Source: Fervidobacterium changbaicum | GTDB taxonomy: Bacteria; Thermotogota; Thermotogae; Thermotogales; Fervidobacteriaceae | Assembly (NCBI RefSeq): GCF_004117075.1 | Contig: NZ_CP026721.1 | Location: 744,001-808,000, forward strand | Length of the DNA stretch: 64,000 nucleotides | Direction of reading: 5' to 3' | Made by a program: the position numbers and the translations under genes | In this document: piece by piece, positions 1 through 64,000 of the stretch | Position numbering within the stretch: the stretch's first letter is position 1 | Layout of the letters: every line of letters starts with the position of its first letter | Notes under the pieces: generated by a model | Database searches by the model: none | The model's input: the letters and a program-made list of their open reading frames with translations, nothing else | Told to the model about the DNA's origin: nothing

Positions 1-646
1 CGTAAAGGTCAAGGGGACCGTAAGTTACGGGTTTAGATGTATCGAGTAATGGGTACATCTTTATTGGCTTTCCGACAAAGTTCTTTACAACTTCATCATC
101 GAGTGTTTCAACTACTTCAACACCATGTGAGATAATGAATCCGTCGAAATTGACCATTACCGGCAGCCTTACATCTGGATGCTCCGCAATTCTGTATGCC
201 ATAACGGTAAAGTCGTAGGCTTCCTGAGCGTTCTCCGCCCACAGTTGAATCCAACCGCTATCTCTTTCAGCCATTGCATCGCTGTGGTCACAGTGGATGT
301 TGATAGGACCTGAGAGTGCCCTGTTGGCAACTGCCATTACTATCGGCAGCCTCAAGGATGCTGCGATAAAGACCACTTCGTGCATAAGCGCAAGACCAAC
401 GGAAGCGGTTGCTGTAAACGCTCTTGCACCTGCAGCAGCTGCACCAACAACAGCACTCATTGCAGAGTGTTCGCTTTCAACAGGAATCATTTCCGTATCG
501 ACAACACCATCGGCTACGTATTTTGCAAAATATTCAACAACAGGTGTTTGCGGTGTGATCGGATATGCCGCAACGACATCTGGATTTATCTGTTTCATCG
601 CGTAAGCTATCGCTTCCGCACCCGTAATTGCTTGTTTTAAAGGCAT
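1..646 (-). CDS. porA: pyruvate:ferredoxin oxidoreductase subunit alpha, partial (C-terminus beyond window)
   Basis: Encodes the alpha subunit of the four-subunit pyruvate:ferredoxin oxidoreductase, which oxidises pyruvate to acetyl-CoA and CO2 while reducing ferredoxin in the cytoplasm. About 215 codons are visible. The N-terminus MPLKQAITGAEAIAYAMKQ is followed by the YPITPQTP stretch and an EHSAMSAVVGAAAAGARAF region, both typical of the pyrimidine-binding domain of 2-oxoacid:ferredoxin oxidoreductases. The ATG is preceded by a strong AAGGAGGTG. It follows porD by 12 bases, giving the order porG-porD-porA known from Thermotogales; porB should follow outside the window. The 3' end is cut off by the window edge, not by mutation. 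Confidence 0.95.
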   Translation of the reverse strand, partial: MPLKQAITGAEAIAYAMKQINPDVVAAYPITPQTPVVEYFAKYVADGVVDTEMIPVESEHSAMSAVVGAAAAGARAFTATASVGLALMHEVVFIAASLRLPIVMAVANRALSGPINIHCDHSDAMAERDSGWIQLWAENAQEAYDFTVMAYRIAEHPDVRLPVMVNFDGFIISHGVEVVETLDDEVVKNFVGKPIKMYPLLDTSKPVTYGPLDLY

Positions 647-658
647 TTTCGCACCTCC

Positions 659-1009
659 TTACTCTTCCGCAAAGTCTGTTTCTGGCTTCATTACTATAGC
701 TCTCTTGTCTTCTGGAGCTGGCTGTTTCGTTTTCGGATCTATGCTCTTTGGACAGACATTTGCACAAAGGCCGCAACCTTTACAGTAGTAGTAGTTGTAA
801 CCTCTCATCTTCGGTTTCCCGTCAACAATCTCAACAACTATTGCTTGATCTGGACAATACAACCAGCACTGCATACAGTGTATACAGTTTTCTGCTTGAT
901 AAACAGGTCTCATTACCCTCCATGTCCCTGTTTTGTAGGCTTTCGCGTTTCCTGGTTCAACTATCAAACCACCGATTGGTATTTCCTTCCATCCTTTGAG
1001 TTCAGGCAC
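659..1009 (-). CDS. porD: pyruvate:ferredoxin oxidoreductase subunit delta (2x[4Fe-4S])
   Basis: A 116-residue bacterial-type ferredoxin subunit that carries electrons inside the PFOR complex. Two cluster motifs are visible: CIHCMQCWLYCPD (about residues 42-54) and CKGCGLCANVCPK (about residues 75-87), each CxxCxxCxxxCP. The start is GTG with GGAGGTGA eight bases upstream; it overlaps the end of porG by 8 bases, which implies translational coupling. Length and position match porD of the Thermotogales por operon. Confidence 0.96.
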   Translation of the reverse strand: MPELKGWKEIPIGGLIVEPGNAKAYKTGTWRVMRPVYQAENCIHCMQCWLYCPDQAIVVEIVDGKPKMRGYNYYYCKGCGLCANVCPKSIDPKTKQPAPEDKRAIVMKPETDFAEE

Positions 1010-1577
1010 TGCAGGTCACCTCCTCGTATCCTCTGTGAAGCGCCCTTATGTTCTTATTGACAACTTCTTCACCGAACTTTTTAAGGAACATGTCCCTAAT
1101 CTTGTCCTCTACGTATTTGAGATCTATGACACCCGTTACTCTTGCAATAGCGCCAAGCATGACAGTGTTTGGTGTTCCTCTGCCGAGTTCTTCAAGAGCG
1201 ATATCTGTCGCTTTAACGACGCAGATCTTACCTTGGAATCCCGTTTTTGCTCTCACCCACTCCGTACTTCTTACAGTGTTAACGATAAGTATCGTTTCAG
1301 GGGTTGTCCCTGCCAATATATCAGGATTGCCCAAAAGTGTGTCATCGATAACAACAACAAGGTGAGGTTTCTCAACGGAGGAGTGAAGTAGAATAGGTTC
1401 GTCAGAGATTCTGTTGAAAGCTTTCATAGGAGCTCCTGTTCGTTCCGCACCGTATTCAGGAAATGCCTGTACATATTTTCCCATGTCAAGTGCGGCTTCT
1501 GCAAGCATCTGCGATGCACTTTTTGCACCTTGACCAGCTCGTCCATGCCATCTGATTTCAAATATCTTTGCTGGCAC
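1002..1577 (-). CDS. porG: pyruvate:ferredoxin oxidoreductase subunit gamma
   Basis: A 191-residue gamma subunit of the 2-oxoacid:ferredoxin oxidoreductase family. The N-terminal EIRWHGRAGQGAKSASQMLAEAA stretch (residues about 7-28) is the family hallmark, and QAFPEYGAERTGAPMKAF follows. The start is GTG preceded by AAAGGAGGTAAAGAAC. First gene of the porGDA operon visible here; its promoter must lie in the roughly 145 bases before the GH57 gene. The family includes other 2-oxoacid enzymes (KorG, VorG), but the Thermotogales gene order favours pyruvate. Confidence 0.94.
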   Translation of the reverse strand: MPAKIFEIRWHGRAGQGAKSASQMLAEAALDMGKYVQAFPEYGAERTGAPMKAFNRISDEPILLHSSVEKPHLVVVIDDTLLGNPDILAGTTPETILIVNTVRSTEWVRAKTGFQGKICVVKATDIALEELGRGTPNTVMLGAIARVTGVIDLKYVEDKIRDMFLKKFGEEVVNKNIRALHRGYEEVTCSA

Positions 1578-1668
1578 GTTCTTTACCTCCTTTCGAATTT
1601 AAGGGTTTAGGAACTGCAAACTTGCTAAAATATTCACATTTCAAAATTAAAGCTTTTCCAACACATAA

Positions 1669-1695
1669 CCCCCGAGACGTTCAACATCTCGGGGG
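1669..1695 (-). terminator. hairpin downstream of the GH57 gene
   Basis: A 9-bp GC-rich stem (CCCCCGAGA pairing with TCTCGGGGG, 9-base loop) lies 29 bases past the GH57 stop codon. There is no long T-run on the minus strand, so it is a moderate candidate for an intrinsic terminator separating this transcript from porG. Confidence 0.6.
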
Positions 1696-1723
1696 AGTCA
1701 TTTACAACCAGAAGGCTCTTGAG

Positions 1724-3325
1724 TTATATCTTTAAATACATTTTGTAATCCGCATCGGGGAATATATCATCAACGTACTCGAGCCTCTGTAACTCCCCGA
1801 TATCTATATTACCACTTTTTAGCATATCGTACAAGTTTAAGAATCGTTTAATATGCGTTTTGGTTCTGTTAACTGCGTATTCCACACTTGTTCCGGTTGT
1901 CATTATAAATGCCCAGTCACTTGATTGGGCAAGCAACAACTCCCTTACCATCTGGTTCAAAACGCGAATTTTCAACGGATCTGTTTCATTTGCATGCTCT
2001 TTTGCTGCTTCTGTCATTCTTTCTACCATCTCGTGAAGGTGCGGATAAATCCAATCGTTTGTTCCATTCAACCACACTTCATTGTAACCATTGGCTCCCC
2101 AACTCGAAGCAGCCGGGGTAAGTATCTGCACCTTTTCAACCCAATCTACAACATCGCAAGCCCTTGTTACTCTAAGTTTTTGACTCTTAGCTGCTTCCCT
2201 CATGAAGTACTCTAAGAAGAACGGACCTTCAAACCACCAATGCCCAAATAGTTCAGCATCAAACGGGGCCACAATGATGGGTTCAAGACCTTCGAATAGG
2301 TTGAGCAAATAATCCACCTGGGCTTCTTTTTTCTTCAAAAAGTCTTTCGCATGTTCGTATGCTGTTGCTTTAGCTTCATCGATATCGTAATAGTCTTTCT
2401 TATCCAAAGGAGTATCCTTAGAAGTTATCTTGTGGTATTTGATACCGGTATTCATTCTGACGCCACTTGGATCGATATATGGTCTTATGTACTCGTACTC
2501 TCTATCAAAACCAATGTCCCTATAGAATTCCCTGTATCTTGAATCGCCCGGATATCCAATCTGCGCACTCCACACTTGCTCGGAACTTTCTGGATCCCTT
2601 GCGAATGCAAACACGTTATTCGGTGTAATAATCGGCCTATAGACTCCATACCTCGGTCTTTCATCAGCGTACCAAAAAGCATGAGAATCAACAAAGAAAT
2701 ATTCGATACCGTATTCCGCTAAGTACCTGTCAAGACCCGGGAAGTAAGCACACTCTGCCAACCATATACCACGCGGTTTAACACCTATGTGTCTCTCGTA
2801 TGTTTTGACAGCCTGTTCTAACTGCGCACGAATCGCCTGCGGGTATTGCTCCATAAATGGCAAATAACCGTGCGTTGCATTACAGGTGATTATGTCTAAA
2901 TAACCCCTTGCCATGTATTCTTTGAAGCCATTAAGAATGTTCTTCTTATATTGTTCCTTGAATATGTAAAGTGTGTCTTCAAACAGTTGTAGATAATATT
3001 GTGCCATTTTATGTTTCTTCGGATGTTCGTTCGTAGTTCTTGTTACTTCTTTTCGTGAAAGTTCTATCAATTTTTCCAAATGTCTTTCATACTTATTCTG
3101 TAGATCTGGATTTGCAAGCATTTCCATCAACGGCGGAGTTATTGACATCGTGAGTTTTACAGGTACTTTGTCTTGCTCCAAGTTTTTGAACATCCTTAAG
3201 AGTGGAATGTATGTTTCGGTGATGGCTTCAAACAGCCAGTGCTCTTCCAAGAAAAACGGATACTCTGGATGGTGTACGTATGGTAGATGGGCATGTAGCA
3301 CGAACATCATTTGTCCACGTGGCAT
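1724..3325 (-). CDS. glycoside hydrolase family 57, probable 1,4-alpha-glucan branching enzyme
   Basis: A 533-residue GH57 protein of the AmyC/branching enzyme type, expected to act on intracellular alpha-glucan (glycogen). Visible GH57 motifs are HAHLPYVHHPE near residue 10, GIWLAECAYFPGLDRYL around residue 187 with the presumed nucleophile Glu in WLAECAY, APFDAELFGHWWFEGP around residue 355 with the presumed acid/base Asp in FDAELFGHWW, and a C-terminal SSWGANGYNEVWLNG region. ATG start 2 bases after the DUF4912 stop, with GGAAGGGG upstream, so the two form one transcription unit. AmyC was first called an alpha-amylase in Thermotoga; branching activity is the better-supported role for this subfamily. 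Confidence 0.88.
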   Translation of the reverse strand: MPRGQMMFVLHAHLPYVHHPEYPFFLEEHWLFEAITETYIPLLRMFKNLEQDKVPVKLTMSITPPLMEMLANPDLQNKYERHLEKLIELSRKEVTRTTNEHPKKHKMAQYYLQLFEDTLYIFKEQYKKNILNGFKEYMARGYLDIITCNATHGYLPFMEQYPQAIRAQLEQAVKTYERHIGVKPRGIWLAECAYFPGLDRYLAEYGIEYFFVDSHAFWYADERPRYGVYRPIITPNNVFAFARDPESSEQVWSAQIGYPGDSRYREFYRDIGFDREYEYIRPYIDPSGVRMNTGIKYHKITSKDTPLDKKDYYDIDEAKATAYEHAKDFLKKKEAQVDYLLNLFEGLEPIIVAPFDAELFGHWWFEGPFFLEYFMREAAKSQKLRVTRACDVVDWVEKVQILTPAASSWGANGYNEVWLNGTNDWIYPHLHEMVERMTEAAKEHANETDPLKIRVLNQMVRELLLAQSSDWAFIMTTGTSVEYAVNRTKTHIKRFLNLYDMLKSGNIDIGELQRLEYVDDIFPDADYKMYLKI

Positions 3326-3327
3326 AT

Positions 3328-4119
3328 TTACATCCCCTTCCCACTAAGTCGTATAACGCTGATGCTTCCGGCACTCGAAATCCGAAAAAGATGCTCCAGA
3401 CCTTGGATAGAGCCCCCGATTCTTTCAACAATAGGTGTTAGCATACCTTCAGATGGCATCACTATCCTTCTTCTCTTCCTAAGGTCTAGCCACCTTTCTC
3501 TTGTCGATTGACTTGGCGAGTTCACAGGAACCCTACACAGATTCGATCTGAGCAGATGTTTGTAATTACCATTTGAATCGTAGTACCCAAGTTCAGCTAA
3601 ATAGTGTGCTCCGGGCATTGGAACATTCATGTAATAATTTTTCAAGGAAGAAACATCTATGTTTACCTCGAATGTTCTGTGCGCATTTGTCCCATCAAAT
3701 TCTATGAATGTAACATCGTAAACTCTCAACACTACTTTTCTCACTTCGTGTGACCTAAGGAATTCTCTATTAGCGGGACTGAGGTCCCAGTAAACGTGAA
3801 TCCAGAACGGATTAACTGGCATTGCAACAAGTTTGTCCTTGTTATAATTTTCAGGAATGCTGATATCTTCTCGAACTGGCTGGGAAGTCAACGAAGGCTG
3901 ACCCGATGAGGACGTAGAAGAGGAAGGTCTTGATTGACTTGGTTCTTCTGGTTGCACCGTTTTAACTCTCTCGACATACCTTTCAATCAGTTTTCGCACA
4001 TCGTTCTTTGTCATCTGCTTTTTAACTGCCAAACCGAGTTCTTTTGCCTTCGCTTTCAGTTCTTGGATCGTACGCTCCTGACTTAACCATTCTTCCAAGT
4101 GCTTTACTATGTTTATCAT
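3328..4119 (-). CDS. DUF4912 domain protein, partner of GH57 gene
   Basis: A 263-residue protein. The N-terminal 50 residues (ELKAKAKELGL, then MTKNDVRKLIERYVERV) resemble a SAP/Rho-N helical module. A Ser/Pro/Gln-rich linker (about 58-82) leads to a beta-rich domain with MPVNPFWIHVYWDLSP, YYMNVPMPGAHYLAELGYYD and a C-terminal RRIVMPSEGMLTP segment, the pattern of DUF4912. DUF4912 proteins commonly sit beside glycogen or GH57 genes; a glucan-binding or regulatory role is inference. The ATG has GGGGGGTG upstream, and IS copy A (with its duplicated target site) begins only 16 bases upstream of the start, so the original promoter is now on the far side of the insertion. Confidence 0.8.
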   Translation of the reverse strand: MINIVKHLEEWLSQERTIQELKAKAKELGLAVKKQMTKNDVRKLIERYVERVKTVQPEEPSQSRPSSSTSSSGQPSLTSQPVREDISIPENYNKDKLVAMPVNPFWIHVYWDLSPANREFLRSHEVRKVVLRVYDVTFIEFDGTNAHRTFEVNIDVSSLKNYYMNVPMPGAHYLAELGYYDSNGNYKHLLRSNLCRVPVNSPSQSTRERWLDLRKRRRIVMPSEGMLTPIVERIGGSIQGLEHLFRISSAGSISVIRLSGKGM

Positions 4120-4135
4120 AGGTTCACCCCCCAGG

Positions 4136-4143
4136 CTGTGGTG
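4136..4143. repeat. 8-bp target-site duplication, left of IS copy A
   Basis: CTGTGGTG immediately left of the IS is repeated exactly at 5185-5192 immediately right of it. This shows that copy A arose by transposition at this site and has not recombined since. Confidence 0.95.
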
Positions 4144-5184
4144 GATGCTGTTAACTAAAAGTATTGAAAATTTCCAAAAACCGTATTATCTTCTTATTAG
4201 TGGAACACCCCCCACCATCAATTCTCACAAAAAGGAGGTACTCCACTATGCAAAATTCTGTAGTCTCTTGCCCCAAATGCGGCTCTACCAACATCTACAA
4301 AAACGGTCATGATAAGTACGGTAACCAACAATACTTTTGCAAAGACTGTAAGCGCACTTTCAGACTTGTTCATTCAAAAAAACACAAGCTCTTCTCTTTC
4401 CCTTATCCTAAATGCCCTGTCTGTGGAAAAACTATGCAAATCCACAAAATCAAAAAAGCCTTCGTTAAGTTCCGTTGCCGTTCTTGCCATACCAGAGACG
4501 AAATCCCAACTAACTTACCTCAATTTGTCCCTCTTCCTTTCGACTCTTTCAAGTTCTTCCGTTTCCCTATCTTTATTGTCCTTAAAGCCTTCGTCCTTTA
4601 TTTCAAAGCTGTGTCCTTGCGTTCCATCAGAGACTCACTTAATATCAAAGTCTCTCATGTCGCTATCTACAAGTGGATCCTTAAGTTGTCTTGTTTCTTT
4701 TCCATCCTCGTTCCTGTAGATGCTTTCAAAGTCCATGGTGATGAAACTGTCGTTTTGTTTAAATCCAAAAAGTACTACGTTTGGTTCTTAGTTGAGCACG
4801 ATTCGAATCTTATTGTTGCTTGGCATGTATCCAAATATCGCGATATGGGTCAAGTGAAGATATTGTTAGAGAAGTTCTTTGGTAACAACGAAAGAACAAT
4901 CGAACTAATTACAGATGGACTTGGTGCATATGGTGCAGTGAAGATACTATACAAGAATATCAATCATATTGTTGTGAGACTTGGGCAAAACAATCAATGT
5001 GAATCGAAGTTTTCGTTATTCCAAGACTTTGTACGAGCCAAGCGTGGATTTAAGAATATTGACAATCTTCCAATGTACGTAAACAGTTTTTGTGTAGTGA
5101 GAAATCTCTTGAAACTGAATGGCAATGATATTGCGCGTGTTATGAGTGTTCTATTGTCTTCCATCACTACAAGTTAACAGCATC
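4144..5184 (+). mobile_element. insertion sequence copy A, 1041 bp, IS6/IS240-like
   Basis: Complete IS bounded by perfect 13-bp terminal inverted repeats (GATGCTGTTAACT left, AGTTAACAGCATC right) and flanked by an 8-bp duplication. It carries one transposase gene. A second copy of identical length lies at 54971-56011. The 8-bp duplication and single DDE transposase fit the IS6 family. The element ends 16 bases upstream of the DUF4912 start codon with its transposase directed away, so it separates the DUF4912-GH57 unit from its upstream DNA. Confidence 0.95.
4248..5177 (+). CDS. IS transposase, zinc-ribbon plus DDE domain (copy A)
   Basis: A 309-residue transposase starting at the ATG that follows AAAGGAGGTACTCCACT. 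A longer reading to 4164 lacks a comparable ribosome site. The N-terminus has a zinc ribbon, CPKCGSTNIYKNG...CKDC, and then a second Cys pair set, CPVCGK...CRSC. The catalytic domain shows the three acidic landmarks HGDETVV, ELITDGLGAYGAV and CESKFSLF with the RAKRGFKN tail motif, as in IS6/IS240-type enzymes. It differs from copy B at three residues (EHDSN here, DHETN there). The frame is intact, so it may be active. Confidence 0.92.
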   Translation: MQNSVVSCPKCGSTNIYKNGHDKYGNQQYFCKDCKRTFRLVHSKKHKLFSFPYPKCPVCGKTMQIHKIKKAFVKFRCRSCHTRDEIPTNLPQFVPLPFDSFKFFRFPIFIVLKAFVLYFKAVSLRSIRDSLNIKVSHVAIYKWILKLSCFFSILVPVDAFKVHGDETVVLFKSKKYYVWFLVEHDSNLIVAWHVSKYRDMGQVKILLEKFFGNNERTIELITDGLGAYGAVKILYKNINHIVVRLGQNNQCESKFSLFQDFVRAKRGFKNIDNLPMYVNSFCVVRNLLKLNGNDIARVMSVLLSSITTS

Positions 5185-5192
5185 CTGTGGTG
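5185..5192. repeat. 8-bp target-site duplication, right of IS copy A
   Basis: CTGTGGTG, the exact partner of 4136-4143. The DNA from here to 5463 holds no convincing gene: it is very AT-rich and contains only the terminator at 5385-5412. It probably includes the displaced promoter of the DUF4912-GH57 unit. Confidence 0.93.
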
Positions 5193-5384
5193 TGGTTTTG
5201 CTTTTCACGTAGAATGTTACTACAAGTGAGCAGAGTTGTAAAACGTTGTAATGAATCAAAATGTACATATATTTTTCTATAAATCGATACAGTTACAAAT
5301 ATATAATTATAATTATAAGATTACAACTAACGAACACAGTTTAAAAATATGTTTCCACTTCTAAAGTTGACTATTTATCAATAA

Positions 5385-5412
5385 AAAAAGAGCCCGAATG
5401 AGGGCCCTTTTA
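5385..5412 (-). terminator. intrinsic terminator of the amino-acid ABC operon
   Basis: AAAAGAGCCC and GGGCCCTTTT form a 10-bp stem with one A-C mismatch and a 6-base loop. On the minus strand it is followed by a T-rich tract. It lies about 50 bases past the end of the ATPase gene. The T-run is present on both sides, so it could work in both directions. Confidence 0.8.
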
Positions 5413-5463
5413 AAAAACCGAGTGAAAAAATTTATTTAAGATTGTTTGAACCAGGGGCATCAA

Positions 5464-6246
5464 CTATTCCAGTATTCTTCTTAGAAATTCCCTTGTTCGT
5501 TGCTTTTTCGGATTTTTCAAAATCTCATCAGGAGGACCTTCCTCCTCGACAACACCTTCTGAAATAAAGATAATGCGGTCGGCGACGTCCCTTGCAAATC
5601 CCATCTCATGCGTAACAACAAGCATGGTCATCCCACTGCGAGCAAGATTTTTCATAACGTCTAGAACCTCACCTACAAGCTCAGGGTCGAGTGCAGATGT
5701 AGGTTCGTCAAAGAGCATAATTTCGGGATCCATCATCAGAGCTCTCGCAATTGCAACTCTTTGCTTTTGACCACCTGAAAGTTGTTCCGGGTAAGCCTCT
5801 ATTTTATCAAGGAGTCCTACTCTACTTAACAGTACCTTTGCTTTCTTTACTGCTTCATCTCTCGGCATATTCTTAACCTTAGTTGGTGCAAGGATGAGGT
5901 TATCGAGCACATTCATGTGCGGAAACAAGTTGAACTGTTGAAAAACCATACCTATCCTTGCTCTGAGCTGATTTACATCGTATTCATTAATATCTACACC
6001 GTCCAAGTATATTTGTCCGCCCTGATATTCTTCAAGTTTATTTATACACCTCAAAAGGGTGCTTTTCCCTCCGCCACTAGGTCCGATGATTACGATAGTT
6101 TCACCCTTCTTGACTTGAAGATTAATACCTCTCAGAACTTCCAGCTTTCCAAAACGTTTTACCAAATTCTCTATTTTAATAATGATTTTTTCCGAATTCT
6201 CGTTGAACTGGTTCACTCCACTCTCCACGGTGTTAAAAACACTCAT
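5464..6246 (-). CDS. glnQ: polar amino-acid ABC transporter ATPase
   Basis: A 260-residue ABC ATPase of the GlnQ/HisP class that drives amino-acid uptake at the inner face of the membrane. Walker [10 protein letters not shown] (about 54-62), signature LSGGQKQR (about 155), Walker [15 protein letters not shown] (about 177) and the H-loop VVTHEM are all present. The ATG overlaps the permease stop as ATGA and has AAAGGAGG upstream, so the genes are co-translated. The first 20 residues precede the conserved domain and are poorly conserved in type. The specific amino acid cannot be told from the sequence. Confidence 0.92.
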
Positions 6247-6893
6247 GCTGTAGCCATCCTCCTTTCAATGTACCTGACAATACGAGAAATAACAAATGTC
6301 ATTATGAAGTATATAAAAGCTATCCCGAAGTAAATGGAGAACGTTTGAAATGTTCGAGATATTATGAACTGTCCGCTTCTCATTAACTCCGAAACACCTA
6401 TAACGGACGCTAAAGAGCTATCTTTTGTGAGGGTTATAAATTCATTGCCAAGTGCCGGTAAGATGTTTCTAAAAGCCTGTGGAAGTATGATATATCTCAT
6501 CGCCTGCCAGTGAGTCAAACCAAGCGATCGTGCAGCTTCGTACTGACCACGTGGGATTGATTGAATTCCGGCGCGAACTATCTCCGCAATATATGCACCA
6601 CTGTTCAAACCAAGCGCTGTAATCGCTGCAGGGTATGGAGCAAGCTGAATACCAAGTTGCGGTAAACCAAAGTAGATGATAGAAATCTGAACTAAGAGTG
6701 GTGTACCCCGAAGGAACTCCACGTATGCAGTACAAGGATAGTTTATTAGTTTGACCTTCGATAGTCTGCCCATACCGATGAACGTCCCGAGTATTAAACC
6801 AATTCCAACGGAAAAAGCAGTGAGCTTAAGAGTTTCCCATGCACCAACCAAAAGGAACGGAAAACTTCTCAGTAGTTCAACCAACGCTTCCAC
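6243..6893 (-). CDS. glnP: polar amino-acid ABC transporter permease
   Basis: A 216-residue HisM/GlnP-type inner-membrane permease. Hydrophobic segments are spread along the protein, and the cytoplasmic EAA loop is clear as [23 protein letters not shown]. The start is GTG with GGGAGGGAAGG upstream. A single permease gene implies a homodimer. It is separated from the binding-protein gene upstream by a 12-bp stem-loop. Confidence 0.92.
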
Positions 6894-6962
6894 AACCTTC
6901 CCTCCCGCAAAAAACCTAAAATCACATCCAAAAACCTATACTATAATCAAGAAAACAAAGAA

Positions 6963-6993
6963 GCCCCCTTTATGCTTCGCACATAAAGGGGGC
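6963..6993 (-). terminator. intercistronic stem-loop between binding protein and permease genes
   Basis: GCCCCCTTTATG and CATAAAGGGGGC form a perfect 12-bp stem with a 7-base loop, 9 bases past the binding-protein stop, followed by a T-rich stretch on the minus strand. It most likely acts as a partial terminator or 3'-end stabiliser, so the binding protein is made in excess over the membrane parts. Confidence 0.75.
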
Positions 6994-7002
6994 CTTCAGT
7001 AC

Positions 7003-7755
7003 TTATTCAAACCATTTTTGAAGTAATTTGTTGTATGTTCCGCTGGATTTCAGAATATCGAGTGTCTGGTTTACAAAATTAAGCAACTCTTTGTTTCCCT
7101 TTCTGACAGCAATTCCGTACGTCTCACCAGTGTCAATCACAGAGCTTATTACGAACTTTGGAAACTTCTTTACATATGCCTTTGCCGGAGCTTCATCGAG
7201 CACAACCGCATCAACGCGTGCATTTTGCAATTCTAAGAAGGCATCGGTGAATTTCTGGAATCTCACTACTTGTATGCCATTGATCTCGCTAACAACGAGG
7301 TCTCCAGTTGTTCCTAATTGGACAGCTACTTTCTTTCCGACAAGTTCCTCTAGTTTCTTTGGCTCGAATTTTCCGTCTTTCCTCACTACAATAGCCTGGT
7401 TCGCTTCGAAATATGGTTTCGAAAAATCAACGACTTTTGCCCTTTCTTCAGTGATAGTCATACCTGCAATAGCCAAATCGATCTTACCCTGCAAAAGGGC
7501 TGGTATCAGACTATCAAATGGTAGACTTACGATTTCAAGCTTTACTCCGAGCCTTTTTGCAAGTTCGTTAGCAATGTCGATATCAAACCCAACAATTTGG
7601 TTTTTCTCGTCAACGAATTCGAATGGTGGGAATGTTGGCTCAGTACCTACGATCAATTTTCCTCTTTTCTTAATCTCCGTTAGACTCTGAGCAAAGCTCA
7701 GGGAAATCGAAAGTACTAAAATACTGACAAGCAAAAGCCCAAGAACTTTTTTCAT
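7003..7755 (-). CDS. polar amino-acid ABC substrate-binding protein
   Basis: A 250-residue family 3 (GlnH/HisJ) solute-binding protein. Residues 1-22 are a signal peptide (MKKVLGLLLVSILVLSISLSF). The mature part begins LTEIKKRGKLIVGTEPTFPPFEF, then GFDIDIANELAKRLG and IAGMTITEERAKVVDFSKPY, the classic family signature. No lipobox Cys is seen. The ATG has GGGGAGGG upstream. First gene of a three-gene importer operon; the ligand is unknown, plausibly a polar or basic amino acid. Confidence 0.92.
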   Translation of the reverse strand: MKKVLGLLLVSILVLSISLSFAQSLTEIKKRGKLIVGTEPTFPPFEFVDEKNQIVGFDIDIANELAKRLGVKLEIVSLPFDSLIPALLQGKIDLAIAGMTITEERAKVVDFSKPYFEANQAIVVRKDGKFEPKKLEELVGKKVAVQLGTTGDLVVSEINGIQVVRFQKFTDAFLELQNARVDAVVLDEAPAKAYVKKFPKFVISSVIDTGETYGIAVRKGNKELLNFVNQTLDILKSSGTYNKLLQKWFE

Positions 7756-7899
7756 GATCCATCCCTCCCCTAGAATAAGAGTATTGACAAAAAAACGAAA
7801 ACATTTACCAACCGTATTAGCCTCGTTTTAGTTGCAAGGATGCAAAAACGTCTAATAAGACTATAACGTTTTGATGGTTACTAATATTGGTAACTTCCC

Positions 7900-8691
7900 C
7901 TACATCTGTGCCGAAACTATCCAGCTAAATTCCCCGCTTTGGAGATTGTATTTCCCAAGTGTATTGAAGAAATTGGTTGCAAACCCCAATCCAACAACCC
8001 AGTCGCAACTGTACGGCTGCCCGACGTATATGTAGAATAATTGCACCGGCAGTGCCAACTCCCATGTGTAATTAAACTCCCCGTTAACTACCTCTTTAAT
8101 ATTAGGGACAGTAAACCTAAACAAGAAATATCCGAGACTGTTGTCCTCTATTCTGAAGTTTGCGCTTGCATCTAAAAGGTCTACTTGGTCGTTGATTATA
8201 AGCTTGCCTGATTGGTCTTTTGTTAAAATTTTGGCATTCGTGTAAGAAATTTCCACTCTCGACCACGAAGGAAAGAGGAAAGAAGTTTTCTTGTAGCTTG
8301 CGATTCCAGCAGATACTACAGGTATTTCGTAAGCATCAAGTTGTGTTATTTGTTCTAAACTTGGGACATTGGAGCTAAACGCAAAGAAAAGGCCTCCAAA
8401 AGAAATCCCCGCGCCCAAGTAAATAGGACGGCCAAGTGTAAATTCTGTAAAACCTTTTGTAGAACCGATAGTTCCTACGGAGAGATTAAGGCCGAAGAGC
8501 TCCAGATGTGCCTCAATACCTATTCCGTATGTGTTTTCCAAAGCTTCAGGAACCAATGCTAATCTTATTAAATAAGGCTGAGCAACAACACTCGATGGTT
8601 TTGCAACATGTAATATGCCTTCAGAGCTTGATCCCTGAGCATAGAGAAAAACAGACGTAATACACAAAAACGCTATCACAAATTTCCTCAT
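7900..8691 (-). CDS. hypothetical exported envelope protein
   Basis: I do not recognise a family. The 263-residue product starts at an ATG with GGAGG eight bases upstream (a start 5 codons earlier would abut the glyS stop). Residues 1-18 form a signal peptide ending near LYAQG. The rest is rich in short beta-like stretches alternating aromatic and polar residues (YLIRLALVPEALENTYGIGIEAHLE is representative in kind) and ends in an aromatic/Met terminus, as in small outer-membrane barrels. An outer-envelope (toga) location is inference. Immediately downstream of glyS, so possibly cotranscribed. Confidence 0.6.
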   Translation of the reverse strand: MRKFVIAFLCITSVFLYAQGSSSEGILHVAKPSSVVAQPYLIRLALVPEALENTYGIGIEAHLELFGLNLSVGTIGSTKGFTEFTLGRPIYLGAGISFGGLFFAFSSNVPSLEQITQLDAYEIPVVSAGIASYKKTSFLFPSWSRVEISYTNAKILTKDQSGKLIINDQVDLLDASANFRIEDNSLGYFLFRFTVPNIKEVVNGEFNYTWELALPVQLFYIYVGQPYSCDWVVGLGFATNFFNTLGKYNLQSGEFSWIVSAQM

Positions 8692-8706
8692 GTTTCTCGC
8701 CTCCAT

Positions 8707-10728
8707 TTAAGAGTCTTTCTCACGGTTGACCTTTTCTATCAGGCTTAGGTCTCCGAATTCGGAAAAAAGTGTATCTATTGTTTTTAGTAACCCTAATCTG
8801 TTAAGCCTTATATCCTCTTGTTCCACCATTACGAATACTTTGTCAAAGAATTTATCTATAAACGGTCTAAGTTCTGTTATCTTCGCCAATGCATCCTTAT
8901 AATTAAGGTGCTTGATGTTATCAAGTACGACCGGTTTTACTTCGATGTACTTTTCGAAAAGTTCCCTTTCTTCCTCTTGAACGAATTTTGCAGAATCAAA
9001 ATATGTAGAATCATGTTTCTTGCTTATGTTATGAACCCTTTCAAAACCAACCAACAGGTGTTCAAATTCTTCGGTTCCGACTAATTCCATGATCGCCTGC
9101 GCTGATAAAATTCCTCTCAGTGGTCTGTTCCAAAGTTCTCTAACTGCACGAGCTATATCGTATCTCAAACGTGAGTTGTAAAGCTCAAACCTGTTTTCAA
9201 AGAATTCATAAAGTCCTTGTGGTATCTCCCTGTTTAGTTCCTCACACGCTGCAGCTATGACTGGTTTCAGGTCTAAGTCCCAAGAGAACTTTTCAATAAT
9301 CGCATAGATATCATCAACCTTGCTTCTTAATCCGTATGGGTCCTTTGAACCACTTGGAATGTTCCCAATAACAAAATTTCCAACAATTGTATCAATCCTA
9401 TCAGCAATACCTACAACCGCACCCTCGATTGTTCCTGGATCGCTTGAACAGTGTTCTTCTATACCCCAGGCAACGTCTTTTGGTTCTCCATCTTTAAGTG
9501 CGTAGATCCTGCCCATAATACCTTGCAGTTCTGGGAATTCGTAAACAACGTGCGAACCAATATCAGCCTTGCTAAGTTTCGCTGTCCTTAATATTGTATC
9601 ACTTCTCTTGTGCAAACTCAAAATGTCAATTATCACCTTGGCTATCTTCTCTATCCGCAATACCTTGTCATATAACGTCCCAAGCTCTTTCTGAAAGACC
9701 ATCTCTTTAAGTTTCTCGTTGAAACTTTCAAGCGGAACCTTTACATCTTTTTCGTAATAGTACCTGGCATCTTCTAACCGCGCGTTGATGACCCTTTCAT
9801 AGCCTTTCCTTGCATTACCCTTCACATCTTCTGGCATATCGATGAAAGCCAAGAATAAATTTGTCATTTTTCCGTGCTTTTTAACCGTGAAAGACCTTTG
9901 ATGATGTTTTATAGTTGTCCTAATCAATTCTTCAGGAAGCTCTAAATACTTTTCCAAGAACTCACCTTGTATCATCTTTGGATATTCCGTCAGTATTGCC
10001 ACTTCTTCTATCAGAGACCTATCCTTGTCGATTTCATATCCTTGTTTTTCAAATTCTTCGAGCTGTTTTACGATGAATTCCCTTCTTTCTTCTATGTATG
10101 GGATAACGTAGTACTTTGTTAGCTTTTCGACGTAATCTTCGTAAGATCCAACCTCGAAGTATTCATCCACAACAAAGCGGTGACCAACTGTTTTGTTAGA
10201 TGCTTTCAAACCAAAAATCTCCATGTCGACAACATTCGCATTGTATATAGCCAAGACGTGGTGCGGAATTCTTACGAATTCGTATTTCCCGTCTCCCCAC
10301 TTCATCGGTTTCCTAAACCTCATACCTTGAATTATCTGTGGTACAATCCTTTTTAGAACATCCTCAGTCTTCGCACCCTTTTGTACTTTGGTGATATATA
10401 CATAGTTCTCTATAATTTTGACATCGTCAAGTGTTGATTCGTTCGATTTCAAAAACCCAAGCAGCGCCTTCGTAGGCTGACCATCTTTGTCGTACGCTAC
10501 ATTTACAGCTGGACCTTTTTTCTCAACAACCTTGTCTGGCGTAGATTCAGAAAGTCCGCCCAAGACAAATCCAAACCTTCTTGGAGCCACGAAAATTTTA
10601 AACGTTTCAAATTTAACCCCTTCATTATTTAGCACCTCAGGTATTTTTTCGGAAAGTTGCTGAATTATGCCCGGAACTTCCGTAGTTGGAAGTTCTTCAA
10701 CTCCTAATTCAAAGAGGAATTCACTCAT
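8707..10728 (-). CDS. glyS: glycyl-tRNA synthetase beta subunit
   Basis: A 673-residue beta chain of the heterotetrameric bacterial glycyl-tRNA synthetase, responsible mainly for tRNA recognition. The N-terminus [19 protein letters not shown] is characteristic; also seen are [11 protein letters not shown] and the C-terminal DALT/anticodon-binding region with FFDKVFVM. The chosen ATG has GGAGGGTGG upstream, and a 12-codon longer frame has none. It overlaps the end of glyQ by 8 bases, as expected for coupled subunits. Confidence 0.95.
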
Positions 10729-11575
10729 TTTTACCACCCTCCGCTTCGATGAATAACTTTGCACACTGGCTTGCCATAGACCTTATATCTCGTATAAACG
10801 TCTGCCTTTGGGCAACGCTTATCGCATTTCTTGCATCGAGCAAGTTGAACGTATGCGAACATTTCAGCAGCTGCTCGTAAGCTGGGAAGATCAAACCTTT
10901 TTCTATCAAACGGTCAAATTCTTTCCGGTATATGTCGTAAAGAGTAAAAAGCGCATCCGTGTTTGCTTCCTCGAAGTTGTAGATAGAAAATTGCCTCTCG
11001 TTTTCTTTAAAAAGTTCACCGTATCTGACATCCTTGTTCCACATGACGTCGTAAACGTTATCAACGCCCTGCAGGTACATGGCTATCCTCTCAATTCCGT
11101 ACGTAATTTCCAGAGGGATCTCGGGCAGTGAGATCCCACCTACTTGTTGGAAGTACGTGAACTGCGTAATCTCCATTCCATCGAGCCATACTTCCCAACC
11201 AATGCCCCACGCTCCGAGTGTTGGGGATTCCCAGTTGTCTTCCACAAAGCGTATATCGTGCTCTCTTGGATCTATTCCAAGTGCTGTCAGAGACTCCAAA
11301 TAAAGTTCTTGAGACCTTTCTGGATGTGGTTTCAAAATCACCTGATATTGATAGAATCTCTGCATTCTATTTGGATTCTCACCGTACCTTCCATCGGTGG
11401 GTCTTCTGCTCGGTTGAACAAATGCAACATTCCACGGTCTTTTTCTCAAAACCCCGAAGAACGTTGAGGTGTGGAACGTTCCTGCACCCATTTCCATATC
11501 GTAAGGTTGTTCAATAAAACAACCTTGGCTTGCCCAGAATTCATCAAGCGTCTTTATCACGTCCTGTAAGTACAC
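10721..11575 (-). CDS. glyQ: glycyl-tRNA synthetase alpha subunit
   Basis: A 284-residue catalytic alpha chain of glycyl-tRNA synthetase. Landmarks are [21 protein letters not shown] near the N-terminus, the class II motif region [22 protein letters not shown], and [19 protein letters not shown]. The start is GTG with GGGAGG upstream. The 45-base gap before the upstream AEC gene leaves no room for a T-box riboswitch. Confidence 0.95.
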
Positions 11576-11620
11576 TTTGAGTTCCTCCCTTCAAGTTTAT
11601 AAATTCTCCAACCATTATAT

Positions 11621-12517
11621 TTAAAAAATCCTTTCAATTACATACGCCCACAACGGAAGTGTTATCAGGGAAAATAACGTTGTAATTGCAACTGTCATTC
11701 CTGCTTTGGAAACGAGCTCCTTTTTGAAAGCTCCTATCACAACAACGCTATTGACCCCTATCGGCATTGCACATTCTAAAAGAAAAACTTTTGCTTCCAG
11801 TGGTTCAAAAAGAAGCGCTATCGGTAGTAAGACCAGCGGAACTAACAACAGTCTTTCCAAGACAATAAAAACATAATCCTTGATTGTCGAAGTTTCAAAA
11901 TTAATCCTGGAGATACCCAACCCAACTTGTAAGAGCAAAAATGGAATTGCCATTTCCCTAAGCCAGTTGAAAGCTGTAAGCACACCAACCGGTAGTTGCT
12001 TGTACGAAATTCCAGCCATCCCTAGTCCCCAACCTAAAATGATAGCGTAAAGAAACGGCAGTTTCAGAACATTTTTCAACTCAAACTTCCCTCTAATTAA
12101 TGCCGGTAAGAATGTGCTACCAAAAAATACGTTTATGAAAGAGTAAACCACGCCCAGCGCAAGGGCTTCTTCTCCCCAAAGTGCAAGTAATACGGGATAG
12201 CCAAGATAACCTGAATTAACATACACATTTCCCGTAAAGAAGATTTCCCTTTCTTCTCTGTGTAATATCGAAAGCAGGAACGATAAAATAAACATCACAG
12301 AAAAGCCAAGCCCGTAACGTAGGAGCACACCCGTTGTGGGGATGTAATCGTTCATGAAAGCAAAGGTCACAACTGGTGCCATCAACCAAGTAGCGATTTT
12401 ATTAAATAAAGTTATATCGTCTTTGAACAACTTTCCGTACATGTAACCAACGAACATCATTATAAAAGAAGGCACTACAGCATTGAACGCTTGCCTTATC
12501 AATTCTATTTCCCTCAC
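11621..12517 (-). CDS. AEC family (auxin efflux carrier-like) membrane transporter
   Basis: A 298-residue membrane protein with about ten hydrophobic segments, of the AEC/bile-arsenite-riboflavin superfamily. Markers are MMFVGYMYGKLFKDD near the N-terminus, YVNSGYLGYPVLLALWG mid-protein, and ECAMPIGVNSVVVIGAF near the C-terminus (the conserved PxG after a small acidic/cysteine stretch). Bacterial AEC proteins often move carboxylates such as malate, but the substrate is unknown. The GTG given here has no clear ribosome site; a TTG five codons in (12502) has GAGGG seven bases upstream and is a credible alternative. Confidence 0.78.
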   Translation of the reverse strand: MREIELIRQAFNAVVPSFIMMFVGYMYGKLFKDDITLFNKIATWLMAPVVTFAFMNDYIPTTGVLLRYGLGFSVMFILSFLLSILHREEREIFFTGNVYVNSGYLGYPVLLALWGEEALALGVVYSFINVFFGSTFLPALIRGKFELKNVLKLPFLYAIILGWGLGMAGISYKQLPVGVLTAFNWLREMAIPFLLLQVGLGISRINFETSTIKDYVFIVLERLLLVPLVLLPIALLFEPLEAKVFLLECAMPIGVNSVVVIGAFKKELVSKAGMTVAITTLFSLITLPLWAYVIERIF

Positions 12518-12528
12518 TTTTTTGAAAT

Positions 12529-13956
12529 TCAGAAAGACTTGCTGAGCAACACTCCTATATTAACCGAAAAGAACGGTATATTGTTGCCGTGTTGCGGTCT
12601 CAAAAGTGGCTTTTTTACGTTATCAGAATCGATTTCAACAAGAGTTGAAGCATTCCAAATAAAACCTGCACTTAAAGAAGCGAATAATTTAACTCCATCT
12701 GAAATAACAGGAGAATAAGAAATCTCGCCAACAGCACGATATTCTCTTACTGGATCGTCAAGAAGATGTGTTCCGGGTATGTACGTTGTTCTGTCATTCC
12801 ACGCATTAACAGGTGACCTCTCACCAAGGACAACAAATTCAAAACTCGTGTTCAAATCAGGAATATCAGAAGGTACGTAGCTGAACATAAACGCGATGTT
12901 ATTCTCTCCGTATTTATATCCTGCGTACACGAATTCAAGTGGTAAAATCATGCTGGTGTTGTAAACAAAATCCGTATAGTACGTGTACCCGTAAAACCTC
13001 TGATTGCCAGACTCTGCCGATGGCTGGAACGTATACTTCGTGGCTCCTGCATGATAAAAACCGAATGTTCCGATACTCGTTTTCTGAACAAGCCCCAGCG
13101 ACCAAGCGATCTTATCAGGATTTTGGTAACTTTCCGGATGAAGAAATCTGTTCATATTTATGTCATCTACAAGGATCTGTGCGTAGTAATAATTCTTTCC
13201 ATCATCGTAATCAAAGAAAAATCCGCTTATGTAATTCGTCTCCCCCAGACCCTCAGGATAAGGCCTTCCCGCATCGTTTACGTATTGGATGAAAAACGAA
13301 GGAAGAGGATTAGCAAAATATTCAAAACTAAAATTCTGACCAGCGTATACGCTTACATCCTGATAACCAAAGCGTAGATTACCAAGTCTCAAAGCGTACA
13401 CCTTATAATTCGCACTTCTTAACTTTTCTCTTGTGTCCAAGCCAGCTTCTGAACGATTACATAATTCTATCCATCTGGTCACGTAAAAGAACTTTCCGTC
13501 GTCGTAAGTGAAATCCAAAACATTCCTTGGGATAGGTACGGAAGATATAAAGAGCGAATATGGACTATCCACTACATCTTGCAAGTGTGTTTTACCAACA
13601 GAGATGGAAAGTGAATTATTTTTGAAGGTTATAGAGCCTTCTTTGAAATTAAAATAGTACCCTGCATAGTAACTCTCTGAAAATGGATCGTTGTACACAC
13701 CATCGTTTCTTGCCGACATGATGGCTTTGAATTGGAAAGCTTCTGAGGAGTGATTTATTCCGATATCGAAGTTAAAAAATCCCGCAGGAGTATTTAGCCG
13801 CTCAAGGTTATAAATCGTGAAGATGCTCTCCCCGATGTTGTAGCTTGCTGTAAGTGAAAATTCCACAGCAAACCCTGTTAATACTAGCCAAGGTTGTAAA
13901 AGCAAGAAAAATAGAAGAAGTGCTCTTTTTATGCTTCTGATTCTGGATTCTTCCAT
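12529..13956 (-). CDS. hypothetical exported, probable outer-membrane beta-barrel protein
   Basis: No family recognised. The 475-residue product has a basic N-terminus (RIRSIKRA), a long hydrophobic segment at about 12-32 and then amphipathic strands rich in Tyr, Phe and Asn through to a C-terminal Phe (LLSKSF). A terminal Phe and alternating aromatic strands are typical of outer-membrane barrels. The start overlaps the small gene upstream by 28 bases and lacks a strong ribosome site, so translational coupling is likely. Function is unknown; porin-like or structural toga protein is inference. Confidence 0.6.
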   Translation of the reverse strand: MEESRIRSIKRALLLFFLLLQPWLVLTGFAVEFSLTASYNIGESIFTIYNLERLNTPAGFFNFDIGINHSSEAFQFKAIMSARNDGVYNDPFSESYYAGYYFNFKEGSITFKNNSLSISVGKTHLQDVVDSPYSLFISSVPIPRNVLDFTYDDGKFFYVTRWIELCNRSEAGLDTREKLRSANYKVYALRLGNLRFGYQDVSVYAGQNFSFEYFANPLPSFFIQYVNDAGRPYPEGLGETNYISGFFFDYDDGKNYYYAQILVDDINMNRFLHPESYQNPDKIAWSLGLVQKTSIGTFGFYHAGATKYTFQPSAESGNQRFYGYTYYTDFVYNTSMILPLEFVYAGYKYGENNIAFMFSYVPSDIPDLNTSFEFVVLGERSPVNAWNDRTTYIPGTHLLDDPVREYRAVGEISYSPVISDGVKLFASLSAGFIWNASTLVEIDSDNVKKPLLRPQHGNNIPFFSVNIGVLLSKSF

Positions 13957-14165
13957 ATGGTCTTGCCCCCGTGTGTGATTAACTTTACTTCCGATGGTAT
14001 CGAAATGCCTTGGTTGATAACTTCTATTATCAAATCAACCGGAAGCGAGGTTTCAAACCAGACCTCTTCTATCTTGATCTCCTCCCAGCCTCTATCAGCA
14101 AACCTCTGTATAACCTTTTCAACTGCCTTCCTGTATTTCTCAAAATCCATTTCGTACTTTCCCAT
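13929..14165 (-). CDS. small conserved-looking hypothetical protein
   Basis: A 78-residue soluble protein, MGKYEMDFEKYRKAVEKVIQ at the start, then an amphipathic helix and a beta segment (EIKIEEVWFETSLPVDLIIEVIN). The chosen ATG follows GGAGGTGGGGTT; ten upstream codons are in frame but without a better site. No recognised family. It overlaps the following barrel-like gene and follows the NlpC/P60 gene by 34 bases, so it probably shares its transcript. Confidence 0.6.
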   Translation of the reverse strand: MGKYEMDFEKYRKAVEKVIQRFADRGWEEIKIEEVWFETSLPVDLIIEVINQGISIPSEVKLITHGGKTIWKNPESEA

Positions 14166-14199
14166 AACCCCACCTCCAATGTACTTCTTGCACACAATT

Positions 14200-14970
14200 T
14201 TACCATGTGGAAGTCACTCTGCAAACTTTCCTGATTCGAGATTTCAAAAACTTACCGTAATCTTCCTCATCCAGATCCGTCACAGCCACACACATATCGT
14301 GCCCATTCGCATGTATAACCTTCCTGTCACCGATATACATCACAACGTGACCCTCCATGTACATCAAATCTCCTGGTAGTAGCTTTTCTCTTTCCTCGAC
14401 TGTGGCAACTGATGGGAGTTTATCTTCTTGATCACCCGCATCCCTTGGAAGGTCTATATTAAATGCTACATCGTACAGGCGATTCACAAAACCAGAACAG
14501 TCAAACCCATACGAAGACGTTCCACCCCAAACATACGGAACTCCAAGCAATTCAAATGCGAGTTCAACCACGGATCGAAAATTAATAACTGGTTCATCAA
14601 CTAAAGTATAGGTCTTCCCATTAGGTAACAGAAAATCCCTGTAATTTTCGGTATATAACCTACTTCCAAAAGGCAGTATGAAATTTACAAAGCCTTGAAC
14701 TTTGCAAAAAGGAGCTGAAACTTTGAGAACTTCGAGGTTTACAAACTTCTTTTCCTCCTCATCACTTAGGAAATACAACGTATTCCGATTTACGTATCCT
14801 TTGTAATCCAGCCTCGCATCCCGAACCAGAATATAATCGGAATCTTTTGGACTGTTTATGTCTTCCAAGACTTCCACGATCTCTCCAAAAACAAGCTGGT
14901 GTACTCTTTCACTTCTGAACTTCCTTTCAGCCCGAACATCTGTTACTGGTATCACAACAAGAGCGTTCAA
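14200..14970 (-). CDS. NlpC/P60 family cysteine peptidase (cell-wall hydrolase)
   Basis: A 256-residue protein with N-terminal SH3-like repeats (VTDVRAERKFRSERVHQLVFG; then a second beta module) and a C-terminal NlpC/P60 domain. Catalytic Cys lies in YGFDCSGFVNRLYD, the His in EGHVVMYIGD, and a third polar residue in VIHANGHD. The family cleaves stem peptides of peptidoglycan. No signal peptide is visible. I place the start at a TTG with GGGGAG eight bases upstream: the in-frame ATG 17 codons earlier (15021) lies upstream of the -10 element at 15004-15009 and would not be in the mRNA. Confidence 0.85.
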   Translation of the reverse strand: MNALVVIPVTDVRAERKFRSERVHQLVFGEIVEVLEDINSPKDSDYILVRDARLDYKGYVNRNTLYFLSDEEEKKFVNLEVLKVSAPFCKVQGFVNFILPFGSRLYTENYRDFLLPNGKTYTLVDEPVINFRSVVELAFELLGVPYVWGGTSSYGFDCSGFVNRLYDVAFNIDLPRDAGDQEDKLPSVATVEEREKLLPGDLMYMEGHVVMYIGDRKVIHANGHDMCVAVTDLDEEDYGKFLKSRIRKVCRVTSTW

Positions 14971-15003
14971 ATTCTCATCTCCCCGTAGTGAAAACTCATA
15001 AGT

Positions 15004-15009
15004 ATTATA
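15004..15009 (-). promoter_or_regulatory. extended -10 element of the NlpC/P60 transcript
   Basis: On the minus strand TGGTATAAT gives a consensus TATAAT with the TG extension. No good -35 is seen. Predicted transcription start is near 14997, leaving a leader of about 27 bases before the TTG start at 14970. Confidence 0.65.
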
Positions 15010-15166
15010 CCATACCCTCATTTTAACTTGTTTTGTGTCCCTATTAACAAGATTTAACGAGAAAATTTAACAGAGAAAAAGGTTTATCTTCTTTCCGAAC
15101 CACTTTTTGCGAAAAGCGATTGTTTTTGATTGATAACATAACTGCGAATAAAAGGTAGCGTTTTGG

Positions 15167-15172
15167 TATAAT
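15167..15172 (+). promoter_or_regulatory. promoter of the 15.3 kb sugar ABC operon
   Basis: TGGTATAAT at 15164-15172 is an extended -10 hexamer. No clear -35 is present at the right distance. The 15022-15343 gap between divergent genes holds this promoter, the operator at 15189-15200 and a leader of about 165 bases, but no convincing gene. Confidence 0.6.
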
Positions 15173-15188
15173 ATAAGTGATTTGTTTC

Positions 15189-15200
15189 GGTAACGTTACC
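15189..15200. promoter_or_regulatory. LacI-family operator, GGTAACGTTACC
   Basis: A perfect 12-bp palindrome centred about 25 bases downstream of the -10 element, where a bound repressor would block initiation or elongation. The core TAACGTTA matches the two operators at 40091 and 40241 before the 26.6-40.0 kb operon, differing only in one outer position. Binding by the LacI protein encoded at 26559 is inference. Confidence 0.6.
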
Positions 15201-15343
15201 AACACTCTCAACACTCCAGTTGTCTGAAAGGACACAAGCAATGCAGGGAGGTGTGAACTGTACGGAGTGCTTTTATCGAAAGCCGAGTGGTGAAAACCTT
15301 ATCAGTTTGAAACAAAAAGTCAAAAACTTAGGGAGGTGGCCAT

Positions 15344-16603
15344 ATGAAAAGGATGTTTGTTAGGATTTTGGTTGTTCTTTTGATCGGACTGTCCGCTCTG
15401 TTGTACGCTGAAAAGGCGAAGATAACCATCTGGGCATGGGATCCAAACTTCAACATTCCGATCATGCAAGAAGCTGCGGCAAGATACAAGAAAATCAATC
15501 CAGATGTCGAGTTTGAAATCGTGAACATGGCAAAGGCCGATGTGGAGCAAAAACTCAACACGATACTCGCATCGGGAGTTAAGACAGGTTTGCCAGAAAT
15601 AGTATTGATTGAAGACTACAACGCACAAAAATACCTACAGTCCTACCCAGGAGCATTTGCTGATTTAACAAAGCACTTCACCTGGTCAGAATTCGCACCA
15701 TACAAAGTGAAACTTATGACCCTCAACAACAAAGTCTACGGGGTCCCATTTGACTCTGGAGTTGCAGGGTTCTTCTATAGAATAGACTACATCGAACAAG
15801 CTGGTTTCAAACCATCTGATCTTGAAAATATTACGTGGGACAGATTCATCGAAATTGGCAAGGTCGTCAAACAGAAGACAGGAAAATTCATGATCGCTGC
15901 TGACCCGTACGACGGCGGATTGATGAGAATACTCTTACAATCAGCAGGAACATGGTATTTTGACAAATCTGGTAAACCTTATATTGCAAATAATCCTGTT
16001 TTAAAAGAAGCTGTAAGACTGTACAAGGAGATTAAAGATTCTGGCATCGCAAAAGAAGTCTCCGGTTGGAACGAATGGGTCGGCGCATTTAATAGGGGAG
16101 AGGTTGCGGCAGTTGTTACCGGAGTATGGATCATAGGTTCCATAAAGGCTGAAAAGAGCCAGTCTGGAAAATGGAGAGTTGCCCCAGTACCAAGGATGAA
16201 CATAAAAGAATCAGTCAATGCTTCCAACCTTGGTGGTTCAAGCTGGTACGTCTTGCAGAACAGCAAATACAGAGACACTGCTATAGATTTCTTGAAGAAG
16301 ATATATGCGCGCGATTCCGACTTCTATCAAAAGATATTAATTGAGCGTGGAGCGGTCGGAACTTGGCTACCAGCACAGGGCGGTTCAGCTTACAAAGCAA
16401 AAGACCCGTTCTTTGGTAATCAACAGGTTTTCCAACTCTTCTCAGAATGGATGAAGAAGATTCCACCGGTGGACTTTGGTGTTTACACATATGAAGCGGA
16501 TGCCGCAATAATGAGCGTTATGCCAGACGTTTATAGCGGTAAGCTTTCCATTGATGAAGCGTTGAAGAAAGCAGAACAACAGTTCTTGAACTCAATAAAG
16601 TGA
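15344..16603 (+). CDS. sugar ABC transporter substrate-binding protein
   Basis: A 419-residue family 1 (MalE/CUT1) solute-binding protein. Signal peptide at about 1-23 (MKRMFVRILVVLLIGLSALL, then YA). The mature chain begins KITIWAWDPNFNIPIMQEAA and includes GVPFDSGVAGFFYRIDYIEQAG and the family GEVAAVVTGVWIIG region. Strong GGGAGGTGG upstream of the ATG. First gene of a three-gene importer without an ATPase gene. Substrate unknown. The shared operator suggests coregulation with the second sugar importer at 36995-39994. Confidence 0.9.
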   Translation: MKRMFVRILVVLLIGLSALLYAEKAKITIWAWDPNFNIPIMQEAAARYKKINPDVEFEIVNMAKADVEQKLNTILASGVKTGLPEIVLIEDYNAQKYLQSYPGAFADLTKHFTWSEFAPYKVKLMTLNNKVYGVPFDSGVAGFFYRIDYIEQAGFKPSDLENITWDRFIEIGKVVKQKTGKFMIAADPYDGGLMRILLQSAGTWYFDKSGKPYIANNPVLKEAVRLYKEIKDSGIAKEVSGWNEWVGAFNRGEVAAVVTGVWIIGSIKAEKSQSGKWRVAPVPRMNIKESVNASNLGGSSWYVLQNSKYRDTAIDFLKKIYARDSDFYQKILIERGAVGTWLPAQGGSAYKAKDPFFGNQQVFQLFSEWMKKIPPVDFGVYTYEADAAIMSVMPDVYSGKLSIDEALKKAEQQFLNSIK

Positions 16604-16613
16604 ACTTTCAAAG

Positions 16614-16649
16614 ATCCGGGAAGGTCTCCGGAGACCTTCCCGGATTTTT
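16614..16649 (+). terminator. perfect 32-bp palindromic terminator between binding-protein and permease genes
   Basis: ATCCGGGAAGGTCTCC is followed directly by its exact reverse complement and TTTTT. It starts 10 bases after the binding-protein stop codon and 34 bases before the permease start. Placed inside an operon it should terminate most transcripts, giving more binding protein than permease. Confidence 0.85.
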
Positions 16650-16683
16650 AATACCTCTCAGAATTCTAAGGAGGATTGGAAAG

Positions 16684-17598
16684 ATGTCTGAAAAAAAGAA
16701 GACGCGTGGATTAGAACACATCTGGAGTAAGTGGGGATGGGTATTTATCAGCCTTATGCTATTAGGTATTATTCTCTTTGTTTTTTATCCTATCGCTTAC
16801 TCTCTTTACCTCTCAACCTTCTCAACAAGAGGTTTTTTAAAAACTTTTGTGGGTTTTGGTAACTACATAAAGCTTGTCCAGGATACGTACTTTGTGCTTT
16901 CGTTGAAAAACATCCTTACAATTCTCGTAATCCAAGTCCCCATCATGCTCTTTCTTGCTTTAATCTTTGCCACTTTGTTGAACGACCCAAAGATAAAATT
17001 TAAAGGAATATACCGAACTGCACTCTTTCTTCCGGCGGTTACATCCCTTGTTGCTTATACGGTGATCTTCAGAGTAATGTTCAGTAACGATGGACTTGTT
17101 AACCATGTTCTTATGTTTGTTGGAATAATAAAAGAACCTATTAGGTGGCTACTAGATCCTTTCTGGGCAAAAGTAACGCTGATAGTAGCACTGACTTGGA
17201 GATGGACTGGTTACAATATGATGTTCTATCTCGCAGGGCTCCAGAACATCCCGATAGAAGTGTACGAAGCTGCTGAAATTGATGGAGCTTCAAAAACTGT
17301 GCAGTTTTTCAAAATTACAGTTCCATTGCTGAAGCCCATCATCCTTTTCACGACGATTACCTCCACGATAGGTACCTTGCAACTTTTCGATGAACCGATG
17401 AACTTAGCGGCTGGCGTTGTAACAGGGTCAAGTGTAGGACCTGGGAACTCGCTTTTGACTCCTTCTGTGTATATATACAACGTATGTTTCAAGTACTCTC
17501 CTAATTTTGGCTACGCTTCGGCTATTTCGTACGTTATAGTTCTGATCGCTGCAGTCCTTGCTTTCATCCAATTCAAAGTGGTAGGTGAAAGAGAATGA
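16684..17598 (+). CDS. sugar ABC transporter permease (MalF-like)
   Basis: A 304-residue CUT1 inner-membrane permease. The ATG follows TAAGGAGGATTGGAAAG; an upstream in-frame extension runs through the terminator and is rejected. Six hydrophobic segments are visible, starting at about residue 20. The EAA loop is YEAAEIDGASKTVQFFKITVPLLKP (quoted in parts: YEAAEIDGAS, FKITVPLLKP). It overlaps the next permease by 4 bases (ATGA). The partner ATPase is not in the window. Confidence 0.9.
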   Translation: MSEKKKTRGLEHIWSKWGWVFISLMLLGIILFVFYPIAYSLYLSTFSTRGFLKTFVGFGNYIKLVQDTYFVLSLKNILTILVIQVPIMLFLALIFATLLNDPKIKFKGIYRTALFLPAVTSLVAYTVIFRVMFSNDGLVNHVLMFVGIIKEPIRWLLDPFWAKVTLIVALTWRWTGYNMMFYLAGLQNIPIEVYEAAEIDGASKTVQFFKITVPLLKPIILFTTITSTIGTLQLFDEPMNLAAGVVTGSSVGPGNSLLTPSVYIYNVCFKYSPNFGYASAISYVIVLIAAVLAFIQFKVVGERE

Positions 17599-18407
17599 GT
17601 AGAAAATTAAGGTACACCTTCATATACATATTTCTTACGATCTCGGCATTTATATCCGTATTTCCTTTTTACTGGATGATCGTCGGGAGCACGAACAAAT
17701 CCGTCGATGTTTTAAAAGGAAAACTCTCCTTCGGTACTGAATTTGTAGAGAACTTCAAGAATCTTTGGGAAAATTACAATCTGGGGAAGGTACTTGTTAA
17801 TTCAGCTAAGATTTCCATATTTGTTGTTGTATTTTCGATAATTGTTTCATCTATGGCAGGATACGGATTTGAAATATACTCCTCCAAAGTTCGGAACAAG
17901 GTTTACAGTGCCATTCTGCTCACAATGATGATCCCTTTTGCTGCACTTATGGTTCCTCTTTTTAGGCTTATGTACTTTTTCAATCTCATAGACTCGCACT
18001 GGGGTGTTATATTACCAATGATACCTTCTGTCTTCCTCGTCTTCTTCTTTAGGCAGAATTTCAAACAATATCCGAAGGAAATTATTATGGCAGCCAGAGT
18101 TGATGGAGCAAATGAACTAAGAATATTCTTCTCAATAGTCCTTCCATCAATGAAGTCTGCTTATGCTGCGGCGGCAATATATGCGTTCATGACGAGTTGG
18201 AATGCGTATCTTTGGCCGCTTGTTATTATTCAAAGTGAACAGAACAAAACCATTGTGCTTATGATCTCAAGTATTGCTTCCGGATACACTCCCGACTTCG
18301 GGGTCGTGATGATGGCAGTTGTTATAGCTACTCTGCCTATGCTCGTTGTCTTCTTTGCCTTGCAAAAACATTTCGTCCAAGGCGTCCTTGGTTCCGTAAA
18401 ACAATAA
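17595..18407 (+). CDS. sugar ABC transporter permease (MalG-like)
   Basis: A 270-residue CUT1 permease. Six hydrophobic segments; the EAA loop reads AARVDGANELRIFFSIVLPS and the typical FMTSWNAYLWPLVI motif follows. Starts at ATG overlapping the preceding gene, so the two permeases are translationally coupled and form the membrane heterodimer. The operon ends at the terminator 34 bases downstream. Confidence 0.9.
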   Translation: MSRKLRYTFIYIFLTISAFISVFPFYWMIVGSTNKSVDVLKGKLSFGTEFVENFKNLWENYNLGKVLVNSAKISIFVVVFSIIVSSMAGYGFEIYSSKVRNKVYSAILLTMMIPFAALMVPLFRLMYFFNLIDSHWGVILPMIPSVFLVFFFRQNFKQYPKEIIMAARVDGANELRIFFSIVLPSMKSAYAAAAIYAFMTSWNAYLWPLVIIQSEQNKTIVLMISSIASGYTPDFGVVMMAVVIATLPMLVVFFALQKHFVQGVLGSVKQ

Positions 18408-18435
18408 AGAGCAAGACAGAAATATTAAAAGGTTG

Positions 18436-18462
18436 AAAAAGTGGGCTCGGCCCACTTTTTTT
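18436..18462 (+). terminator. intrinsic terminator of the 15.3 kb sugar ABC operon
   Basis: AAAAAGTGGGC and GCCCACTTTTT form an 11-bp stem around a TCG loop, continued by further T residues. It lies about 30 bases past the last permease gene. Confidence 0.9.
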
Positions 18463-18475
18463 GTTCCCACCGTGG

Positions 18476-18481
18476 TATAAT
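18476..18481 (+). promoter_or_regulatory. extended -10 promoter of the hydrolase pair
   Basis: TGGTATAAT at 18473-18481 directly after the operon terminator. A start near 18488 would give a leader of about 30 bases before the first hydrolase. Confidence 0.6.
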
Positions 18482-18518
18482 TTTTACGAAAGACCGTTGA
18501 ACAAGGATTGTGGAATAT

Positions 18519-19523
18519 ATGGATGAAAAGCCCGCTGGTAGTTTCTTTAGAAAAATGGAAAGAGTAGCGAGAATTACAAGACTAATATTGTTACTAAAGG
18601 GAATTTTGATACTCTTTTCCCTATTTCTTGCTTTTTCCAATTTCTTGTTATTTTTTATAGTAACTCTGATTCTGAACATTCCACTTATTAGAAAATCTAT
18701 TCTCGGAAGACTCCCTACCGATACCAAAGAATTAAGAAAATCAAACATTTTAAATTGCAACGAAACCTTTGAGTATGCACCTAATTTATATCTTGATGTC
18801 TTCTACCCACCACCTCTCAAATCGATGAAGAAAACCGAAAATATAAAGGGAATTGTACTCTTCGCACACGGTGGGGGATGGATAAGCGGGTACAGAAGAC
18901 AACCAAACAATATCTCCTGGTACAGGTACCTTGTAAGCAAAGGATTTGTGGTAGCAACTATAGATTATGAAAGAGGATACAAAGCCGGTATAGAAAAATT
19001 AATCGAAGAACTTCTCGAGGCTATAGATTTTTTGGAAAGCTACACGACAAAAAGGTTCGGACTTAACCAAAAAGTGTCACTGATGGGACTCTCGGCGGGC
19101 GGACATCTTGCTTTGTTAGCTGCAAGTCGCGTGCCTGAGAAGATAAAGAATGTCGTTGCTTACTACTCACCTTGCGACCTACTTGACATCTGGAGCTCAG
19201 CTTCTATTTTTGCAAGATTCGCAGCTGCAACAACGCTTAAGAGATTACCAAACAGAGCAAAAGATGTTTACGAACGATATTCACCTATCAACAATATCAC
19301 CGAGAATTATCCACCAACTCTTCTTGTGCACGGTTTGAAAGATTCTGTCGTGCCATATATCTCTTCTGTAAAGATGTTCAAAAGGCTCAGAGAAAAGGGG
19401 CTGGTGGCGAAGCTCTTGATTCATTCGAAAGGTGACCACGGTTTTGAATTCGTATTGAGAGATCAAAAGACAATTGATATAATTCAGAAAACAGCATCGT
19501 TTTTGGAGGGAAAATTATGGTGA
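18519..19523 (+). CDS. alpha/beta hydrolase, esterase/lipase-like, membrane-anchored
   Basis: A 334-residue protein with a long hydrophobic region (about residues 20-60, probably two membrane passes) followed by an alpha/beta hydrolase domain. The oxyanion motif HGGGW (in FAHGGGWISG), the nucleophile elbow GLSAGG, and the late PTLLVHGLKDSVVP and KGDHGFEF segments supply Ser, Asp and His of the triad. This is the HSL/BD-FAE esterase type. I use the ATG at 18519, nine bases inside a GTG start at 18510 that sits too close to the AAGGA. The natural substrate is unknown. Confidence 0.82.
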   Translation: MDEKPAGSFFRKMERVARITRLILLLKGILILFSLFLAFSNFLLFFIVTLILNIPLIRKSILGRLPTDTKELRKSNILNCNETFEYAPNLYLDVFYPPPLKSMKKTENIKGIVLFAHGGGWISGYRRQPNNISWYRYLVSKGFVVATIDYERGYKAGIEKLIEELLEAIDFLESYTTKRFGLNQKVSLMGLSAGGHLALLAASRVPEKIKNVVAYYSPCDLLDIWSSASIFARFAAATTLKRLPNRAKDVYERYSPINNITENYPPTLLVHGLKDSVVPYISSVKMFKRLREKGLVAKLLIHSKGDHGFEFVLRDQKTIDIIQKTASFLEGKLW

Positions 19524-20536
19524 GCTTTGATTATAGAGGCAAAATAACTGACTTTACACAAGGATACATTATGAAATCAAAAAGATTTCGCGGTATTTAC
19601 ACTCGTTTCCACACATTGTACCCGAACCCAGAAAAGGGGACAGAAATTGTTGAATACTACCTTTTTGATCCAAAAGAGGATCCAGTCGGAATACTATTCA
19701 TTTTACACGGTCTTGGCACTTCAAACATACCATTTTTACTCTGGATGGCAACACACCTTGCGAATGCTAATGTTAGGGTCGTTCTCCCAATCCTCCCGGG
19801 AAATTTCACAAGAGTAGCCCACGGTTCTGTGAGTGGAAAGGATTTCTTCGATGCAGACGTGGATAGAGCAACAAGGTTTTGGGAGCAATCGGTCGTTGAT
19901 GTTTTGTCAGTCGTTGATCATTTAAAGTCTCAGAACCTTTGGGTTGAGAATTCTCACCTTTTTGGCTTCTGTCTTGGTGGCATGGTTTCAGTCATGATAA
20001 ATGCTATCCGAGATGACTTCAAAAAGACAATTCTCATGACCGTAGGTGGAGAAATGGCAACCCTTATGTGGCATTCTCCAACACTTGCGTACTTTCGAAG
20101 GAGCATCGAGAAACTTAAGTCAAGCGAAAAAACGAAAGGAAAGATAAAACACTTTATCGATGACCAAAAGAAGATAAAAGAGATTTTCGAAGAACAACTT
20201 AAGACCTTAAAACAATTCAAATATGTGGAAGAAATGCAAGCAAGTGATATACATCCTTACTTAAAATTAGACCCCATCGCATATGCCCAGTTCGTTAACA
20301 GAGAAAAAATCATCTTTGTGGAAGCGTTATTTGACAAAGCGCTTCCACGAAGAAGCAGAAAACTTTTATGGGAAGCACTTGGTAGACCGAAGAGGTACAT
20401 AATCCCCAGTGGCCACGTCACTTGGCTACCGTTTGGCTTTCTCGTTGGACGTTTCATACTGCAAAATATGGGAATTCGGGAATTTAAGAAACAGATGGAG
20501 TTATTGAAGAAAATAGAGCTTGAAGAAAAAAAGTGA
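19517..20536 (+). CDS. alpha/beta hydrolase with Cys at the nucleophile position
   Basis: A 339-residue soluble-looking alpha/beta hydrolase. The oxyanion region is ILFILHGLGTSNIPF. The nucleophile elbow reads FGFCLGGM, so Cys replaces the usual Ser, as in dienelactone hydrolases. Acidic and His partners may be FVEALFDKALP and the PSGHVTWLP segment near the C-terminus. ATG start overlaps the upstream hydrolase by 7 bases, indicating a two-gene unit. No signal peptide. Substrate unknown. Confidence 0.78.
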   Translation: MVSFDYRGKITDFTQGYIMKSKRFRGIYTRFHTLYPNPEKGTEIVEYYLFDPKEDPVGILFILHGLGTSNIPFLLWMATHLANANVRVVLPILPGNFTRVAHGSVSGKDFFDADVDRATRFWEQSVVDVLSVVDHLKSQNLWVENSHLFGFCLGGMVSVMINAIRDDFKKTILMTVGGEMATLMWHSPTLAYFRRSIEKLKSSEKTKGKIKHFIDDQKKIKEIFEEQLKTLKQFKYVEEMQASDIHPYLKLDPIAYAQFVNREKIIFVEALFDKALPRRSRKLLWEALGRPKRYIIPSGHVTWLPFGFLVGRFILQNMGIREFKKQMELLKKIELEEKK

Positions 20537-20542
20537 ACACTA

Positions 20543-21013
20543 TTAAAATCCCGGCCAACCGAAATCGAAAGTTGCGCCAAAAGGTAATTTTTCGCCGTCT
20601 TTTTTTAAACCAAATTCCACGGATATGTACTTATCTTCTACGGAGTGCATTACTGTAGTAGACTCAATTATATAATTGATAATTCTTTCCGAACCAGCCA
20701 AATTTACCTTCAAATAGTCATCATCTATTATCAAAGCACTCCCTACCTTCGGATTTCCAATCGCATCAACAGGTTGTATGTTATCCCAAAGACCTCCGTT
20801 TTCGGTAAGGAATCTCGACCAAATGTTTGCTGCAGACATTATAGCGATACGGCTTTTTTGAGAATCAATAGAAGCTTCTACTCTTTGGCTGATATCTAAG
20901 ACTTCTTTCATAACCCCTGAAATCATGACCGCTGCAATGGAAGACAGCAAAAGTAAGAGGAGCGCTACCGATATGTTGATGATACCTTCTCTAAAATTTC
21001 TGTAATTGAGCAT
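20543..21013 (-). CDS. hypothetical pilus-operon protein with N-terminal membrane helix
   Basis: A 156-residue protein, last gene of the pseudopilin operon. Residues 9-33 are hydrophobic (INISVALLLLLLSSIAAVMI) after a short basic N-terminus, followed by a soluble domain. The topology resembles PilX/GspK-type minor pilus components, but there is no clear Gly-Phe/Tyr prepilin cleavage motif. The stop lies 6 bases from the convergent hydrolase stop. Family unassigned; role inferred from context. Confidence 0.6.
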   Translation of the reverse strand: MLNYRNFREGIINISVALLLLLLSSIAAVMISGVMKEVLDISQRVEASIDSQKSRIAIMSAANIWSRFLTENGGLWDNIQPVDAIGNPKVGSALIIDDDYLKVNLAGSERIINYIIESTTVMHSVEDKYISVEFGLKKDGEKLPFGATFDFGWPGF

Positions 21014-21031
21014 TCTATCACCACCTACTGC

Positions 21032-22156
21032 CTACTTTGATGCTTGAGGAAAGACTATGAATTTGGTTTTGACTATCTCTCCAGTATTGCCTACCAAAGA
21101 TCCCCAAGACATTTTCCATTTTATCTTCAGCTCAAGCCCTATGATGTCATCCTTTATTGTTTGGATTGCAGGACTGTTTTTGTAAGTATTCCAATCTGCC
21201 ATGTTGTCGAATCTTATCCTTCTTTCTTCAATCCCTCCTTCTTCATTTCTGTATCTGTAGACCAGACTAGCTTCGACTTGCTCAACGTTCTCAAGTAGTG
21301 TTATCGGAAAATAGTTATTAGTCAAATCCAATGCAGGCATGAATCTTGTCATTGTAAATTTCTTTTCAGTGGAATCGTACTCAATTATGACTTGTCTGAA
21401 TGAACGCGTAACATAACCGTTGTTAAAGACAGCGTTTTTGAAACGCGCTACAGGGTATACAAACTTATCTTCAGAGAGTAGGTCTAAATCTGTCGATACA
21501 GACTGAACAGCAAGATTAATTTCTTTTAAAGTAAACTTATCCGTCGGTTTAACATATCCACCGTTGAAAACCTGACCATTCAAATAATACCTTAGTTTCG
21601 CGTACCTAGGCCTGTACTCGGAACTTGAAGGTGACAACGCATTTGTAATTATTGCCCAGTCGGATGGTCCCAAATACCCACTTTGGAGTGGGGAATAAGT
21701 GGGAGGATTGTCGTTATTTCTCTTCAGCACAACGGGATAAGTTATCACATACGTTACATATATCCTGAAACCGTCAGCTGTTTTTTCAATATCTATGCTA
21801 TCGTACAACCATAGATGATCAGTTATCTGTTTATAATTCTCCCCAGGTCGAGTGTAGCTGCTTGCAACTCCCAGTGTAAACTTCGGCTTTTGAAGTTTCT
21901 TGTTAGGATCGTCTTTATACCGTTGATTGACAAGCAAAGATGAACCACTACCAGCCCATTTTAGTTCTCCTTCCATGACGTCGAAAAGAAAATTCACATA
22001 GGTATTTGCATAAAGTGACTGGAGCGTAGCTTTCGAAACTTTGTACGACCTCAAAGTCATGTCCACTATCAAGGTGAGAATTCCGAAAAATATCGTTATC
22101 ACAACCAGACTTATCAATACTTCAACAAATGTATAACCCTTTCTTTTCATAGTCAC
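21032..22156 (-). CDS. prepilin-type N-terminal cleavage/methylation protein (minor pseudopilin)
   Basis: A 374-residue protein with a type IV prepilin signal: MTMKRKG then YTFVEVLISLVVITIFFGI, with cleavage expected after the Gly and Glu at mature position 5. The long C-terminal domain is unusual in size for a major pilin and fits a GspJ/PilW-type minor component. The start is GTG five bases from GGAGG; an ATG two codons in is an alternative. In an operon with two further prepilin-like genes and an FG-GAP protein. Confidence 0.82.
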   Translation of the reverse strand: MTMKRKGYTFVEVLISLVVITIFFGILTLIVDMTLRSYKVSKATLQSLYANTYVNFLFDVMEGELKWAGSGSSLLVNQRYKDDPNKKLQKPKFTLGVASSYTRPGENYKQITDHLWLYDSIDIEKTADGFRIYVTYVITYPVVLKRNNDNPPTYSPLQSGYLGPSDWAIITNALSPSSSEYRPRYAKLRYYLNGQVFNGGYVKPTDKFTLKEINLAVQSVSTDLDLLSEDKFVYPVARFKNAVFNNGYVTRSFRQVIIEYDSTEKKFTMTRFMPALDLTNNYFPITLLENVEQVEASLVYRYRNEEGGIEERRIRFDNMADWNTYKNSPAIQTIKDDIIGLELKIKWKMSWGSLVGNTGEIVKTKFIVFPQASK

Positions 22157-22186
22157 ATGTACCTCCGCAAGTAAGAAGCATGATTT

Positions 22187-22750
22187 TTATTTTTCGGTTA
22201 TCTTTGGATAAGAATCTTCGATTTTTACAAAAACTGACTTCCCTTGAAGAGAGAATTCAAAGGTACAATTTGAGTACGATACGTCAAAATTAGAGCCTGA
22301 CAAATGTTTTACAAATATTCCATCTATCGTGTATAAATCTGTAATTCTCGTTACTTCACTTCCGTTGAATTTAAAAATCATTCCTGAGTAATCAGAGTCG
22401 CGGAAATCAAATCGTGCGATGTACTCTTCCTTACCATTATTATCCTTCTTATCGGTTTGACCATCAAAATCGTTGTCTATAAACGCAAGAAACTCTCTAT
22501 CTTCGTACTTGATACACACAATAGAATTACCGTTGAACCCTTCACGTCGTGCATCGGAAAGTAGGAAAAACAATTTTTGGGAAACAGATGTCAGCTTAGC
22601 CTCTGCAGGAAGGTTCTTCGCAAGATTATAAACTATCGGGGTTGCTATTCCCAAAATTAAAGCTATGATAAGCATAGCAATTATCATCTCAGTTAAAGTA
22701 TATCCACTGCGGAAAATGGAACGGCGCGAACATTTAGAAAAAATTACCAT
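22187..22750 (-). CDS. prepilin-type protein, GspH/FimT-like
   Basis: A 187-residue minor pseudopilin. The prepilin signal is RSG then YTLTEMIIAMLIIALILGIA at about residues 14-35, with the conserved Glu at mature position 5. The leader is rather long (about 16 residues). Mid-protein KLFFLLSDARREGFNGNSI resembles the GspH/FimT pattern. Its start overlaps the upstream pseudopilin gene by 7 bases. Confidence 0.8.
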   Translation of the reverse strand: MVIFSKCSRRSIFRSGYTLTEMIIAMLIIALILGIATPIVYNLAKNLPAEAKLTSVSQKLFFLLSDARREGFNGNSIVCIKYEDREFLAFIDNDFDGQTDKKDNNGKEEYIARFDFRDSDYSGMIFKFNGSEVTRITDLYTIDGIFVKHLSGSNFDVSYSNCTFEFSLQGKSVFVKIEDSYPKITEK

Positions 22751-23154
22751 TGTTTCGGCACCACCCTTGTCTCAATGTAACGGCCCTTTGAATCTGTCAC
22801 CCTAACGATTACAACAACAGTGTTAGCTAGGCTGGACATATTCAGAGGAGTTGTATCCGCCGGTTCAGAAGTTTGTATGAACTTGCCACGGTAATTTACT
22901 GTTTTTCGCGTAATAGTTACCGTGAACTTTTTACCATGGTATTCGATTTGCTTTGACGAGTCAGAAATCTGTGATTGGTTCTGCGTAATTATCTTCTCAC
23001 ATTCGTTAAGAAGAATATCACCGAGCTCAACAAGAGCCTGGTTCTCGTACGACTTTTGGAGCAAGTTGAACGAACTTACCATAGCTATACCTATGGAGAA
23101 AGTTATAATGATCATCGCTACAAGAGCTTCAACAAGCAAAGAACCCTTTCTCAA
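22744..23154 (-). CDS. prepilin-type protein, PilV/GspI-like
   Basis: A 136-residue minor pseudopilin. With the TTG start chosen here (GGGG upstream at 23162-23165) the leader is only MRKG, followed by SLLVEALVAMIIITFSIGIA, with Glu at mature position 5; this is a textbook prepilin signal. A TTG 11 codons upstream overlaps the previous stop but would give a less typical leader. Three pseudopilins in tandem suggest a complete tip complex. Confidence 0.8.
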   Translation of the reverse strand: MRKGSLLVEALVAMIIITFSIGIAMVSSFNLLQKSYENQALVELGDILLNECEKIITQNQSQISDSSKQIEYHGKKFTVTITRKTVNYRGKFIQTSEPADTTPLNMSSLANTVVVIVRVTDSKGRYIETRVVPKQW

Positions 23155-23183
23155 ACTATCACCCCTACAACTCTCAAGTGATC

Positions 23184-25016
23184 TCAAAACTCACTTTTTA
23201 ACCATCTGAACCCCTTAATCTCTACTCTTGCCGGTGCAGTCCAAATTCTGTAAGTTATCCTTTTCAAATGGGGAGCAGTGTTCTCATTGGCTGGTTTTAG
23301 AACGATTATTATTTGTGGGTCTGGTGATGGAGTCTCGAGAACTGCTCTGGCTTTCACGGTTTGAGCCGAGGTTATCTGAACTGGATCAAGCATTCTTGGA
23401 AAATTATTCGGATCGATAAGTTCGGGTCGGTTAATATATGTTTTAGAATACCTCAACTCAACAGTCCCTTGACCATCGTTGGTAAATTCTAGTTCAACTT
23501 CCATGGCTTGCACAAAGTGATTTTGTAGCACACTTCTTGGAATACCTTTTACTACTGTCCCATCCTGAAGTTTGTAATCTACAACATTCGTCAGCTTGTC
23601 ACTAACAAGTATTCCGGGATTGATTTCGTACTTTTTCACAGTCTTGGTTACAATTTTGTAAAAGTTTCCGGAATGGTTCCCATCCGCTGCAACAAAGTCC
23701 GGTATCCCATCGTTATCAAGGTCACCTATAGTCCCAGCATCAAAGTCAAATGGAGGTTTGTTTTCACTCGAATAGCTTCCCCTAACAAGTTCAAGACTCA
23801 CAAAACGCGGTTTTCCAGTTGAATCTCTGTCTTTTCCTCTAAACAAGTATATCGAACCACCGAAATTTGCATTTTGTCGCCAAGCATCCGTTCCAACGAA
23901 GATGTCTGGATAACCATCTCTATCCACATCTGTAACTTTAATTATTGTTGGAGCAAAAGATGGAAGGCTTTTTGGATTTTTGGAATTTGGGATTGAACCA
24001 TCCACCATAGCGGCACTTCCTAAATCTCCGTCGGTTTTCACGATGGCAACTTTTTTTGAAGGATCGTACTTTATCTGATCGTTGACCTTTTCACCATAAT
24101 ATATGAATATACCTCTCTTGTCGGTATTACCTGCTACTATGTCCGGTATCCCATCCCCATTTAAATCCGCAATGTCCAGTACAGCACCTCCGTTAGAAGC
24201 AGTTGTACCAATGCCTGGATCAGAAAATAGTAAGAATATTTGTGAGGTGTCGAAAAATCTCTCTTTACCTCTTCTCGGATCGTTTCTCCAAAACCACACT
24301 CTTCCACTCATATCAGCGTATATGATATCCTTGAAACCATCCTTATCAAAGTCAAAGCTTGCCATTGCACTAACAGTCCAGTTAGTCAAAAATTTATTAT
24401 CTTTTGAAATTTGTCTTATAGCTATGTCTCTGTCTTTATCCGCTGTGGTTGGTTTGTTTGTGGTCACATTATTGATAAAAGCCGCTTGATAATGAGCATT
24501 GTACAAGAATAAATCAGTTTTGCCATCGTTGTCGAAGTCATCGATAACCATAGTTCCATTGCCCGGAATCCAGCTGTAACTCGAATTTCCAATCACATAA
24601 GATACATGGTCAATAAAATCAAGAGTTCCGGTAGAAGACATAGTGTTTCTTTTTACAACAAGCTTTCCACCGTAGGTTACAGCGATTATATCCGAATATC
24701 CATCTTTGTTAAAGTCAACTGCATGAGTTTGCGATACATCGGTAAATGGCCCCGCTCCTGGTTCAGCATTTATGGTGTCAATTTTGAATTTATTTACAGC
24801 CACCAGTGTATTCTGCACAACTCTTACAGATATTTCTTTAGCAAATACACAACCAAACGCACTCTCTGGCTTTGATTGATCATAATTAGAAATGGGATAG
24901 TTCCCAACAAACATCGGTTTGCTCCAGTCAATTCCGTGCAGTTGAACTGAAATAAATATGCACAAGGTCAGAGTTAATGTTGATAAAATTTTCAAATTGA
25001 TTGAAAAGCTTTTCAT
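23184..25016 (-). CDS. exported FG-GAP/VCBS repeat protein heading the pseudopilin operon
   Basis: A 610-residue secreted protein. The ATG follows AAGGGGTGAGCAC; signal peptide at about 1-28 (LKILSTLTLTLCIFISVQL). At least six calcium-binding-like FG-GAP repeats are visible: DFNKDGYSDIIAV, DFDNDGKTDLFLY, DFDKDGFKDIIYA, DLNGDGIPDIVAG, DVDRDGYPDIFVG and DLDNDGIPDFVAA, consistent with a beta-propeller. The C-terminal 120 residues form a different domain. Being first in an operon of minor pseudopilins, it may play a PilY1-like tip or adhesin role; that is inference. Confidence 0.8.
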   Translation of the reverse strand: MKSFSINLKILSTLTLTLCIFISVQLHGIDWSKPMFVGNYPISNYDQSKPESAFGCVFAKEISVRVVQNTLVAVNKFKIDTINAEPGAGPFTDVSQTHAVDFNKDGYSDIIAVTYGGKLVVKRNTMSSTGTLDFIDHVSYVIGNSSYSWIPGNGTMVIDDFDNDGKTDLFLYNAHYQAAFINNVTTNKPTTADKDRDIAIRQISKDNKFLTNWTVSAMASFDFDKDGFKDIIYADMSGRVWFWRNDPRRGKERFFDTSQIFLLFSDPGIGTTASNGGAVLDIADLNGDGIPDIVAGNTDKRGIFIYYGEKVNDQIKYDPSKKVAIVKTDGDLGSAAMVDGSIPNSKNPKSLPSFAPTIIKVTDVDRDGYPDIFVGTDAWRQNANFGGSIYLFRGKDRDSTGKPRFVSLELVRGSYSSENKPPFDFDAGTIGDLDNDGIPDFVAADGNHSGNFYKIVTKTVKKYEINPGILVSDKLTNVVDYKLQDGTVVKGIPRSVLQNHFVQAMEVELEFTNDGQGTVELRYSKTYINRPELIDPNNFPRMLDPVQITSAQTVKARAVLETPSPDPQIIIVLKPANENTAPHLKRITYRIWTAPARVEIKGFRWLKSEF

Positions 25017-25036
25017 GTGCTCACCCCTTTCTTTAA

Positions 25037-25063
25037 GCAATCCCCCCTTTTAGGGGGAATTGC
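25037..25063 (-). terminator. stem-loop between the dipeptidase and pseudopilin operon
   Basis: GCAATTCCCCC and GGGGGGATTGC form an 11-bp stem with one G-U pair, a TAAAA loop, and little T-run afterwards. It lies between the dipeptidase stop and the FG-GAP start. It may terminate or attenuate read-through from the upstream genes. Confidence 0.5.
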
Positions 25064-25097
25064 CTTTCATTCTTTGTTATGTTATCTTATTGATTTA

Positions 25098-26489
25098 TCA
25101 TTCACTAAGCCAACAGTATATTAACTTTGTGTATATTCGTATGAACTTTTTAAACGATTCCAAAGACCAACATTCGTCTGGTTGATGCATGTGCGTATCT
25201 TCCCCCGGGAAGACCGCACCGTAAGCAACACCGTATGGAACGCTCCTTGCGTAAGTTCCTCCACCAATAGAAATTGGCTCGCTCATATCGCCTGTTTCTT
25301 CACGGTATATTCTCAGTAAAAGCCTCATGAAATCACTATCTTTTGACACATAGAGCGGTTTGCTATAGCTCATCCTCTCGACTTCAAAACCTTTCATAGC
25401 TTCTTTAATCTGCATTGTTATCATATCGACGTTGAAGAATATCGGATGTCTGATGTTTATCACTGCTGTTATAGTGTCATCTTCCAGTTTTAAAATCCCG
25501 AGGTTACAGGTCAACTTTTTGCTCACATCGTCCTGACCAGATATGCCAAGACCTATACCGTAGTAATCTTTCCCAAGACGTTCGTACAACACCCTAATTG
25601 TCTCATTTTCTGGTCCGAAATCGATCCTTGAAAGTAATTCCAGCATACCAGCTGCCGCGTTGATACCAGCTTCTGGGTGCGCACCGTGGGCAGATTTTCC
25701 GAGCGATTTCACAATAATACTATCACCAATAACCTCATATTCATACTTGCAAGAGCTGACATAATTAGAAACAAGGTAGGCTATTTCGTTCACCTTATCT
25801 GTCCCAATTACCGCAACGCATTCTTCGGGAACGACGTTAGCGGCTGTTCCTGCCCTTAGCTCAAGTAATTTTGTGGAATAATGTTTTGAAATCTTTCGCC
25901 TTATGGAGTAAGTAACAATACCTTTCTCAGCAAAAACTGCTGGAAAGTCACCGTCTGGTGTCACGGCAGCGTCCGGATATGGTTCTTTCGTAAAATAATA
26001 CTTCAAGCACTGGGATCCGTTTTCTTCATTTGTTCCGAATATAACTCTCACTCTGTTTTTTGGTTTATCGACCAGTTCCGAAGCAATCTTTAATGCAAAA
26101 AGTGCTCCGATACTTGGACCTTTGTCATCTGATACGCCTCTCCCGTACATCTTTCCATCACGGATTACAAGCTCAAAAGGATCATTCGTCCATCTTTCTC
26201 TGTCTCCTTCAGGAACAACGTCAAGATGCCCAAGAATAGCATAAAGCTTGCCACCTTCACCATATTCAACATGCCCAGCGTAGTTGTCCACGTTTACACC
26301 TTTGAAGCCCAGCTCCTCAGCTATTTTTAATGTTTCGTCCAAAGCCTTTGCAGGTCCTTCGCCAAAAGGCATTCCATCCTTCGGCTCACCCATTACGGAG
26401 TTAATGGCTATAACCTTCTTGAGAGCTTCCAAGATTTGATCAAAATACTCATCAACCTTTTTGTTGATAATTGTGCTAATGTCAGACAT
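25098..26489 (-). CDS. pepV: M20 family dipeptidase, PepV-like
   Basis: A 463-residue zinc metallopeptidase of the M20A PepV group, which splits dipeptides in the cytoplasm. The first metal motif is YAILGHLDVVPEGD, the bridging Asp lies in GRGVSDDKGPS, the catalytic Glu pair in FGTNEENGSQCLKYY, and the last His in PGEDTHMHQPDE near the C-terminus; SIGGGTYARSVPYGVAYG is also typical. The start is the ATG at 26489, seven bases after AGGGTGG; longer frames lack a site. It follows the LacI gene by 69 bases on the same strand and may receive read-through from the 26.6-40.0 kb operon. Confidence 0.87.
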   Translation of the reverse strand: MSDISTIINKKVDEYFDQILEALKKVIAINSVMGEPKDGMPFGEGPAKALDETLKIAEELGFKGVNVDNYAGHVEYGEGGKLYAILGHLDVVPEGDRERWTNDPFELVIRDGKMYGRGVSDDKGPSIGALFALKIASELVDKPKNRVRVIFGTNEENGSQCLKYYFTKEPYPDAAVTPDGDFPAVFAEKGIVTYSIRRKISKHYSTKLLELRAGTAANVVPEECVAVIGTDKVNEIAYLVSNYVSSCKYEYEVIGDSIIVKSLGKSAHGAHPEAGINAAAGMLELLSRIDFGPENETIRVLYERLGKDYYGIGLGISGQDDVSKKLTCNLGILKLEDDTITAVINIRHPIFFNVDMITMQIKEAMKGFEVERMSYSKPLYVSKDSDFMRLLLRIYREETGDMSEPISIGGGTYARSVPYGVAYGAVFPGEDTHMHQPDECWSLESFKKFIRIYTKLIYCWLSE

Positions 26490-26558
26490 ATCCATACCAC
26501 CCTTTCGCCTATTATTTTTTCCCTGATAATATTTTAACACAAATTGAAGAGATAGTTG

Positions 26559-27605
26559 TTACAGATCTTGTGGTATGCGATTCAAAGTAGAGTTCCTTAA
26601 CTTCAATTCAACAGGCAGAATAATTTGAGAAACCGAACCTGTTTCCATGTTTTTTATCAAACTCTTAAATGCTTCCGAACCAAGCTTGAGTTTGTCGGTA
26701 GCCACTGTGGTCAAAGGTGGTTCAATTATTGAGGAAAAGCTTATGTCATCAAAACCAACGACTGAAACATCGTCAGGGACTTTGAATCCGAGTTCTTTCA
26801 GTGTTTTGATAGCTGCATAAGCAAAGATGTCGTTGTAGCACAGCAGTGCATCGTAGTTGAACTTTTGACCTTTCCTGATAACGAACGTTTTGAAAGTTTC
26901 GTATGCGCTTTCGAAACCTTCGTTTGAGTATATCACTTCTAAGTTTATCTGTCCTTCTGACATCTCCGATTTAAATTCTTCTAAAGCCCTTCTCACACCT
27001 TCTTCCCTTACCCGCGAGGCATATTTATGTTTTTGCGCATTCAAAAAAAGAATGTTTTTGTGCCCTGTGTCTAAAAGATATTTCATAGCTATATATCCAC
27101 CGCGTTCATCGTCGCTGCAAACGTAGTTTGTTTGTATCTTTTCAAACCTTGCTCCTATTACAACGTTTGGTATCCCTTGCTGAACTAATCTTATAATGTC
27201 GTCTATCTTTGTTTGTACCGCGGTGATAATCAAACCATCAACTCGCCTTTGTAGTAATGTGTTTATCGCTCTTTCTTCGTTTTCGTAGCTTCGATCTGTG
27301 TTCACAAGTAATATGGTGTATCCGTAGTTCCGAGCTTCGAGTTCTATTCCTTTTATTACTTCCGCGTAAAAAGGATTGGTGTTATCAACAACGACAACAC
27401 CTATTAAATGCGTCTTCCTTGTTCTGAGCGCACTTGCGGTACAGTCCCTTGTGTATCCTAACTCTGCCGCAACCTTGAGTATTTTCTCTTTCGTTTCTTT
27501 TTTTACATACCCACGACCACTTAACGCTCGCGATACGGTATTTATCGAAAAGCCTGATGCTTCTGCTACATCTTTTATAGTTGCGAATCTTTTTCTTTTC
27601 ACCAT
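26559..27605 (-). CDS. LacI family transcriptional regulator, last gene of the candidate sulfoquinovose operon
   Basis: A 348-residue repressor. The N-terminal helix-turn-helix is TIKDVAEASGFSINTVSRAL (about 8-27) with the hinge region EKILKVAAELGYTRD, followed by a periplasmic-binding-protein-like effector domain (LIGVVVVDNTNPFYAEVIKG; VDGLIITAV; VVGFDDISFSSIIEPPLTTV). The ATG overlaps the preceding stop as TAATG. It probably binds the TAACGTTA palindromes at 40091, 40241 and 15189; the effector might be sulfoquinovose, a derivative, or another sugar. Autoregulation follows if it is cotranscribed. Confidence 0.9.
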   Translation of the reverse strand: MVKRKRFATIKDVAEASGFSINTVSRALSGRGYVKKETKEKILKVAAELGYTRDCTASALRTRKTHLIGVVVVDNTNPFYAEVIKGIELEARNYGYTILLVNTDRSYENEERAINTLLQRRVDGLIITAVQTKIDDIIRLVQQGIPNVVIGARFEKIQTNYVCSDDERGGYIAMKYLLDTGHKNILFLNAQKHKYASRVREEGVRRALEEFKSEMSEGQINLEVIYSNEGFESAYETFKTFVIRKGQKFNYDALLCYNDIFAYAAIKTLKELGFKVPDDVSVVGFDDISFSSIIEPPLTTVATDKLKLGSEAFKSLIKNMETGSVSQIILPVELKLRNSTLNRIPQDL

Positions 27606-28087
27606 TACCTGAAATTCTCCTCCTCTATTTTCTGAACCTCTTTATACGCGTTTCTGAGAAACTCTTGACGCCATTCCGGGAACCCTTCGGTAAAGGAAGC
27701 CTCAAGCCATTTGTCCACAATGTCACACGCTTGCTCGGGAGCTATCACCCAACCACCCATCGTTAATACATTTGCGTTATTAACCACTTTTGCCATCTTT
27801 CCGGTATAACTACCTTCAACAGCAACAGCGTATATACCTTTGAACTTATTGGCAACGATGGACATACCAGCACCTGTGCCACAAATCAAGATGCCCCTTT
27901 TGTATTCACCAGATTGTATTTTCTTAGCTACTCGTGGTGCAACAACATAGTATGGAAGCCAGTTCTCAGGATCTAATGTTCCTACGTCTTCTACTTCGTA
28001 TCCTTTTTCCTGAAGGTGTTTCTTCACAGCTTCTTTGAGGTTGAAACCCGATTTATCAGAACCGATAACTATCCTCTTTTCATCCAT
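27605..28087 (-). CDS. RpiB/LacA-family isomerase, candidate 4-deoxy-4-sulfoerythrose isomerase
   Basis: A 160-residue RpiB-fold protein. The fold and base are clear: IVIGSDKSGFNLKEAVKKHL at the N-terminus, Cys69 in ILICGTGAGMSIVANKFKGI, and NNANVLTMGG. Compared from memory with E. coli RpiB, several ribose-5-phosphate pocket residues are missing: the GCDH His is Lys12, the His of HNDTNV is Val102, the Arg after FGS is Trp113, and the C-terminal GGRHQQR is replaced by GFPEWRQ. This argues against ribose-5-phosphate as substrate. In the sulfo-TK route an RpiB-like enzyme (SqwI) isomerises sulfoerythrose to sulfoerythrulose, which fits this position. Confidence 0.8.
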   Translation of the reverse strand: MDEKRIVIGSDKSGFNLKEAVKKHLQEKGYEVEDVGTLDPENWLPYYVVAPRVAKKIQSGEYKRGILICGTGAGMSIVANKFKGIYAVAVEGSYTGKMAKVVNNANVLTMGGWVIAPEQACDIVDKWLEASFTEGFPEWRQEFLRNAYKEVQKIEEENFR

Positions 28088-28111
28088 TTTATATTCCTCC
28101 TCTGAATTTCA

Positions 28112-29560
28112 TTAATCCAAGAGTTTATAGTTCTGATAATAGTCTTTGTATGGAACTTTCTTTACGCCAGCAAGTCCAAACCAGTTCATAACTTCAATAA
28201 CTTCACTATCCCAAATCCCTTTCACAACTGGAAAGTGGTGCTCCAATTTCCTAACAAGCAACGTGTTCATCAAATCCAGCGCATTAATCTCTTCACCAAA
28301 GTACTTCACCTTTCCAAGCCAGCCCCTACTCCCAAAGTAATCCGGCTTGCTTTCGTCGTCTATAAACTCACCTGTCAAGACGAAGTACTCAGACAGATTG
28401 TTCCCAATCCTTGCTATCGTGGCCGCCATTTTTGAAAATTTCATACTCGATACCGGTGCCATCTCCAACCATCCTTTGCCTTCTATGTACGGTCCTGGAT
28501 TGAAGTGCCTTTCCAGAACCAAGGGTGCGCTGCTATAGTATTTGCTTCCAATCCCGCAGTGCCACAAGAATATACTGTTATCCGACATGTCAAAGCTCGA
28601 TAAGTCCATCAATATCGCAGGATAACCTGATATGTATTCAAGCATTTTCATACTTAGCAGACTGACAACATCTCCTTCGCAGACGGTCGTATGCCCTTCG
28701 TCAGAAAGGAAAGCGTATGCTCCGCAGGGAACCATCCCAAGCTCACTCCTAAACCTTGGCCAGCAGCTGATGGCAAGCCCATCGTAGTTGCCTTTCTGAA
28801 CAAGTTCCCTCACCGAACTGACAAGCCTCGCCATCTTTTCTACGAAACCCTCCGTGAACGTATCCGCAATCACGTACTTTTCACGGATTTCTTTTTCGAC
28901 CTCCCTGACTTTACTTTCACTCTGCTCAAAGAACAGTTTTTTCAAATCCCCAAACTCTATCTCATCAACAGAGACACCGAATTTGGAAAATAATATCCTC
29001 GGATCGTAGAATAGGTTGTCAAAACCCGGTGCACGTCCACCAACGAGTGCATAATTTGAGCCTTTCACATTAACTATGGCCCTGAGTGCCCTTATCGATA
29101 CTTCAAATCTTCTTCTGAAAAGCTCATCTTCTACAAATCCATAGAACCACTTAGCATCCTTGCTTAAATAAGGCATGAACCTATCCATGATGCTCATGTT
29201 TAAATTCATATTGCAGAACGAATTAAGTGGCAGCGGACCAGACTTGGTTATCTCTGGAACTGCCCAAAGACCAAGGTAAGCCTTTGTTTGAGCCAATGTT
29301 TGTATTAAATATCCTGACGAGAACGATGTAGACTGTACTAGCAAGAAATCTACACCTTGGTCCTCAATTTCTCTAAGTGCCTCAGCAGCATCTTTCTTCG
29401 TTACAACAAAATCTTTGCGCCAGTAGAATTCAAACCCAAGTTCTTGTGACAGTTTATTCAAGCCTTCTACGCTTTTGTTATATACTTCTTGCTTATTTCC
29501 TCTGTAATTTAACTGAATGAGACCAACAAGGCCCACCTTGAGCTTTCTTTTTGCTTGCAT
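28112..29560 (-). CDS. sugar isomerase of the L-fucose/L-arabinose isomerase superfamily, candidate sulfoquinovose isomerase
   Basis: A 482-residue cytosolic protein. The N-terminal domain begins LKVGLVGLIQLNYRGNKQEV and has VDFLLVQSTSFSSGYLIQTL, the Rossmann-like layout of AraA/FucI relatives. The C-terminal half has GLAISCWPRFRSELGMVPCG, CEGDVVSLLSMKMLEYISG and DNSIFLWHCGIG, the CEGD and WHCG patterns of the FucI-C-type family. ATG overlaps the GH31 stop as TGATG. Relatives of this superfamily (SqvD/SftI) convert sulfoquinovose to sulfofructose in sulfo-TAL and sulfo-TK clusters. Context makes that the leading hypothesis, but an ordinary aldose isomerase cannot be excluded. Confidence 0.75.
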   Translation of the reverse strand: MQAKRKLKVGLVGLIQLNYRGNKQEVYNKSVEGLNKLSQELGFEFYWRKDFVVTKKDAAEALREIEDQGVDFLLVQSTSFSSGYLIQTLAQTKAYLGLWAVPEITKSGPLPLNSFCNMNLNMSIMDRFMPYLSKDAKWFYGFVEDELFRRRFEVSIRALRAIVNVKGSNYALVGGRAPGFDNLFYDPRILFSKFGVSVDEIEFGDLKKLFFEQSESKVREVEKEIREKYVIADTFTEGFVEKMARLVSSVRELVQKGNYDGLAISCWPRFRSELGMVPCGAYAFLSDEGHTTVCEGDVVSLLSMKMLEYISGYPAILMDLSSFDMSDNSIFLWHCGIGSKYYSSAPLVLERHFNPGPYIEGKGWLEMAPVSSMKFSKMAATIARIGNNLSEYFVLTGEFIDDESKPDYFGSRGWLGKVKYFGEEINALDLMNTLLVRKLEHHFPVVKGIWDSEVIEVMNWFGLAGVKKVPYKDYYQNYKLLD

Positions 29561-31581
29561 CACTTCATATCACCTGCTTTTTCAAAAACATCTTTCCATT
29601 CAGAATCAGCCAGGTAAAAAACTGGAGGATATCCAATTGGAGCCTCTATTTCGTAAGTACCACCGGTATATCTTTTGCCGCTCCACAAGTGCACCCATTC
29701 ATCATCTGGAATGAAGACCTTCTTTGTATCCTGCCCACTTTCTATAACCGGAGCTACCAGCAGGTCTTCCCCGAATAGGTACTGATATTTCAACTCTTCT
29801 GTGTTTTCGATTCTGTACCTCAAGTTCAGTGGCATTATTATAGGCTTTCCTTCATAAGCGTACTTTTCGACAAGCTGTTTTATGTAAGGTTTCAATGCAT
29901 AATGCACCATGCTCATCCTGGCAAAGTGCTTTAAAGTTTCTTCATCGGAATCGAACTGCCAGTTCTCATCCGGCCAGTTACCCTCATGGGTTCTCATAAC
30001 CGGCGTGAACGTCGACTGCTCTGCCCATCTCATGAAGAGCTCTTTCGTGCGCTTAGTGACGACGATATCGGGCACGTTTTTCGCCAATGTAGTGTAACCG
30101 CCAATATCTGAATGCGTAAGTCCAATACCAGACATGGTCATAGAGAGTGCTGCAACAATTACAGACGGTAATCCGTCGTCTTTTGACCAATTCACAAGTT
30201 GGTCTCCGTGCCAGAAAAGGGTTGAATATCTTGCACTGTGAAGATTACCTGCCCTCATGAAAAACACAACTTCGCCCATTTTTCCGGCCTCTTCGACAGC
30301 TTCTGCATTAATCTTCGCCCAATCCACGGGGTACCTATTGTGATATAGCTCTGCTGGTGTTCCATCGTACAACACCGCGTCGGTTGGTAGATACTCTCCA
30401 AAGTCAGCCATCCACCCAGAAAGTCCAATTCCTATCATGTTTGATTTAATAACTTTTTTTATCCATTCTCTGGCTTCTGGGTTTGTAAAATCGACAAGTG
30501 CTGCAGGGAACGTGGTTACAACAACATGGTATTCTTCCCCGTTTGGTTTTCTAACAAGGTATCCTTTTTTCGAAGCCTCTTGGTAAAGCGAACCTTCTAA
30601 AGCCAGGAATGTGTTTATGTAGCCAAGTGTTCTGATTCCCATATCTCTAAGCTGGTCTATCATCTCTGGTAAATTGGGATACATATTCTCATCGTAAACC
30701 CAGTTCCACATCAGTTGTTTTCCAAACGTTGTGATACGTTTGCCTTCCCAGTCTTGAATCCAAAGACCTGTGATTTTCAATCCCTTCTCAAGTGCGCGCA
30801 TGATTTTGGGAACAACTACATCTCGCCCACCTTGGAGTCCTAAAATCACGCCATCGTATACCCAATCAGGCAGAGGATTTGGAAGACCTATACTCTTGGT
30901 CAGCTTTACGACGGTGTCAATAAGCGAATTTCCAGTACCAAATTCGATTTTCTGAGGTATCTCATGTATTTCTAACTCATGAAAGTTCCTATGAGAGAAA
31001 TCAAATTCGCTGTAAGCATAGCTGTGCACTATCGAATAATAATTTCTGCTGGAAACAAACGTTGGTTGCGGGAAGTAAGTTGTGTGCCAATCTCCGCCCG
31101 CATCGTCCTTAAAATTTGCAAAGTGAGTTATAATGTCTCTTTTGTTTCTCCCAACGCCTTGTTCTGAGACCCACAGTGGAACTCTCTTACCTCTTAGATT
31201 CAGATACGAGTACTGTTCCCCACATCCGTATATCTCTTCACTCTCATAAGTAGGTATGTAAATCCAAAATCTGTTCAAATTCTTTGAAGCCGACAAAATC
31301 TCAATGGTTAATTTATCAGCAATAAGACTGAATTTGCTCTTCAGTTCCTCACCACTTGGGGAAAAGAACAGTATCTCGCATTGATTTTCATTTTTCGAAA
31401 GCACCTTGAACTTTCTCAGAGGTATTTTCTCATTATAGTACTTTGAAATATTGAAATTCCCGTGCGACATCTCGTACGTATTCTCACCTCGACCCACTGC
31501 AAATATGGGAAAATCTTCGCTATGGGCAAGTTCAAAGTTACCTATTCTTAGCGTAAGAGAATTTTCGCTGATTTCAATCAT
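29560..31581 (-). CDS. glycoside hydrolase family 31, probable sulfoquinovosidase (YihQ-like)
   Basis: A 673-residue GH31 enzyme without a signal peptide. It aligns without gaps to remembered E. coli YihQ through the core: nucleophile Asp393 (GWMADFGEYLPTD; YihQ D405), acid/base Asp460 (WHGDQ; D472), and sulfonate-site residues Gln250 (GLQGG; Q262), Gln276 (WIQDW; Q288), Trp292 (LMWNW; W304) and Tyr496 (SDIGGYTT; Y508), all at a constant offset of 12. The sulfonate-contacting Arg301 is Gln289 here (FGKQLMW). The enzyme should release sulfoquinovose from sulfoquinovosyl glycerol. GGGGTG precedes the ATG. The substitution leaves some doubt on specificity; a plain alpha-glucosidase or alpha-xylosidase is less likely given the local identity. 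Confidence 0.85.
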   Translation of the reverse strand: MIEISENSLTLRIGNFELAHSEDFPIFAVGRGENTYEMSHGNFNISKYYNEKIPLRKFKVLSKNENQCEILFFSPSGEELKSKFSLIADKLTIEILSASKNLNRFWIYIPTYESEEIYGCGEQYSYLNLRGKRVPLWVSEQGVGRNKRDIITHFANFKDDAGGDWHTTYFPQPTFVSSRNYYSIVHSYAYSEFDFSHRNFHELEIHEIPQKIEFGTGNSLIDTVVKLTKSIGLPNPLPDWVYDGVILGLQGGRDVVVPKIMRALEKGLKITGLWIQDWEGKRITTFGKQLMWNWVYDENMYPNLPEMIDQLRDMGIRTLGYINTFLALEGSLYQEASKKGYLVRKPNGEEYHVVVTTFPAALVDFTNPEAREWIKKVIKSNMIGIGLSGWMADFGEYLPTDAVLYDGTPAELYHNRYPVDWAKINAEAVEEAGKMGEVVFFMRAGNLHSARYSTLFWHGDQLVNWSKDDGLPSVIVAALSMTMSGIGLTHSDIGGYTTLAKNVPDIVVTKRTKELFMRWAEQSTFTPVMRTHEGNWPDENWQFDSDEETLKHFARMSMVHYALKPYIKQLVEKYAYEGKPIIMPLNLRYRIENTEELKYQYLFGEDLLVAPVIESGQDTKKVFIPDDEWVHLWSGKRYTGGTYEIEAPIGYPPVFYLADSEWKDVFEKAGDMK

Positions 31582-31617
31582 ATTTTTTCACCCCTGAAAC
31601 ATCAACAGAGTCATTTT

Positions 31618-32595
31618 TTAAATATTTAAAAGCTTTTTAGCAGCAGTGTAGATATCTTTTGCCGTCATCTTGTACTTTTCCAGTAGAAAGTCCGTCAGTC
31701 CAACTTCCCCGAAATGGTCCCTTACCCCTATTCTCGCAACTGGAACGGGGTAGTATTCAGTTACCACTTCGCAGACCGCACTTCCCCAGCCATTTAATAT
31801 GCTGTGGTTCTCAGCAACTACAATTCGGCCCGTTTCCTTAGCAGCTTTGACAATAGTTTCCTCATCAACCGGCTTAAGCGTGTGCATGTTCAAAAGCCTT
31901 ACGCTGATGCCTTCATCTTCGAGCATATTCGTAGCAATTATCGATTGTCCAACCATCAAGCCAGAGGCAATTATTGTTATATCTTTTCCATCTTTCATCG
32001 TGAATATCTTTCCAATTTCGAAATTTTCGTTGCCATTGAAGAACCTGTCTTTTCTTCTTCTGTAAAGTCTCGTATAGACTGGCCGATTATGGTAGATGAT
32101 CTGTTTGAATAAACTTCTCAGCTGGTGTGTATCGGCTGGTTCAACTATAACCATGTTCGGTAAATTTCTCATTATCCCTGCATCCTCAAAGCTCATGTGT
32201 GTGCCTCCGTTGAGTTCCGCAGTAACTCCCGGGTCTGTTCCCACTATCTTAACAGGTAATCCTGCGTAAGCAATGGATATCGTTATCTGGTCATACGCAC
32301 GTCTTGTAGCAAACGGAGTAAAGCTGTGTGCGATTGGGATTAACCCCATATTCGCAAGACCAGCAGCTATACCCATCATGTTAGCTTCGGCCACTCCGAC
32401 ATCGATGAACCTATCGGGGAACCTTTCTTTGAATTTTAACGTACTGTCTGACCTTGCTAAATCTGCGTTTAAAACTACTATCCGTTCGTCTTCCTCTGCC
32501 AAACTAAGCAATAATTCACCGTATACATCTCTGATTTCCCTTTCATCCTGCGTTGGTAATGGCAATTTCCTCGCCTCGATGTTCTTATTGCTCAT
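31618..32595 (-). CDS. transketolase C-terminal subunit, candidate 6-deoxy-6-sulfofructose transketolase
   Basis: A 325-residue C-terminal half of a split thiamine-diphosphate transketolase, with the pyrimidine-binding domain (ADLARSDSTLKFKERFPDRF, VGVAEANMMGIAAGLA with the conserved Glu) and the C-terminal domain (ITIIASGLMVGQSIIATNML). ATG overlaps the N-terminal subunit gene as ATGA. Split transketolases are common, but this pair sits between a YihQ-like gene and an alcohol dehydrogenase gene, as in sulfo-TK clusters (SqwGH). There it moves two-carbon units from sulfofructose and sulfoerythrulose to glyceraldehyde 3-phosphate, giving xylulose 5-phosphate. Confidence 0.82.
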   Translation of the reverse strand: MSNKNIEARKLPLPTQDEREIRDVYGELLLSLAEEDERIVVLNADLARSDSTLKFKERFPDRFIDVGVAEANMMGIAAGLANMGLIPIAHSFTPFATRRAYDQITISIAYAGLPVKIVGTDPGVTAELNGGTHMSFEDAGIMRNLPNMVIVEPADTHQLRSLFKQIIYHNRPVYTRLYRRRKDRFFNGNENFEIGKIFTMKDGKDITIIASGLMVGQSIIATNMLEDEGISVRLLNMHTLKPVDEETIVKAAKETGRIVVAENHSILNGWGSAVCEVVTEYYPVPVARIGVRDHFGEVGLTDFLLEKYKMTAKDIYTAAKKLLNI

Positions 32596-33467
32596 TTCGT
32601 ATCAGCCCCTTTGAACTGTTCCATCTCTTTCTTTAAAGTTTCAACCGCTATCCGCAGTTCTTCTTCTTTAATCGGCATATTGTGAGACGCTACCTTACCT
32701 TCTGCAAAGAACGCACCCTTGCCTTTTATGGTGTGCAGTATTATCATGGTTGGTTTTTCCTGTTGAGCCATTCCTTCGCGAATGGCGTTATATATCTGCT
32801 CAACGTTGTGACCATCAACCTCTACGACATGCCAATTAAACGCTCTCCATTTATCTGCCAGCGGTTCGAGATTGTTGACCTCGTGAATGTAACCATCTAT
32901 CTGCATCTTGTTATAGTCAGTGAACGCGATTAAATTGTTCAGTTTGTTATGGGAAGCGAACATCGCTGCCTCCCAGATCTGACCTTCCTGCGATTCTCCA
33001 TCACCTATAAGTGCGAAAACACGGATGTCCATTTTTCTAATCTTTGCCCCAAGTGCCATGCCAACCGCCGCTGACAAGCCCTGTCCAAGTGAACCAGCAG
33101 TCATATCCACACCGGGAGTCTTAAGCCTATCGCAGTGGCTCGGAAGATTCGTATTTGGTTTATTTAATGTATATATCCAGTCGTATGGAAAGTACCCAAG
33201 GTCAGCCAGAACAGAATAAAGCGCTGGACCAGCATGTCCTTTTGACAACACGAACCTATCGCGTTCATCCCATTTGGGGTTTTTGGGATCGATTCTCATA
33301 ACCTTGTAATAAAGCACGGCCAATACCTCGGCTATTGACAGAGAACCGCCAACATGTCCCACGCCAAGGTGACCTATCATCTCAAGAGTAATAATCCTTA
33401 TCTGTGTGGCCTTCCTTTTCAAAAACCTGACCTCCTCAGGTGTTAAATCCAGCAGGTGAACGTTCAA
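32592..33467 (-). CDS. transketolase N-terminal subunit, candidate 6-deoxy-6-sulfofructose transketolase
   Basis: A 291-residue N-terminal transketolase subunit binding the diphosphate of ThDP: GHLGVGHVGGSLSIAEVLAV, GSLGQGLSAAVGMALG, and the metal/diphosphate motif ALIGDGESQEGQIWEAA followed about 20 residues later by DYNKMQIDG. The start is a TTG eight bases after AAGGAGG; a TTG six codons further upstream overlaps that site and is rejected. Coupled to the C-terminal subunit. Assignment to sulfosugar cleavage rests on neighbours, not on residues I can identify. Confidence 0.82.
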   Translation of the reverse strand: MNVHLLDLTPEEVRFLKRKATQIRIITLEMIGHLGVGHVGGSLSIAEVLAVLYYKVMRIDPKNPKWDERDRFVLSKGHAGPALYSVLADLGYFPYDWIYTLNKPNTNLPSHCDRLKTPGVDMTAGSLGQGLSAAVGMALGAKIRKMDIRVFALIGDGESQEGQIWEAAMFASHNKLNNLIAFTDYNKMQIDGYIHEVNNLEPLADKWRAFNWHVVEVDGHNVEQIYNAIREGMAQQEKPTMIILHTIKGKGAFFAEGKVASHNMPIKEEELRIAVETLKKEMEQFKGADTK

Positions 33468-33502
33468 GATGAATCCCTCCTTCAATACGCTACCAAGCGC
33501 AA

Positions 33503-34621
33503 TTAATATATGGTTTTCAAAATCTCCAAGACGTCTTCGTATTTCGGATTCCCTGGTGTTAGGTTTATAATATTTGCTTCAACCGAAACTTTTGCTATTT
33601 TCTCAAGCTCGTCTTCTTTTACACCATAGTCATGCAGTTTCAATGAAAAACCTGAGTATTCCATCATATGCTCAATTCTCTTTGCGAGTTCCTCAACATC
33701 TTTAAATCCAACGTATCGGACAAAATCATCCATCTTTTCTGAGATGAACTTGTAAGTCCAGTGAATTAAAGTAGGCAACGTTAAAGCACATGCAAGTCCG
33801 TGTTCTACGTTGTAAAAACTCGTAATCGGGAAACTTATTGCGTGTGCCGCCGTTGTTCTTGTTTGACTGAACGCTATACCTGCTATTGTTGCCGCAATCG
33901 CCATCTCGTCTTTTGCCCACTCTTCACCGTTAAGTGAGGCTTCGTAACTTTCAAATATCATCTTCGCTGATCTCAGAGCAAGACCTTCCGTGTAAGGTTG
34001 TGTACTAGTAGCCCAGTAGCTTTCAATGGCATGGGTAAGTGCATCAAGGCCTGTTGTTGCAGCAACTCTTTTCGGCATCGAGTAGGTTAAGACAGGGTCA
34101 ACCAGTGCGATATCAGCCCAGAACGTTGGGCTTGTCATTGGCTTTTTTATATCGTTCAATGTGTAAACCCCAACGTTTGTTACCTCACTTCCTGTACCTG
34201 ATGTCGTGGGTATAAGCATCAAAGGTAACCTTTTCTCAAATTTCTTCTTTCCCTCAACATAATCAGCCAATTTACCTTCACTGACAAGCAAAGAACTTAC
34301 CGCTTTTGCCGTATCAAGTGTGCTTCCTCCACCTATCCCTATCACTCCCTCAAATTTGGGGGCACCTTTTGAATGCTCGTATACCGACTCTATAATTTCA
34401 TCGATTAATTCACAGGGAGGATTTGGAATTATCTTGTTGTAAATAAAAACGGAGTTAAATCCTGTCATCACCTCTTTGAAGTATTCGTTTGAGCTCACAT
34501 AAGGGTCGCATATAACAAGTACATTCGATACGCCAAATATCTCAGCAGACCTTTTCAGCTCACCTTTGCCATAAATAACTCTAACAGGATTGTAAAGCTG
34601 AAATTGACCTGTTCCAAACAT
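33503..34621 (-). CDS. iron-containing alcohol dehydrogenase, candidate sulfoacetaldehyde reductase
   Basis: A 372-residue group III (Fe-type) alcohol dehydrogenase. Nucleotide-binding GIGGGSTLDTAKAVSSL (about 95-110), PTTSGTGSEVTNVGVYT, and metal ligands in TGLDALTHAIESYWA, TTAAHAISFP and FYNVEHGLACAL are all intact. The ATG follows GAGGTGA; a GTG three codons upstream is less well placed. The isethionate-forming sulfoacetaldehyde reductases SarD and SqwF belong to this family, so reduction of the sulfoacetaldehyde end product with NAD(P)H is the likely role. A lactaldehyde or butanol dehydrogenase role would be the default outside this context. Confidence 0.8.
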   Translation of the reverse strand: MFGTGQFQLYNPVRVIYGKGELKRSAEIFGVSNVLVICDPYVSSNEYFKEVMTGFNSVFIYNKIIPNPPCELIDEIIESVYEHSKGAPKFEGVIGIGGGSTLDTAKAVSSLLVSEGKLADYVEGKKKFEKRLPLMLIPTTSGTGSEVTNVGVYTLNDIKKPMTSPTFWADIALVDPVLTYSMPKRVAATTGLDALTHAIESYWATSTQPYTEGLALRSAKMIFESYEASLNGEEWAKDEMAIAATIAGIAFSQTRTTAAHAISFPITSFYNVEHGLACALTLPTLIHWTYKFISEKMDDFVRYVGFKDVEELAKRIEHMMEYSGFSLKLHDYGVKEDELEKIAKVSVEANIINLTPGNPKYEDVLEILKTIY

Positions 34622-34626
34622 CCTCG

Positions 34627-35529
34627 TCACCTCTTTTCTCTGCCTTTGCTGAAATAATTACTCATAGTAAGCAGAAAACCACCGAAGAGTATCACCAGAA
34701 CACCTACCAATTGCTTTGCTGTTACGGACTCACCAAAGAAGGACATCACAAAAATCACGTACGCAGGCATGAGCAGGAGCACAGTCCTCACAAGCCATAC
34801 CGGGAAGATCCTCAAATTCCTGTAATAGACAACATATATCAGGTACTGGAAAATACCACCCATAACAAGTCCGGCGGTTTCAATGTTTGCACCCAGCAAA
34901 GTGAAATTTCTGGTTAGCTCTCGGACCAACGAGTTTATCGAAAAGAGGCAAAAGAAGACAAGTGTAAAGAAGTTGTTGTAGAACGCAATAACAAAATCCG
35001 AACCTGGATTTCTCTTGTCTTCTTGTACACTGCGAATAACAAAGGCGTTTAAACTTATGAAAAACGCACTGAGCAGAAAAAAGATATCTCCGTAGCTGAA
35101 TTTTATTAAATCCGTACTGCCTGAAACAAGTACAACTCCAAAGAGCATCAATACCATTGAAAGGATATCCACAAAGCTTGGTAATTCACCAAGAAAGATG
35201 GAAATAACGGTGGAAAAAAGAACATCAGTTCTCAACAGAACGGCTCCTTTGGACGCTGTTGAATATTTAAAACCAAGGAAAGCTGTGATATCGAGCGCAA
35301 AGCCAAGTAGACCTATCAGAACAAGCCTTGGAAAAATGTACCCTACTCTGAGTATTTCCTTGATTTTCCCGGTAAAAGTCCCAACTAACAACATCGAAAA
35401 AAGTACAAACGTTCTTATGAAAACACCGTTGAAAACGACACCAAACATAGACAATGCTAATTTATTCGCTATATAATAACTTCCCCATACAACTACGAGG
35501 ACCGGTAAACTCAATGCCTTTATAGACAC
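34627..35529 (-). CDS. EamA/DMT family transporter, candidate isethionate exporter
   Basis: A 300-residue membrane protein with about ten hydrophobic segments arranged as two five-helix halves, typical of the DMT/EamA family (LPVLVVVWGSYYIANKLALS first; VTAKQLVGVLVILFGGFLL last). The GTG start is close to AAGGAG, so the exact start is uncertain. The gene is 5 bases before the alcohol dehydrogenase gene. Members usually export metabolites, and sulfosugar pathways must discard a C2 or C3 sulfonate, so isethionate export is the contextual guess. Confidence 0.72.
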   Translation of the reverse strand: MSIKALSLPVLVVVWGSYYIANKLALSMFGVVFNGVFIRTFVLFSMLLVGTFTGKIKEILRVGYIFPRLVLIGLLGFALDITAFLGFKYSTASKGAVLLRTDVLFSTVISIFLGELPSFVDILSMVLMLFGVVLVSGSTDLIKFSYGDIFFLLSAFFISLNAFVIRSVQEDKRNPGSDFVIAFYNNFFTLVFFCLFSINSLVRELTRNFTLLGANIETAGLVMGGIFQYLIYVVYYRNLRIFPVWLVRTVLLLMPAYVIFVMSFFGESVTAKQLVGVLVILFGGFLLTMSNYFSKGREKR

Positions 35530-35558
35530 CCTCTCCTTTATCGAAACTCAACTGTCAT

Positions 35559-36998
35559 CTAAATCAATTCTTTTTGCAGTTCTTTCAAGACATGCTTGTC
35601 AACATCTTCACCCTGCCTTTTAGCTTCGAGCAATTTAACCAAAGTTTTATGCACTTCAGGTCTGAGCGGATACTTCAATGCGGAGTAAAGTCCAACCAAA
35701 AGTAAGAGTATAGGTCCCACAAAGACTATCAACCGAATGGCTAAAATAACACTTTCAGGTTGCTGGGGAATCTCGTTCCCTTTGGGATTTACGTACCCCA
35801 CTAAGCCAAGTATCAATAAAATAACTGCTTGAACGAGTGCAGATGCTACCTTTCTCAAGAACGTTGCCATTGAAGAAATATTTCCTTCTCTTCTTTCACC
35901 GAACTTCAATTCGGCTACGTCTGTAACATCTCCAAGTATCGTGTGTGGCATAACGGCAACTGCGGAAACACCGGCGCCTATGAGCGCAGCTACAGCTAAC
36001 AGCATCCGAGATGGCCATTCAGGTCTGAAAAAGAACGTTAATGTAGCACCAACCATCCAAACTAAAGCACCTACAATATATGCGAAATTCTTACTTTTCT
36101 TTCTTGCAATCATAGCGTACACAGGAACGAAGATGATTTCTGTTATAAGCAACACACCCAAAACCGCTGAAACGAAATACGGTTTACCGATGTAGTATTT
36201 CATATAGTATGGGAATATAACAGAAACGGTGTCTATAGCAAGATAGGCAAAAAGGAACATACCAAGATAGAGCCTGAACGTCTTTATCTTGAGTGGTTCA
36301 ATAATCAGTTCCTTGAAGTTCAACTTGGTTGTAGCAGGCTTGAAGTTCTTTTCTTTTGTGAATGCGAAAACACCAAGGTACGGTAATGCGAAGAACGTTC
36401 CAAAGATGATCGACATCGTTAAATACCCTTTCCTTGGATCGCCTGCACTTTTAACAATCATCATCGGTAGAACTGCGCACAGCAATGACGAAAGTAGCGA
36501 AAACGTTAATCTTAGCGAATTTATCGCTGTTCTTTCATTGTAATCAAGCGTGATTTCTGCGCTCATTGCGGTATATGGTATAAGAACCATCGTTACGACT
36601 GTATTGAGGAACATGTATGAAAATAGTGCATATAGAAACCTTGCAAAGGTGCTCTCAAAAGACACTGGATACCAAACCATAACAAAAGAAAGGAAGATAA
36701 ACGGTACGCCGAATAAGAAGTACGGCCTGCGCCTTCCCCACCGCGATTTAGTCCTGTCACTTATATATCCCATGATCGGATCCGTCACGGCATCCCAAAT
36801 CTTACCGACCAGGAATATAATTGATGCATAGGCCGGAGGTATTTTAACTACATCAGTCAAGAAAATCGCATAGAAAAAGTTAATGATGTTGAATACACCA
36901 CCTCCGTAAACATCGCCAAAACCAAAGAAAAACTTTGTTATGAAGGGAACCTTTTCTTTGCCGTTTTCGTTCCTAACTTTCTCGGAACTTTTGCTCAT
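35559..36998 (-). CDS. GPH family (MelB/YihO-like) sugar:cation symporter
   Basis: A 479-residue major-facilitator protein with about twelve hydrophobic segments, of the glycoside-pentoside-hexuronide family. Family marks are FFFGFGDVYGGGVFNIIN, KIWDAVTDPIMGYISDRT and RWGRRRPYFLFGVPF. E. coli YihO and YihP, presumed sulfoquinovose(glycerol) carriers, are in the same family, so uptake of the sulfosugar or its glycoside is plausible. The C-terminus is a charged tail (VDKHVLKELQKELI). ATG overlaps the upstream permease stop as ATGA. Confidence 0.87.
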   Translation of the reverse strand: MSKSSEKVRNENGKEKVPFITKFFFGFGDVYGGGVFNIINFFYAIFLTDVVKIPPAYASIIFLVGKIWDAVTDPIMGYISDRTKSRWGRRRPYFLFGVPFIFLSFVMVWYPVSFESTFARFLYALFSYMFLNTVVTMVLIPYTAMSAEITLDYNERTAINSLRLTFSLLSSLLCAVLPMMIVKSAGDPRKGYLTMSIIFGTFFALPYLGVFAFTKEKNFKPATTKLNFKELIIEPLKIKTFRLYLGMFLFAYLAIDTVSVIFPYYMKYYIGKPYFVSAVLGVLLITEIIFVPVYAMIARKKSKNFAYIVGALVWMVGATLTFFFRPEWPSRMLLAVAALIGAGVSAVAVMPHTILGDVTDVAELKFGERREGNISSMATFLRKVASALVQAVILLILGLVGYVNPKGNEIPQQPESVILAIRLIVFVGPILLLLVGLYSALKYPLRPEVHKTLVKLLEAKRQGEDVDKHVLKELQKELI

Positions 36999-37840
36999 CC
37001 CTTAATCCCCCCTGATATAAGCCCCTTTATGATGTACTTCTGAAGAGTTAGAGTTATCACAAAAACAGGAATTAACATAATTGTGCCTGCAGCTGTTAAT
37101 TGCCCCCACTTTGGCGCATACTGACCAAGCAACCCATTAACAGCGACAGGTGCTGTTCTTGCGTTCACTGATGTCAAAATGAGCGCGTACAAAAACTCGT
37201 TCCATGACATCAAAAATGCAAAGACACTTGCCACTACGAGTCCTGGCGACACGAGAGGAAAGAAAATCCGCCAGAAAACTTGGTTTTCCGTAGCCCCATC
37301 AACTCTTGCTGCTTCCTCATAATCACGGGGCACTGCTGCAAAGAAAGGCAGAAGTAACCATACAACGTACGGAATATTGAAGCTGACGTGCGCCAAGACT
37401 ATTCCCGTTAGTGTATCTCTCAATTTAAGGTAGTTGAACATCACGTAAAGCGGGATGACAAGCGAAATTTGAGGAATCATTCTAAAACCAAGAAACGTGT
37501 AAGCGATTATCTCTTTGAATTTGAACACATATCGAGTTAGTCCATAAGAAGCCATTGAACCAACGATGATAGAAATCGCAGTTGAAATTAAACCAACAAC
37601 CAAGCTGTTTTTCAAGCTTAGCAGAAAATCTCTGTTTGACAGTACCTGCTTGTAGCTTTCCAGTGTTGGTTTGAAGTAAAACGGACCGCGTGCCCAGATA
37701 TCGATATCCCTTTTAAATCCGCTGGTAACGACAACCATTATAGGCATTAATTCAATCATTAAGACGAATAACGAGACGATAAGAATCAAAAATGGAATAA
37801 GTTTTTTCCTTAATCTCTTTACACTCTGATTCGTTTTCAT
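36995..37840 (-). CDS. sugar ABC transporter permease (MalG-like) of the 26.6-40.0 kb operon
   Basis: A 281-residue CUT1 permease. Hydrophobic helix at about 12-35, EAA loop YEEAARVDGATENQVFWRIF with PLVSPG, then AFLMSWNEFLYALI. Overlaps the MalF-like gene by 4 bases. It forms the heterodimer with that protein; as with the other importer, no ATPase gene accompanies it. In Agrobacterium a related CUT1 system (SmoEFGH) imports sulfoquinovosyl glycerol, which is a precedent for this context. Confidence 0.88.
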   Translation of the reverse strand: MKTNQSVKRLRKKLIPFLILIVSLFVLMIELMPIMVVVTSGFKRDIDIWARGPFYFKPTLESYKQVLSNRDFLLSLKNSLVVGLISTAISIIVGSMASYGLTRYVFKFKEIIAYTFLGFRMIPQISLVIPLYVMFNYLKLRDTLTGIVLAHVSFNIPYVVWLLLPFFAAVPRDYEEAARVDGATENQVFWRIFFPLVSPGLVVASVFAFLMSWNEFLYALILTSVNARTAPVAVNGLLGQYAPKWGQLTAAGTIMLIPVFVITLTLQKYIIKGLISGGIKG

Positions 37841-38751
37841 CCACGCTCACCTTCAAACTTCACGTTCCCTCTAACAATGAAGAAAGACAAAAATAGGGCC
37901 AAAATCAGTAAGACAACACCCATCGACGCTGCGTAGCCGATGTTAAAAAACTCAAACGCTTGTTTATTGATGTAGAGAGACAGCAGCATAGTTGCGTTCC
38001 CAGGACCTCCACCGGTCATCACATAAACTTCTGAGAAGATTCTCAATGCGTCAACTAACCTGAGCAGGAATGCCGTTGCAATTGTCGGTCTGAGCTGAGG
38101 TAAAATAACCTTAAAGACCTTTGTCCAGAACGAAGCCCCGTCAATTTCGGCAGCTTCTATGATCTCCCTTGGCAGTCCGGTCAATCCAGCGTATATGAAC
38201 ATGAACATAAATGGCCACATGCGCCAGACATCCTGGACTATCACCATACCATAGGCAAAATCAGGTTCTGCAAGCCATGCCTTTATACCAAACCCGAGCT
38301 TTTCAAGAAAGAAACTAACCATACCGTACTCCGGTTGCAAGAGCAGTCGCCAGGTTAAGCCGGAGATGACAGGGAGTATGAAAACCGGTAGCAATAGCAA
38401 AGACCTTACTACAGCGTAGAACTTACCATCTCGATTTAGCAAAAGTGCCACGAAAAAACCTATTACCGTTTCTATTGGCAGAGCAATAACAACAAAACCG
38501 AACTGCAGCCACAACGAATGTAAAAACTCTCTATCTTTGAATAGTTGGAAGAAATTTCCCAGACCGATAAATTTCCTTTCGGCACTGTAAAATAAGTGCC
38601 AGTCAAATGTTGACATATACAGAGAGTATATTACCGGAAATATCAAAATTGCAAACACAATCACTAAGGCAGGAGTTAGGAAGAACCAATGGGGGCTTGC
38701 GCCCCCGAAATTCTTAACCTTTTTACTTCCCGACAAGCTCGTTGAGTTCAT
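37837..38751 (-). CDS. sugar ABC transporter permease (MalF-like) of the 26.6-40.0 kb operon
   Basis: A 304-residue CUT1 permease. Helix near 20-45 (HWFFLTPALVIVFAILIFPV), EAA loop IEAAEIDGASFWTKVFKVIL with PQLRPT. The ATG overlaps the binding-protein gene by 29 bases without a strong separate ribosome site, so translation is likely coupled to that of the upstream gene. Confidence 0.88.
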   Translation of the reverse strand: MNSTSLSGSKKVKNFGGASPHWFFLTPALVIVFAILIFPVIYSLYMSTFDWHLFYSAERKFIGLGNFFQLFKDREFLHSLWLQFGFVVIALPIETVIGFFVALLLNRDGKFYAVVRSLLLLPVFILPVISGLTWRLLLQPEYGMVSFFLEKLGFGIKAWLAEPDFAYGMVIVQDVWRMWPFMFMFIYAGLTGLPREIIEAAEIDGASFWTKVFKVILPQLRPTIATAFLLRLVDALRIFSEVYVMTGGGPGNATMLLSLYINKQAFEFFNIGYAASMGVVLLILALFLSFFIVRGNVKFEGERG

Positions 38752-39994
38752 CTTTCATCTTCCTTACTGCTTCTTCTGGACTCATCTTTCCGCTGATAGC
38801 AGCTAACCAGTAATTTCTTATTATCTGGGAAGCCTCAGGATACTTTGTAAACCTTGGTCTTGCCACTGCATTTTTCATGGAATCGAAAATAGCTTTGAAC
38901 CATGGTCTTTCTTTGTTGTAAGTTGGATTTAAGAGCAAGTCGGACCTTGCCGGTGTAAACCCTTTCGGTATGAGGTTTTGCCCAGTCTCATACGAAGCCC
39001 ACCAATATGCAAATTCTGCTGCTGCCTCTTTATTTTTCGAAGCATTTGGCATAGCTAACACCCAGCATCCTCGGATAGCAGCGCCCTTTGCTGGACCAAC
39101 TGGTGGTGCTGAATAGATGATTTTACCAGCTACAAGTGAGTTGTTCGGATCCTCATGTTGAGGAACAAGTGCTGGCCACTGGAACATGGTGAAGACCTTT
39201 CCTTGATTGAACGCTGCAATACGTTCGGAATGTCCCATATCAAGTGCACCCGGAGGTGAGAATTTTAACAACTCCTTGTAGAAGTTGATCGCTTCCACTG
39301 CCTTCTTCTCGTCAAGTGAGACGATAACCTTGCCGCCTTGGACGGTTAAAGGACTCGTTCCAAATGATTCAAACATGAATATCGCTTCTGCGGTAGAGCC
39401 TTCAGTTTGCTTTGTAAACGGTGCAAAACCGTAGATACCTTTCGAATGGAAAAACTCAGCCATGTCTCTGAGTTCTTTAAACGTCTTTGGTACACCAAGG
39501 TCGTATCCGTACTTTGATTTAAACTCGTTTCTGTACTTCGGATCGTTAACTAAATCTTTCCTAGTTATCCAGATGTAGACGTTTGCGTTGATTGGCATCC
39601 CTACAAAAACTCCGCCCCATTGAGCTGCTTCGAACGCATTAGGTGCAAACACACTAAGGTTTGGCTTCTTGTATATCTTTCCCATGCTCCAGCGGTCAAA
39701 TGGTAACATAAGATGAGCAAGTGCTGGTATGAATGGCTCGTCTACCGTTACCAAATCGTAGTCCGTCTTGTCGACACTCACACTTACGCCTATCTTTTGG
39801 AGCAAGTTACCAGATGGTATCAGCTCAAGAATAACTTTAATCCCTGTCGCCTTCTCAAAATCTGGTATACCACTCTTGAGCGCCTGTGTAAGTGCATCAT
39901 CCCAAGCAAGCACTTTAATCGTTGTGTTGTACGGTGCCGCAAAAACAACCGCAAAAATACTTACCAACCAGAGCACTAGAAATACCCTTTTCAT
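38723..39994 (-). CDS. sugar ABC transporter substrate-binding protein, first gene of the 26.6-40.0 kb operon
   Basis: A 423-residue family 1 solute-binding protein. The ATG follows AAGGGGGTGGTGTGG. Signal peptide at about 1-20 (MKRVFLVLWLVSIFAVVFAA). Mature start PYNTTIKVLAWDDALTQALK, then FEKATGIKVILELIPSGNLL and the conserved NQGKVFTMFQWPALVP. Two LacI-type operators lie upstream. The ligand is expected to be a sulfoquinovoside or another sugar; I cannot see the binding residues by comparison. Unlike the other two binding-protein genes in the window there is no intercistronic hairpin after it. Confidence 0.9.
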   Translation of the reverse strand: MKRVFLVLWLVSIFAVVFAAPYNTTIKVLAWDDALTQALKSGIPDFEKATGIKVILELIPSGNLLQKIGVSVSVDKTDYDLVTVDEPFIPALAHLMLPFDRWSMGKIYKKPNLSVFAPNAFEAAQWGGVFVGMPINANVYIWITRKDLVNDPKYRNEFKSKYGYDLGVPKTFKELRDMAEFFHSKGIYGFAPFTKQTEGSTAEAIFMFESFGTSPLTVQGGKVIVSLDEKKAVEAINFYKELLKFSPPGALDMGHSERIAAFNQGKVFTMFQWPALVPQHEDPNNSLVAGKIIYSAPPVGPAKGAAIRGCWVLAMPNASKNKEAAAEFAYWWASYETGQNLIPKGFTPARSDLLLNPTYNKERPWFKAIFDSMKNAVARPRFTKYPEASQIIRNYWLAAISGKMSPEEAVRKMKDELNELVGK

Positions 39995-40090
39995 CCACAC
40001 CACCCCCTTGGAAGGTTGAGAACTAAGAAACTGTTTCCGAATACCAAATTACCGTTGCGTACCGTTTGTTTAGCTGGTTGTGAAAATATG

Positions 40091-40104
40091 TGGTAACGTT
40101 ATCA
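40091..40104. promoter_or_regulatory. LacI-type operator O1, TGGTAACGTTATCA
   Basis: An imperfect palindrome extended by flanking bases to a 24-base dyad in which 10 of 12 half-site positions match. The 14-base core is identical to O2 at 40241. It overlaps the likely promoter of the operon, so binding would repress it. Confidence 0.72.
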
Positions 40105-40240
40105 TATATATTTAACCACAAATACAACCTTAAAAACAAAAACTCGTATACACTAAAAAGAACGGAAAATCTCGCCTTTAAGGTTTGAATCGCTATTTAT
40201 CTGTTCATTTGGCCTATATTCGTTGAATTTCACGAAAACA

Positions 40241-40254
40241 TGGTAACGTTATCA
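40241..40254. promoter_or_regulatory. LacI-type operator O2, TGGTAACGTTATCA
   Basis: Exact repeat of the O1 core, 150 bases further upstream in the same orientation, followed by CATATG-like flank as in O1 (ATAT/TATG). Spacing near a whole number of helical turns would suit repression by DNA looping between two repressor dimers. Confidence 0.7.
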
Positions 40255-40333
40255 TATGTGAGAAAATGAAAAACATCGAAAAATCCTTACGCTTTGCCAT
40301 AAGGGGACTTGTGTAGGTATAGAAAATTCGAAT

Positions 40334-40816
40334 TCAAATTTCCCGGACCATGTATTTGTAGACCCCTGGGTAAGAGCCTTCGATTTCTATCGCATTTACG
40401 GTCTTTTTATAATATTCTACTGGTCCTGGGTCACCGATAATAGCGTATCCGTACCCTACATTCAACATATCGTGCAAACAGGCAAGCAGAAGTGCTTTGC
40501 CTACTCCTTTACCTCGGTAGGCTTCGTCTACTCCTGTTGGTCCAAAAAAGCCGCGGACTGTAGCATCGTAGCAGGCAAACCCAACAATTTTGTTTGTCTT
40601 CTCATCTATAGCTATGAAGGACGAGATGGGCTTGTTAGAAAACGTCATATCGGTTTCACTTGCCCAGTGATTACCAAACTTTTCCCTAACCCATTCAACG
40701 ACAAAATATTTCTCAGGGCCTATGGGACGCTTGATGATTATTCCGTGTTTCCTCACTTCTTCCAATGCACTTTCAAGTTCTGGCAATTCGTACAATTTCA
40801 CCAACATATCACCCAT
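40334..40816 (-). CDS. GNAT family N-acetyltransferase
   Basis: A 160-residue acetyltransferase. The acetyl-CoA signature GVDEAYRGKGVGKALLLACL is clear (about 93-112), with SSFIAIDEKTNKIVGFACYD as the preceding core strand. The ATG follows AAGGGGTGAGATTT; a longer frame runs back into the TSUP gene and is rejected. Substrate unknown. It is 23 bases downstream of the TSUP gene, so probably cotranscribed with it. Confidence 0.82.
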   Translation of the reverse strand: MGDMLVKLYELPELESALEEVRKHGIIIKRPIGPEKYFVVEWVREKFGNHWASETDMTFSNKPISSFIAIDEKTNKIVGFACYDATVRGFFGPTGVDEAYRGKGVGKALLLACLHDMLNVGYGYAIIGDPGPVEYYKKTVNAIEIEGSYPGVYKYMVREI

Positions 40817-40839
40817 AAATCTCACCCCTTGGATATCAA

Positions 40840-41601
40840 TCAAACTAAATCCATTAGGACCTTGGTGAATAGAATTATAAGAACAACTATTATGACAGGT
40901 TTGATAATCTTTGCCCCTTTTTTCAACGCAAGACCTGAACCAATCCAATTACCAGCAATTCCAAAGAGCGCTGCAGGCAACCCTATAGAATACATGACCT
41001 TGCCACCGACAATGAAAGTCAAAAGCGCACCAACGTTGGAAGCCAAGTTCACTATCTTCGCAGTCCCCGATGCACTTATATGATCCAGGGATAATACACT
41101 AACGTAGAGTATTATCAAAAATGTGCCAGTCCCCGGTCCAAAGAAGCCGTCGTACATTCCTATGGTTAGGCCAATGAGTCCAGAAATTAAAATGGTGCGG
41201 ATTTTGGAAATATTTTCTACTTCATACGTTGCAGATCTCTTCGGATTTGCTAAAAGCACAACCACAGCCGCAAAAGGTATTAAGAAAGCCAAGATAACTT
41301 TCAAAACGCTATCACTTAGTACAAGAGCAAGCCTTGCGCCGATATGTGAGCCTATGAGTGAACCAATAACAGAAGGAACAGCAACAACGTAAACTATGGC
41401 TCTACCTTTTGCATACCTCAACGTGCTGAAAATCGTTCCAATCGTTGACGAAAGTTTGTTCGTTGCGAGTGCATTGTGACTCGGAAGGCCTATAAAAAGG
41501 TAAGCTGGAAGGGAAATGAGCCCTCCACCCCCGGCGATAGAATCGACAAATCCAGCTAAAAAAATCAAAGGATAAAGCACTATTAAATCTTTCAGGTTCA
41601 C
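40840..41601 (-). CDS. TauE/SafE (TSUP) family membrane transporter
   Basis: A 253-residue membrane protein with about eight hydrophobic segments. The family motif FLAGFVDSIAGGGGLISLPA is at the N-terminus, and the second repeat GLTIGMYDGFFGPGTGTFLI lies near the middle. The start is a GTG nine bases after AAGGTGA. TSUP proteins export sulfite, sulfoacetate and other sulfonates; one serves as exporter in sulfo-TAL clusters. Located only 0.85 kb upstream of the candidate sulfoquinovose operon but in its own unit with GNAT and perhaps the VIT gene. An isethionate export role is inference. Confidence 0.82.
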   Translation of the reverse strand: MNLKDLIVLYPLIFLAGFVDSIAGGGGLISLPAYLFIGLPSHNALATNKLSSTIGTIFSTLRYAKGRAIVYVVAVPSVIGSLIGSHIGARLALVLSDSVLKVILAFLIPFAAVVVLLANPKRSATYEVENISKIRTILISGLIGLTIGMYDGFFGPGTGTFLIILYVSVLSLDHISASGTAKIVNLASNVGALLTFIVGGKVMYSIGLPAALFGIAGNWIGSGLALKKGAKIIKPVIIVVLIILFTKVLMDLV

Positions 41602-41645
41602 GCTAACCACTCACCTTATGTGATTAATGTTTAGTATTCAGCGTT

Positions 41646-42488
41646 TTATAGTGTAGTAATATGAACGATCTTCTCCAACACCCAACCTATCAGATACGCA
41701 ACCGCTGCCGAAAGACCACCCACAAATAGCATTTCGATACCGCCTTTGTACCACTTTACACCGGTAACAATTTGGCGAAGCGCCCCAACAAAGAACAAAG
41801 TTGCAGCGGTTATGATACACGATGCCAAGAACTGATTTTGCGCCAAAATCTGGGATTGCGAAGCAAATACATACGCAATCAACGGCATGAAACCAGCGAT
41901 GACAAAAGACAAAAACGTCACAACGGCACTTTTCAGAGGATTAGTGTCGTCCTCAAAGAGCCCTAGTTCTTCATGCAACATCGTATCTACCCAGATCTCC
42001 TTATTACTCGTAATTGCATCCACAAGATTTTCCAACTTCTCACCACTTAGACCTTTTCTCTTGTAGATCTCTTTAACTTCCAGCTTTTCGGCTTCTGGCA
42101 TGTGTTCAACTTCCCACATCTCACGTTCTTTCTCGTATCTTATGTAGTCCTTCTCCGATTTCTCTGAAAGATAATCGCCTATTGCCATAGAAATACCATC
42201 CGCAAAAAGGTTCGCCAAACCAACGATAATGGCGATTTTCGGATTCAGGTTAGCTCCCGCTATTCCGGAAATTGCGGCAAACGTTGTCACGATACCATCA
42301 CTTGCCCCGTAAACGGCTTGGCCAATGTACTTGCCTTGCTCAGTTTTGTGCCATGGTTCTTTTCCTATCTGTTCTGGTGAGTGGAGTTTTCTGTGAGTTT
42401 CCAGATCACCTTTTCGAAAAGCATCACTGGCAAGTGCTGGTCTTGATTTTGGTCTTAGCTTGGAGAACAACACTCTAAACACATCCAA
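41646..42488 (-). CDS. VIT1/CCC1 family iron/manganese transporter
   Basis: A 280-residue membrane protein of the VIT family. The first helix region YGASDGIVTTFAAISGIAGA and GLANLFADGISMAIGDYLSE are the family signature, followed by a charged cytoplasmic domain (about 105-170, REMWEVEHMPEAEKLEVKEI) that carries metal-binding Glu residues in relatives, and three further hydrophobic segments. Likely moves Fe2+ or Mn2+ out of the cytosol. The N-terminal 60 residues are an extra hydrophilic extension. 44 bases separate it from the TSUP gene downstream. Confidence 0.83.
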   Translation of the reverse strand: MDVFRVLFSKLRPKSRPALASDAFRKGDLETHRKLHSPEQIGKEPWHKTEQGKYIGQAVYGASDGIVTTFAAISGIAGANLNPKIAIIVGLANLFADGISMAIGDYLSEKSEKDYIRYEKEREMWEVEHMPEAEKLEVKEIYKRKGLSGEKLENLVDAITSNKEIWVDTMLHEELGLFEDDTNPLKSAVVTFLSFVIAGFMPLIAYVFASQSQILAQNQFLASCIITAATLFFVGALRQIVTGVKWYKGGIEMLFVGGLSAAVAYLIGWVLEKIVHITTL

Positions 42489-42640
42489 TACCTCCCTTCC
42501 ATAGCACAGTTACAAACTTAATTTCATTATACCACAGGTCCGTCTCTTGAAACGTCAAAAAAGAAAGCAAAGAATATTTTCTCAGCTATCCGATACAAAA
42601 TGTTAACCTTTTCTTTTCATACGAACATATTCAAACCCAC

Positions 42641-42668
42641 TTGACAAAAATTTTTTCTTTGGTATTAT
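42641..42668 (+). promoter_or_regulatory. promoter of the Glu-Val-Phe tRNA cluster
   Basis: TTGACA at 42641-42646 and TATTAT at 42663-42668 with 16 bases between. The first tRNA begins about 60 bases downstream. Confidence 0.8.
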
Positions 42669-42729
42669 TGGTAACGGTCACTGATTTCACGGACAAATCA
42701 CGTGAAAAAAGTGAAGTTGTCAAATGAAC

Positions 42730-42805
42730 GCCCCCATCGTCTAGCGGTCTAGGACACTGGCCTTTCAAGCCAGCGGCACGGGTTCGAATCCCGTTGGGGG
42801 CGCCA
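42730..42805 (+). tRNA. tRNA-Glu (anticodon TTC)
   Basis: Complete cloverleaf: GCCCCCA/TGGGGGC acceptor, anticodon stem CTGGC/GCCAG with loop CTTTCAA, T-loop GGTTCGAATCC, encoded CCA. First gene of the cluster. Confidence 0.96.
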
Positions 42806-42824
42806 GTTTTTAAACAGGATTGGT

Positions 42825-42900
42825 TGGGTGCGTAGCTCAGAGGGAGAGCGTCTGCCTTACGAGCAGAAGGTCGTAGGTTCAAGTCCTGCCGCACCCACCA
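42825..42900 (+). tRNA. tRNA-Val (anticodon TAC)
   Basis: Acceptor TGGGTGC/GCACCCA, anticodon stem TCTGC/GCAGA with loop CTTACGA, T-loop GGTTCAAGTCC, encoded CCA. Confidence 0.96.
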
Positions 42901-42944
42901 GGTGGAAAAAATGAATCGAAATGATTATATAAAAACTTAAAGGT

Positions 42945-43020
42945 GGCCAGGTAGCTCAGTTGGTAGAGCAGTGGACTGAAAATCCACGTGTCGACGGTTC
43001 GATTCCGTCCCTGGCCACCA
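42945..43020 (+). tRNA. tRNA-Phe (anticodon GAA)
   Basis: Acceptor GGCCAGG/CCTGGCC, anticodon stem GTGGA/TCCAC with loop CTGAAAA, T-loop GGTTCGATTCC, encoded CCA. Confidence 0.96.
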
Positions 43021-43063
43021 GTTTTTTGTTTATATTAAGTGAAATAAATCAAAAAATCACGTG

Positions 43064-43091
43064 TTGAATAAACAGAAAGATTTGGTATAAT
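43064..43091 (+). promoter_or_regulatory. promoter of the rpmH-rnpA-yidD-yidC operon
   Basis: TTGAAT at 43064-43069 and TATAAT at 43086-43091 (16-base spacer) with a TG extension before the -10. About 35 bases of leader precede rpmH. Confidence 0.8.
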
Positions 43092-43131
43092 CGGAATTAG
43101 ACCTACTATAGAAAGAAGAGGAGGAAGTGCT

Positions 43132-43266
43132 ATGAAGAGAACTTACCAACCGTCTCGCATTAAGAGGAAAAGAACACATGGATTCCTTGCAAGAAAGTCC
43201 ACGCCTGGTGGAAGAAGAGTTTTGAAGAACAGAAGAAGAACAGGTAGATGGAGACTCACGGTCTGA
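43132..43266 (+). CDS. rpmH: 50S ribosomal protein L34
   Basis: A 44-residue, highly basic protein, [20 protein letters not shown] at the start and GRWRLTV at the end, essentially the standard L34 sequence of the large ribosomal subunit. GAGGAGGAAGTGC precedes the ATG. Followed by rnpA with a 19-base overlap, the near-universal bacterial order. Confidence 0.97.
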
Positions 43267-43643
43267 AAAGGTATACGTTCAGAAAGAGAGAGCGCCTGAG
43301 ACTCAGGAGGGATATATCCCTCGTTTTTAGATTCGGAAAGGCAATTCAGAGTGAGAATTTTGTAGTCCTTTACAAGAAAAACGGACTTGATTACAGCAGA
43401 TTGGCTATTATCGTTAAACGGAAATTTGGAAAGGCGAACCGCAGAAACAAATTGAGAAGATGGATCCGTGAATGCTTTAGGCTGAACAAAGATATTATTC
43501 CAAAAGGGTACGATTTTATCGTTATAGCGAGGAGAGCCTTGTCTGAAAAATTTGAAAACAGCAGTTACAAAAGCGTTTGTGAATCACTTTTGGAGAACTT
43601 TGAGAGGTTAATTGATGCGGAAAGCAATACTGGCAGTTATTAG
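43248..43643 (+). CDS. rnpA: ribonuclease P protein component
   Basis: A 131-residue basic protein that assists the RNase P RNA in trimming tRNA 5' leaders. The RNR motif is present as [20 protein letters not shown] (about 61-80), and YDFIVIARR follows. The ATG lies inside rpmH with 19 bases of overlap, in another frame; AGAAGAAGAACAGG within rpmH could serve as ribosome site. Good match in length to the family. Confidence 0.95.
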
Positions 43644-43911
43644 ATTTTACCAAAATTACATTTCTCCTCTAAAACCTCCGACATGCAGGTTTGAACCAAC
43701 TTGTTCCACATACACGTATCAAGCTGTGGAAAGGTTTGGTGTTTTCAAGGGACTCCTCCTGGGTTTCTGGCGCATTCTCCGATGTAATCCTCTCTCAAAA
43801 GGTGGATACGATCCTGTCCCTGAAGAGTTCTCAGTATTCCATGTACACCAAAAGAACGCTTCGAAAGAACATCAAAAAATAAATAGCATCCAAAGGAGGC
43901 GGTCGAATTGA
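43615..43911 (+). CDS. yidD: membrane protein insertion efficiency factor
   Basis: A 98-residue YidD protein assisting membrane protein insertion with YidC. The conserved [20 protein letters not shown] and [10 protein letters not shown] segments are clear, with [20 protein letters not shown] after. ATG start (a TTG one codon earlier is also in frame) overlapping rnpA by 29 bases. The C-terminal tail [19 protein letters not shown] is an extension beyond the usual domain. Confidence 0.93.
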
Positions 43912-45254
43912 GAAAACTAACCGTCATTTTTTTGTTGTTAATAACGATGATAGTGGGGTTGACTGGTTTTGCTGGATTCTTTGTTGAAGAACGTGTTGAT
44001 TCTATTGTCATCACGTCGAAATATCTTCAGGTAGAATTAGGTAAGGATGGTAATTTGCAAAAGGTTTCACATATGCTCGGCAGAGCATACCTGTTTTACG
44101 TAAACGACAACGATGGCTTCGATCTGTTTGACTCACAAGGCGAAAAACTCTCAGTCGCGACACCAACGTACCATATTCAGTACGCAGAACGATCAAAAGA
44201 TTCGAAAGATTCCTATGAGAGTGTAAAAGTCATTTTCAACTACGAAAACGGGATTGAAAAGGTCTATTCTTTTGACAAAAGGTTTTACACTTACACTTTC
44301 GATGTAGAGATTCACTCTCCAGAGGAAATTAAAGTAGCACTACCATTAATTTGGGACAAATCAACGATTCGCTCAGCGGTAAATTTCTTCGTCTCATTTA
44401 GACCTGATAGGGATTATTCATCGATCGTTAAATTCTCAGGTAAATTGGATCAGACACATGTTGTCGGAAAAGACTTCAACTTCACAGTTTACATGGGACC
44501 TTACAAGAAAGTCGTTGTGAAACATGTTTTCAAAGAAGACTACGAAAGGCTGGCAACGCTTGTAAAAACTATTCCAGGTGTTGGAAACTGGTACAGTTTT
44601 ATATCCGATGGCCTCAACGAGTTCTTCAGCTGGATAAACTCGTTCACAAAAAACTTTGGTCTAACGATTATCATATTCACCATTATAGTCAGGCTAGTAC
44701 TTTATCCCTTCTACCACGCGCAGACCAAACAGATGATTCAGATGAGAAAACTACAGCCAGCCGTTGAAGCTATCAAGAAGAAGTACAAAGATCCACAAAA
44801 GCAGCAAGAAGAGTTAATGAAGCTTTACAAGGAAAACAAAATTAACCCCTCAAGTGGTTGTTTGATGTTACTTATCCAACTACCGATCTTTATGCTACTT
44901 TACGGAGTAATTCAAAGCTACCAGGAACTCTTCTCCGTATCCCCAGGTTTCTTGATCTGGAAAGACCTTTCCACTGGTGGATGGGCAAATAACTGGCTGT
45001 TCCTTGTGATAACGATAATTACAAGTTACTACCTTGCACTTATCACAAGTCAAGACAGCAGGACAGCATGGCAACAAATACTCATGGGGGCCATATTCCC
45101 ATTCTTCTTCATAAGTTTACCAAGCGGTATATTCTTGTACTGGACTATGAACTCAATAATTCAGCTTGGTATAACTTACTACATCTACAAGAGGTACAAG
45201 ATTAAAGGCATTACTCATCACGAACTCTGGGGAGTCCAGAAAAAGAAGGCATAA
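43908..45254 (+). CDS. yidC: membrane protein insertase YidC/Oxa1
   Basis: A 448-residue insertase for inner-membrane proteins. An N-terminal membrane anchor ([18 protein letters not shown]) is followed by a periplasmic domain of about 200 residues and the conserved Oxa1 core: [20 protein letters not shown] with the key Arg, [20 protein letters not shown] cytoplasmic loop, and [20 protein letters not shown]. The start is TTG with AAAGGAGGCGGTCGA upstream, overlapping yidD by 4 bases. Confidence 0.95.
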
Positions 45255-45307
45255 ACCAAAAAATAAACATGAGAGAAAGTACGCAGTAAGACAAAGGGGT
45301 GGGTGAC

Positions 45308-45973
45308 TTGAAGACGATAAACTACGTAGGAAAAAGTGTTGATGAGATACTTCAGCAGTTCAGAACCGAACACGACGTTCTGGACGGAGAGTACGAAATA
45401 AACGTTATCGACAAAGGAACTCATGGGATATTTGGACTTTTTGCAAGAGATGCGGTAGTAGAAATCACGATAACAAACAAGTACTATGAAAGAAAGCTCA
45501 GAGAATTTCTGGAAGAAATTTTCAAACGCTTCGGTGTCGATTACTTTGTCGAAATAGCAAGTCGCGGTAAAACATTCATTGCAACGTGTCACAGCGAAGA
45601 AATCGGAAAGCTAATCGGCAAGCACGGAAAAGGATTGGGCGCACTGCAACACCTTGCGAACATATATCTTAACAGATTAACAGACACAAAAGTCACTGTT
45701 ATCATCGACGCAGGAAATTACCGCGAAAAGCGAAGAGAACAATTAGAAAAGATCGTTGAAACGGCGATTGAACGTGCTCGAAAATTCGGCAAGGTAAAAC
45801 TGGATCCAATGTTTGCATTCGAAAGAAAAATCGTACATGAGCTTGCCAAGAAACACAAAGATATACATACTTACTCCGAAGGTTTGGAACCTTACAGGTA
45901 CGTAGTAATAGAAGCAAAAAGGAGGGGGAAGAATAATGAAGATAGGAAACATTTCAGAAATGCAACCACTTGA
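45308..45973 (+). CDS. jag: RNA-binding protein KhpB/Jag (Jag_N, KH, R3H)
   Basis: A 221-residue RNA-binding protein. Jag-N domain MKTINYVGKSVDEILQQF, then a KH domain with the GKHGKG loop (IGKLIGKHGKGLGALQHLAN) and a C-terminal R3H domain (ERKIVHELAKKHKDIHTYSE). The TTG at 45308 stands nine bases after AAAGGGG; a GTG at 45299 would abut that site. Standard neighbour of yidC. Its end overlaps the cupin gene by 38 bases. Confidence 0.93.
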   Translation: MKTINYVGKSVDEILQQFRTEHDVLDGEYEINVIDKGTHGIFGLFARDAVVEITITNKYYERKLREFLEEIFKRFGVDYFVEIASRGKTFIATCHSEEIGKLIGKHGKGLGALQHLANIYLNRLTDTKVTVIIDAGNYREKRREQLEKIVETAIERARKFGKVKLDPMFAFERKIVHELAKKHKDIHTYSEGLEPYRYVVIEAKRRGKNNEDRKHFRNATT

Positions 45974-46274
45974 AATTGACGGTGGTAATATATTGAAACG
46001 TGTTCTTATAGGTCCGAGGGATGGCGCACCAAATTTTGTGATGAGGCTTTTTACCTTAAAACCAGGTGCCTCCACACCGTACCATACTCATCCGTGGGAA
46101 CACGAAGTATTTGTGGTTGATGGGGAACTCGAAGTTGTGAAAAAGGATGGTAGGATAAAGGTTTCAAAAGGTTCTTTCGTGTTCGTTGAACCAAACGAGG
46201 AACACCAGTTCCATAACTTCACTGATAAAGAAGCGTCCTTCATCTGCGTCATTCCAAAGGAAGGCGGCGAATAA
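45936..46274 (+). CDS. small single-domain cupin protein
   Basis: A 112-residue cupin. Motif 1 is PYHTHPWEHEVFVVDGELEV (G-x5-H-x-H-x3-4-E pattern, metal ligands His, His, Glu) and motif 2 is FVEPNEEHQFHNF with the fourth His. Similar small cupins occur in Thermotoga. Function unknown; metal binding is likely. The ATG has AAAGGAGGGGGAAGAATA upstream, located inside jag, so translation probably starts independently. Confidence 0.85.
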   Translation: MKIGNISEMQPLEIDGGNILKRVLIGPRDGAPNFVMRLFTLKPGASTPYHTHPWEHEVFVVDGELEVVKKDGRIKVSKGSFVFVEPNEEHQFHNFTDKEASFICVIPKEGGE

Positions 46275-46337
46275 TACAACTTAATTAGTGCTCCACAATC
46301 AACACAAAATTAACGTACTTTTATCTCTTTCGTTTAC

Positions 46338-46366
46338 TTGACACTCAAAAACGACTGTGCTATAAT
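46338..46366 (+). promoter_or_regulatory. consensus promoter of the Pro-Gly-Arg-His-Arg tRNA cluster
   Basis: TTGACA at 46338-46343, 17-base spacer, TATAAT at 46361-46366: a perfect sigma-70 type promoter. The first tRNA starts 20 bases after it. Confidence 0.92.
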
Positions 46367-46385
46367 AACTTTCGGTCTTTCGTGT

Positions 46386-46462
46386 CGGGGCGTAGCGCAG
46401 TTGGCTAGCGCGCCGGTCTTGGGAACCGGAGGACGCTGGTTCAAGTCCAGTCGCCCCGACCA
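46386..46462 (+). tRNA. tRNA-Pro (anticodon TGG)
   Basis: Acceptor CGGGGCG/CGCCCCG, anticodon stem CCGGT/ACCGG with loop CTTGGGA, encoded CCA. Confidence 0.96.
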
Positions 46463-46467
46463 GCGAT

Positions 46468-46544
<77 letters not shown>

Positions 46545-46579
46545 AACCTTTTGGTAAGCTTTGCACCAAAAGTTGGTTT

Positions 46580-46656
46580 GCGGCCGTAGCTCAACAGGAT
46601 AGAGCATCGGACTTCTAATCCGAGGGTTGTGGGTTCGAGTCCCGCCGGCCGCGCCA
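46580..46656 (+). tRNA. tRNA-Arg (anticodon TCT)
   Basis: Acceptor GCGGCCG/CGGCCGC, anticodon stem TCGGA/TCCGA with loop CTTCTAA, encoded CCA. Confidence 0.96.
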
Positions 46657-46685
46657 AAAGAATAACTCAATAGAAAACTATCTGT

Positions 46686-46762
46686 GGTGGCTATAGCTCA
46701 GCTGGCAGAGCGCCTGACTGTGGATCAGGTGGTCGAGGGTTCAAATCCCTCTAGCCACCCCA
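46686..46762 (+). tRNA. tRNA-His (anticodon GTG)
   Basis: Acceptor GTGGCTA/TAGCCAC with the extra 5' G at 46686 opposite the discriminator C, as expected for tRNA-His. Anticodon stem CCTGA/TCAGG with loop CTGTGGA, encoded CCA. Confidence 0.96.
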
Positions 46763-46791
46763 GTTTTTTATATAACATAATCATCAGGGAC

Positions 46792-46868
46792 GCGCTCGTA
46801 GCTCAACTGGATAGAGCGTCGGACTTCGGATCCGATGGTTGCGGGTTCAAGTCCTGCCGGGCGCGCCA
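46792..46868 (+). tRNA. tRNA-Arg (anticodon TCG)
   Basis: Acceptor GCGCTCG/CGGGCGC (one G-U pair), anticodon stem TCGGA/TCCGA with loop CTTCGGA, encoded CCA. Last tRNA of the cluster; about 120 bases of featureless DNA follow. Confidence 0.95.
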
Positions 46869-46986
46869 GATTTTGAAAAACAATAGCGTTCTATTTGCAA
46901 ACACGGTCGAGAAGTACGGTTGCCATTCTCCAGTGCTTAAAACAAACTACTGAACTATCAGGCGCCAGAAAAGGGGAGGTAGAACT

Positions 46987-47250
46987 ATGGAAGTACTAAA
47001 AGTCTCTTCAAAATCAAACCCAAACAAGGTAGCAGGTGCTTTGGCTGGAGTTATTAGAGAAAAGGGCAAAGCCGAGATCCAGGCAATCGGTGCTGGTGCT
47101 GTCAACCAGGCAGTCAAAGCAGTTGCAATTGCAAGAGGTTACCTTGCACCAAGTGGCTATGACCTCGTCTGCGTTCCAGCATTCACGGATGTAACGGTAG
47201 AAAATGAAACAAGAACAGCACTTAAGTTCATTGTCTTCCCCAGAGAATAA
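46987..47250 (+). CDS. SpoVS family protein (stage V sporulation protein S-like)
   Basis: An 87-residue protein matching the SpoVS family throughout: VLKVSSKSNPNKVAGALAGV, AIGAGAVNQAVKAVAIARGY and VCVPAFTDVTVENETRTALK. In Bacillus SpoVS affects sporulation, but the family is found in many non-sporulating bacteria and has an Alba-like fold, so nucleic-acid binding is possible. AAAAGGGGAGGTAGAACT precedes the ATG. Own terminator downstream. Confidence 0.92.
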   Translation: MEVLKVSSKSNPNKVAGALAGVIREKGKAEIQAIGAGAVNQAVKAVAIARGYLAPSGYDLVCVPAFTDVTVENETRTALKFIVFPRE

Positions 47251-47276
47251 AACTAAAAATTAAAACTTACTAAAAC

Positions 47277-47304
47277 AAAGCGGTCCAAACGGACCGCTTT
47301 TTGT
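47277..47304. terminator. bidirectional intrinsic terminator
   Basis: AAAGCGGTCC and GGACCGCTTT form a perfect 10-bp stem with a 4-base loop. It has T-rich sequence on both strands and serves the spoVS-like gene (plus) and the convergent binding-protein gene (minus). Confidence 0.9.
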
Positions 47305-47314
47305 TTTTGAAATA

Positions 47315-48430
47315 CTATTTCAGAGATAAGGATGATACCTTGCTAAAGAATTTCATGCCATCGCTTTTGACAACCAGAATAACTACATCCTTCGTTGCGT
47401 TCCCGTCTTTGCCGATGCTGATTAAACCAGTAACTCCGTCAAAGTTCGTTATCTGCCTTACAGCAAGCGCTATCTTTTCAGGATCCGTGGACTTGGCATT
47501 TTCAATAGCTTTCAGCAAAATCATGTAAGCATCATATCCAAGTGCAGAAAGTGTTGATGGTTTTTCACCGTACTTTTTTTCATACAAATTCACAAACTTC
47601 TTTGCCGTACTTGTCTTTGCTGCGTCTGGATGGTAGTGGTCAGAAAAGTACAGCCCCTCAACTGCGCTTCCTCCTATCTTAATTAAGTCTGGAGCATTTG
47701 CCCCGTCCCCAGCAAGAATGGCTCCTTTGAATCCCAAAGACCTTGCCTGCTGTGCAACTAAGGCAATTTCATTGTAATAACCGGCAATCAGGATTGCTTG
47801 GCTACCAAAAGCTATCGCTTGGGAAATCTGTGCGCTAAACTCCTGGTCACCTGTCTTATACTGAACCTGTAGTACTTTACCGCCGTATTTTTTGAACCGC
47901 TCAATAAAATAATTCGACAATCCGACACTGTAGTCTTGTTCGATATCTGTAAAGACAGCTATTTTATCCAGCTTCAGATTCCTTGCAGCAAATTCCGCCA
48001 GTGCTGTTCCCTGAACGGGATCTATGAAACATACCCTTGAAACGAACCGTTTTCCCTGCGTAACGAGTGGGTTTGTGGATGCAGGGCATAGAAGTGGAAC
48101 CTTCCTGCTCTCAGCTATCTCTGCTGCAGCCATAGAATTTCCACTCATTATCTCTCCTATCACGGCTACAACTTTATCTTTGTCTATCAATCTCGACATT
48201 GCGTTTGCCGCCTCTGTCTTCTCACTTCTGGTATCTGCATAGACAAGTTGGATTGGATCACCAAGAACCGTACGTTTTTCCTCGTGGGCAAGTTCTATAC
48301 CCTTTCTCACCAAATCACCTGCAGCTGCAAGTGGACCTGTTAGCGGCAGTAAAACTCCTACCTTCACAACTGCAAAAATATTCAGACATATTAACAAGAA
48401 AGGTACTACAATCGATTTTTTAGCAACCAT
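47315..48430 (-). CDS. branched-chain amino-acid type ABC substrate-binding protein
   Basis: A 371-residue family 4 (LivJ-type) solute-binding protein. Signal peptide at about 1-21 (KSIVVPFLLICLNIFAV). The mature protein begins KVGVLLPLTGPLAAAGDLVR, and SRKVPLLCPASTNPLVT plus DYSVGLSNYFIERFKKYGGK are characteristic. AGGAGG precedes the ATG. No permease or ATPase genes accompany it in the window; those may lie elsewhere. Ligand probably a branched-chain amino acid or amide, not certain. Confidence 0.88.
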   Translation of the reverse strand: MVAKKSIVVPFLLICLNIFAVVKVGVLLPLTGPLAAAGDLVRKGIELAHEEKRTVLGDPIQLVYADTRSEKTEAANAMSRLIDKDKVVAVIGEIMSGNSMAAAEIAESRKVPLLCPASTNPLVTQGKRFVSRVCFIDPVQGTALAEFAARNLKLDKIAVFTDIEQDYSVGLSNYFIERFKKYGGKVLQVQYKTGDQEFSAQISQAIAFGSQAILIAGYYNEIALVAQQARSLGFKGAILAGDGANAPDLIKIGGSAVEGLYFSDHYHPDAAKTSTAKKFVNLYEKKYGEKPSTLSALGYDAYMILLKAIENAKSTDPEKIALAVRQITNFDGVTGLISIGKDGNATKDVVILVVKSDGMKFFSKVSSLSLK

Positions 48431-48460
48431 ACAACAAAAGCCTCCTTTCTCAGCGTTTAA

Positions 48461-49717
48461 CTATGCGTTAATATAAGCACTCAAGTCAAAATATCCATGA
48501 CCAGAAAGTGTAAAAACAATCGTCTTTTTCTCGTTTTTCTTAGCTTCCTTAATCACATACGCAACCGCGTGCGCCGATTCGGGTGCTGGGACGATCCCTT
48601 CAACTCTTGCAAAGAGTTTCCCCGCTTGGAATACCTCATCTTGACTCACGGCAACTGCCGAAATGAGTTTTTCGTGAAGTAGTTTGGAAACGATAGGTGC
48701 TGCTCCGTGGTATCTTAATCCACCTGCATGGATTGCCGGAGGGACGAAATCTTTGCCGAGCGTGTACATCTTCATCATCGGTGTCAGACCTGCTGTATCC
48801 CCAAAATCGTACCGATATTCGCCCTTTGTTAGAGATGGGCAACTCTCTGGTTCAACCGCAATGATTTTTATGTCTTTTCCGTTAAGAACATCTGGGATAA
48901 ATGGAAGTATTGTACCACCAAAGTTCGAGCCTCCCCCATGGCAGGCAACGACCATATCGGGTATGATTTTCAATTTTTTAAGCTGCTCTTTCAATTCAAG
49001 ACCAATCACCGTTTGGTGTAACAACACGTGATTTAAGACGCTGCCCAATGCGTATTTTGCATCATTTTGCTTAAGTACAGTCTCTATCGCTTCAGAGATG
49101 GCTATTCCAAGTGTTCCGGGATGTTCACCATCAAACTTTTGGCCAAATCGCGTCAGACTACTTGGACTAGGGACGACATTCCCATCGAAAATGTTCATTA
49201 GCAACTTTCTGAAAGGTTTCTGGTAGAAGCTGACTTTAACCATAAAGATACGAACTTCTAAACCGAACTTCGCACCAGCGTACGAAAGAGCGCTCCCCCA
49301 CTGCCCCGCTCCTGTCTCAGTAACCAGCGTCTTTGTCCCACTAATTTTGTTGTAGTACGCCTGCGCAAGTGCCGTGTTTGTTTTATGACTACCGGTTGGG
49401 CTTACTCCTTCGTATTTGTAGTAAATTCGCGTTTGAGTTCCGAGGTATTCTTCCAAAAACCGTGCTCGAACAAGCGGTGTCGGTCTGTAGACGGCGTATT
49501 CTCTCAGAACAGGTTCTGGAATGGGGATGAACCTTTCGTCACTCATTTCTTGCTCAAGCAATGGCTCAGGAAATATCGCAAGCAGCTTTTCAGGTTTCAT
49601 CGGCTCACCCGTTGCAGGATCAAGTGGCGGATCAAGTTTGAACGGCAAATCTGCAAGCACGTTGTAGTAACTTTTAGGCATCTCCTCAGGTTTTAAATAC
49701 ACAACTTCTCTAAACAT
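48461..49717 (-). CDS. trpB2: tryptophan synthase beta chain-like protein TrpB2
   Basis: A 418-residue PLP enzyme of the TrpB2 group, which makes tryptophan from indole and serine and may salvage free indole. The PLP lysine is in [21 protein letters not shown] (quoted within [14 protein letters not shown]), the phosphate-binding glycine loop is [13 protein letters not shown], and [16 protein letters not shown] is the TrpB2 version of the catalytic segment. GGAGGGGG precedes the ATG. It stands alone, away from trpA and the trp operon. The 280 bases upstream contain a Trp-codon leader and attenuator, direct evidence that the cell treats it as a tryptophan-pathway gene. Confidence 0.93.
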
Positions 49718-49758
49718 AAAACCCCCTCCTTCTCAAGCGTTAGTATCATCTTTTAAAT

Positions 49759-49796
49759 AAAAAAAGCCGGGTACGATGTCTTAATTCGTACCCGGC
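49759..49796 (-). terminator. attenuator terminator upstream of trpB2
   Basis: GCCGGGTACGA and TCGTACCCGGC form a perfect 11-bp stem with a 9-base loop, followed by seven T residues on the minus strand. It lies 42 bases before the trpB2 start and just after the leader ORF. The first five bases of its 5' arm also belong to the competing antiterminator pairing. Confidence 0.9.
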
Positions 49797-49827
49797 GATT
49801 GTCCACATGATTTCGTTTTGTCGTTGC

Positions 49828-49947
49828 CTACAGTTTGCTACGGCAACAACAAGCTGGCGGACAACCACCGGTTGTCCACCACCACCAGAAATTCTTGGAA
49901 AATATTGGTTTTTGATTAACCGTTAGGTTCGAAGTGTTCTTTCCCAT
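49828..49947 (-). CDS. trpL: trp leader peptide with four consecutive Trp codons
   Basis: A 39-residue ORF: MGKNTSNLTVNQKPIFSKNF, then WWWW (residues 21-24), then a short TTGGCPPACCC-type tail ending RSKL and TAG. The chosen ATG follows AAGGCGGG with a 7-base gap; in-frame ATGs at 49953 and 49968 are possible. Its only expected role is to sense charged tRNA-Trp; the peptide itself probably has no function. The Cys-rich tail may simply result from the RNA having to form hairpins. Too short for most gene finders. Confidence 0.82.
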   Translation of the reverse strand: MGKNTSNLTVNQKPIFSKNFWWWWTTGGCPPACCCRSKL

Positions 49948-50004
49948 AATCATCCCGCCTTGAAGCATTATGAACTGATTTGCGCTGATTTGTTCGTTTT
50001 ACGT

Positions 50005-50034
50005 ATTTTATCACAAGGCTCTGAAAAAAGTCAA
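50005..50034 (-). promoter_or_regulatory. promoter of the trpL-trpB2 transcript
   Basis: On the minus strand TTGACT (50034-50029), 18-base spacer, TAAAAT (50010-50005) with a TGA extension just before the -10. Predicted start near 49998 gives a leader of about 280 bases before trpB2. Confidence 0.7.
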
Positions 50035-50067
50035 TATAGGAAAAATTTCTTGGTTCACAATACATTC

Positions 50068-50367
50068 TCACGATTGTGCTTTGCATTTCTCAATCAATTC
50101 ATTCATGTATTTATCCATCATCTCTTCAACCTTTTCTTTCATACCAGGCATTCCAAGGAAGGAAGAGTCAACCGTTATTATGATTCTGTCATTCTGAATT
50201 TCTATAGTGCCTTTCCCAAATATACTCACCTTCGCCTCGAAGATGTTCTCGCTAACTCTTGTTATCTTCACATTGAACTTGGAGATGTACGGCTCAACTT
50301 CTTTCATAGCAATTTCGTAAAGTCTTTCTGGATCGCAAGAATGAACGTACTCTCTTCTAATCGTCAT
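50068..50367 (-). CDS. hypothetical small protein, possibly polyhydroxyalkanoate-system-like
   Basis: A 99-residue soluble protein. N-terminal helix (RREYVHSCDPERLYEIAMKE), then beta strands (VKITRVSENIFEAKVSIFGK, GTIEIQNDRIIITVDSSFLG) and a final helix (VEEMMDKYMNELIEKCKA). The layout recalls the small PHA-system family, but I am not sure. It lies 17 bases after the radical SAM gene and ends shortly before the trpL promoter. Confidence 0.55.
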   Translation of the reverse strand: MTIRREYVHSCDPERLYEIAMKEVEPYISKFNVKITRVSENIFEAKVSIFGKGTIEIQNDRIIITVDSSFLGMPGMKEKVEEMMDKYMNELIEKCKAQS

Positions 50368-50384
50368 ACCTGCCCCCTACCCCC

Positions 50385-51584
50385 TCAAAAAGAGTTTCCC
50401 GCCTTGAGTTTTATATTTTGAGCCGCCTTCTTGGCTAGCTCCTCTTGTTTTAGCCAGTAACCATCGAGGATACCTTTGGCTGCGAGTTGTCCTAAGAATT
50501 TGTAGTGGTAATCTTGTAAAATACCAGGTCCGACGCTGGCAAGTGGAGTACCTGGAAGTGGCATGAATGTGTGTGCGTGAATCTTAGAGTTGTACTTTTT
50601 CACAATTTTCTCTATGAAATTAAACGTCTGCTCTACGTCCTCTTTTGTTTCGAACGGAAAGCCAAAAATGAAGTCTACCTTCGCGTAAAAACCGTTTTGG
50701 GCCAAGATTTCAAGTGCTTCTTCGACTTTCTCAATGGTGTGACCCCGACGTATAAGGTTGAGAATCCTGTTGCTACCACTTTGAGCGCCTATTACAACGT
50801 AATTATGGTTTACGTACTTCTTAACGACCTTGACCATCTCATCTGTGACACTCTCGGGCCTTACGTCAGATGGAAACGTGCCGAAGTAAATTTCCTTAAC
50901 ACCTGTGGACTTTACTTTGAAAAGCAATTCATCCACAATATCCGGTCTTGGTGTGACACCGTTCTTACTGCCGTATCCAAAGGCATTTGGGGTGATGAAT
51001 CTAGCGATGGTCTTACCGTGTTTTACAGAAATTTTCTCGTATTCAACTATCTGTTCAATATCCCTGTGTCTTACTACCTTTCCCGCCAACCTCGGTGTTT
51101 GACAGTAACCACAATCAAAGGGGCATCCTCTTGAAATTTCTATAGGCATAAATAACTTCTTTTTCTCGCATATGGGCGGAAATTTATTCAGATCAACTCG
51201 ATTCTTTATCCCATCGAACATCCTGTTCTCAGGCCTCTCGCCCTTTAGGAACCTAACGATGTTCTCTTCTCCATCGCCAAGGAATACATAATCGAACCCG
51301 AGTTTCAACATTTCAAAAGGTAAAGCCGTCGTGTGAGGTCCACCTGCAATTACCGTGTAACCGTGGCTCTTAAGTAGCCTTAACTCTTCAACGACTGTAT
51401 CCAAATCGAATGTCATAAATGAAAAAGCAACTGCAGTATCCGTTACCGGATACTGCAAGATTTCAGCAACATTTTTAGTTTCTAAGATTTCTATGTCGTT
51501 GACCTCACTTAGTATGGCTCCAACGATTGCTGTTACACTGTACCGATTATGCTTTGTTGTTCTGAATACAAGTCGTTTAAACAT
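50385..51584 (-). CDS. B12-binding/radical SAM domain protein (TIGR04013-like)
   Basis: A 399-residue protein with an N-terminal cobalamin-binding-like Rossmann domain (AVAFSFMTFDLDTVVEELRL, then VIAGGPHTTALPFEMLKLGF, FLGDGEENI) and a radical SAM domain whose cluster motif is RGCPFDCGYCQTP (CxxxCxxC, about residue 154). The rest includes HTFMPLPGTPLA near the C-terminus. The family is known from archaea and Thermotogales, with unknown substrate; a methyltransferase or ring-rearranging role would be guesswork. Confidence 0.82.
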   Translation of the reverse strand: MFKRLVFRTTKHNRYSVTAIVGAILSEVNDIEILETKNVAEILQYPVTDTAVAFSFMTFDLDTVVEELRLLKSHGYTVIAGGPHTTALPFEMLKLGFDYVFLGDGEENIVRFLKGERPENRMFDGIKNRVDLNKFPPICEKKKLFMPIEISRGCPFDCGYCQTPRLAGKVVRHRDIEQIVEYEKISVKHGKTIARFITPNAFGYGSKNGVTPRPDIVDELLFKVKSTGVKEIYFGTFPSDVRPESVTDEMVKVVKKYVNHNYVVIGAQSGSNRILNLIRRGHTIEKVEEALEILAQNGFYAKVDFIFGFPFETKEDVEQTFNFIEKIVKKYNSKIHAHTFMPLPGTPLASVGPGILQDYHYKFLGQLAAKGILDGYWLKQEELAKKAAQNIKLKAGNSF

Positions 51585-51611
51585 ACTTTCCCTCTTTTGA
51601 AATACCTCCTA

Positions 51612-51851
51612 CTAACCCCATATCTTCTTCCTTACTTCGAGTGCTGGTTCTGCAAGAAGTAGTGAATGCCCACTGTCCATGAAAATTATCGATTTGCACT
51701 CTTTTCCATACGACAAGTTAACCATCTTACCACCGATTTGGTTACTTGCCCTTATGCGCCTCGAAACCGTCGACGTGACAGGTACTACGGCGACCACCCT
51801 GTCTCTTACAACGTAGATGTTCTCGTTTATCCTCGCAACTGCTTCGGACAT
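51612..51851 (-). CDS. DUF370/RemA-like small regulatory protein
   Basis: A 79-residue protein resembling the RemA/DUF370 family: RVVAVVPVTSTVSRRIRASN, then GKMVNLSYGKECKSIIFMDS and GHSLLLAEP, which parallel the family pattern of ISIVSP..APIKR, GRRTRAVVIMDS and DHVILSA. RemA of Bacillus binds DNA and regulates matrix and osmoprotection genes. A regulatory role here is inference. GGGGGTAGGAATATG-type start site upstream of ATG; followed by the radical SAM gene after 27 bases. Confidence 0.72.
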   Translation of the reverse strand: MSEAVARINENIYVVRDRVVAVVPVTSTVSRRIRASNQIGGKMVNLSYGKECKSIIFMDSGHSLLLAEPALEVRKKIWG

Positions 51852-51883
51852 ATTCCTACCCCCATTTCGCCGTCTTTACTTTT

Positions 51884-52948
51884 CTATACATTGAACCTTA
51901 TTGTTATTATATCACCATCTTCAACGATGTAATCTCTTCCAACAAGCTTCATCAATCCTGCATCCTTTAGCGCCTTTTCAGAACCAAGTCTTATTAAATC
52001 GTCGTATTTTATAACCTCTGCGCGGATGAAGCCTCTTGCCAAATCACTGTGAATCACACCTGCTGCATCGACTGCAGTTGCGCCCTTTCTAAGGGTCCAA
52101 GCTCGGACTTCGTCTTTACCAACTGTGAAGAACGAAATCAGTCCAAATTGGGTGTAAAGTGCTCTTGAGAGCCTTTCGATCCCAGTTTCTTCTGTTCCCA
52201 GTTCCTTTAGAAACTCCATCTTCTCTTCTTCGCTCAACGAGTTCAGTTCCATCTCCAATTTTCCGCACAGTTCGACATAGGCAAATCCGTTGTCCTGGCA
52301 AAGTTTTAAGACTTCATCTTTTGTTTCGTAATTCTTTTCAGCGAATTGTTCTTCATCAACGTTGACCACAACACCTATGGGCTTCAACGTAGCGAGGGAA
52401 AAACCGCCAAGCATCTTCTTTTCTTCGTCTGTAAGCTCTATCTTCGACAACAGTTGCTCGTTTTCCAAGGTCTCTTGCAAACGTTTCAAGAGTTTGAGTT
52501 CTACTTCTTCTTTTGGCTCAAGCTTTCTCTTTGCGTTTTCTAATCTGCTGATTCTATTTGTTACCACGTCGAGGTCTCTGAATAAGAACTCGTCCAACGT
52601 GGCTTTAAGTTGATCTATTGGCTTTTCTACTTCGGGATACGGAACATTGTCACTTCTGAACGCTCGAACAACTATGAGCATTGCTTCGACGTTTTGAATA
52701 GCATTGAACACGGCTGTTCTTTCCTTTATGTCTTTTATCTTCAAAGCTGGTGTGTCGAAGAATTCTAGCGTTGCGTACGTTACCTTCTTTGGTTCGTACA
52801 TTTTTGCAAGGATATCGACCCTTTTATCGTGAACTTTTGCGGTTCCTTTTTGATGCTCCTGAGAAAACAGGTCCACTTCAATCCCGGTGAGCAATGAAAA
52901 TATCGTTGTCTTACCAACTTGGGACAGACCAACGATTCCTACCTTCAT
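51884..52948 (-). CDS. ychF: YchF/OBG-type GTPase/ATPase
   Basis: A 354-residue Obg-family P-loop protein with a C-terminal TGS domain. G1 motif VGLSQVGKTTIFSLLTG, G3 region LEFFDTPALK (DTPA rather than the usual DxPG), and TGS segment FTVGKDEVRAWTLRKGATAV with GVIHSDLARGFIRAEV. YchF proteins prefer ATP and associate with ribosomes and stress responses. GAGG precedes the ATG. 3 bases from truB, suggesting one operon through truB and pheS. Confidence 0.9.
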   Translation of the reverse strand: MKVGIVGLSQVGKTTIFSLLTGIEVDLFSQEHQKGTAKVHDKRVDILAKMYEPKKVTYATLEFFDTPALKIKDIKERTAVFNAIQNVEAMLIVVRAFRSDNVPYPEVEKPIDQLKATLDEFLFRDLDVVTNRISRLENAKRKLEPKEEVELKLLKRLQETLENEQLLSKIELTDEEKKMLGGFSLATLKPIGVVVNVDEEQFAEKNYETKDEVLKLCQDNGFAYVELCGKLEMELNSLSEEEKMEFLKELGTEETGIERLSRALYTQFGLISFFTVGKDEVRAWTLRKGATAVDAAGVIHSDLARGFIRAEVIKYDDLIRLGSEKALKDAGLMKLVGRDYIVEDGDIITIRFNV

Positions 52949-52951
52949 TTT

Positions 52952-53944
52952 CTATTCCTCCTTGAATACCTTTAATAATGTTGCGATTCGTTCGTTTCTA
53001 TTGTGTCTTTTCAACGTCTCGATAAAATCCGAATTCCTCTCGGCCCGTGCAATTGCAATTAGTTTCCCGTTGTAAAACAACTGAACTAACTGGTCCTTCT
53101 TAAAGGTTTCATATTCCATAATGTCTTCCACTTTCGGCTGAACACCGTTGTATACTTTCTCCTGGCTTCCTACAATTATTTTTGGAAAATCAAGCACTCT
53201 CTCCAACGGGATTAAATTTTCCAGCACCACCCTTTGCAAATTCTCGAAAGTTTCAGAATCAAAATTTTTAGGTTCTGGAATCATAATTGCATCTTCAACT
53301 ACGAACTTTCCAACGGATATCCTCCTAAGTTCCACCGCCGTTGCTCCGCAACCCAACTTGTAGCCTATGTCCATACACAGACTTCTTATATACGTGCCCG
53401 AAGAGACCTTCGTTGTAAACTCTATTTCAGGTAAGGAAATTTTTATGCCCCAAATATCGTATATCGTTACTTCTCGCGGAGGAAGGTTTATGATCTTCCC
53501 TTTCCTTGCAAGTTCATACAGCTTTTTTCCTTGATATTTCTTAGCGGAATACGCTGGTGGAACCTGTTTGTACGTACCCACAAAGGATCTTATCGCATGC
53601 AACACATCTTCTTCAGAAAGCTTCGATACTTCTTCAGAATGGTCTTCCATAACTTGACCGGTTATATCAAACGTATCTGTGATTATTCCCAATCTGAACT
53701 TTACTTTGTAGACTTTGTCTTCATGTTGTAGATACTCAAGTAGTCGCGTAGCTTTTCCTACACCAACGATAAGAAGTCCAGTAGCAAACGGATCCAATGT
53801 CCCGGCATGGCCGACTTGTCTTATTCGGAGTAACCGTCTTATTCGTTCCACAACGTCATGAGACGTCGGCCCTTTTTCCTTGTCTACCAAGAGTATTCCA
53901 GAAACTGTAGGTAGCACAACATCACTCCAAGTCTTTCTGCTCAT
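52952..53944 (-). CDS. truB: tRNA pseudouridine-55 synthase
   Basis: A 330-residue TruB that makes pseudouridine 55 in tRNA T-loops. The catalytic motif RQVGHAGTLDPFATGLLIVG (Asp in TLDP) is intact, with GPTSHDVVERIRRLL before it and SSGTYIRSLCMDIGYKLGCG later. The first 14 residues are an extra leader before the usual GILLVDK start. Just downstream of pheS by 9 bases. Confidence 0.94.
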   Translation of the reverse strand: MSRKTWSDVVLPTVSGILLVDKEKGPTSHDVVERIRRLLRIRQVGHAGTLDPFATGLLIVGVGKATRLLEYLQHEDKVYKVKFRLGIITDTFDITGQVMEDHSEEVSKLSEEDVLHAIRSFVGTYKQVPPAYSAKKYQGKKLYELARKGKIINLPPREVTIYDIWGIKISLPEIEFTTKVSSGTYIRSLCMDIGYKLGCGATAVELRRISVGKFVVEDAIMIPEPKNFDSETFENLQRVVLENLIPLERVLDFPKIIVGSQEKVYNGVQPKVEDIMEYETFKKDQLVQLFYNGKLIAIARAERNSDFIETLKRHNRNERIATLLKVFKEE

Positions 53945-53953
53945 GTTTTAAAC

Positions 53954-54946
53954 TTACCAATTTTCCAGAAACCTAACATCGTTTCGCACCAAGTCTCTGA
54001 TATCTTTTACACCGTATTTTACCATTGCAATCCTTTCTATTCCAAGCCCAAACGCAAGTCCGCGCCATTGTTCTGGGTCGTATCCGACGTTCTTGAAGAC
54101 ATTCGGATGGACCATACCTGCACCAAGAACTTCGAACCATCTGCCGTTAAAGTATATATCAACTTCGAAACTCGGCTCGGTGAATGGGAAGTAGCTCGGT
54201 CTTAACCTCACTTTTGTGTTTTCGCCCAAAAGTCTTCTTGCGAACTCTTCCAAGAAATACTTCAGGTGTTTTACCGTCACATCGTGATCCACGTAAAGTC
54301 CTTCCATTTGGGTAAACATCGGAAGATGTGTAGCGTCGTAATCCCTTCTGTAAACTCTACCTGGTGCAACGATGGCAAGAGGTGGTTTTCTTGAAAGCAT
54401 CGTTCTTATTTGAACAGGAGAGGTGTGTGTTCTAAGCATGTATTCATCGTTGATGTAGAATGAATCGTGTGAATCTCTTGCTGGATGCCATTCAGGTGTA
54501 TTGAGTGCATCGAAATTGAACCATGGCTGTTCAATTTCCGGACCTTCTACAACAGAAAAGCCCATGGAAATGAATATATCCTCAAGTTCTCTTTGAACTT
54601 TGGTGATTATATGCAGGTGTCCACGCGACCTGCGTGCCCCCGGCATCGTCGGATCAACCCACAGCTTTTTGTAAAGCAACTGTTTTTCATTTTCTATCAA
54701 CTCGTCTTTTCTTTTTTCAAGCAAGCTTTCTATTTCATCTTTCAGCTCGTTAACAACCTTTCCAAAGTTAGGTCTCTCTTCTGGTGGTAGTTCTTTCAAC
54801 TTCTTCATCAAAGACGTAACAATTCCAGATTTTCCCAAGTACTTTACCCTTAAATCGTTGAGCTGTTTACTATCCGATGCACTTGAAATCTCGCTTTTCG
54901 CACGTTCAAGTATACTTCTAAGCTCTTCAGAGTATCCTGAAACCAT
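53954..54946 (-). CDS. pheS: phenylalanyl-tRNA synthetase alpha subunit
   Basis: A 330-residue alpha subunit of PheRS. N-terminal coiled-coil region (about 1-90), class II motif 2 ([20 protein letters not shown]), and motif 3 ([16 protein letters not shown]). AAGGGGGAA precedes the ATG. pheT is not adjacent, which is unusual compared with bacteria having pheST operons. The left end of IS copy B is only 24 bases upstream of the start codon, so pheS must be expressed from the IS end, from read-through of the transposon, or from an internal promoter that I do not see. Confidence 0.94.
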
Positions 54947-54962
54947 TTGTATTCCCCCTTAT

Positions 54963-54970
54963 GAATTCTT
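54963..54970. repeat. 8-bp target-site duplication, left of IS copy B
   Basis: GAATTCTT, repeated exactly at 56012-56019 on the other side of the element. It proves a separate transposition event from copy A. Confidence 0.95.
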
Positions 54971-56011
54971 GATGCTGTTAACTAAAAGTATTGAAAATTT
55001 CCAAAAACCGTATTATCTTCTTATTAGTGGAACACCCCCCACCATCAATTCTCACAAAAAGGAGGTACTCCACTATGCAAAATTCTGTAGTCTCTTGCCC
55101 CAAATGCGGCTCTACCAACATCTACAAAAACGGTCATGATAAGTACGGTAACCAACAATACTTTTGCAAAGACTGTAAGCGCACTTTCAGACTTGTTCAT
55201 TCAAAAAAACACAAGCTCTTCTCTTTCCCTTATCCTAAATGCCCTGTCTGTGGAAAAACTATGCAAATCCACAAAATCAAAAAAGCCTTCGTTAAGTTCC
55301 GTTGCCGTTCTTGCCATACCAGAGACGAAATCCCAACTAACTTACCTCAATTTGTCCCTCTTCCTTTCGACTCTTTCAAGTTCTTCCGTTTCCCTATCTT
55401 TATTGTCCTTAAAGCCTTCGTCCTTTATTTCAAAGCTGTGTCCTTGCGTTCCATCAGAGACTCACTTAATATCAAAGTCTCTCATGTCGCTATCTACAAG
55501 TGGATCCTTAAGTTGTCTTGTTTCTTTTCCATCCTCGTTCCTGTAGATGCTTTCAAAGTCCATGGTGATGAAACTGTCGTTTTGTTTAAATCCAAAAAGT
55601 ACTATGTTTGGTTCTTAGTTGACCATGAGACGAATCTCATTGTTGCTTGGCATGTATCCAAATATCGCGATATGGGTCAAGTGAAGATATTGTTAGAGAA
55701 GTTCTTTGGTAACAACGAAAGAACAATCGAACTAATTACAGATGGACTTGGTGCATATGGTGCAGTGAAGATACTATACAAGAATATCAATCATATTGTT
55801 GTGAGACTTGGGCAAAACAATCAATGTGAATCGAAGTTTTCGTTATTCCAAGACTTTGTACGAGCCAAGCGTGGATTTAAGAATATTGACAATCTTCCAA
55901 TGTACGTAAACAGTTTTTGTGTAGTGAGAAATCTCTTGAAACTGAACGGGAATGATATTGCGCGTGTTATGAGTGTTCTATTGTCTTCCATCACTACAAG
56001 TTAACAGCATC
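54971..56011 (+). mobile_element. insertion sequence copy B, 1041 bp, IS6/IS240-like
   Basis: Same length, ends and gene as copy A at 4144-5184, with the 13-bp inverted repeats GATGCTGTTAACT and AGTTAACAGCATC. By eye the copies differ at eight bases, six of them within 34 bases of the catalytic-domain coding sequence. It lies in the same orientation as copy A and likewise immediately upstream of the ribosome site of a minus-strand gene (pheS). Confidence 0.95.
55075..56004 (+). CDS. IS transposase, zinc-ribbon plus DDE domain (copy B)
   Basis: A 309-residue protein, intact, identical to copy A except for DHETN instead of EHDSN in the strand following the first catalytic Asp. Start at the ATG after AAAGGAGGTACTCCACT. 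Zinc ribbon CPKCGSTNIYKNG with CKDC, second Cys set CPVCGK with CRSC, catalytic HGDETVV, ITDGLGAYG and CESKFSLF. Confidence 0.92.
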   Translation: MQNSVVSCPKCGSTNIYKNGHDKYGNQQYFCKDCKRTFRLVHSKKHKLFSFPYPKCPVCGKTMQIHKIKKAFVKFRCRSCHTRDEIPTNLPQFVPLPFDSFKFFRFPIFIVLKAFVLYFKAVSLRSIRDSLNIKVSHVAIYKWILKLSCFFSILVPVDAFKVHGDETVVLFKSKKYYVWFLVDHETNLIVAWHVSKYRDMGQVKILLEKFFGNNERTIELITDGLGAYGAVKILYKNINHIVVRLGQNNQCESKFSLFQDFVRAKRGFKNIDNLPMYVNSFCVVRNLLKLNGNDIARVMSVLLSSITTS

Positions 56012-56019
56012 GAATTCTT
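56012..56019. repeat. 8-bp target-site duplication, right of IS copy B
   Basis: GAATTCTT, partner of 54963-54970; it ends 6 bases before the stop codon of the DUF368 gene. Confidence 0.95.
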
Positions 56020-56025
56020 TTTAAA

Positions 56026-56862
56026 TTATCTCTCAAAATTACCAAGTGCGTAGACAACTATGCCTCCTACCGCAATCCAGATGAACATTCCCAAAGTACT
56101 CCCTGTACCGTGATACGCTGGAGTTATCGGGTACAAAGATCCGGCAAGCAGACCAAGTATGAAGTTCAATATGGATACCTTTGCCTTTTCAAACCAGATT
56201 TTCAATAGCTTCGAAATGGCTCCAACACCTATCAATACACCTGTTCCGAGAACTAAAAGAAAGAAGATATCGGAAGACGTAAATCCACCACTGGTGATTT
56301 TTGTCAATTTAGAAACCGTTTTTACTGCAGTCTCGTAGTATCCGATGAGCATGAGCATAAGTGAGCCGCTCAAACCGGGCAATACCATAGAAGCCCCCGC
56401 AATCGCACCGGAAAGTGCCAAAAGAAGGTAATCAGTAGCAGTCTTAACCGAAAGCGTGTGGTAGCGCTGGGCCTTTTCAAAAATGTAGGGAATTACAACT
56501 ATAGATAGTCCTATTATAAACTCAACAAAACGGAAATGTGAGAACATCTTTCTGAAATTCCACAACGATAAAAGTATGAGACCGAAAAAGAAACTGTAAG
56601 TGTAGAACGGATAGTTTTGAAATGCCCATGTGAGTAACTTGCTACCCGTTACGATACCGATAAGAATCCCAATACCTAGGGTTACGATGAAAATCAAGTC
56701 TTTCTTATTGAATTTGAATCCCATTATGTCGTTTATAACATCTATGAACCTCTCGAAAATCCCCATTATCACGGCAATCGTTCCACCGCTAACTCCCGGG
56801 ATCACATTTGCCCATCCCATAAAAACACCTACTATTATTGGTCTGATTATTTCATCATACAT
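56026..56862 (-). CDS. DUF368 family membrane protein
   Basis: A 278-residue membrane protein with about eight hydrophobic segments. The DUF368 marks GWANVIPGVSGGTIAVIMGI (N-terminus) and GASMVLPGLSGSLMLMLIGY (middle) form the two related halves. Recent work links this family to polyprenyl-phosphate recycling (PopT), so undecaprenyl phosphate translocation is a reasonable inference. The ATG follows GGAGGTGTGCAGTA and overlaps the phosphatase gene by 8 bases. Confidence 0.87.
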   Translation of the reverse strand: MYDEIIRPIIVGVFMGWANVIPGVSGGTIAVIMGIFERFIDVINDIMGFKFNKKDLIFIVTLGIGILIGIVTGSKLLTWAFQNYPFYTYSFFFGLILLSLWNFRKMFSHFRFVEFIIGLSIVVIPYIFEKAQRYHTLSVKTATDYLLLALSGAIAGASMVLPGLSGSLMLMLIGYYETAVKTVSKLTKITSGGFTSSDIFFLLVLGTGVLIGVGAISKLLKIWFEKAKVSILNFILGLLAGSLYPITPAYHGTGSTLGMFIWIAVGGIVVYALGNFER

Positions 56863-57487
56863 TACTGCACACCTCCTGAACAACAGTTCCCATTTTTAGC
56901 TCAATAGCTGTTAGTTTACCTCCGTAGACACATCCGGTGTCGATGCCTATCTTGTCTGCGTCCTTGTACACATCTTCAAACGGGGTATGACCAAAGATTA
57001 CTATAAAGCCAAGATTGTGCCTTTTGCGTATGAACTCTTCCCTAATCCAAATTAAGTCCCTTGGTTCTTGCCTATTAATCAAAACATTTGGTCTTACACC
57101 ACCGTGGACAAAGAGGTAATTTCCCTCTATGTGGTAATACTTCGTGTTTCTGTAAAAATTCATGTGCTCTTCACTTGTTTCAAGTTCCAGAAGATTTCCG
57201 TAACTTCTAATCGTAGCCTGCGCTCCGTTTAAGTTCCATAAAAAAATGTCGTCGTTATTGTCTACAACATCAAGTAACATCTGCTCATGGTTACCTCTCA
57301 AAAATACGCACTGTACTCTCTTGGAAAGATGGATCAGAAAATCAACTACGCCTTTAGAATCTGGTCCTCTGTCTATGTAATCACCAAGGAAGATTAATTT
57401 ATCACCTTCACCTGGTGATATCTTCTCTATCAGTCGCTCCAAAGGTCTTAGACAACCGTGGATATCACCAATCGCCCAGAGTCCCAT
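56855..57487 (-). CDS. metallophosphoesterase of the PPP family (serine/threonine phosphatase or Ap4A hydrolase type)
   Basis: A 210-residue phosphoesterase. All motifs are present: GDIHGCLRPL, GDYIDRGPDSKG, RGNHEQMLLD, FVHGGVRP and VIFGHTPFEDV. This matches bacterial PrpA/PrpE and ApaH-like enzymes with a bimetal centre. I choose the ATG at 57487 with GAGAGGTG upstream; an ATG six codons earlier overlaps the topA stop and lacks a site. Substrate (phosphoprotein or dinucleoside polyphosphate) cannot be told. Confidence 0.87.
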   Translation of the reverse strand: MGLWAIGDIHGCLRPLERLIEKISPGEGDKLIFLGDYIDRGPDSKGVVDFLIHLSKRVQCVFLRGNHEQMLLDVVDNNDDIFLWNLNGAQATIRSYGNLLELETSEEHMNFYRNTKYYHIEGNYLFVHGGVRPNVLINRQEPRDLIWIREEFIRKRHNLGFIVIFGHTPFEDVYKDADKIGIDTGCVYGGKLTAIELKMGTVVQEVCSNV

Positions 57488-57504
57488 TCGAGAAACACCT
57501 CTCA

Positions 57505-59604
57505 TTATTTCTTCTTCGCTTTTGATGAGGCACTTTTGGTACTTGATTTTTTGCTTCCTGAAGTTCTTCTCTTTCGGTAGAATTTTCTATTACCAGAGTT
57601 GGCTGACGATTCTTCACTTTGCACACTATTTTTTTCACCGTTCTCTTCTTGACTCTCTTGTTCTTCTAAAACGTACAACTTGTTTCCATCTATGACGCCG
57701 AACACATCCGATTTCAACGCCTTGTTCGTTTTGCAGTTTGGACAATGCAAATACAAGCCGTACTTCCCAACCTTGAGTTTGTAATTACCTGAGCAATCCT
57801 CACAAGTTATATCGGTGTCAAAGTCTATTGCAAAGAACTCGTTTTTGGCTCTCTCAAGGTCTTTGTTGAACTCCTTTAGGAACGACTTAACGACTTCTTT
57901 CCAATCCTTCTTGCCGTTCTCTACCTCGTCGAGTTCCTTTTCCATCTCAGCCGTAAACCCCTTGTCAACTATATCTGGAAACCTTTGCTCGAGATAATGG
58001 TTCACAACGAACCCAAGGATTGTAGGTATCAGTGTCTTTCTTTTCTTAACCACATAACCTCTGTCCAGAAGCGTTTGAATAATAGTTGCGTATGTACTCG
58101 GTCGTCCTATTCCTTCCATCTCGAGCGTCTTGACAAGAGAAGCTTCTGTATATCTATCCGGAGGTGTCGTCTGCGCTTCTGCAGATTTCGGTTCGACTAA
58201 GTATTCTTGGTCTACTTTCAACTCCTTGTGTTTTTCGCTCGGTTCGTTATCTATCGTGTACACTTTCTCAAAACCGTCGAATATACGTTCCCTTATGCTC
58301 GCTTCAAAAACGTACTTTCCACTCTCGAAATCGTAGCTGTACTGTTTGTAAATAGCGCTGCTCATCTGCGATGCGATGAACCGTTTCCAGATGAGTTCGT
58401 ACAACTTATGGTGGTCCTTATCTAGTAATTCTTTCGCCTTTTCGGGTGTAATATTCACATCGACAGGTCTTATACATTCGTGTGCATCCTGCACCTTACC
58501 TTTCGTCTTTGAGCCCTTCTTTGATGCAACTTCTGAACTTTCGTTGAGATATTCTCTTCCGAAATTCTTCAAAATAAACTTTTCCGCAGCTTCTTTAGCC
58601 ACGTCTGACACCCTTGTTGAATCTGTTCTCATGTAAGTTATGAACGCGGTATGACCTTCTTTTGTATCCACGCCTTCGTACAATTCCTGGGCAATTTTCA
58701 TCGTTTTGGAAACTGGAAAACCGAGTTTGCTTGCAGCGTCCTGCTGCAAAGTACTGGTTATGAATGGTGCAGGTGGGTTCTTTCTTACTTCCTTGACATC
58801 GATGTCTACCAATCGTACGCTCTTAACTTTTTGAAGTACATCTTTTGAGATTTCTTCAGTGATATCGGTAGGTTTTATTTTCTTTCCATCGACCTTCGTT
58901 AAGTACGCTTTCAAACCAGCGATATCTATCCAGACCTTGAAATATTTTTGCGGGACAAATCTGTAGCGTTCCCTTTCACGTTCACAAATTATCTTCAATG
59001 CAGCTGATTGGACTCTTCCAGCACTCCTTGCATCCTTTATGATACGCCAAAGTAATGGGCTAATCATGTAGCCCACAATTCTATCAAGTACCCTGCGTGC
59101 AAGTTGTGCGTTTACCTTGTTCATATCTATCTCTCGAGGATTCTTAACCGCTTCTTTTATTGCACGCTCGGTGATTTCTGTAAACGTAATTCTATTCTTT
59201 CCTTTAACTCCGAGGATTGTTGAAAGATGCCAAGCTATAGCTTCACCTTCGCGGTCTTGGTCAGACGCAAGTAGTACCTCTTTCCCGGAAGTCATCTTCT
59301 TTATCTGCTCAACTACACTTTCCTTGCCTGGAATAATCTCAAAATCCAGTTTGAGTGAATTCAGGTCTACTCCAAATTGCTTTTGAGGCAGGTCTCGGAT
59401 ATGACCTTTTGAGGATATGACTTGATAATCGTTTCCGAGAATTCGCTCTATTGTCTTCGCTTTCGCAGGTGATTCAACGATAATTACTTTCTTCTTACCG
59501 CCTTTGGATTCTTCGTTCTTGCTTTGTCCTTTCAATTCAATATCAGCGCTCTGGTTATCCAATTCGTTTTTCTTATCTTTTTCAACGACTTTAGATTTTG
59601 CCAT
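57505..59604 (-). CDS. topA: DNA topoisomerase I
   Basis: A 699-residue type IA topoisomerase. Toprim domain KKVIIVESPAKAKTIERILG with ASDQDREGEAIAWHL, catalytic Tyr in TAFITYMRTDSTRVS, and one C-terminal zinc finger (CEDCSGNYKLKVGKYG, then CPNC). An N-terminal charged extension of about 35 residues and a Ser/Lys-rich C-terminal tail are outside the core. ATG with AGGTGG upstream; a GTG three codons earlier overlaps that site. Confidence 0.95.
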   Translation of the reverse strand: MAKSKVVEKDKKNELDNQSADIELKGQSKNEESKGGKKKVIIVESPAKAKTIERILGNDYQVISSKGHIRDLPQKQFGVDLNSLKLDFEIIPGKESVVEQIKKMTSGKEVLLASDQDREGEAIAWHLSTILGVKGKNRITFTEITERAIKEAVKNPREIDMNKVNAQLARRVLDRIVGYMISPLLWRIIKDARSAGRVQSAALKIICERERERYRFVPQKYFKVWIDIAGLKAYLTKVDGKKIKPTDITEEISKDVLQKVKSVRLVDIDVKEVRKNPPAPFITSTLQQDAASKLGFPVSKTMKIAQELYEGVDTKEGHTAFITYMRTDSTRVSDVAKEAAEKFILKNFGREYLNESSEVASKKGSKTKGKVQDAHECIRPVDVNITPEKAKELLDKDHHKLYELIWKRFIASQMSSAIYKQYSYDFESGKYVFEASIRERIFDGFEKVYTIDNEPSEKHKELKVDQEYLVEPKSAEAQTTPPDRYTEASLVKTLEMEGIGRPSTYATIIQTLLDRGYVVKKRKTLIPTILGFVVNHYLEQRFPDIVDKGFTAEMEKELDEVENGKKDWKEVVKSFLKEFNKDLERAKNEFFAIDFDTDITCEDCSGNYKLKVGKYGLYLHCPNCKTNKALKSDVFGVIDGNKLYVLEEQESQEENGEKNSVQSEESSANSGNRKFYRKRRTSGSKKSSTKSASSKAKKK

Positions 59605-59669
59605 AGCTTCCACCTACTTCCTATCTTTCCGCGTCATAAGATATAAATCGAAAATCAAATTTTATGCTA

Positions 59670-60653
59670 TTATTTGAGGAAGAACCTTCTACTGAGATTG
59701 GAATCGTATTCACTCCAACTTTTTTCTCTATCTTCCTTATCAATAATCTGCATCACTCTATTCACTTTAGAATCCATGTTTTCAACAAAATGGAGTACGA
59801 GTGCCTCGGGGGTTTTCGGCAAGACAGGCGAACCCCATTCAAATTCGCCGTGATGCGATGCGATAAGGTGCTTTAGTTTCAGCAATTTTTCGTAGGGTAT
59901 TCCCTTAGCTTTTTGAGACAACATTTCAACTCCGATGACTATATGCCCCATCAATTCACCTTCGGTTGTGACCTCTATGCCGTTGTAATTGACCATATAC
60001 TCTTTGACCTTCCCAATATCATGCAGAAGCGCTCCTGTAACAAGAAGATCTCTGTCGAGTTGGTCATAAATTTTGCAGATACTATCCACAAGTTTTGCGA
60101 CGTTTAAAGAATGTTCCAGTAACCCGCCTTTGTATGCGTGATGTATCCTCATACCCGCAGGTGCACTTTTAAACATCTCTACAAAGTTTTTATCCTCAAC
60201 GAAGAACCTTTGCAGAATCGTTTTGTAGTCCTCATCCCGAATGGTGTCGATTAGCCTGAGCAGTGATTTATACATCTCATCAACGTTTTCAACACTTTTT
60301 ACAAAGCGTTCTATATCATATTCATCCTGTGAGAGCTTCTTTATGGCATCCTGCTCGTTTAGAATGTTTATCTGCACGCGCTCTTCGAAATATACCACTC
60401 TTCCTCTCACATTGACAACATGACCAACCTGGAGCTTTTCGTCATTTGATTCAGCGTTGTACCAATCGATCGCTCGAACACTCCCGGTTCGATCTTCCAA
60501 AGTCAAAAGCAAGAATTTTTTTCCGTCCTTGGATTCCTGAAGCTTCTTGCTTCTAATTTTGTATATCCCATCAATTTCTTTATCGATCCAGTTTTTTAAT
60601 TCCTCCACATAGGGAGATCTGAGCTTTTCGAGAGCCTCTCTAAATCCGTTCAC
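59670..60653 (-). CDS. OB-fold plus HD-domain 3'-5' exoribonuclease, YhaM-like
   Basis: A 327-residue protein with an N-terminal OB nucleic-acid domain (FLLLTLEDRTGSVRAIDWYN, VNVRGRVVYFEERVQINIL) and an HD domain: HHAYKGGLLEHSLNVAKLVD, LLVTGALLHDIGKVKEYMVN with the metal-binding HD, and HLIASHHGEFEWG. YhaM of Bacillus degrades RNA and single-stranded DNA from the 3' end. ATG overlaps the alr stop by 4 bases. Confidence 0.88.
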   Translation of the reverse strand: MNGFREALEKLRSPYVEELKNWIDKEIDGIYKIRSKKLQESKDGKKFLLLTLEDRTGSVRAIDWYNAESNDEKLQVGHVVNVRGRVVYFEERVQINILNEQDAIKKLSQDEYDIERFVKSVENVDEMYKSLLRLIDTIRDEDYKTILQRFFVEDKNFVEMFKSAPAGMRIHHAYKGGLLEHSLNVAKLVDSICKIYDQLDRDLLVTGALLHDIGKVKEYMVNYNGIEVTTEGELMGHIVIGVEMLSQKAKGIPYEKLLKLKHLIASHHGEFEWGSPVLPKTPEALVLHFVENMDSKVNRVMQIIDKEDREKSWSEYDSNLSRRFFLK

Positions 60654-61744
60654 AATTCCAACCCCTCGTATTTTCTCGGTACCCGCTCTGAAATTCTGCA
60701 GGTTACCTCGTAATTTATAGTCCCTACCAATTTTGCAATCTCTTCCGCAGTAATCTGATTTGAACCTTGTTTGCCGATGAGAACAACTTCGTCTCCAATC
60801 TTTACGTCATCTAAATGGCTGACATCCACCATGAACTGGTCCATACAAACCCTTCCAACGATTGGGCATCTTTCTCCATGAATTAGAACGTATCCTTTAT
60901 TGGATAAACTCCTCCAGTATCCATCAGCGTATCCAACAGGAATAGTCGCTATTTTCATTTCACTGTAAGCTGTAAACGTCCTACCGTAGCTCACAGTATC
61001 ACCAGGTTGTATGGTTTTCACATGCGAAACGATGGTTTTCCAAGTCAGCACGGGTTTCAATTTTTCACTCTGAACCGTGTCCCCTGGTTGCAGACCGTAG
61101 CTCGCTATCCCTACCCTGACGTAGTCAAAGCAATTCACAACTTTTGAAATCCCTGCTCCACTGTTGCAAACGTGTTTTATCTTAACATCGAGACCAAGTC
61201 TTGAAAATTCTTCTGCTTGTTTTTTAGTGAATGCAACATCCGACTCTTCCAAGCTGTCTGCTACAGCAAAGTGAGTATATGCCCCTTCGACCTCGAATCC
61301 TGCTTTTCTTACCGCTTCAAAAAATTCCTGCGCTTGTTCAGTAGGAACTCCCAACCTGCGCATCCCCGTGTCTATCTTTATGTGACATCTTGGTTTCGGC
61401 ACTTCCTTTGAATACCTCCAAAGCTGTTCCCAAGAGTAAAGTGTGATTGTGACGTTATGTTTGTAAGCTATCGGTAGCATATCTGGTTCTACGTAGTTGA
61501 AAACCAAGATGTTGGATTTCAAACCATGTTCGCGCAGCTCAAGTGCTTCTTCCAAAAACGCCACGGCAAAATAGTCTATCCCAGCACGCTCAGCTGCCTT
61601 TGCCAAAACCACGGCACCATGTCCATACGCATTTGCCTTGACCACAGGCATAACCTTTGCCGGCGCGCAGTGCTCTTGGAAGAACTGAAGATTGCTGAGA
61701 TAATTTCTAACATTTATCACTGCAAATGTCCTTCGACTTTCCAC
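60650..61744 (-). CDS. alr: alanine racemase
   Basis: A 364-residue PLP enzyme that makes D-alanine for peptidoglycan. PLP lysine in MPVVKANAYGHGAVVLAKAA (about residue 37), RCHIKIDTGMRRLG, the second catalytic Tyr in VSYGRTFTAYSEMKIATIPV, and CMDQFMVDV in the C-terminal barrel. Length typical. Coupled to the YhaM-like gene. Confidence 0.95.
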   Translation of the reverse strand: MESRRTFAVINVRNYLSNLQFFQEHCAPAKVMPVVKANAYGHGAVVLAKAAERAGIDYFAVAFLEEALELREHGLKSNILVFNYVEPDMLPIAYKHNVTITLYSWEQLWRYSKEVPKPRCHIKIDTGMRRLGVPTEQAQEFFEAVRKAGFEVEGAYTHFAVADSLEESDVAFTKKQAEEFSRLGLDVKIKHVCNSGAGISKVVNCFDYVRVGIASYGLQPGDTVQSEKLKPVLTWKTIVSHVKTIQPGDTVSYGRTFTAYSEMKIATIPVGYADGYWRSLSNKGYVLIHGERCPIVGRVCMDQFMVDVSHLDDVKIGDEVVLIGKQGSNQITAEEIAKLVGTINYEVTCRISERVPRKYEGLEL

Positions 61745-61787
61745 AAACAGCGCCTCCCAACCCTCGCATTAAGATGCAATTTCCCAA

Positions 61788-62141
61788 TTAAAACCGATTT
61801 TTAGAAGTTTTACTAGGAATCATATGTATGTTTTCCATAGGAGGTAACCTATACACCCTCCATCTTGTTCTTATCTTCGTTGCAAACAATCCATCCTCAA
61901 CCTCAATTATATCACTTAACGACACAGAAAAGTATATCGTTGAAAGTTCGCTGTTTGAGACTTCCAGCTTTAAGATAAGGCTTTCTACTAAAAGTAATAA
62001 CAGACCGGCGTAGCTGGACATAACTAGAAAGAGCACCAAACTCGATAACTGCAAAGAAAAAAGATAGAGCACAACTGGTGTGCTCAATATAACTGATGAT
62101 AATATTAGCAATTTATACCACTTCTTCACTCTCATGACCAT
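61788..62141 (-). CDS. hypothetical membrane protein with two predicted helices
   Basis: A 117-residue protein. Two hydrophobic segments at about 10-29 (LLILSSVILSTPVVLYLFSL) and 31-50, followed by a soluble C-terminal domain with IYFSVSLSDIIEVEDGLFA and RTRWRVYRLPPMENIHMI, which resembles a membrane-anchored PH-like (bPH2) tail. The chosen ATG lies six bases after AAGGTAG; other in-frame ATGs at 62147 and 62135 are possible. The upstream sequence is the rpmB terminator, so this gene may be expressed by read-through only. Confidence 0.58.
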   Translation of the reverse strand: MVMRVKKWYKLLILSSVILSTPVVLYLFSLQLSSLVLFLVMSSYAGLLLLLVESLILKLEVSNSELSTIYFSVSLSDIIEVEDGLFATKIRTRWRVYRLPPMENIHMIPSKTSKNRF

Positions 62142-62155
62142 AATCATCTACCTTC

Positions 62156-62184
62156 AAAAAAAGCGGGGTGTTTCCCCGCTTTTT
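62156..62184 (-). terminator. intrinsic terminator of rpmB
   Basis: AAAAAGCGGGG and CCCCGCTTTTT form an 11-bp stem with a 5-base loop and extra T residues on the minus strand, directly after the rpmB stop codon (overlapping it by two bases) and 15 bases before the next start. Confidence 0.9.
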
Positions 62185-62404
62185 ATGCCTCCACTGAAAC
62201 GGATTGTGATTTGCTTACGTACCTTTTGACCTTTCCAGCCTTCAGACAGCTTGTGCAGACGTTCATCCTTTTTACAGTTCCGTCATCAAGCAAAACTCTC
62301 ACTTTCTGGACATTTGGCTTGAACCATCTGTTCGTGTGTCTGTTGGAGTGGCTGACGTTTTTACCTGCTCTTGGTTCTTTTCCGCAAATTTCGCACTTTG
62401 CCAT
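62183..62404 (-). CDS. rpmB: 50S ribosomal protein L28
   Basis: A 73-residue L28 of the large ribosomal subunit. Zinc-binding Cys pairs [18 protein letters not shown] and [12 protein letters not shown], and [15 protein letters not shown] in between. Start at the ATG after AAAGGAGGAAGCGGTC; an 18-codon longer frame lacks a site. Confidence 0.95.
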
Positions 62405-62487
62405 GACCGCTTCCTCCTTTATTTTGATTTTAATTGCTTTATATTTCCTGTGTTTCAAACAACGCGGTAGAAACCACTACGTGGTAT

Positions 62488-62515
62488 ATTATACCAATTC
62501 TCTTTGCAAATTCAA
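62488..62515 (-). promoter_or_regulatory. promoter of rpmB
   Basis: Minus strand TTGAAT (62515-62510), 16-base spacer, TATAAT (62493-62488) with a TGG extension. Same architecture as the rpmH promoter. Transcription should begin near 62481. Confidence 0.8.
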
Positions 62516-62543
62516 GTAGGATTTTTTGTAGCTTTCGTTAATT

Positions 62544-63959
62544 TTATTTGATTTCTTGGACTTGGACTGTATTAGTTGTTCCGGGTTTTCCCCATGGAAT
62601 GCCGGCAACGATAACAACCTTATCACCGGTCTGGACGAATCCGAGTTCTTTTGCCTTTCTTGTAACCTCTTCTATCATCTCGTCCGTTGTTAAGCTCCTT
62701 TCGAGCATTACCGGAACCACACCCCAAACCAAAGACAACCTGCAGAAGGTTTCGTAGCAGTTTGTTGCAGCCATTATAGGTATCGATGGTTTGTATTTAG
62801 AAACATGTATAGCAGTTGCCCCTGTACCCGTTGCCGTTATTATGAGCTTTGCATCGATGTTCTTAGCCAGATTCGTCGCTGCATAGGAAATGGCACTTGG
62901 CAAATCCAAACTCGAGGAATACTCTTTTAACCAGTCGAGCCTAAACGTTTCGTACTCTTCCATGTAAGCCTCCGTGTTCTTAGCAACCTCATCCATAACT
63001 CGGACCGCTTCACATGGATACTTACCAATGGAGGTCTCCGCTGATAGCATTACCGCATCTGTTCCGTCCAAAATAGCGTTGGATATATCCGTTACCTCGG
63101 CTCTCGTTGGAGTTGCACTATTTATCATACTTTCAAGCATCTGCGTTGCAGTTATTACGGGCTTTTTGTAAAGATTGGCAACCTCTATTATCCTTTTCTG
63201 AGCGATTGGAACCTGCGCTATCGGTATTTCTACGCCTAAATCTCCACGCGCAACCATAACAGCATCAGCCTTTAGAACAATTTCTTCCAAGTTGTCTAGC
63301 GCTTGAGCAGTTTCTATCTTAGCTACGATGGGAATACTTGTTAACTTCTTCGCATCTTCAACGTCTTTCGCCTTTCTGACAAATGACAGTGCGAAGTAGT
63401 CTATGCCTTCCTCGTTCCCGAGTTGGATGAATTCTTTATCCCTTTCTGTGATGGATGGTATAGAAACATCGACGCCTGGAAGATTGACACCACGCTTGTG
63501 AGTGATTGTTCCTCCACGTTCAATCGTGCACAATATCGTCTTACTTGACTTATCGACACTCTTTACACTTAATGCCACAGCTCCGTCATTTATTAGAATC
63601 TTCTCGCCTGGCTTGATTTCTTCATACAACTTATCGTAATTTATCCAGAAACGCTGTGCGTTCCCGACGAATTCTTCGCCGCAGATAACCTCAACCTCTT
63701 TTCCATCCTCAAGCGTTACATATTCCGTTTCAAACTTACCAGTTCTTATCTTCGGACCTGCCAAATCAAGAAGTATAGCGAACTGATATCCTCCTTCTCT
63801 TACCCTCTTTAGTCTCTTAATTCTTTCCCTGTGGACATCGATAGTTTCATGAGAAGAGTTCAACCTAAAGACATTAACTCCGCACTCTAAGAGTTTAACG
63901 ATATTCTCTTCTGATTCACTTGCTGGTCCTATAGTTGCAACTATCTTCGTTTTTCGCAC
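62544..63959 (-). CDS. pyk: pyruvate kinase
   Basis: A 471-residue glycolytic enzyme converting phosphoenolpyruvate and ADP to pyruvate and ATP. N-terminal MRKTKIVATIGPASESEENI, RLNSSHETIDVHRERI, LDLAGPKIRTG, the catalytic Lys region DYFALSFVRKAKDVED, VARGDLGVEIP, and ITATQMLESMINSATPTRAE are all present. The start is GTG with GGAGGTGTAAAC upstream. Complete in the window. No extra C-terminal PEP-utiliser domain. Confidence 0.97.
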   Translation of the reverse strand: MRKTKIVATIGPASESEENIVKLLECGVNVFRLNSSHETIDVHRERIKRLKRVREGGYQFAILLDLAGPKIRTGKFETEYVTLEDGKEVEVICGEEFVGNAQRFWINYDKLYEEIKPGEKILINDGAVALSVKSVDKSSKTILCTIERGGTITHKRGVNLPGVDVSIPSITERDKEFIQLGNEEGIDYFALSFVRKAKDVEDAKKLTSIPIVAKIETAQALDNLEEIVLKADAVMVARGDLGVEIPIAQVPIAQKRIIEVANLYKKPVITATQMLESMINSATPTRAEVTDISNAILDGTDAVMLSAETSIGKYPCEAVRVMDEVAKNTEAYMEEYETFRLDWLKEYSSSLDLPSAISYAATNLAKNIDAKLIITATGTGATAIHVSKYKPSIPIMAATNCYETFCRLSLVWGVVPVMLERSLTTDEMIEEVTRKAKELGFVQTGDKVVIVAGIPWGKPGTTNTVQVQEIK

Positions 63960-64000
63960 GTTTACACCTCCAATCTACGTTTTTCTAATGTATGCTTTAC

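Follow-up and report, generated by a model that had tools for sequence, protein, structure and literature searches.

Orphan TrpB2 proteins have a debated role, either as serine deaminases or in indole rescue. The gene for one such protein lies in the stretch of the Fervidobacterium changbaicum genome analysed here (64,000 nucleotides, called the window). The DNA upstream of it raises two questions: what controls this gene, and which of the two roles would such control fit? The original prediction, made from the letters of the window, was a tryptophan attenuator. Ribosome-mediated trp attenuation is a textbook mechanism. Judging from the sequence and its comparison with relatives, we consider it very likely that trpB2 is under ribosome-mediated transcription attenuation by charged tRNA-Trp.

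The leader region and the gene it precedes

The candidate regulated gene, trpB2 (48461..49717, minus strand), encodes a TrpB-like PLP enzyme of 418 aa that is recognised by TIGR01415 and NF009057. Its product scores 648.5 bits on the TrpB2 family profile TIGR01415, above the cut-off of 518.85, and 174 bits on the TrpB1 profile TIGR00263, below the cut-off of 392. The gene for a LivJ-type periplasmic amino-acid binding protein (47315..48430, minus strand; PF13458, 221.5 bits) begins 30 bp downstream and is probably cotranscribed with trpB2. Of the loci checked, those with a LivJ-type gene next to trpB2 are confined to three genomes, all of this genus (G000, G004 and G007). On the side away from trpB2 the leader region is bordered by a small gene at 50068-50367. 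Elsewhere in the window, at 46334-46953, there are overlapping translations (GVAQLASAPVLGTGGRWFKSSRPD and similar) typical of a tRNA gene cluster.

A promoter, a 39-codon ORF with the motif WWWW, a hairpin at the Trp codons and a terminator followed by seven Ts had been predicted, and all are found on the minus strand where they had been placed. The putative sigma-70-like promoter (50005..50034) is a consensus match, TTGACT-18 nt-TAAAAT, with 10/12 positions agreeing and a TG before the second hexamer. The leader peptide ORF (49828..49947) has 39 codons followed by TAG and encodes MGKNTSNLTVNQKPIFSKNFWWWWTTGGCPPACCCRSKL. The ribosome-binding-like sequence AAGGCGG stands 7 nt 5' of its ATG, and longer in-frame starts occur at 49953 and 49968 (41 and 46 aa). 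The four tandem TGG codons, the presumed regulatory codons, occupy 49876..49887.

Folding and alignment place hairpin 1:2, the proposed protector of segment 2, at arms 49880..49870 and 49866..49856 (11 bp), so that it starts within the last two Trp codons. Duplex folding and covariation define segment 2, the 5' arm of the antiterminator (CCGGTGGTTGTCC, 49859..49871), and segment 3, its 3' arm (GGACAATCGCCGG, 49792..49804). Segment 3 occupies the basal nucleotides of the 5' arm of the intrinsic terminator hairpin 3:4 (GCCGGGTACGA ... TCGTACCCGGC, 49766..49796, -20.1 kcal/mol), which is followed by the run of seven T (U) at 49759..49765. The consensus terminator scan did not call the hairpin at 49796..49766 because its loop is 9 nt and the limit of the scan is 8. 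Between segments 2 and 3, folding gives an extra hairpin (49818..49852) that was not part of the original prediction. It contains the leader stop codon, and consecutive Cys codons (CCC) lie in its 5' arm. Hairpins of this kind are present, with differing sequences, in leaders of this genus and one sister genus and are absent from other genera.

The predicted alternative pairing of 13 bp between CCGGTGGTTGTCC and GGACAATCGCCGG, which would exclude hairpin 1 and the terminator base, also stood up to analysis. Duplex folding extends it to 15 bp at -28.9 kcal/mol, compared with -16.9 +- 3.0 kcal/mol for dinucleotide shuffles, and 0/200 shuffles were as good. This antiterminator of 13-15 bp overlaps the 5' base of the terminator by about 5-6 nt and is incompatible with both the first hairpin and the terminator base. 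The leader region as a whole folds with z = -5.4, which none of 200 shuffles matched.

Conservation and covariation in Thermotogota

The original prediction proposed that relatives be searched for the leader ORF and covarying pairings, and both were found. The search for trpB2 covered 61 genomes, at levels that range from genus to class, of which 49 have a clear TrpB2. Upstream DNA was readable for 47 of these 49 genes. In 39 of the 47, that of the window included, a short ORF 5' of trpB2 or its operon has a Trp run in frame. Nearly all conserved leaders have WWW or WWWW, and one has WYWW. The peptides have little beyond this run in common, as illustrated by WWWWTTGGCPP, WWWNSGNCPPP, WWWYCPDSVG, WWWHSPPI, WWWYDRYSGRT and WWWRLPVSDG. 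In the g3 and g5 genera (L012, L013, L014, L016, L018 and L021) most leader peptides have one more conserved Trp codon, placed immediately before the stop (PPPLSW* or PPPLLW*).

At least seven groups of Thermotogota at the rank of family retain the Trp run together with hairpin 1:2, antiterminator 2:3 and terminator 3:4. The antiterminator occurs in nearly every group examined, with an overlap of about 4-11 nt between segment 3 and the base of the terminator, and in most leaders its pairing is well beyond that of shuffles. Automated searches returned no terminator in L019, L070 and L076 and no significant antiterminator in L016, L069 and L080; in L016, L019 and L070 inspection by eye does show the missing element, and the limits of the search are at fault. 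Two exceptions within the genus concern the order of genes. The LivJ-type gene lies between the leader and trpB2 in G007, which suggests co-control and perhaps a function in taking up tryptophan or a compound related to it. G008 has an intact leader that is separated from trpB2 by an IS110-like transposase gene (L065 4050-5583; G008:C1:1930050-1931582), which presumably uncouples trpB2 from its attenuator. In both the leader is displaced, not lost.

The arm sequences of the antiterminator vary between families, and arms taken from different families misfit: own pairs give -28.4 +- 5.0 kcal/mol and cross-family pairs -15.5 +- 5.0 kcal/mol. Pairs were counted on two alignments, one of the window's group and one of a second group, with slid arms as controls. 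The combined 1:2 and 3:4 structure is paired in 90.4% of cells, compared with 33-46% for slid arms, and two-sided changes affect 9/22 of its pairs. The hairpin 1:2 helix is 87% paired over 14 sequences, and both sides have changed in 7/11 pairs of terminator 3:4. Helix 2:3 is paired in 94.0% of cells in the window's group (18-46% slid) and 88.6% in the second group (29-58% slid), with two-sided changes in 4/13 and 6/13 pairs, respectively. Compensatory changes thus accompany the pairing on which the predicted switch depends. Segment 2 is common to 1:2 and 2:3, so selection appears to act on each of the two alternative structures.

Two covariance models were searched over 103 Thermotogota genomes. 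The sole match in the window's own genome is the trpB2 leader. Strong matches elsewhere lie 5' of trpB2 in seven families (f1, f2, f3, f5, f8, f9 and f11), and two loci of one genus precede a trp operon instead. Weak matches (E ~1e-5 to 1e-2) that have neither a Trp run nor trpB2 were treated as terminator look-alikes. The pattern TGGTGGTGG has 41 matches across the genome and the reversed pattern 33, no clear excess; the window's TGGTGGTGG run is the only leader-like one among the 30 of these 41 matches that were inspected. The strongest argument against chance is that the arrangement as a whole has been kept throughout the phylum. With the elements, their conservation and their covariation combined, the proposal of a complete ribosome-mediated attenuation logic is upheld, and the regulation itself is what these features predict.

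Other devices could place a Trp-run ORF before a trp gene. In one, free tryptophan would stall the ribosome on the nascent peptide, as in TnaC, and trpB2 would be induced by an excess of tryptophan. Polyproline slows ribosomes, and the leader does have Trp followed by Pro-Pro; CPP or CPPP after the Trp run is kept in the window's family. In hairpin 1:2, however, the Pro codons form the strand complementary to the TGG repeats, and other families lack the motif (WWWYCPDSVG, WWWHSPPI, WWWYDRYSGRT). It thus tracks the pairing of the RNA instead of a signal in the peptide. Spacing of the TnaC kind is not conserved, and induction of a tryptophan-making enzyme by excess tryptophan would make little sense. 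We regard this device as very improbable. TRAP and T-box devices control trp genes in Firmicutes, and a protein- or tRNA-binding leader would make the Trp-run ORF incidental. An Rfam search of the region (E <= 1) matched no family, T-box, Trp_leader and riboswitches included, and at the gathering threshold the leaders of 12 related loci had no match; the matches elsewhere in those loci were to a purine riboswitch, tRNA and Flavo-1 RNA. Moreover, the Trp codons are in frame in all families, although they are hardly paired in some (e.g. L071 and L083), which leaves such a leader a slight chance indeed. That the peptide is a functional small protein, with hairpins that merely separate it from trpB2, would agree with the constant presence of an ORF of similar length. 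But apart from the Trp run and the residues that pairing dictates, neither sequence nor length is conserved, and the helices covary; we give this explanation almost no weight. Attenuation by charged tRNA-Trp is the reading pursued below.

Tryptophan supply and the function of TrpB2

PALP proteins number four in the genome. Two are cysteine-synthase-like copies, a third is a larger protein, and the fourth is TrpB2. A second TrpB is lacking. The TrpA profile gave only a 19-bit match in the genome, below its cut-off, and searches for IGP synthase (TrpC) and TrpF found none; the TrpA, TrpC and TrpF searches give matches in 14/14 control genomes. With TrpA, TrpC, TrpF and any other TrpB missing, indole that is not made by the usual route is the only source from which TrpB2 can supply tryptophan. 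Tryptophanase was considered as an internal source of indole and set aside, as the PF01212 matches were weak (best 38.7 bits) and none was clear. The tryptophan-making or indole-salvage role that had been proposed is strengthened by this gene content.

Across the phylum the leader is associated with the absence of trpA. The trpB2 genes that lack a leader are those of eight genomes, from genus g7 and one neighbour, and all eight have trpA, whereas trpA is absent from 33 of the 39 genomes with a leader (Fisher p = 1e-5, a value that overstates the evidence since the genomes are related). TrpB2 of T. maritima is reported to make tryptophan from indole with a KM below 1 uM, and a Bacteroides homologue rescues a trpA mutant via indole cross-feeding (PMC11535334). 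An attenuator set by tryptophan starvation, as predicted here, argues for a role of TrpB2 in indole-to-tryptophan salvage.

It could be objected that TrpB2 is mainly a serine deaminase and that the attenuator reflects an indirect link to tryptophan. The deaminase idea has been published, and the paper that discusses it also describes the serine deaminase activity of TrpB2 as poor (PMC1854888), which counts against it. Regulation by tryptophan supply would fit tryptophan synthesis, and the leader is found in genomes without trpA, while every genome in which it is missing has trpA. The deaminase explanation is accordingly unlikely. A starvation-type switch that is phylum-wide, in members mostly without the indole-making pathway, would provide independent regulatory evidence for indole salvage.

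The original prediction also held that the leader belongs to trpB2 and not to a trp operon. This is so in the present genome, where the operon genes searched for are missing, and it does not extend to relatives, whose trp operons also have Trp-run leaders. Short ORFs with WW or WWW stand just 5' of trp operons at L169 4083 (-), L170 1252 (-), L171 3367 (-), L173 3376 (-) and L167 5583 (+). The trp operons with such ORFs in several other Thermotogota are probably attenuated too, and attenuation would thus serve to control tryptophan genes of the phylum more widely and would not be confined to trpB2. No Trp-run leader ORF was seen before the Thermotoga trp operon.

Outside the phylum, a Trp-run ORF and a terminator occur 5' of trpB2 in Calditrichota, Ignavibacteria and Bacteroidota (L093, L095, L096, L097, L100 and L130). 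Among these leaders the alternative pairing is supported only in L093, L096, L097 and L130.

On balance we favour a view in which the trpB2 attenuator is the ancestral tryptophan control of Thermotogota, which has survived where there is no longer a trp operon and has been lost in the genus Thermotoga, which still has one. It would mark orphan TrpB2 as a dedicated indole-salvage enzyme induced by starvation, and since Calditrichota, Ignavibacteria and Bacteroidota show the same arrangement, indole salvage may be a widespread role of TrpB2.

The predicted switch and known attenuators

We infer the following course of events. Transcription would start at the putative promoter and the leader would be translated as it is made. 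When tryptophan is ample, the ribosome would pass the four Trp codons and leave the leader, hairpin 1:2 would form, segment 3 would be free for the terminator, and transcription would stop 5' of trpB2. When tryptophan is scarce, the ribosome would wait at the first Trp codons and cover segment 1. Segment 2 would then pair with the emerging segment 3, the base of the terminator would be blocked, and polymerase would enter trpB2; readthrough probably extends into the downstream binding-protein gene. TrpB2 would join indole, presumably from outside the cell, to serine or phosphoserine and so salvage indole where the rest of the pathway is missing. At a high temperature this would require transcription and translation to be coupled closely enough, which makes a complete ribosome-mediated attenuation system in a deep-branching thermophilic phylum of wider interest.

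Folding calculations bear on the order of these events. In equilibrium folding with a ribosome masking the first Trp codon, mean antiterminator pairing rises from 0.26 to 0.63 and terminator pairing falls from 0.97 to 0.79. Under the same mask the window's leader goes from 0.29 to 0.68 and from 1.00 to 0.97, respectively. With the ribosome at the first Trp codon and the RNA extended to segment 3 only, at 65 C, pairing of the window's segment 3 rises from 0.55 to 0.99. These changes have the expected direction, but the terminator persists at equilibrium. Since segment 3 shifts at a stage when segment 4 does not yet exist, the switch must depend on the order of folding. Were the ribosome at the last Trp codon instead, part of segment 2 would lie beneath it.

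In the open-access literature no attenuator before trpB2 in Thermotogae was found; a published survey of attenuators across genomes (Lopatovskaya et al., cited in PMC4833913) may already list Thermotogae cases. The target trpB2, the phylum-wide conservation and the absence from Rfam appear to be unreported in the open-access literature searched, and the trpB2 leader constitutes an RNA family that Rfam lacks.

The nearest functional counterpart is trpL of E. coli and Salmonella (Rfam Trp_leader). Both have a leader peptide with tandem Trp, hairpins 1:2, 2:3 and 3:4, an intrinsic terminator and an expected induction by low charged tRNA-Trp. Unlike trpL, the trpB2 leader has no Rfam sequence match and would control a lone trpB2 instead of trpEDCBA, its four adjacent Trp codons lie inside or next to hairpin 1:2, and in this genus an extra stop-codon hairpin separates segments 2 and 3. 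In E. coli the terminating ribosome masks segment 2. In the window's genus ribosome release, and not such masking, should let 1:2 re-form because the leader stop is about 25 nt past segment 2, inside the extra hairpin. The predicted trp attenuators of Actinobacteria also combine a Trp-run leader, alternative pairing and a terminator, but belong to a different phylum and differ in sequence. They occur 5' of other genes as well, including trpB1EDGC and trpB2A in C. diphtheriae and trpS in Streptomyces (PMC1262725); 'trpB2' in C. diphtheriae is a label for a second trpB that shares its operon with trpA and may not belong to the TrpB2 family. The his, phe, ilv, leu and thr leader-peptide attenuators share the same logic, with codons for the end product in the leader, and differ in the amino acid and in the genes that they control.
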